NCBI GenBank assembly: GCA_020054235.1
Contig: JAGVLQ010000004.1
Coordinates: 124,652-159,394 of the forward strand
From: Candidatus Babeliales bacterium
GTDB taxonomy: Bacteria > Babelota > Babeliae > Babelales > JACPOV01
Direction: 5' to 3'
Length of the DNA stretch: 34,743 nt
Shown here: positions 1 through 34,743 of the stretch, in pieces
How the letters are laid out: the number at the start of each line of letters is the position of its first letter
Numbering within the stretch: position 1 is the first letter of the stretch
The notes under the pieces: model-generated
What the model was told of the DNA's origin: nothing
The model's database searches: none
The model's input: the letters and a program-made list of their open reading frames with translations, nothing else
Program-made: the position numbers and the translations under genes

Positions 1-1006
1 ACTTAAAAAATTTATAAATTTATCATAAGGACCACCTAAATACAATTGACCAACTGAATGCAAATCAATACTCCCAACTGAAACCGTCGGTGTAATGCCA
101 GTATTTACCTTATTGCCCTCTTTATCAAATTCTTTTCCTAAACTTTCCCCCATTAATTGTCGATACCATTTACCTAGGGATTCTAATTGCACTGAAAACA
201 CAAATAAATCATTAATAGTAATTTGGTTTTTTTTAAGATGTTCATATTTTATTAGAGCATTCACGGCTGCAATATTCTTTTTCAATTCTAAACTCGTACC
301 AAGAACAACCCCGCTTTGAGCACCTTCAAGAAGTTCTTTCACATTCAGATTTAGCATACCTAATGCAAACTGCCCAACGGCTGAAAAAACTGAAAATCGC
401 CCGCCAACTTTTTCAGGAACTGCAAGTACACTGAACTTATTATCTTGTGCCAATTGGTACAAAGGAGAACCATGATCAGTAATTGCTACTACAAAATCAG
501 CAAAATTATCCGGCCGATATTTTTTGAGCAAATCCAAAAAAATTTCGAAATTCGCGATTGTTTCGGTTGTAGTACCCGATTTAGTAACAACATTGAGAAG
601 AATATCCTTATCTTGTTTCAATGCATTTTCAATCAATTCGGTTAAACTTACTATATAATGAGGATCAACCGTATCAGCAAAAAAAATATTCATCGGCATC
701 GCTACATTATAAAAACAACCAAAGCAAGCTTCTATTATCGCAACGGTCCCTAAATTTGAACCTCCAATACCACAAACAATCAAATATGCTGGCTTCAGTT
801 TCTTTTTTTTTTGTAACAAGTTCAAAAACCTCTTGTTGCAGAGAAAAGTCAGAAGGTAAATTTATAAATCCATAATTCGTAGCATAGCCATTGCCAATTT
901 GATCTTGTAGATACTCAATTTCAACAAAAATTTTTTCTGAGTAATTTTCTATAGTTTTTTCATCAACAAGACATGAATCTTTATAGGTAAAAGATAAGGG
1001 TTTCAT
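1..1006 (-). CDS. pgi: Glucose-6-phosphate isomerase, frameshifted, 3' end outside window
   Basis: Interconverts glucose-6-phosphate and fructose-6-phosphate in the cytoplasm. The ATG at 1006 has AAAGGAG upstream. The first frame runs to the A10 tract (T run 803-812 on the plus strand) and would then read out of phase to a stop near 707. Shifting by one base at the tract gives an open frame through to base 1. It holds VCGIGGSNLGT (sugar-phosphate binding), VVTKSGTTTET (the family SKT-like loop), PEKVGGRFSVFS and ESLGKWYRQLMGE. These are diagnostic of the bacterial PGI family, so the product is certain. Whether it is made is not: the extra A could be a sequencing error, a true inactivating indel, or a tract rescued by polymerase slippage. 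It lies about 100 bases downstream of glk on the same strand. Confidence 0.9.
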
Positions 1007-1107
1007 ATGTTTTCTCCTTTTTGCATATTTACTTTTTTAGCCTAATAGATAAAAGTAAAAAAATACAAAGAGATCTTCTAATTTATGCGTTACTATAATT
1101 AGAGAAA

Positions 1108-2178
1108 TCAACCAAGATTTTTTTCTTTCGTTGCCAAAAATCCCCCTGCTCCAAAAAGACTTACATTATAATCTTTTACCACACAAATTCTTATATCTTG
1201 TAATATCATAGACATTTCTCGATTATTCATAAATTCTTGCAAAAACTCTGGCTGATAAAAAAGAGATACATTTTTTGCTGCAATGCCACCAGCAATATAA
1301 AGACCCCCTAAAGAAAGTGATTCGAGTGCAAAATTTTTTGCACAACGCCCATAATAGCCAGCATATAATTTATACGTATCAGCGCATTGCTTATCTTGCT
1401 GGCAATGACCAAAAATAATTTCAGGTCCTATTCCATTCATTTTTATCATTCCTGCAATTTTTGATTTTTGATAAGAATGTTTCAACCCCAAAAAATTATA
1501 AAGATGTACGATGCCACCACCAGAAAGCACATCTTCCCATGAAATAGGATACGAATCACGGATCATATTTTTAAGATATACAAGATATTCGAACTCTTCA
1601 TTTGAATACGCAGAAAAATCTGCATGACCACCTTCTGAAGGAATAGGAATATAACCTTTCAGCGAATAATCCCACCCTAAAATATTTTTTCCTAGGCCAG
1701 TACCAGCACCAATAATGGCACGATTTGCATACTCCCGTTGTTTTCCTTTTTTAATCTCTATTAAATCCTTTTTTGCTATCCAATCAATACCATAGCCAAC
1801 AGCCTCAAAATCATTAATAAGAATGACCGTATGTAACGCGGTTACTTGTATTATTTTTTGTGCATCAATAGCAAAACTTAAATTAGTAGGTTTACAAAAA
1901 TCACGATTTGCTGAAATTACACCTGCTGATCCAATACATGCCTTATTAATTTTTATTTGATATTTCGACCAGAGATAATTGAGTAACTGATTAACCACTT
2001 GAGCAAAATCTTTTATTTCTTTACTTTTTAAATGCAATGAAAGAACCAACCTAACCTTGCCAGACGAAATATCACAAACACCAAAATTGCTATTCGTTCC
2101 ACCAATATCACCTGCAAGCACAACGTTGTTATTGTTTTTTATTGGAGAAACATATACTACTTCTTTAAAAGAAAGCAT
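1108..2178 (-). CDS. glk: Glucokinase
   Basis: ATP-dependent phosphorylation of glucose to glucose-6-phosphate, feeding the neighbouring pgi. The protein is about 356 residues and of the Glk family. The N-terminal phosphate loop LAGDIGGTN is followed by the sugar-site segment ILINDFEAVGYGI, then IGAGTGLG, PSEGGHADFSA and a C-terminal LGGLYIAGGIA that belongs to the second ATP-binding half. I chose the ATG at 2178 because AAGGAAA sits just upstream. A TTG seven codons earlier (2199) has no ribosome site and would include that Shine-Dalgarno in its codons. The gene is divergent from rseP across about 110 bases. Some residues vary from proteobacterial Glk, but the catalytic Asp in NDFEA is present. 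Confidence 0.95.
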   Translation of the reverse strand: MLSFKEVVYVSPIKNNNNVVLAGDIGGTNSNFGVCDISSGKVRLVLSLHLKSKEIKDFAQVVNQLLNYLWSKYQIKINKACIGSAGVISANRDFCKPTNLSFAIDAQKIIQVTALHTVILINDFEAVGYGIDWIAKKDLIEIKKGKQREYANRAIIGAGTGLGKNILGWDYSLKGYIPIPSEGGHADFSAYSNEEFEYLVYLKNMIRDSYPISWEDVLSGGGIVHLYNFLGLKHSYQKSKIAGMIKMNGIGPEIIFGHCQQDKQCADTYKLYAGYYGRCAKNFALESLSLGGLYIAGGIAAKNVSLFYQPEFLQEFMNNREMSMILQDIRICVVKDYNVSLFGAGGFLATKEKNLG

Positions 2179-2287
2179 ATCTATTTTCCTTTTTTTCAAA
2201 CTAGTAGCATTAAATTACACAAAGGATAATTGCAATGTAAATGATATTTTAGGTATGGTTATAAAAAATTGTATCAAGGAAATTATC

Positions 2288-3286
2288 ATGCAAAAATTAT
2301 TAAAAATAGCATTCTATCTTCTTATTCTTAGTTTTGTTATTTGTTTTCATGAAATGGGTCATTTTGTTGCTTGCAAAATTTTTTCTATGCGCACGCCGGT
2401 ATTTTCTATCGGCTTTGGCACACCAATTGTACAAAAAAAAATTGGCCAAACAACATTCCAGATTGCACTATTGCCCTTAGGCGGCTATGTAAGCATAAAT
2501 GCTACTGATCTTGCAAAAGCTGCTTATTGGCAAAAAATGATCATAACTCTTGCTGGTATTTTTAATAATTTTTTACTTGCATATTTTTTGCTTATTTTAA
2601 TATTTTTTTTCAACAGAACTCGATTTAAACCTATTATTCGTCGCTTAAAAAAAGGAAGTCCTGCAGCGCAAGCACAATTACAACCTGGTGATCGCATAGT
2701 ACGTATCAATACAATTCTTATTGATTCAAATACAGAACTTCTTTTGCAAACTATTCAAGCGCATCCTGAAGAAGAGATAACCTTAACTATCGATCGCAAC
2801 GGCACTATAATTGATGTCCCACTTAAACTTTCAATGTTGGGAATTCCTGGTGGATCAATCGGTTATGCAGGGATTGTCCTAGAAAAAGACCTGACTCAAA
2901 AAATATCACTATATACCATTGCCAAGCAAGCCTTGAGTACCTTACTTGGATTAATGCAAAAAACATTTTTTTTGATTACTGGTATTTTCAAACCCAAAAG
3001 AAATAGCACTAATCCCATGAATTTAGCATTTCTTGCTCAAAAAAATCTCCAAAAAAAGATTTCTCTTGTACTGTTTTTTATAGCTTTAATCAGTATCGAA
3101 CTGGGAGTCTTTAATGTACTACCAATCCCTATGCTTGATGGAGGGCAAGCCGTTTTTTATACATTAGAAGCTCTTACAGGAGGCATTTCAGAAACCATCA
3201 TCAACCTCATCTATGTCGTATTGCTGATTATTTTTGTTCTTTACTTGAATCGTCGTCAGCAGCATAAAAATGAATTTTCATCATAA
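2288..3286 (+). CDS. rseP: Site-2 intramembrane metalloprotease (RseP/RIP family)
   Basis: A membrane zinc protease that cuts substrates within the bilayer; in other bacteria it releases envelope-stress sigma factors or clears signal-peptide remnants. The HExxH zinc site is FHEMGH (about residues 20-25) inside the first membrane segment. A GxxxN/membrane segment follows, then a single PDZ domain (GSPAAQAQLQPGDRIVRIN), and the C-terminal membrane motif NVLPIPMLDGG that supplies the third ligand Asp. At 332 residues it is shorter than E. coli RseP (about 450), which has two PDZ domains. It matches the shorter single-PDZ class. The start at 2288 follows AAGGAA. The longer open frame back to 2057 runs antisense through glk and is not real. 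No anti-sigma factor is visible nearby, so its substrate is unknown. Confidence 0.95.
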   Translation: MQKLLKIAFYLLILSFVICFHEMGHFVACKIFSMRTPVFSIGFGTPIVQKKIGQTTFQIALLPLGGYVSINATDLAKAAYWQKMIITLAGIFNNFLLAYFLLILIFFFNRTRFKPIIRRLKKGSPAAQAQLQPGDRIVRINTILIDSNTELLLQTIQAHPEEEITLTIDRNGTIIDVPLKLSMLGIPGGSIGYAGIVLEKDLTQKISLYTIAKQALSTLLGLMQKTFFLITGIFKPKRNSTNPMNLAFLAQKNLQKKISLVLFFIALISIELGVFNVLPIPMLDGGQAVFYTLEALTGGISETIINLIYVVLLIIFVLYLNRRQQHKNEFSS

Positions 3287-3291
3287 AAAAA

Positions 3292-3330
3292 TCAACCCAT
3301 CAGTTTGTTGCTTTTTGTTTTTTTTTACGC
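3292..3330 (+). terminator. Weak A/T-rich terminator after rseP
   Basis: An A-rich arm and CAAC pair with GTTG and a T-rich arm across about ten bases, and are followed by a long T tract. The GC part of the stem is only four pairs, so the call is tentative. It sits directly after the rseP stop. Confidence 0.35.
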
Positions 3331-3382
3331 TAGATTAAAAAATAAGTTCAATCTTTTTATTTATTATAAGGAGTTACCAATC

Positions 3383-3430
3383 ATGGTAATCATGATAATC
3401 ACACAACGCATTGCCGCCAGAGCTGCCTAG
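3383..3430 (+). CDS. Putative 15-codon leader ORF upstream of the ABC exporter
   Basis: ATG at 3383 with a strong AAGGAG at 3368-3373 (nine-base spacing) encodes MVIMIITQRIAARAA and stops at 3430. It lies in the roughly 390-base gap before the ABC exporter. Its start region contains the inverted repeat ATCATG-GTAAT-CATGAT (3380-3396). The heptamer AAGGAGT covering its ribosome site is exactly complementary to ACTCCTT at 3452-3458, just after its stop. This looks like a translated leader able to fold against its own ribosome site. No homolog is recognised, and such a short ORF could arise by chance; only the good ribosome site and the complementarity argue for it. Confidence 0.35.
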   Translation: MVIMIITQRIAARAA

Positions 3431-3458
3431 AGCTTTGTTAAAGATTATCGGACTCCTT

Positions 3459-3660
3459 TTGTTTTCTGATTTTAATTCTTACAAATCTCTTGCCAGCATA
3501 AATGTCCAAAGCATGGCAGAATACTTTTTTTAGATCTTTAGTTCAATTAAAAAACAAATCTGCTCCTTTATTCATCACAATACCTCACTGTTTTTAAATA
3601 TTCCATGCCATGTTTGTACGTAGAAAAGAGTTCGTATATAAAAATATGTTTTTACTATTT
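3459..3660. other. Intergenic stretch before the ABC exporter, no gene seen
   Basis: No ORF with a convincing ribosome site on either strand. It contains a small TGCCA/TGGCA inverted repeat near 3492-3523 and AT-rich sequence. The exporter's own ribosome site (AAGGATAT, 3661) follows. It could be the untranslated leader of the exporter mRNA. Confidence 0.4.
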
Positions 3661-3673
3661 AAGGATATCAAAT

Positions 3674-4405
3674 ATGTCTTTACTCAAAATTGAATCTATA
3701 AAAAAACGCTATGGTTCCTTTGAAGCACTCAAAGGAATCTCTCTAGATTTAAACACCGGAGAAGTAATAAGTCTTTTAGGCGTCAATGGTGCTGGAAAAA
3801 CAACCCTTTCTTCTATCATTGCAACGTTGCATCCGCCAACAAGTGGTGACATTCTATTCAAAGGAACTTCAATTTTTAATGATATTCCCAGCTATCGCTA
3901 CCAAATAGGCTATTGCCCTCAAAAGCCAAATTTAAATCCCTTATTAACAATGCGCGACAATCTCTGGTTTGCCGGCAAGTATTACGGTATGTCAGATGAT
4001 GCGGTTGAACAACGCATGAAAGAGCTCAATGAACGCTTGGGAATCGACAGATTTTTAGCTGCTTACGCACATGAACTTTCCGGTGGATGGAAACAGCGCT
4101 ACATGATTGCACGCACCTTAATGCATTCACCAAAGATTGTGATCCTTGATGAGCCGACTGTTGGGCTTGATCCTGATATTCGCCAACAACTGTGGTACTA
4201 CATTCGGCATTTGCGTGATCAAGGAATCTGCGTTCTCATCACAACACACTATCTTGATGAAGCCGAAAAACTTTCTGACCGGGTTGTGGTTTTACATCAA
4301 GGAGTCATCAAGTTAATTGATACACCACAAAATCTGATGCAATCATTCCAAAAAGGAAAATTGGAAGATGTGTTTTTAGAACTGACCAAAGAACAAAAGG
4401 AATAA
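3674..4405 (+). CDS. ABC transporter ATP-binding protein (ABC-2 exporter type)
   Basis: The ATPase subunit of a two-gene exporter, 243 residues. Visible motifs in order: Walker A GVNGAGKTT (36-44), Q-loop YCPQKPNL (80-87), signature ELSGGWKQR (134-142), Walker B IVILDEPTVGLD (155-166) and the switch His in TTHY. The signature has Trp where LSGGQ has Gln, a variant also found in other DrrA/CcmA-like exporters. The ATG at 3674 follows AAGGATAT; an open frame 23 codons longer has no ribosome site. The permease starts two bases after its stop, so the pair is one operon. The substrate (drug, lipid or polysaccharide) cannot be told from the sequence. Confidence 0.93.
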   Translation: MSLLKIESIKKRYGSFEALKGISLDLNTGEVISLLGVNGAGKTTLSSIIATLHPPTSGDILFKGTSIFNDIPSYRYQIGYCPQKPNLNPLLTMRDNLWFAGKYYGMSDDAVEQRMKELNERLGIDRFLAAYAHELSGGWKQRYMIARTLMHSPKIVILDEPTVGLDPDIRQQLWYYIRHLRDQGICVLITTHYLDEAEKLSDRVVVLHQGVIKLIDTPQNLMQSFQKGKLEDVFLELTKEQKE

Positions 4406-4407
4406 TT

Positions 4408-5184
4408 ATGTATGCATATTTAAATACCTTATGGTATCTCTTATTAACCGATTATAAAATATTCAAGCGTACTATTCATGACAAAATCATTGACCTTGCC
4501 ATCTGGGTCCTAACGATGGTTTGGGTAACCGTATACTTGATGCCATCATTCGGCCTAGAAACTTCTTATGGTGCTTTTATGATGGCAAGTCTTTTTGCAA
4601 GTGCTGGCTTGTTTGAACAATTCAGCTCAGCAACAAACTTAGTTAGTGATTTTGAAGGGAATCAAATCACTTCGTATTATCTTACCTTGCCAATACCATC
4701 CTGGCTGGTATTTGTAAAAAATATGATATTTTTCATGTTTAATACTGGTGTTATTAGCTTATGCGTTTTACCTATCAGCAAATTGATTGCCTGGAAACAT
4801 TTAAATCTAGCACTCATCAGCCCAATAAAGCTGTTGGCTATATTTATTGTTTTCAATATGTTTTACGCAGCTTTTACCGTATGGCTTACCAGCATGGTAA
4901 AAAGCATGGAACGGTTAGGCAGCATCTGGATGCGCTTTGTATATCCATTGTGGTTTATGGGCGGCTTTCAATATTCATTAGAAGTACTTTATGGCTATTG
5001 GCCACTATTAGCCTATATCACTCTTTTAAATCCAATGATTTATATCATGGAAGCAACACGCATTGCTGTCCTCAATCATGAAAGTATGTTGAATTTCTGG
5101 TTTTGTATCTTCATGATTTTGTTTTTTAGTGTTTTGATTGGCACACAAAGTATTCTACGTTTGAAAAAACGATTAGATTTCTAG
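4408..5184 (+). CDS. ABC-2 type transporter permease
   Basis: Membrane subunit paired with the ATPase just upstream, 258 residues. It shows about six hydrophobic segments in the ABC-2 arrangement: a cytoplasmic N-terminus, paired helices, and the conserved NPMIYIMEATR segment near the C-terminus where ABC-2 permeases carry NP(M/L)xxxxxxxR. The SSATNLVSDFEGNQI segment corresponds to the loop after the second helix that contacts the ATPase. Coupled translation with the ATPase is expected from the two-base spacing. A strong terminator follows at 5190, so the operon ends here. The specific substrate is unknown. Confidence 0.9.
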   Translation: MYAYLNTLWYLLLTDYKIFKRTIHDKIIDLAIWVLTMVWVTVYLMPSFGLETSYGAFMMASLFASAGLFEQFSSATNLVSDFEGNQITSYYLTLPIPSWLVFVKNMIFFMFNTGVISLCVLPISKLIAWKHLNLALISPIKLLAIFIVFNMFYAAFTVWLTSMVKSMERLGSIWMRFVYPLWFMGGFQYSLEVLYGYWPLLAYITLLNPMIYIMEATRIAVLNHESMLNFWFCIFMILFFSVLIGTQSILRLKKRLDF

Positions 5185-5189
5185 TAATT

Positions 5190-5219
5190 AAGGGCAACAT
5201 GGTTATTCCGGTTGCCCTT
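5190..5219 (+). terminator. Rho-independent terminator of the ABC exporter operon
   Basis: Nine-pair stem AAGGGCAAC / GTTGCCCTT with a 12-base loop, followed by TTTATTTTTTAG, six bases after the permease stop. Confidence 0.9.
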
Positions 5220-5298
5220 TTATTTTTTAGTTGATAAGATTCCAGAAAAAAACTAAATTTTAAAAATCAAACAATTTAATTTAAAAAAAAAGGAAATT

Positions 5299-5700
5299 AT
5301 GAAAAAATTACTCTTTACTCTTGTTATGTCTCAATCATTTTTTATACAAGCAACCCTTATCAATCTACAAGAACTTTTTCCAACTACTACCTCAAGCAAT
5401 CTCGCAAATACATTAAAAAACTATCTTCAAACAAACAACAAACTTATAGTTTTAAAATTTTTTGCTCATTGGTGTAGCCCTTGTCGTTCAATGCATCAGA
5501 TAATAGAAAAAATAGAAGAACATTTTCAAAACAAAATAACAATTATAAACATTGATATTGAAAAATATAGAGCAGTTTCTAACGAATATAATTTTAGCAA
5601 AATTCCTACATTAATCTTTTATAAAAATGGAAAAGAACAACAAAGAATCAATAGTACAACCAAAGATACAATTATTAAAATTATTAATGCCCTACTTTAA
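5299..5700 (+). CDS. Secreted thioredoxin-fold protein
   Basis: 133 residues. An N-terminal signal peptide (KKLLFTLVMSQSFFIQA) leads to a single thioredoxin domain with the active site WCSPC (58-62) and the cis-proline IPT (102-104). Thioredoxin-fold proteins outside the cytoplasm usually reduce or isomerise disulfides of exported proteins or feed cytochrome maturation. Ser-Pro between the cysteines does not by itself settle oxidant versus reductant. The start follows AAAAGGAAATT. It is monocistronic after the ABC terminator. Its last nine bases overlap the tail of the convergent gene at 5692. A second exported thioredoxin protein lies at 11513, so both may serve the same extracytoplasmic redox need. 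Confidence 0.9.
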   Translation: MKKLLFTLVMSQSFFIQATLINLQELFPTTTSSNLANTLKNYLQTNNKLIVLKFFAHWCSPCRSMHQIIEKIEEHFQNKITIINIDIEKYRAVSNEYNFSKIPTLIFYKNGKEQQRINSTTKDTIIKIINALL

Positions 5701-6342
5701 AATATCTTTCAAAGATAATCGTTTTGGTAAATTTGCTGGTGGTTTTTGGTTAAACGATTTTTTAAATTTTGAACCAAACGAGTCTGTATGATTTTCTTGC
5801 GTTAACAATCGGCGATTGACAGGTTCTACATGTTTTACAGGTTTTATTTGCTCTTCTATCAATTTAGAATGTTTTGTAATAATTTGATTATATATTTTCC
5901 AAAAACCAGCAATCTCTGTAATAGGTACAATGTTTTCGCGTGATGAAAATCTTCCTCTTGCCGACTCAAGAGAGATTAGTTCAAATTTAATGTCAGTTAT
6001 CTTATTTACTATTTTTATTTTCCCTTTTTTATTTTTCTCTGCGTATAAACCTAGCGCATTAGAATATTTCTCTGCTGCAAGAGCATAACTCTTAGCAACT
6101 TCTTGGCAAATAGATGTTACAGATTCTTTCGGCTCGAAATTGGCTTTTTCATAATTTTCAAGTGTTAATTTTCCATTTTCCACTAATTCTTTTGCTTCTT
6201 TTTTTAATCCTCTTCGCTTTTCTCGTCTTTCTTGAGGTAAAAACTGTTGAATTTCTTGGTTATTGACTTCAGCGGCATAGATAAAAAAAGATTGAAAAAA
6301 AATACCAAAATAAATTATATACATTTTTATTTTATTCACCAT
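5692..6342 (-). CDS. Secreted hypothetical protein, 216 aa
   Basis: No recognised family. The N-terminus is a signal peptide (MYIIYFGIFFQSFFIYAA, with likely cleavage after YAA). The mature part is highly charged: a Lys/Arg/Glu-rich helix-forming stretch (about 35-65), a middle region with SYALAAEKYSNALGLYAEKNKK that looks like one or two TPR-like helices, and a basic tail (KFKKSFNQKPPANLPKRLSLKD). AGGGGAA lies so close to the ATG at 6342 that the GTG one codon on (6339) has the better spacing; the difference is one residue. It starts 20 bases after the gene at 6363, so the two form an operon. The 3' end overlaps the thioredoxin gene by nine bases. Confidence 0.75.
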   Translation of the reverse strand: MVNKIKMYIIYFGIFFQSFFIYAAEVNNQEIQQFLPQERREKRRGLKKEAKELVENGKLTLENYEKANFEPKESVTSICQEVAKSYALAAEKYSNALGLYAEKNKKGKIKIVNKITDIKFELISLESARGRFSSRENIVPITEIAGFWKIYNQIITKHSKLIEEQIKPVKHVEPVNRRLLTQENHTDSFGSKFKKSFNQKPPANLPKRLSLKDILK

Positions 6343-6362
6343 TTCCCCTAGAAATTTATCTA

Positions 6363-7202
6363 TTATCCTTTGTAATTATCCGACCATTCACAACAACTTT
6401 CCCTTCCTTCCTCATCCTTTAAAAAAATACGTACTCTACGCTCATTAATCTTTTCAACAATATCATCAAAGGATAGCGACTCCTTTTTACTCATAATGTT
6501 AAGCGTTTTTAAATATTCAAGTGAATGATCAATAGATTCTAGAGTTTTTTTATCGATAGACAAAGCATTTTTAAAATATTGGAATGCTAATGTATACATA
6601 TCTAATTCATAAATTAAGTCTGTTTGCGCTTGAGCCTTTTTTAAAAACTCTTTTCCCTTCTGGCAATAAAAAAGATCATGCGCCCTCATAGTTCCTCTTT
6701 CATCAAATTTAGCAAAAAACCAAATATCAATCCTTGTAGACAACTTAATAGCATCCGATACCGAAGAATCATGAGCTTCTTTCAGCCGCCGTTTACGGTC
6801 AATGTACTCTTTCAAAGCGCCTTGTCTTAATTCCAAAACCCATTTCTGCCAAATATCTCTGGGCCAATATATATATTGCCCAGATAAATCTAGCACAAGT
6901 AATAATTTCTCAGGATTTTCTTTCTTCTTAAGAGGTACCGCATATAAATAAATATCATCCTCTAATTGTAAAAATTCTTGTTGCAATATATTGCCGATAT
7001 TTTTTTCACTAAAAGCTTTACGGGTAAAACGTCTAGAATTATTCGGAAAAGTTAAATCAAGATCCGTAAGGCTTGAAGATTTTCCTTCCTTAGTGGCTTT
7101 CTCCAACGTCAGGGGCTTAGATTTAGAGAATTTTCGCTCCATAGCGCTTATAAATGTCTGACAAAAAACCAGCGACAAAAAGAAAATTTTATATAAAAGC
7201 AT
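6363..7202 (-). CDS. Secreted hypothetical protein, 279 aa
   Basis: No recognised family. Signal peptide LLYKIFFLSLVFCQTFISA is followed by MERKFSKSK, giving the Ala-Met-Glu junction seen in several secreted proteins of this window. The mature region is mixed alpha/beta in appearance: a basic Ser/Thr-rich stretch first, then a segment with IYLYAVPLKKK and LLLVLDLSGQYIYWPRD. After that comes a helical part with GKEFLKKAQAQTDLIYELDMYTLAFQYFKNALSIDKK, which resembles a TPR pair by eye. ATG at 7202 has AGGAGCG upstream. It is the first gene of a two-gene unit with the hypothetical at 5692. Function unknown. Confidence 0.78.
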   Translation of the reverse strand: MLLYKIFFLSLVFCQTFISAMERKFSKSKPLTLEKATKEGKSSSLTDLDLTFPNNSRRFTRKAFSEKNIGNILQQEFLQLEDDIYLYAVPLKKKENPEKLLLVLDLSGQYIYWPRDIWQKWVLELRQGALKEYIDRKRRLKEAHDSSVSDAIKLSTRIDIWFFAKFDERGTMRAHDLFYCQKGKEFLKKAQAQTDLIYELDMYTLAFQYFKNALSIDKKTLESIDHSLEYLKTLNIMSKKESLSFDDIVEKINERRVRIFLKDEEGRESCCEWSDNYKG

Positions 7203-7279
7203 ATCGCTCCTGCTTTCAGAATGAACTCATTGTACAAGAATGATATCCTAAAAAAACATGAAAGAAAAAGGTCTGTTAC

Positions 7280-7307
7280 AAAAAAGGGGCTTTAAAGCCC
7301 CTTTTTT
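7280..7307. terminator. Bidirectional terminator downstream of nrdB
   Basis: Perfect palindrome: A6, GGGGC, TTTAAA centre, GCCCC, T6. It lies four bases beyond the nrdB stop on the minus strand and has a U run in both directions. Confidence 0.92.
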
Positions 7308-7310
7308 ATT

Positions 7311-8315
7311 TTATTCCCATTCTAAAGAACCAGCAGATTGATATTCTGTAACACGTGTTTCAAAGAAGTTCTTTTCTTTGTTAAGATCAGTCGATTGCGA
7401 CATCCATGGAAATGGATTTTCTTTATAATACACTTTTGGCAAATCAATCCGTTCTAAACGACGATCAGCAATGTACTCAACATAATCAGAAAATTGTTGC
7501 GCATTAATACCAAGCAACCCTTCAGGACATGCATCATATGCATATTTTTTTTCGAGGATAACCGCTTTTTTTATTAACTCAACAATCTCATTTTGAAAAT
7601 CCTCAGTCCATACTTCTGGATTTTCCTTAACAATTGTATTGATCAAATCACAACCAAAAGCAAGATGGATACTTTCATCACGCATAATATATTCAAATTG
7701 CTCACCGATACCAACCATTTTGTTTTGACGCTTTAATGCAAGCATCATAGCAAAACCTGCATAGAAAAAAATACCTTCCATAATCACATAGTAGCCAATT
7801 AAATCATGCACAAAACGGCGAATATTTTCTTTTCCTTGCGTAGAAAAATTAGGATCAAAAATTGATTTTGTTAAATTAATAACAAAGGCATCTTTTTGTG
7901 CAATAGAAGGAATCGTGTTATACATGTTAAAAATTTCATCCGGATCTAATCCTAAAGAATCACAGCAATAAATAAAAGTATCCGTATGAACTGCTTCCTC
8001 ATAGGCTTGACGAAGCAAATATTGACGGCACTCTGGGTTCGTTACATGGCGATAAACAGCTAAAACTAAGTTGTTTGCCGTCAAAGATTCAGCTGTTGAA
8101 AAAAATCCAAGATTCCAAATAATCAAACGCCGCTCACGCTCAGTCAAAAAATCAGGTGAACGCCATTGCTCAACATCTTGTTGCATTGAAATTTCTTCAG
8201 GAACCCAATTATTGGCAATACCATTTTTATAATGCTCACGCGCCCATAGGTAAGTCATAGGCAAAATTTTATTAGGATCAGTTTGTGAATCATTAATTAT
8301 TCTTTTTTTCTTCAT
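7311..8315 (-). CDS. nrdB: Ribonucleoside-diphosphate reductase small subunit, class Ic type
   Basis: Supplies the radical cofactor for reduction of ribonucleotides to deoxyribonucleotides by NrdA; 334 residues. The six metal ligands are readable: E76, E107, H110, E180, E214 and H217. The position four residues after H110, where class Ia has the radical Tyr (E. coli Y122), is Phe114 (EEAVHTDTF). The first ligand is Glu rather than Asp. Both features, and the spacings 31-3-4-66-34-3 between these residues, are those of the Chlamydia trachomatis R2c protein, which uses a Mn/Fe centre with no tyrosyl radical. The ATG at 8315 has AGGAA upstream. It is downstream of nrdA with two REP-like palindromes between, and is followed by a strong terminator. 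Confidence 0.95.
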   Translation of the reverse strand: MKKKRIINDSQTDPNKILPMTYLWAREHYKNGIANNWVPEEISMQQDVEQWRSPDFLTERERRLIIWNLGFFSTAESLTANNLVLAVYRHVTNPECRQYLLRQAYEEAVHTDTFIYCCDSLGLDPDEIFNMYNTIPSIAQKDAFVINLTKSIFDPNFSTQGKENIRRFVHDLIGYYVIMEGIFFYAGFAMMLALKRQNKMVGIGEQFEYIMRDESIHLAFGCDLINTIVKENPEVWTEDFQNEIVELIKKAVILEKKYAYDACPEGLLGINAQQFSDYVEYIADRRLERIDLPKVYYKENPFPWMSQSTDLNKEKNFFETRVTEYQSAGSLEWE

Positions 8316-8336
8316 ATGTTATTCCTATTTTTGCCG

Positions 8337-8378
8337 CGTTCGTATGGTTCGAGACGCTACGCTCCTCACCACGAACGG
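8337..8378 (+). repeat. REP-like palindromic unit F1 (short apical loop)
   Basis: Reads CGTTCGTATGGTTCGAGACGC, TAC, then GCTCCTCACCACGAACGG. The two halves are complementary with small bulges, as in REP elements. It is the inverted partner of the unit at 8466-8520 and closely matches the unit at 26043-26083. It sits 21 bases upstream of the nrdB start. Confidence 0.85.
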
Positions 8379-8465
8379 ATTATATAAATTTACACAATTG
8401 AATTATCAGTAAGATCAAAATTATTTTACTAATACATCTAATATCTTCACTAATTGTCTAACTTA

Positions 8466-24543: not shown

Positions 24544-25044
24544 CTATTCAGATTTTTCATCTAAACTTTTATGTCGATCGGGAAATCTTGTTGGCACATG
24601 TAATGATGGATACTTCTGATCAAATTTTGGAGATTTTTGAACCTCTACTTGAAAAACATTTTTTCCCGATTGTTGGTGAACTTTCCTTGTTTCTTCGTCT
24701 TCAGAATCAGAATTCGACTCACATTTTCTTAGAGAAGTTTCCTCCTTAGGACTCCCATGTGCATGAAATTCCCTTGAATAAGGTTTGGGTTTTTCTTCAG
24801 ATGGTTCTTTAGACAAAGAAGATGTTGGCAATTTACCCGATTCATACGACCGTACTTTGCGAAGCTCATTTGGGTTAGTTTTTCCTTTCCATAAATTTTG
24901 CAAGCTTGAAGATGAATTTGCTCTAGCTGTTCCAGATAATTTAATTTTTTTTTGGGGAAAATCAGCTCTGTCTGTAGGATTAGGCTCCATTCCTCTAATG
25001 ACAAAACATTTTATTAATAAAAGGAAAAAAAGAAGCTTTTTCAT
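24544..25044 (-). CDS. Secreted low-complexity hypothetical protein, 167 aa
   Basis: No recognised family. Signal peptide MKKLLFFLLLIKCFVIRG is followed by MEPNPTDRAD, another Met-Glu junction. The mature part is hydrophilic and low in hydrophobics: many Ser, Lys, Glu and Pro, with an acidic run SDSEDEE. It looks intrinsically disordered. The start at 25044 follows AAGGAAAC. A 43-codon longer frame overlaps rsmE in another phase and has no ribosome site, so it was rejected. It lies 50 bases downstream of rsmE on the same strand. A disordered, exported, charged protein could be an effector or a surface component, but there is no direct evidence. Confidence 0.72.
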   Translation of the reverse strand: MKKLLFFLLLIKCFVIRGMEPNPTDRADFPQKKIKLSGTARANSSSSLQNLWKGKTNPNELRKVRSYESGKLPTSSLSKEPSEEKPKPYSREFHAHGSPKEETSLRKCESNSDSEDEETRKVHQQSGKNVFQVEVQKSPKFDQKYPSLHVPTRFPDRHKSLDEKSE

Positions 25045-25094
25045 AAATTGTTTCCTTTTTAAAAAAATTAAAGCGATTATTAATTTAAATTTTT

Positions 25095-25856
25095 TTAAAG
25101 AAGCGTTCTCAATAAACCCATGCCAACAACAACTGCTTGTTGCGCTCTCAAAATCGTGGGTGTTAAGCGACAAAACAAAATATTGTTTTGATGCAATAAA
25201 TTTTTCTCACTATTAGTTAAATCTCCTTCAGGACCGACTAATATCATTAACTTTTGACAATCTTCTTGTTTTAGGTCTTTAAAAAAAGTATAGGCAGGAA
25301 GACCCTGTGAGTCAAAAAATATTTTTCTTAGGTCTTTATTGTTGTCTGTTAGAGCGATCGATATTTCTTTAGGCTCATAAAGGCCTGGCAATGAAAAATT
25401 TTTTGATTGTTCTGCTGCCGCTATCATGATGCGCTTTAAACGGTCAAGCTCCTGAGCTCCTCCCCATTTCCGCTGGCTCTTTTCAGTTATTACCAATTCA
25501 ATCTTATTAACCCCTAATTCAACTAAACTATAAATTGCCTGCTCGAAAGCTTCTCGCTTCAAAAGGGGTAATAAAAAAGTTATAGCTGGCGTAAGTCGCA
25601 CGTTTTCTTTGATAGCATCGACCAAAAAAATTATCATATTTTTTTTATCAAAACCTTTTATAGTAACTTCAATGCTTTTATGCTCATCAAAAAATATACA
25701 TTTTTCTTCAGCATTTAAGCGTAAAACATTGAAAAGACGATGAAATAACTCTGGATTTTTAAGAGTTACTATTTCATCTTTTTTGAATAATTTTTCAGAT
25801 AATTCTTGCCAATAGAATGCAAATTGATGCTTTTCAGAATCTATAGATTTATTCAT
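25095..25856 (-). CDS. rsmE: 16S rRNA m3U1498 methyltransferase
   Basis: SPOUT-family methyltransferase that methylates U1498 of 16S rRNA using S-adenosylmethionine; 253 residues. The N-terminal PUA-like part contains HRLFNVLRLN. The C-terminal trefoil knot is seen as ILVGPEGDLTNSEKNLL and RLTPTILRAQQAVVVGMGLL, the SAM-binding blocks of RsmE. The family's usual LRTETA is ILRAQQA here. ITEKSQRKW replaces the common SERS-like segment. The start has no clear Shine-Dalgarno. A REP-like pair lies just upstream (25899-26083). Likely first gene of a unit with the secreted hypothetical downstream. Confidence 0.92.
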   Translation of the reverse strand: MNKSIDSEKHQFAFYWQELSEKLFKKDEIVTLKNPELFHRLFNVLRLNAEEKCIFFDEHKSIEVTIKGFDKKNMIIFLVDAIKENVRLTPAITFLLPLLKREAFEQAIYSLVELGVNKIELVITEKSQRKWGGAQELDRLKRIMIAAAEQSKNFSLPGLYEPKEISIALTDNNKDLRKIFFDSQGLPAYTFFKDLKQEDCQKLMILVGPEGDLTNSEKNLLHQNNILFCRLTPTILRAQQAVVVGMGLLRTLL

Positions 25857-25898
25857 AAAATATTTTTTTAGCTCGAAAATGCAAATTAGTGAATATTC

Positions 25899-25949
25899 CC
25901 GTTCGTGGTGAGGAGCATTCGAAGAATGCGTCTCGAACCATACGGACCG
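25899..25949 (-). repeat. REP-like palindromic unit R2 (extended apical stem)
   Basis: Reads CCGTTCGTGGTGAGGAGC then GTCTCGAACCATACGGACCG, with GCATTC-GAA-GAATGC forming the apical stem. It is the same as R1 at 8466 outside the apical stem. The apical stems differ in sequence but both are fully complementary. Forms an inverted pair with 26043-26083. Confidence 0.85.
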
Positions 25950-26042
25950 AATAATTTACACCCTCAGTTTTATTTAAAAATTATTAAAACTCAATCAAAC
26001 AACATAATCTAAATGCTGATTAGGCTCTTTATTTAAACTTTA

Positions 26043-26083
26043 GTTCGAATGGTTCGAGACGCTTCGCTCCTCACCACGAACGG
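26043..26083 (+). repeat. REP-like palindromic unit F2 (short apical loop)
   Basis: Reads GTTCGAATGGTTCGAGACGC, TTC, then GCTCCTCACCACGAACGG. It differs from F1 at 8337 by a few bases. It lies about 40 bases after the stop of the gene at 26125, and is separated from R2 by a 93-base AT-rich spacer. Confidence 0.85.
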
Positions 26084-26124
26084 ATTTCTTTATTCGCATA
26101 TTACTGCGCAATCCAGTAATCTTC

Positions 26125-26784
26125 TTAGCTAAATAAATAGCGCTTAAGTTCAGTCCATGTGGTACCAACAAAATCAACAACTTGCATAGAACGCACATAG
26201 AGCGCGACACCTATTTGTCGTGCATAAACTACAAGCTCTGAAGGTGGATTTGACTTTGAATATTCTTGTAGTTCATTCTCATCAAACTCAATATCAAAAG
26301 TATCTAAATTAAAGGGGCTATTTGAAATATTCATAGTACCATTTTTTGGAAGAGAACATTCTTCAATAAAATCATTACAAACTAAAACAGCTTCCTCAAA
26401 TCTCAGCATAGGATCTAAAGCCAGCACACAACTAACATCAGATTGCTCTAACGGTAACTTGCAAGAAAAGTATCCAGCTTTCTTATTAACTGCTGTTGGA
26501 TAAATATTAAAACAGCCAACATCTTCTGGGCTTTTAAAGTCAGACCACATCTGGCACACTTCCTGCCAATTTTGCACATTATATGTAAAATAGTGCGTAA
26601 AAATTTCTAAGGGCTCAACCCCCAAAAGATATTTACCTGGTATAAGTGCAACACGGATATTATTGTGTTTATCAGTAACTTTCAGCATTAACGTATATTT
26701 ATCTCCTAAAGCTTCTGGCGTTATTGCCAATGATAGCTGAACAAAAAGATTAACTACTAGCGTTAACAACAAAAATTTGCGCAT
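26125..26784 (-). CDS. Secreted hypothetical protein, 219 aa
   Basis: No recognised family. Signal peptide MRKFLLLTLVVNLFVQLSLA with likely cleavage before ITPEALGD. The mature protein looks like a compact beta-rich domain with six Cys (EVCQMW, VGCFNI, FSCKLP, VSCVLA, LVCNDF, EECSLP), enough for three disulfides. That would fit the two exported thioredoxin proteins of this window. AAGGAG lies just before the ATG at 26784. It is divergent from gpmI, and is followed downstream by the second REP-like pair. Function unknown. Confidence 0.8.
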   Translation of the reverse strand: MRKFLLLTLVVNLFVQLSLAITPEALGDKYTLMLKVTDKHNNIRVALIPGKYLLGVEPLEIFTHYFTYNVQNWQEVCQMWSDFKSPEDVGCFNIYPTAVNKKAGYFSCKLPLEQSDVSCVLALDPMLRFEEAVLVCNDFIEECSLPKNGTMNISNSPFNLDTFDIEFDENELQEYSKSNPPSELVVYARQIGVALYVRSMQVVDFVGTTWTELKRYLFS

Positions 26785-26865
26785 AAAAGCTCCTTAAAGT
26801 TCTTGTATTTTTTTTATCCTCTGTGGCATGATGAGAAAAGTATAGCAATTTTAAAAAGGGTAACA

Positions 26866-28410
26866 ATGGTTACTCACGAAAAAAAAAATCAAATAAAACC
26901 AATTGCTTTAGTAATTCTTGATGGCTTTGGTTTTAACAAAAACATACGCTATAATGCTGTTGCCCAAGCATACAAGCCACACTTTGCTGCATGGCTTCAA
27001 AGATATCCTCATGTATTGCTAACGGCCTCCGGCACATCGGTCGGGTTATTGCCCTGCCAAATGGGCAACTCTGAAGTTGGTCATTTAACTATAGGCGCTG
27101 GTCGTGTAATAGAACAAGACATCACACGCATTCTCTCAGCCATTGATAATGGCTCTTTCTTTTCAAATAAAACAATCATTGATCTTTTTGAAAAAATTTC
27201 CAAAAAAAATTCTCGCTTACACATCATGGGATTGCTTTCTGATGGTGGCGTTCACTCGCATGAAAAAATTGCATTTGCGCTTTTAAAAATGGCAAAAAAG
27301 CAAAATATCACCGATGTTTATGTACATGCTTTTTTAGATGGCCGCGATGTGCCACCACAATCTGCAGCACACTACTTACAAAAACTCGATAAAAATTTTG
27401 CTCAGTTAAACCTTGGCAAACTTGGCTCCATAACCGGTCGATTTTATGCAATGGATAGGGACAAAAATTGGGAACGCACACAACAAGTTTATGAGATGCT
27501 TACCACTAAAAAAGCAATCCCTTTTGCCTCCTGGCATGCTGCACTCGATCACTATTATCACCAAAAAACAACTGACGAATTTGTACCACCAACACAACTA
27601 GATGCTAGCAGTAACATCAATAAAGGCGATGGTGTTATTTGTTTTAATTTTAGAGCAGATCGCGCCTGGCAACTAACTGCCGCATTCGTCGATCCAACAT
27701 TTAATTATTTTCCAACTCAAAAAATTGATCTGAATTTTTTTGCCACTATGACTGATTACAATCATCAGAATAACATTGCAACTGAAGTCATCTATAAACC
27801 GATCAATATTACAAACACTCTCAAAGAAATACTAGAAAAAAATGGCAAATCAATTTTTTCTATCGCCGAAACAGAAAAATATGCCCACGTTACATACTTT
27901 TTTAATGGTGGCAAAGAACAAAAACTACCCAACGAAAAACGAGTATTAATTCCTTCGATTCCCGCAAAAAATTATGTTAATCATCCTTCCATGTCAGCGC
28001 CTGAAATTACGAAGGCTATAATCGATTCATTACAAACAGACCCAAGAGATTTTTATCTTATTAACTATGCCAATGCTGATATGGTCGGCCACTCGGGCAA
28101 CTTGCAAGCAACTATCAAAGCCATTGAGTGCCTCGATGAACAATTATCTGTTCTATATAAAGAATTCGTAGAAAAAAGAAATGGTACTTTATATATAACT
28201 GCAGATCATGGTAATGCTGAAGATATGTTTGATGAAAAAACAGGACAACCAAAAACAGCACACACAACAAACCCAGTTTACTTTTTAATGTTAAAAAAAG
28301 ATGTGCAGCCAGCTATTTTAAAAAATTTACATGGATTAAGTGATATCGCGCCATTTATTGTGGAGCATATGGGCTTGCCACTGCCAAAAGAAATGAAGAA
28401 AAAATCATAA
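26866..28410 (+). CDS. gpmI: 2,3-bisphosphoglycerate-independent phosphoglycerate mutase
   Basis: Interconverts 3- and 2-phosphoglycerate in lower glycolysis; 514 residues, the usual length. It is a manganese enzyme of the alkaline phosphatase superfamily. Metal and catalytic blocks: VILDGFG (D19), nucleophile S69 in MGNSEVGHL, FLDGRDVPP, DRDKNWERT in the substrate-binding domain, FNFRADRAWQ, NYANADMVGHSG and TADHGNAEDM, with HTTNPV. The ATG at 26866 follows AAAGGG; a 21-codon longer frame has no ribosome site. A TTGTAT-18-CATGAT promoter is possible at 26803-26832. It is likely cotranscribed with the secreted coiled-coil gene twelve bases downstream. Confidence 0.97.
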   Translation: MVTHEKKNQIKPIALVILDGFGFNKNIRYNAVAQAYKPHFAAWLQRYPHVLLTASGTSVGLLPCQMGNSEVGHLTIGAGRVIEQDITRILSAIDNGSFFSNKTIIDLFEKISKKNSRLHIMGLLSDGGVHSHEKIAFALLKMAKKQNITDVYVHAFLDGRDVPPQSAAHYLQKLDKNFAQLNLGKLGSITGRFYAMDRDKNWERTQQVYEMLTTKKAIPFASWHAALDHYYHQKTTDEFVPPTQLDASSNINKGDGVICFNFRADRAWQLTAAFVDPTFNYFPTQKIDLNFFATMTDYNHQNNIATEVIYKPINITNTLKEILEKNGKSIFSIAETEKYAHVTYFFNGGKEQKLPNEKRVLIPSIPAKNYVNHPSMSAPEITKAIIDSLQTDPRDFYLINYANADMVGHSGNLQATIKAIECLDEQLSVLYKEFVEKRNGTLYITADHGNAEDMFDEKTGQPKTAHTTNPVYFLMLKKDVQPAILKNLHGLSDIAPFIVEHMGLPLPKEMKKKS

Positions 28411-28422
28411 AAAAGGATATAA

Positions 28423-29334
28423 ATGTTTAAAAATCAAAAAAAAATTATTGCACTTTTTATTTTTTTTATTGGATTTGAAGGCAGCTTGCTTTCACAAGAA
28501 TCTGAAATTAATCCTCCAACTTTTATATTATTACTTGCGGGAAACGACAATTTGCTCACTCAGCCATTACAAGCTAATGAAATAGAAAATTGGAACAAAT
28601 TTATGAATGATATGGATACATTCATTTTAAAAAAAGGCCATACATTTCAAGTTCAAAAAACCCAAGAATATTCTACGTTTTTTTCAACGTTAAAAGAAAT
28701 TGCTAGTAATTTAATTGGAAAGCTTCAAGAAAACTATGCCAACAATATAATACCTGCCATAAATACAGAAGAAGAAAAAAAGAAGGGCATAAAAATTACT
28801 GAATATATGATAACAAAAGAAAATACTATCAACGAAAACTCTAAACTTGTATTGCAAGATATTGCAAAAAATCTACAGGCTAAAGATATTCAGTTGCTCG
28901 CAATAGAACAAATAGTTAAAGAATTAAAAAAACAAAAAAATGAAATTGAAACAATAAAAACAAAATTAAAAACTGAATTGGAAGCTATTGCAAAAAGTGA
29001 GGCAAAAAAAATATCTTCCAAAGAAAAAACTATATTAAACGCAGAAAAAAATATAGTGGACAACCTTGAAAAATTGGCTGAGTTTATTTTGATACCTATA
29101 GAAAAAATAGATAAAGATTTTAAGCGATTGCAAACAGTTTTACCTTATTTAAAAGCTGAAGGGCTAATACAAGAAGCAGATCCTGAAAAATATAAAGAAC
29201 CAGAATGGGCAAAAAGCCCTTATGAAAAAGAAGAAAAGCCAAAAGTTTCCTCTGACTTAAAAAATGTAAAAGAATCATTGAAAAAATTGACGGAAGCCTT
29301 TAAAGGATTAAGCACAAGCCTTGGTAAAGCTTAA
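28423..29334 (+). CDS. Secreted coiled-coil hypothetical protein, 303 aa
   Basis: No recognised family. A signal peptide (KKIIALFIFFIGFEGSLLS, then QESEINPP) leads to an almost all-helical, Lys/Glu-rich chain. The strongest coiled-coil is around residues 165-215 (VKELKKQKNEIETIKTKL, then the KTELEAIAKSEAKK stretch). A proline-containing hinge follows (DPEKYKEPEWAKSPYEKEE), then a last helix. AAAAGGATAT precedes the ATG, and the gene starts twelve bases after gpmI, so it is probably in that transcript. Its stop shares the tetramer TTAA with the stop of the convergent GNAT gene. Possible structural or surface role, not proven. Confidence 0.78.
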   Translation: MFKNQKKIIALFIFFIGFEGSLLSQESEINPPTFILLLAGNDNLLTQPLQANEIENWNKFMNDMDTFILKKGHTFQVQKTQEYSTFFSTLKEIASNLIGKLQENYANNIIPAINTEEEKKKGIKITEYMITKENTINENSKLVLQDIAKNLQAKDIQLLAIEQIVKELKKQKNEIETIKTKLKTELEAIAKSEAKKISSKEKTILNAEKNIVDNLEKLAEFILIPIEKIDKDFKRLQTVLPYLKAEGLIQEADPEKYKEPEWAKSPYEKEEKPKVSSDLKNVKESLKKLTEAFKGLSTSLGKA

Positions 29335-29882
29335 ACATAATAATCAAAGCGTACAAAGCCATCGCTCTCACCAGTTTCTTTAAAACCAACTTTTCGGTAT
29401 ATTTTTTGTGCAGGATAATTGGTCGTTCGGGTAACAAGAAATATGTTGGTACATCCTTGGGAAATCAAATCTTTTACCGCATAATTGAGTAATTCTTGCC
29501 CATAACCTTTACCGCGATATTTTTCATCAACACCCAATAAGCGCACTTTGCCCTGCCAGAATTTTGTTTTAGAATAGGTTACAAAACCAACCGGGGTTCC
29601 ATTATGCAGCATAATTTTTATATCTTCTAGTGCATATTGATCGGGAGTAATATTTGAAACACGCTTGATGAGCAAATGATCTAATGAATAATCCTCAAGC
29701 CCTTCACCAAGTAACCAATAACGATTTTCCTCAAAAACTCTATTTACAAAAGCTCCATGTTCTGAATACTTAAATTCAACAATATGCGTTGAATCTTTTT
29801 CCCAATTTATAAAAAATATGGCACCAAATCCTGTTAACACCAAAAAGCCTATTAAAGCAACTTTTTTGCATGAGTAATGCAT
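29331..29882 (-). CDS. GNAT acetyltransferase with N-terminal membrane anchor
   Basis: 183 residues. One hydrophobic segment (VALIGFLVLTGFGAIFFINW, about 8-27) precedes a GNAT domain. The acetyl-CoA loop is RGKGYG (123-128) after KVRLLGVDEKY. The following helix ELLNYAVKDLISQGC, the strand IFLVTRTTNYPAQKIYRKVGF and a C-terminal aromatic strand complete the fold. GNAT enzymes are usually soluble and cytoplasmic, where acetyl-CoA is. The anchor puts this one at the membrane, and its orientation is not clear. The acceptor is unknown. It is 21 bases downstream of the hypothetical at 29904, forming a short unit. The stop overlaps the convergent gene by four bases. Confidence 0.85.
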   Translation of the reverse strand: MHYSCKKVALIGFLVLTGFGAIFFINWEKDSTHIVEFKYSEHGAFVNRVFEENRYWLLGEGLEDYSLDHLLIKRVSNITPDQYALEDIKIMLHNGTPVGFVTYSKTKFWQGKVRLLGVDEKYRGKGYGQELLNYAVKDLISQGCTNIFLVTRTTNYPAQKIYRKVGFKETGESDGFVRFDYYV

Positions 29883-29903
29883 ATTTAATTCCTTATTATT
29901 TTA

Positions 29904-30488
29904 TTATTGCAGCAAAGTAACGTGTTTATTTTTGAAGTATAGATTAATCGGAATATGCGTTTCTAATAAAAGTGTATTATCTTTAAAGTCGCTTATAAAA
30001 GTATGTGGATCCAACAAGTTCTTTTTCTCACGTCCTACCTTTTCTACACGCTCTAGTACTTGCATACAAATATCATCACTTGCCAGAACGTTTTTTAAAT
30101 CTGATGAAGGACCTACGCCTGATAGATTAAACAAGATTTTAACAATATCATTATCTGTTAACGTCTTTGCTGTTGTCTCAACAGTAAAGAAAACTGTAAT
30201 ACCTGCGAAATAAGGAACCATACAAAAGCCGCTATTTAAAACGACGCCGTAAATACCAGGATCTTTCTTATACGCAGCATTCGTAATTTGATAATATTTG
30301 CCATCATGAACTTGCACAAATTCCTGTATTTTTTGACTTATTCCAGGCAGGGGGTCTTCAAGAAAAACAAAATCCTCTATTGGCGGCTCAGACTCTATTA
30401 GCAAAAAATCTTCGTGCAACAAATTCTTTTTTTCTAATCCATACACAGAAAATGAAAAAAATAAAATACCTAACTTTTTAAACTTCAT
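29904..30488 (-). CDS. Secreted hypothetical protein, 194 aa
   Basis: No recognised family. Signal peptide MKFKKLGILFFSFSVYG, then LEKKNLLHED. The mature part appears alpha/beta, with VHDGKYYQITNAAYKKDPGIYGVVLNSGFC and two later acidic helices. It contains two Cys. The start at 30488 has AAAGG close upstream. A TTG five codons earlier was rejected. It is the first gene of a two-gene unit with the GNAT enzyme. Function unknown. Confidence 0.77.
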   Translation of the reverse strand: MKFKKLGILFFSFSVYGLEKKNLLHEDFLLIESEPPIEDFVFLEDPLPGISQKIQEFVQVHDGKYYQITNAAYKKDPGIYGVVLNSGFCMVPYFAGITVFFTVETTAKTLTDNDIVKILFNLSGVGPSSDLKNVLASDDICMQVLERVEKVGREKKNLLDPHTFISDFKDNTLLLETHIPINLYFKNKHVTLLQ

Positions 30489-30582
30489 ACCAACCTTTAC
30501 CAAAAAATTGTTTTTTAATTTTTTGAAATAGAATCATTTTTAACAGTATAGGTAATTTTATAAAGGAGCAATCCTTATATGA

Positions 30583-31263
30583 TCACTCTAGCAAAGCATC
30601 AGGCATAAAATGTGCTAGTTTGAGCTTATCAACATAAATTTCCAGTTTTTTAGACTGAGGATGCAGTTTATAAGAAATCATCTCATCAACCGCTTCTAAT
30701 GGGTCTAAACAAGAACCAGATTGACTTTCCTTAAGTTCTTTTTGTTTCTTAAGGGCTGCAAGCAACTGTACTCCAATAAATTTATCGTCTGAATTTTTTT
30801 CTAATGCATATATAGAATTTTTTGTTTCAATGGTAGCAATAATTCTATATACCACGGTAGGAGGTAGGTTTTTTAAATTCAATATACCATGTGGTGTTGG
30901 CGTTGGTGAAAGCCAAAAACTAATAGACATTGATTTATCTGTATTTTCGTATTTAACTTGTGGTTTAGGCTTTAGAGAATCAGCGAATTGCATCATCCAC
31001 TCTAAAGCCGTTTCTTTCTTTTTATAATCTAAGTTCGATGGATATTTTATAAATTTACATACAATTTTTGCAATTTCATTTTTTAAGGGAGAAGGGGAGA
31101 CTGGACCTACTTTATATTTCTCAGGATTCTTTTTAATTTCATTATCTAAATATTGATCAAGCCATCCATTAAATACTTCCTGCATAGGATTCTCTTTGCC
31201 ATTACTATTTTCCATTGCATGCAAAGAAAAACTCAAAAAAATAATTACCCATGCGTATTTCAT
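30583..31263 (-). CDS. Secreted hypothetical protein, 226 aa
   Basis: No recognised family. Signal peptide MKYAWVIIFLSFSLHA is followed by MENSNGKENP, again Ala-Met-Glu. The mature region has a charged helical first half, a Pro/Ser-rich loop (KVGPVSPSPLK), a beta-like middle (SISFWLSPTPTPHGILNL) and a C-terminal Lys-rich helical part. The ATG at 31263 has AGGTGGG upstream. An eleven-codon longer frame lacks a ribosome site. It follows truA on the same strand after about 70 bases and may be a separate unit. Function unknown. Confidence 0.78.
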   Translation of the reverse strand: MKYAWVIIFLSFSLHAMENSNGKENPMQEVFNGWLDQYLDNEIKKNPEKYKVGPVSPSPLKNEIAKIVCKFIKYPSNLDYKKKETALEWMMQFADSLKPKPQVKYENTDKSMSISFWLSPTPTPHGILNLKNLPPTVVYRIIATIETKNSIYALEKNSDDKFIGVQLLAALKKQKELKESQSGSCLDPLEAVDEMISYKLHPQSKKLEIYVDKLKLAHFMPDALLE

Positions 31264-31332
31264 ATGCCCACCTATACTTAAAAAGTTAATATTCAATTTT
31301 TCTCTATTTTTATTAAGTAAAAGGTACCGTTT

Positions 31333-32073
31333 TTATTGGATATAATCAATTTTATACAAGAGCAATCCCTTTGCAGGGGCATTGGGCAACGCTTGATTTG
31401 GATTTTTTTTAGCAAGTGCTTTTTTTAAAAGATCAATTGATAATTTTTCATCACCGGCAACTTTAAGGCAAGCGCCTACTATGCGACGGATCATACAATG
31501 CAAAAAGCTTTTTCCCTTAATTTCAATCCGATAGCCCTCACCATCGGACAAAGGATACAGTTTTATTGCATCAATAGTGCGAACTTTGTTAGTACGTTGA
31601 TCACTAGAAAATGAAGTAAAATCATGTTTACCTACAAAAATAGCCAATGCATTTTTTAATTTTTGTTCATCAAGTTTATAAGGATAGTAGTAACCATAGC
31701 GCGCCTTAAATGGCAAAGGACGCTTTGTATAGACATCGTAAAAATATGTTTTTTGTAAAACATTATTACGCGGACGAAAATCATCAGAAACTTTTTCTAG
31801 TGAAAGAATTGAAATTGAATCAGGTAAACTTCGATTCCAAGCCCACCGCATTTTTTCTGGAGAAATAGAAAGTTGTGTTGTAAAACTTGTAATTTGACCC
31901 AGGGCATGCACACCAGCATCAGTGCGCGATGCCCCGATAATTTTGATAGATTCTTTGAAGACTCGTTTAAAAGTAGTTTGCAAAATTGATGAAACTGTTT
32001 TTTTTTGCGGTTGAATTTGCCAACCTGCAAAATCAGTACCGTCGTAAGCAATAGTACACTTATAACGAACCAT
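31333..32073 (-). CDS. truA: tRNA pseudouridine(38-40) synthase
   Basis: Isomerises uridines 38-40 in tRNA anticodon arms; 246 residues. The catalytic Asp is D52 in ASRTDAGVHA. N-terminal RYKCTIAYDGTDFAGWQIQP and the C-terminal SFLHCMIRRIVGACLKVA are family blocks. The start lies six bases after the typA stop, with the pair in one operon; a Lys-rich C-terminus and no fusion are seen. Spacing suggests coupled translation. Confidence 0.96.
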   Translation of the reverse strand: MVRYKCTIAYDGTDFAGWQIQPQKKTVSSILQTTFKRVFKESIKIIGASRTDAGVHALGQITSFTTQLSISPEKMRWAWNRSLPDSISILSLEKVSDDFRPRNNVLQKTYFYDVYTKRPLPFKARYGYYYPYKLDEQKLKNALAIFVGKHDFTSFSSDQRTNKVRTIDAIKLYPLSDGEGYRIEIKGKSFLHCMIRRIVGACLKVAGDEKLSIDLLKKALAKKNPNQALPNAPAKGLLLYKIDYIQ

Positions 32074-32079
32074 TATTAT

Positions 32080-33864
32080 TTACTTACGTAAAGCAGCACG
32101 CAAAATTTTCTTGCGCAAACGTACCGTTGTTGGTGTTACTTCAATAAGTTCATCAGGAGCAATCCATTCCATGCAACGTTCGAGTTCCATAACGCGCGGT
32201 GGCTCTAGCTTAATTGCTTCATCAGATCCTGATGCTCGCATATTGGTTAATTTCTTTTCTTTGCATGGGTTTACTTCCATATCACCTTCACGGCTGTTTT
32301 CACCGATAATCAAACCTTCATATACTTTTTGTGCAGGTCCAATAAACAAAATGCCACGCTCTTGTAAATTATTAAGAGCAAAACCTGTAGAAGTACCCGA
32401 TTCCATGGAAACAATAGCACCTTTGTTGCGGGTACTCATTTCACCTTTGAACGGTTTATAACCATGAAACTGAGTATTGAAAATCCCGGTACCTCGCGTG
32501 TCGGTTAAAAATTGGCTACGAAAACCAAGCAATCCGCGTGAAGGAACTTCAAATTCCATACGCAAACGATTATTTTTCAAGGGCTCCATATGGATAAGTT
32601 CAGCTTTTTTCGGTCCAAGCTTTTCCATTACTACACCTTGATGCTCAGTATTAACTTCAAGAATTACATATTCAACCGGCTCACATTTTTGGCCGTCAAT
32701 CGTTTTGAAAATTACTTGTGGTGCTGAAAGTTGAAACTCGAACCCTTCACGACGCATGTTTTCAAAAAGAATACCAAGATGCAATTGACCACGACCTAAA
32801 AGTTTAAATGTTTCTGGTGACTCAGTCGGTTCAACGCGCAATGCAACATTCGTTTTTAATTCTTTTTCAAGGCGCTCTTTAATTTGGCGTGAAGTTAACA
32901 GTGAACCTTCCTTGCCACTAAATGGCGAATCATTCACTGAAATAAATATGGAAAGCGTCGGCTCATCAATTTTTACATATGGATGTGGCATCGGATGTTC
33001 AGCTTCACAAACCGTCATACCAATAGTAACCGGATCATTAAAGCCTGTTATGGCAACGATATCACCTGCTGAAGCAGATTCTACTTCTTTCCGTTGCAAA
33101 CCATCGAAGGTATAAATTTTGGTTATGCGAGTAGGCTTACCAACGACATCATCTTTGCAACATACAATATTTTGACCAACCGTCATGGTGCCGCTAAAAA
33201 CACGTCCGATAGCAATAACACCCAAAAAATCTGAGCGGTCGAGACTGGTTACCAAAAATTGCAAGTGATCTGCTTTTGACTTTGGCGCTGGAATTGTTTT
33301 GATAATAGTATCCAGAACCACAGACATATCGCCACTTTTTACTGTCGGCTCAGTGCCAGCAAACCCTAATTTGCTCGAGCCATATAAAACTGGAAAATCA
33401 AGATGCTCATCAGTGGTAGCATAATCTAAGAAGAGATCATGAATAGCATTTTCTGTTTTTTCGATTTCAGCATCAGGGCGATCAATTTTGTTGATCAAAA
33501 CCATCGGCTTTAAATTAAGCTCTAATGCTTTTTTCAAAACAAAACGCGTGCCCGGCAATACACCTTCAGCTGCATCAACTAGAAGCAAAAAGCCTTCAAC
33601 CATTTGCAAGGTACGTTCAACTTCACCACCAAAATCACTGTGGCCAGGGGTATCAACAATATTGATACGATAACCATTGTAATTAATACCTGTTTGTTTT
33701 GCCAATATGGTAATCCCACGCTCTTTTTCAAGAGCATTTGAATCCATAACACGATCATCGCTTAATTGCATGCCAGCTTGACGCAAAAGCTTATCGACCA
33801 AGGTTGTTTTACCGTGGTCAACGTGAGCTATAATAGCTATATTTCTAATTTTTGAAGATTCCAT
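32080..33864 (-). CDS. typA: Ribosome-associated GTPase TypA/BipA
   Basis: Translational GTPase related to EF-G/LepA that acts in ribosome assembly and stress adaptation; about 594 residues. G1 is AHVDHGKTT (13-21), then the switch segment ERGITI, G3 [13 protein letters not shown] and G4 [11 protein letters not shown]-like domains and the TypA-specific C-terminal end follow ([26 protein letters not shown] is the typical block, read as two pieces). The ATG at 33864 is preferred over a TTG three codons earlier. Only a weak GGTT-type ribosome site is seen. A strong promoter lies at 33925-33953. truA follows after six bases. Confidence 0.97.
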
Positions 33865-33924
33865 TATATTCAACCAATTTTAATTAAAATGTCCCTAAAA
33901 TTATAATTCATCGAGTACTAGCTC

Positions 33925-33953
33925 AGTATATACCATCCCTGGAAAAATGTCTA
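33925..33953 (-). promoter_or_regulatory. Sigma-70 promoter of typA-truA
   Basis: On the minus strand: TAGACA, exactly 17 bases, TATACT. The predicted transcript start lies about 50 bases before the typA start codon. Confidence 0.75.
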
Positions 33954-34021
33954 ATTGAAAAGTTTAACCTACAAATCATTCTTAAAAACTAATAAAACAG
34001 GTAAAAACTTTTTAATAAAGA

Positions 34022-34053
34022 GGGAAAGCCTCCGACTTAAGCAGAGGCTACCC
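34022..34053 (-). terminator. Probable terminator after rpsR
   Basis: Inverted repeat GGG..AGCCTC / GAGGCT.CCC around an eleven-base loop, followed on the minus strand by TCTTTATT. The U run is imperfect, so efficiency is uncertain. Confidence 0.6.
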
Positions 34054-34092
34054 AAAAACCTAAAAAGTACATACTGATTAAAATTTTGACTT

Positions 34093-34386
34093 TTAAAACC
34101 CTGACGCAGCATACGGCAATAATGCCATAGTACGCGATTTCTTAACAGAATGAGCTAATTCCCGCTGATGCCTGCTGCAAACACCAGAAATGCGAGATGA
34201 AAGAATTTTGCCACGCTCTGTTAAAAAGCCTCTTAAAACATTCGCATTTTTGTAATCAAGCAACACAGAAGGCTCTTCTGATCCACAAAAACGGCAATGT
34301 TTTCTAGGTGAAAATGAAAGTCTACGAGCTTTTTTTCTGAGCAAACGACCACTAACCTTTAATTTTGTCATTTTTTTTCTTGACAT
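34093..34386 (-). CDS. rpsR: 30S ribosomal protein bS18
   Basis: Binds the 30S platform next to bS6; 97 residues with the usual basic N-terminus. Zinc-type Cys/His pattern is visible: CRFC (about 32-35) and CSRH, with LDYKNANVLRGFLTERGKILSSRISGV as the rRNA-binding block (read as two parts). The ATG at 34386 has AAGGA eight bases upstream. It begins two bases after the rpsF stop, the normal rpsF-rpsR order, but ssb, which lies between them in many bacteria, is absent here. Confidence 0.97.
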   Translation of the reverse strand: MSRKKMTKLKVSGRLLRKKARRLSFSPRKHCRFCGSEEPSVLLDYKNANVLRGFLTERGKILSSRISGVCSRHQRELAHSVKKSRTMALLPYAASGF

Positions 34387-34388
34387 AC

Positions 34389-34743
34389 TTAGTCCTTATC
34401 AATTTCTAATTCATCCATATCTTCATTTTTTCTTGGTGCCCTTCTTTCTTTTGCGCTTCCTTCAGAAGAACCACCTGTTTTAATCAAGCCTTCCATTTTA
34501 TTTTCGCGCAAGAAAGTATCAACATCCTGAGAAGGAATATCCTCTAATGAATCTGGTTTTTGATAAGTAAATGGTTTTTTTTCATCAAGTCTTGTGTTCA
34601 TAAAACGCATAACTATTTGAGAAAATTTTAAATTAAAAAGATCATCGATCTCTTTTAGTAATACATCAGTATCTTTTTGCTCAGTTTGAAAGCGAGCTAA
34701 AAAATAGACCCCATAATCATTGGTGCGAACGGGATACGCTAGG
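34389..34743 (-). CDS. rpsF: 30S ribosomal protein bS6, 5' end outside window
   Basis: The frame is open to the right edge. The visible part reads PVRTNDYGVYFLARFQTE, then ends the fold with IVMRFMNTRLDE, the standard bS6 C-terminal block (LRFMTVR..). Beyond it is a tail of about 50 residues, longer than in most bS6. It is acidic at the end (EDMDELEIDKD) after a Ser/Gly/Arg patch. In E. coli, acidic C-terminal Glu residues are added post-translationally. ATG codons at 34601 and 34610 lie inside the gene and are not the start. rpsR follows two bases downstream. Confidence 0.95.
   Translation of the reverse strand, partial: LAYPVRTNDYGVYFLARFQTEQKDTDVLLKEIDDLFNLKFSQIVMRFMNTRLDEKKPFTYQKPDSLEDIPSQDVDTFLRENKMEGLIKTGGSSEGSAKERRAPRKNEDMDELEIDKD

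Follow-up and report, generated by a model that had tools for sequence, protein, structure and literature searches.

A one-base frame break at an A10 tract in pgi of a Candidatus Babeliales bacterium, possibly a recent indel with leaky expression

Introduction

In a Candidatus Babeliales bacterium (assembly GCA_020054235.1), the gene for phosphoglucose isomerase (PGI), pgi, is broken by a single base within a run of ten A residues. This raises the question of whether A10 reflects a base read wrongly, a break that occurred very recently, or a gene that is partly rescued by transcription slippage. A first-pass annotation, made from the DNA alone, had proposed a transcriptional slippage site. The window analysed here was the whole stretch of 34,743 nucleotides from contig JAGVLQ010000004.1 (positions 124,652 to 159,394), and positions refer to it unless another sequence is named.

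Rescue by slippage on poly(A) runs in AT-rich endosymbionts, which the annotation had invoked, is published. In insect endosymbionts, 12-50% of transcripts are corrected at such runs (PMC5009743), and Blochmannia vafer has eight such genes (PMC3017870). Homopolymer slips in Buchnera are mostly insertions, and 80% of all insertions are single bases (PMC5574713). In Citrobacter tssM1, mRNAs transcribed across an A11 run carry 10-15 A, so both -1 and +2 changes, with about 20% frameshift (PMC4256274). Phase-variable tracts have been reported near the 5' end of genes (PMC2831843). In the literature searched, no poly(A) slippage genes turned up for the phylum Babelota, and nothing on point was found on frameshift or homopolymer work in Dependentiae, the group to which gene content and genome size point for this bacterium.

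Results

The frame break in pgi

The break was located exactly at the A10 homopolymer (Table 1). The start codon at 1004-1006 on the minus strand is preceded by AAAAAGGAGAAAACAT and has a good Shine-Dalgarno motif, and the frame that opens there with MKPLSF reads MKPLSFTYKDSC...QQEVFELVT and aligns to the N-termini of intact relatives. Past FELVT, the start frame reads KKK, followed by 31 unrelated codons. One base on, another frame (KLKPAYLIVCGIGGSNLGT...) runs for 369 codons without a stop, and the two other frames contain 33 and 37 stops over the same stretch. This frame continues past the start of the window to L087:14344, where it completes PGI and overlaps zwf. The Pfam PGI family (PF00342) matched across the whole gene (3e-27), and the profile match and the conserved residues together identify the downstream frame as phosphoglucose isomerase. 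It aligns along its length to bacterial enzymes of known structure (PDB 2q8n, 3ifs, 1b0z), including the substrate and catalytic blocks; unlike in these, the frame in this assembly is broken after about 66 of 437 codons.

A single reading frame is restored by a run of 9 (or 12) A. The earlier description of a well-formed start, a clean frame after the tract, and a protein restored by one A fewer or two more was confirmed. The uninterrupted A10 is also long enough for slippage, for which at least about 9 A/T are required.

Table 1. Features of the pgi locus in the window
Feature	Position	Strand	Basis
A10 homopolymer (T10 on the plus strand), pgi frame break; A9 is the phase matching relatives	803-812	-	Tract search and alignment of relatives
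pgi frame 5' of the tract: ATG start and 64 codons as far as FELV, then the Thr and Lys codons within the tract, an out-of-frame tail and a stop (at 707)	707-1006	-	
pgi frame after the tract, part in the window from the first in-frame TTG	1-825	-	Universally conserved PGI residues within it
Shine-Dalgarno AAGGAG, 7 nt 5' of the pgi ATG	1014-1019	-	Sequence
AAGAGG, then in-frame TTG codons (823-825, 817-819); weak, putative internal start	817-836	-	
Intact glk, which heads the glk-pgi-zwf-gnd cluster; start probably at ATG 2178	1108-2199	-	Pfam

Rescue could also be sought in translation. A programmed ribosomal frameshift was considered and rejected, as the phase needs +1, the fold of the downstream RNA is unremarkable (z -0.11) and the site has no stop codon; the nearest Shine-Dalgarno-like AAGAGG lies 16 nt 5' of the run and is not well placed. 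A looser form of rescue, by +1 ribosomal frameshifting at the run or by initiation at an internal TTG to give an N-truncated PGI, is hardly credible. AAGAGG does lie 3 and 9 nt ahead of the two in-frame TTG codons, and all universal PGI columns except one are 3' of the tract. However, a +1 (or -2) shift would be needed, as opposed to the -1 usual on A AAA AAG, there is neither a stop codon nor a downstream structure at the site, and the N-terminal region is kept in every intact relative.

The remainder of the gene

Apart from the single lesion, pgi is intact and shows no decay. After the tract, none of the 41 universal columns (those invariant in 19 relatives) was lost. Identity to 15 closer relatives averaged 50.5%, compared with 49.7% among those relatives. 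Before the tract, the corresponding values were 24.6% and 27.5%. There were two departures at otherwise invariant columns, which is mid-range among relatives, and GC content by codon position was similar to the values for the nearby genes glk, zwf and gnd. In a neutral simulation with substitutions only, the chance of having no stop and no lost invariant residue fell below 5% beyond 2% divergence. If the gene were dead, its neutral age would therefore be less than about 2% divergence; this intactness bounds the age of a dead pgi and is no proof of a live gene.

The tract in relatives

A search of 101 genomes from the phylum gave PGI matches in 54 and none in the other 47. The comparison of tract length that had been suggested was carried out on the homologous patch of more distant relatives. 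None of the 53 other genomes with matches had a comparable break; a few short PGI frames in the sample seem to lie on split or truncated contigs, judged by coordinates only. At the homologous lysine patch, 34 distinct intact relatives carry A runs of 2-9, never 10 and always in frame. The longest run reached 9 in four of them, 8 in another three and 7 in three more, with shorter runs in all others; in the three relatives from the same family as this bacterium it was at most 6, 6 and 4. A break shared with relatives would have supported slippage rescue, although rescue does not require it, and none of the 34 was broken.

The distance from the Y-x-x-x-A-S segment to GIGGS is fixed in most relatives. 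A9 reproduces this spacing without a gap and A12 gives one residue more, so the tract in the assembly exceeds the usual in-frame state by one base. As the same-family relatives have no long run, an ancestral A9 in this lineage is inferred from more distant genomes, which counts against the explanation favoured below. None of the relatives compared is congeneric, and the nearest are about 50% identical in protein, so that synonymous sites are saturated. Among genome contigs, the only other copy of the site was in one distant relative, a Halanaerobacter, and no further copies were found in viral contigs or plasmids.

The patch itself is a lysine cluster (QKKKL), in which long A runs can arise by drift in AT-rich genomes. 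This makes it a mutational hotspot without the need for a special signal. It also bears on the possibility that the tract is a contingency locus, where high-rate flipping between A9 (on) and A10 (off) would switch PGI among cells. Like phase-variable homopolymers, the run lies in the 5' part of its gene, and a change of one base turns the gene off (PMC2831843). A phase-variable tract would occur in both lengths within a population; that of pgi is known as one assembled length. However, PGI is a housekeeping enzyme that is neither on the surface nor host-facing, the relatives with A9 are all on, and the lysine patch accounts for the run without selection for switching. We therefore regard a contingency locus as improbable, even with the state of mismatch repair described below.

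Other long runs and mismatch repair

The tract is one of many, as the 1.25 Mb genome has 40 distinct runs of A or T that are 10 or 11 bases long, which goes against treating it as a special site. The survey of their reading frames covered about 290 kb, in stretches picked around long runs together with pattern searches, so the rates of breakage are those of a non-random sample. In these stretches, 16 other runs of 10-11 keep the frame; each lies 20 codons or more within an open frame of at least 110 codons. Two of about 18 runs break the frame, that in pgi and possibly a second on contig C22; each is one base over the in-frame length. No clear break was found at runs of 7-9 in 287 kb.

The C22 candidate is a T10 (C22:36587-36596; L089:2588-2597) at which the frame of a secreted hypothetical protein may be shifted by one base, with 58 residues before it and 205 after; homologues align solely to the part after the run, which makes this break uncertain. 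One of the 16 in-frame runs lies within the window, an A10 in gpmI at 26879-26888, only a few codons past the likely ATG of that gene, where slippage would cost product, and it therefore offers a natural internal control. The window also encodes, at 11513-12589, a protein with a signal-peptide-like start and two thioredoxin-like CGxC domains joined by a linker rich in Lys, Pro and Glu.

Two broken runs in about 18 are compatible with a low rate of either true indels or consensus errors. The runs that keep the frame rule out an assembly that is generally unreliable at such sites, and still allow a single error. An error in the consensus or assembly, or a strain present as a minority, with the cells carrying A9 and a normal pgi, is a possible explanation, although on balance an unlikely one. 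In its favour, pgi has every appearance of a gene under full selection, the mismatch amounts to one base in a homopolymer of the longest class, and the source is a draft (29 contigs, 95% complete) in which the second possible break is likewise one base over. Against it stand the 16 runs in frame and the lack of clear breaks at runs of 7-9, so that error is not systematic.

The mismatch-binding domain of MutS (domain I) was not found in this 95% complete draft; MutL is present. A MutS-like ATPase (PF00488) with a signal-peptide-like N-terminus is encoded at L075:11349-13424 on the minus strand. The missing domain is suggestive, and no more than that, of unstable runs.

The gene cluster and its metabolic setting

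Based on Pfam assignments, glk, pgi, zwf and gnd follow one another on one strand, and pgi and zwf overlap by four bases. The order pgi then zwf, often with gnd as well, recurs in the loci of 11 relatives. From the overlap and the conserved order, zwf and gnd would be expected to suffer too if translation came to a complete halt within pgi.

It had been argued that glk needs a working PGI to keep its role. This does not hold, as zwf in the same cluster uses glucose-6-phosphate, and 3 of the 10 genomes with glk (out of 49) have no pgi; pgi without glk occurs in 17 genomes. Phosphofructokinase (PFK, PF00365) likewise had no match in any of the 49, which weakens the argument further, and transketolase is present. 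With PFK not found, a role of PGI beyond standard glycolysis is more likely, namely linking the pentose phosphate cycle with the need for fructose-6-phosphate. Across the phylum sample, upper glycolysis is patchy (PGI in 54 of 101 genomes, PFK in 0 of 49 and glk in 10 of 49).

The frequent lack of PGI matches in the phylum suggests that the gene is dispensable in the group, which is in favour of a freshly broken pseudogene, with A10 fixed, negligible rescue and decay not yet begun, as part of the loss seen in about half of the phylum. The intactness of pgi limits only the age of such a break. However, a polar break would be costly given the overlap and the conserved order, 369 codons have passed without a stop or a lost invariant residue, and slippage is known to occur on runs as long as this one. 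A fresh pseudogene is therefore a rather improbable explanation.

Discussion

The explanation that we tentatively favour, at somewhat short of even confidence, is that a gene under selection has recently gone from A9 to A10 and is still expressed leakily through ordinary slippage of RNA polymerase. Replication slippage would recently have expanded by one base an in-frame A9 run of the kind often present in AT-rich relatives at the lysine patch, with pgi under normal purifying selection up to that event, or still so. The majority of mRNA from A10 would give a dead product of 99 residues. Ordinary, non-programmed slippage could yield a minority of mRNAs with A9 or A12, from which full PGI would be made, and these mRNAs would also sustain translation into the overlapping zwf. 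The break, the intact frame after it, the cluster and the A9 of relatives are shown; that A10 is real, that slippage takes place and that the quantity of PGI matters are presumed.

This reading draws on the A9 that 4 of the 34 intact relatives carry in frame, with A8 in a further 3, and on its gap-free alignment, on the 41 kept columns with relatives-like identity and the 2% limit of the simulation, and on the cluster with its overlap and its recurrence in 11 loci. The 16 other in-frame runs argue against a general fault of the assembly at long runs, which would be unstable in the absence of the MutS mismatch-binding domain. If A10 is real, slippage is to be expected here from the published A11 and endosymbiont cases. 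Rescue requires -1 or +2, and since slips in Buchnera are mostly insertions, it would be weak.

The proposal of a slippage site is thus plausible in its simple form, if A10 is real, and fails for a programmed or conserved site, as there is no stimulatory RNA structure and the break occurs in no relative. As the phase is also wrong for a -1 ribosomal shift, "leaky by nature" fits the tract better than "slippage site". In a stronger version, pgi would be a selected, leaky gene in which slippage keeps PGI low and, through the overlapping start, sets how much PGI is made relative to zwf and gnd, so that glucose-6-phosphate is diverted to the oxidative pentose pathway where PFK was not found; we consider this very doubtful.

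The closest parallels are the slippage-rescued genes of Buchnera and Blochmannia (Tamas 2008 and Wernegreen 2010, as cited in PMC3017870 and PMC5009743), which also lie in AT-rich reduced genomes and have one indel in a long run, with the remainder undamaged and evolving normally. In those bacteria, slippage was shown in RNA and some breaks are common to related strains or species, whereas the pgi tract is known from the DNA of one assembly and its break is in no relative compared. In tssM1 of Citrobacter rodentium, the A11 run is also just 5' of the frame break, and slippage restores the frame in part of the mRNA (PMC4256274), which for pgi is only predicted. That gene depends on a +1 change, on both of its products and on the ratio between them, whereas in pgi -1 or +2 is needed and the short product has no indicated role.

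If A10 is an error, the locus calls for caution with single-base frame calls within long A runs. If it is real, gene callers would wrongly score PGI as lost, and metabolic reconstructions that rely on draft assemblies of this group would go wrong at homopolymers. The tolerance of poly(A) frameshifts, best known in insect endosymbionts, would then reach another lineage with small, AT-rich genomes.
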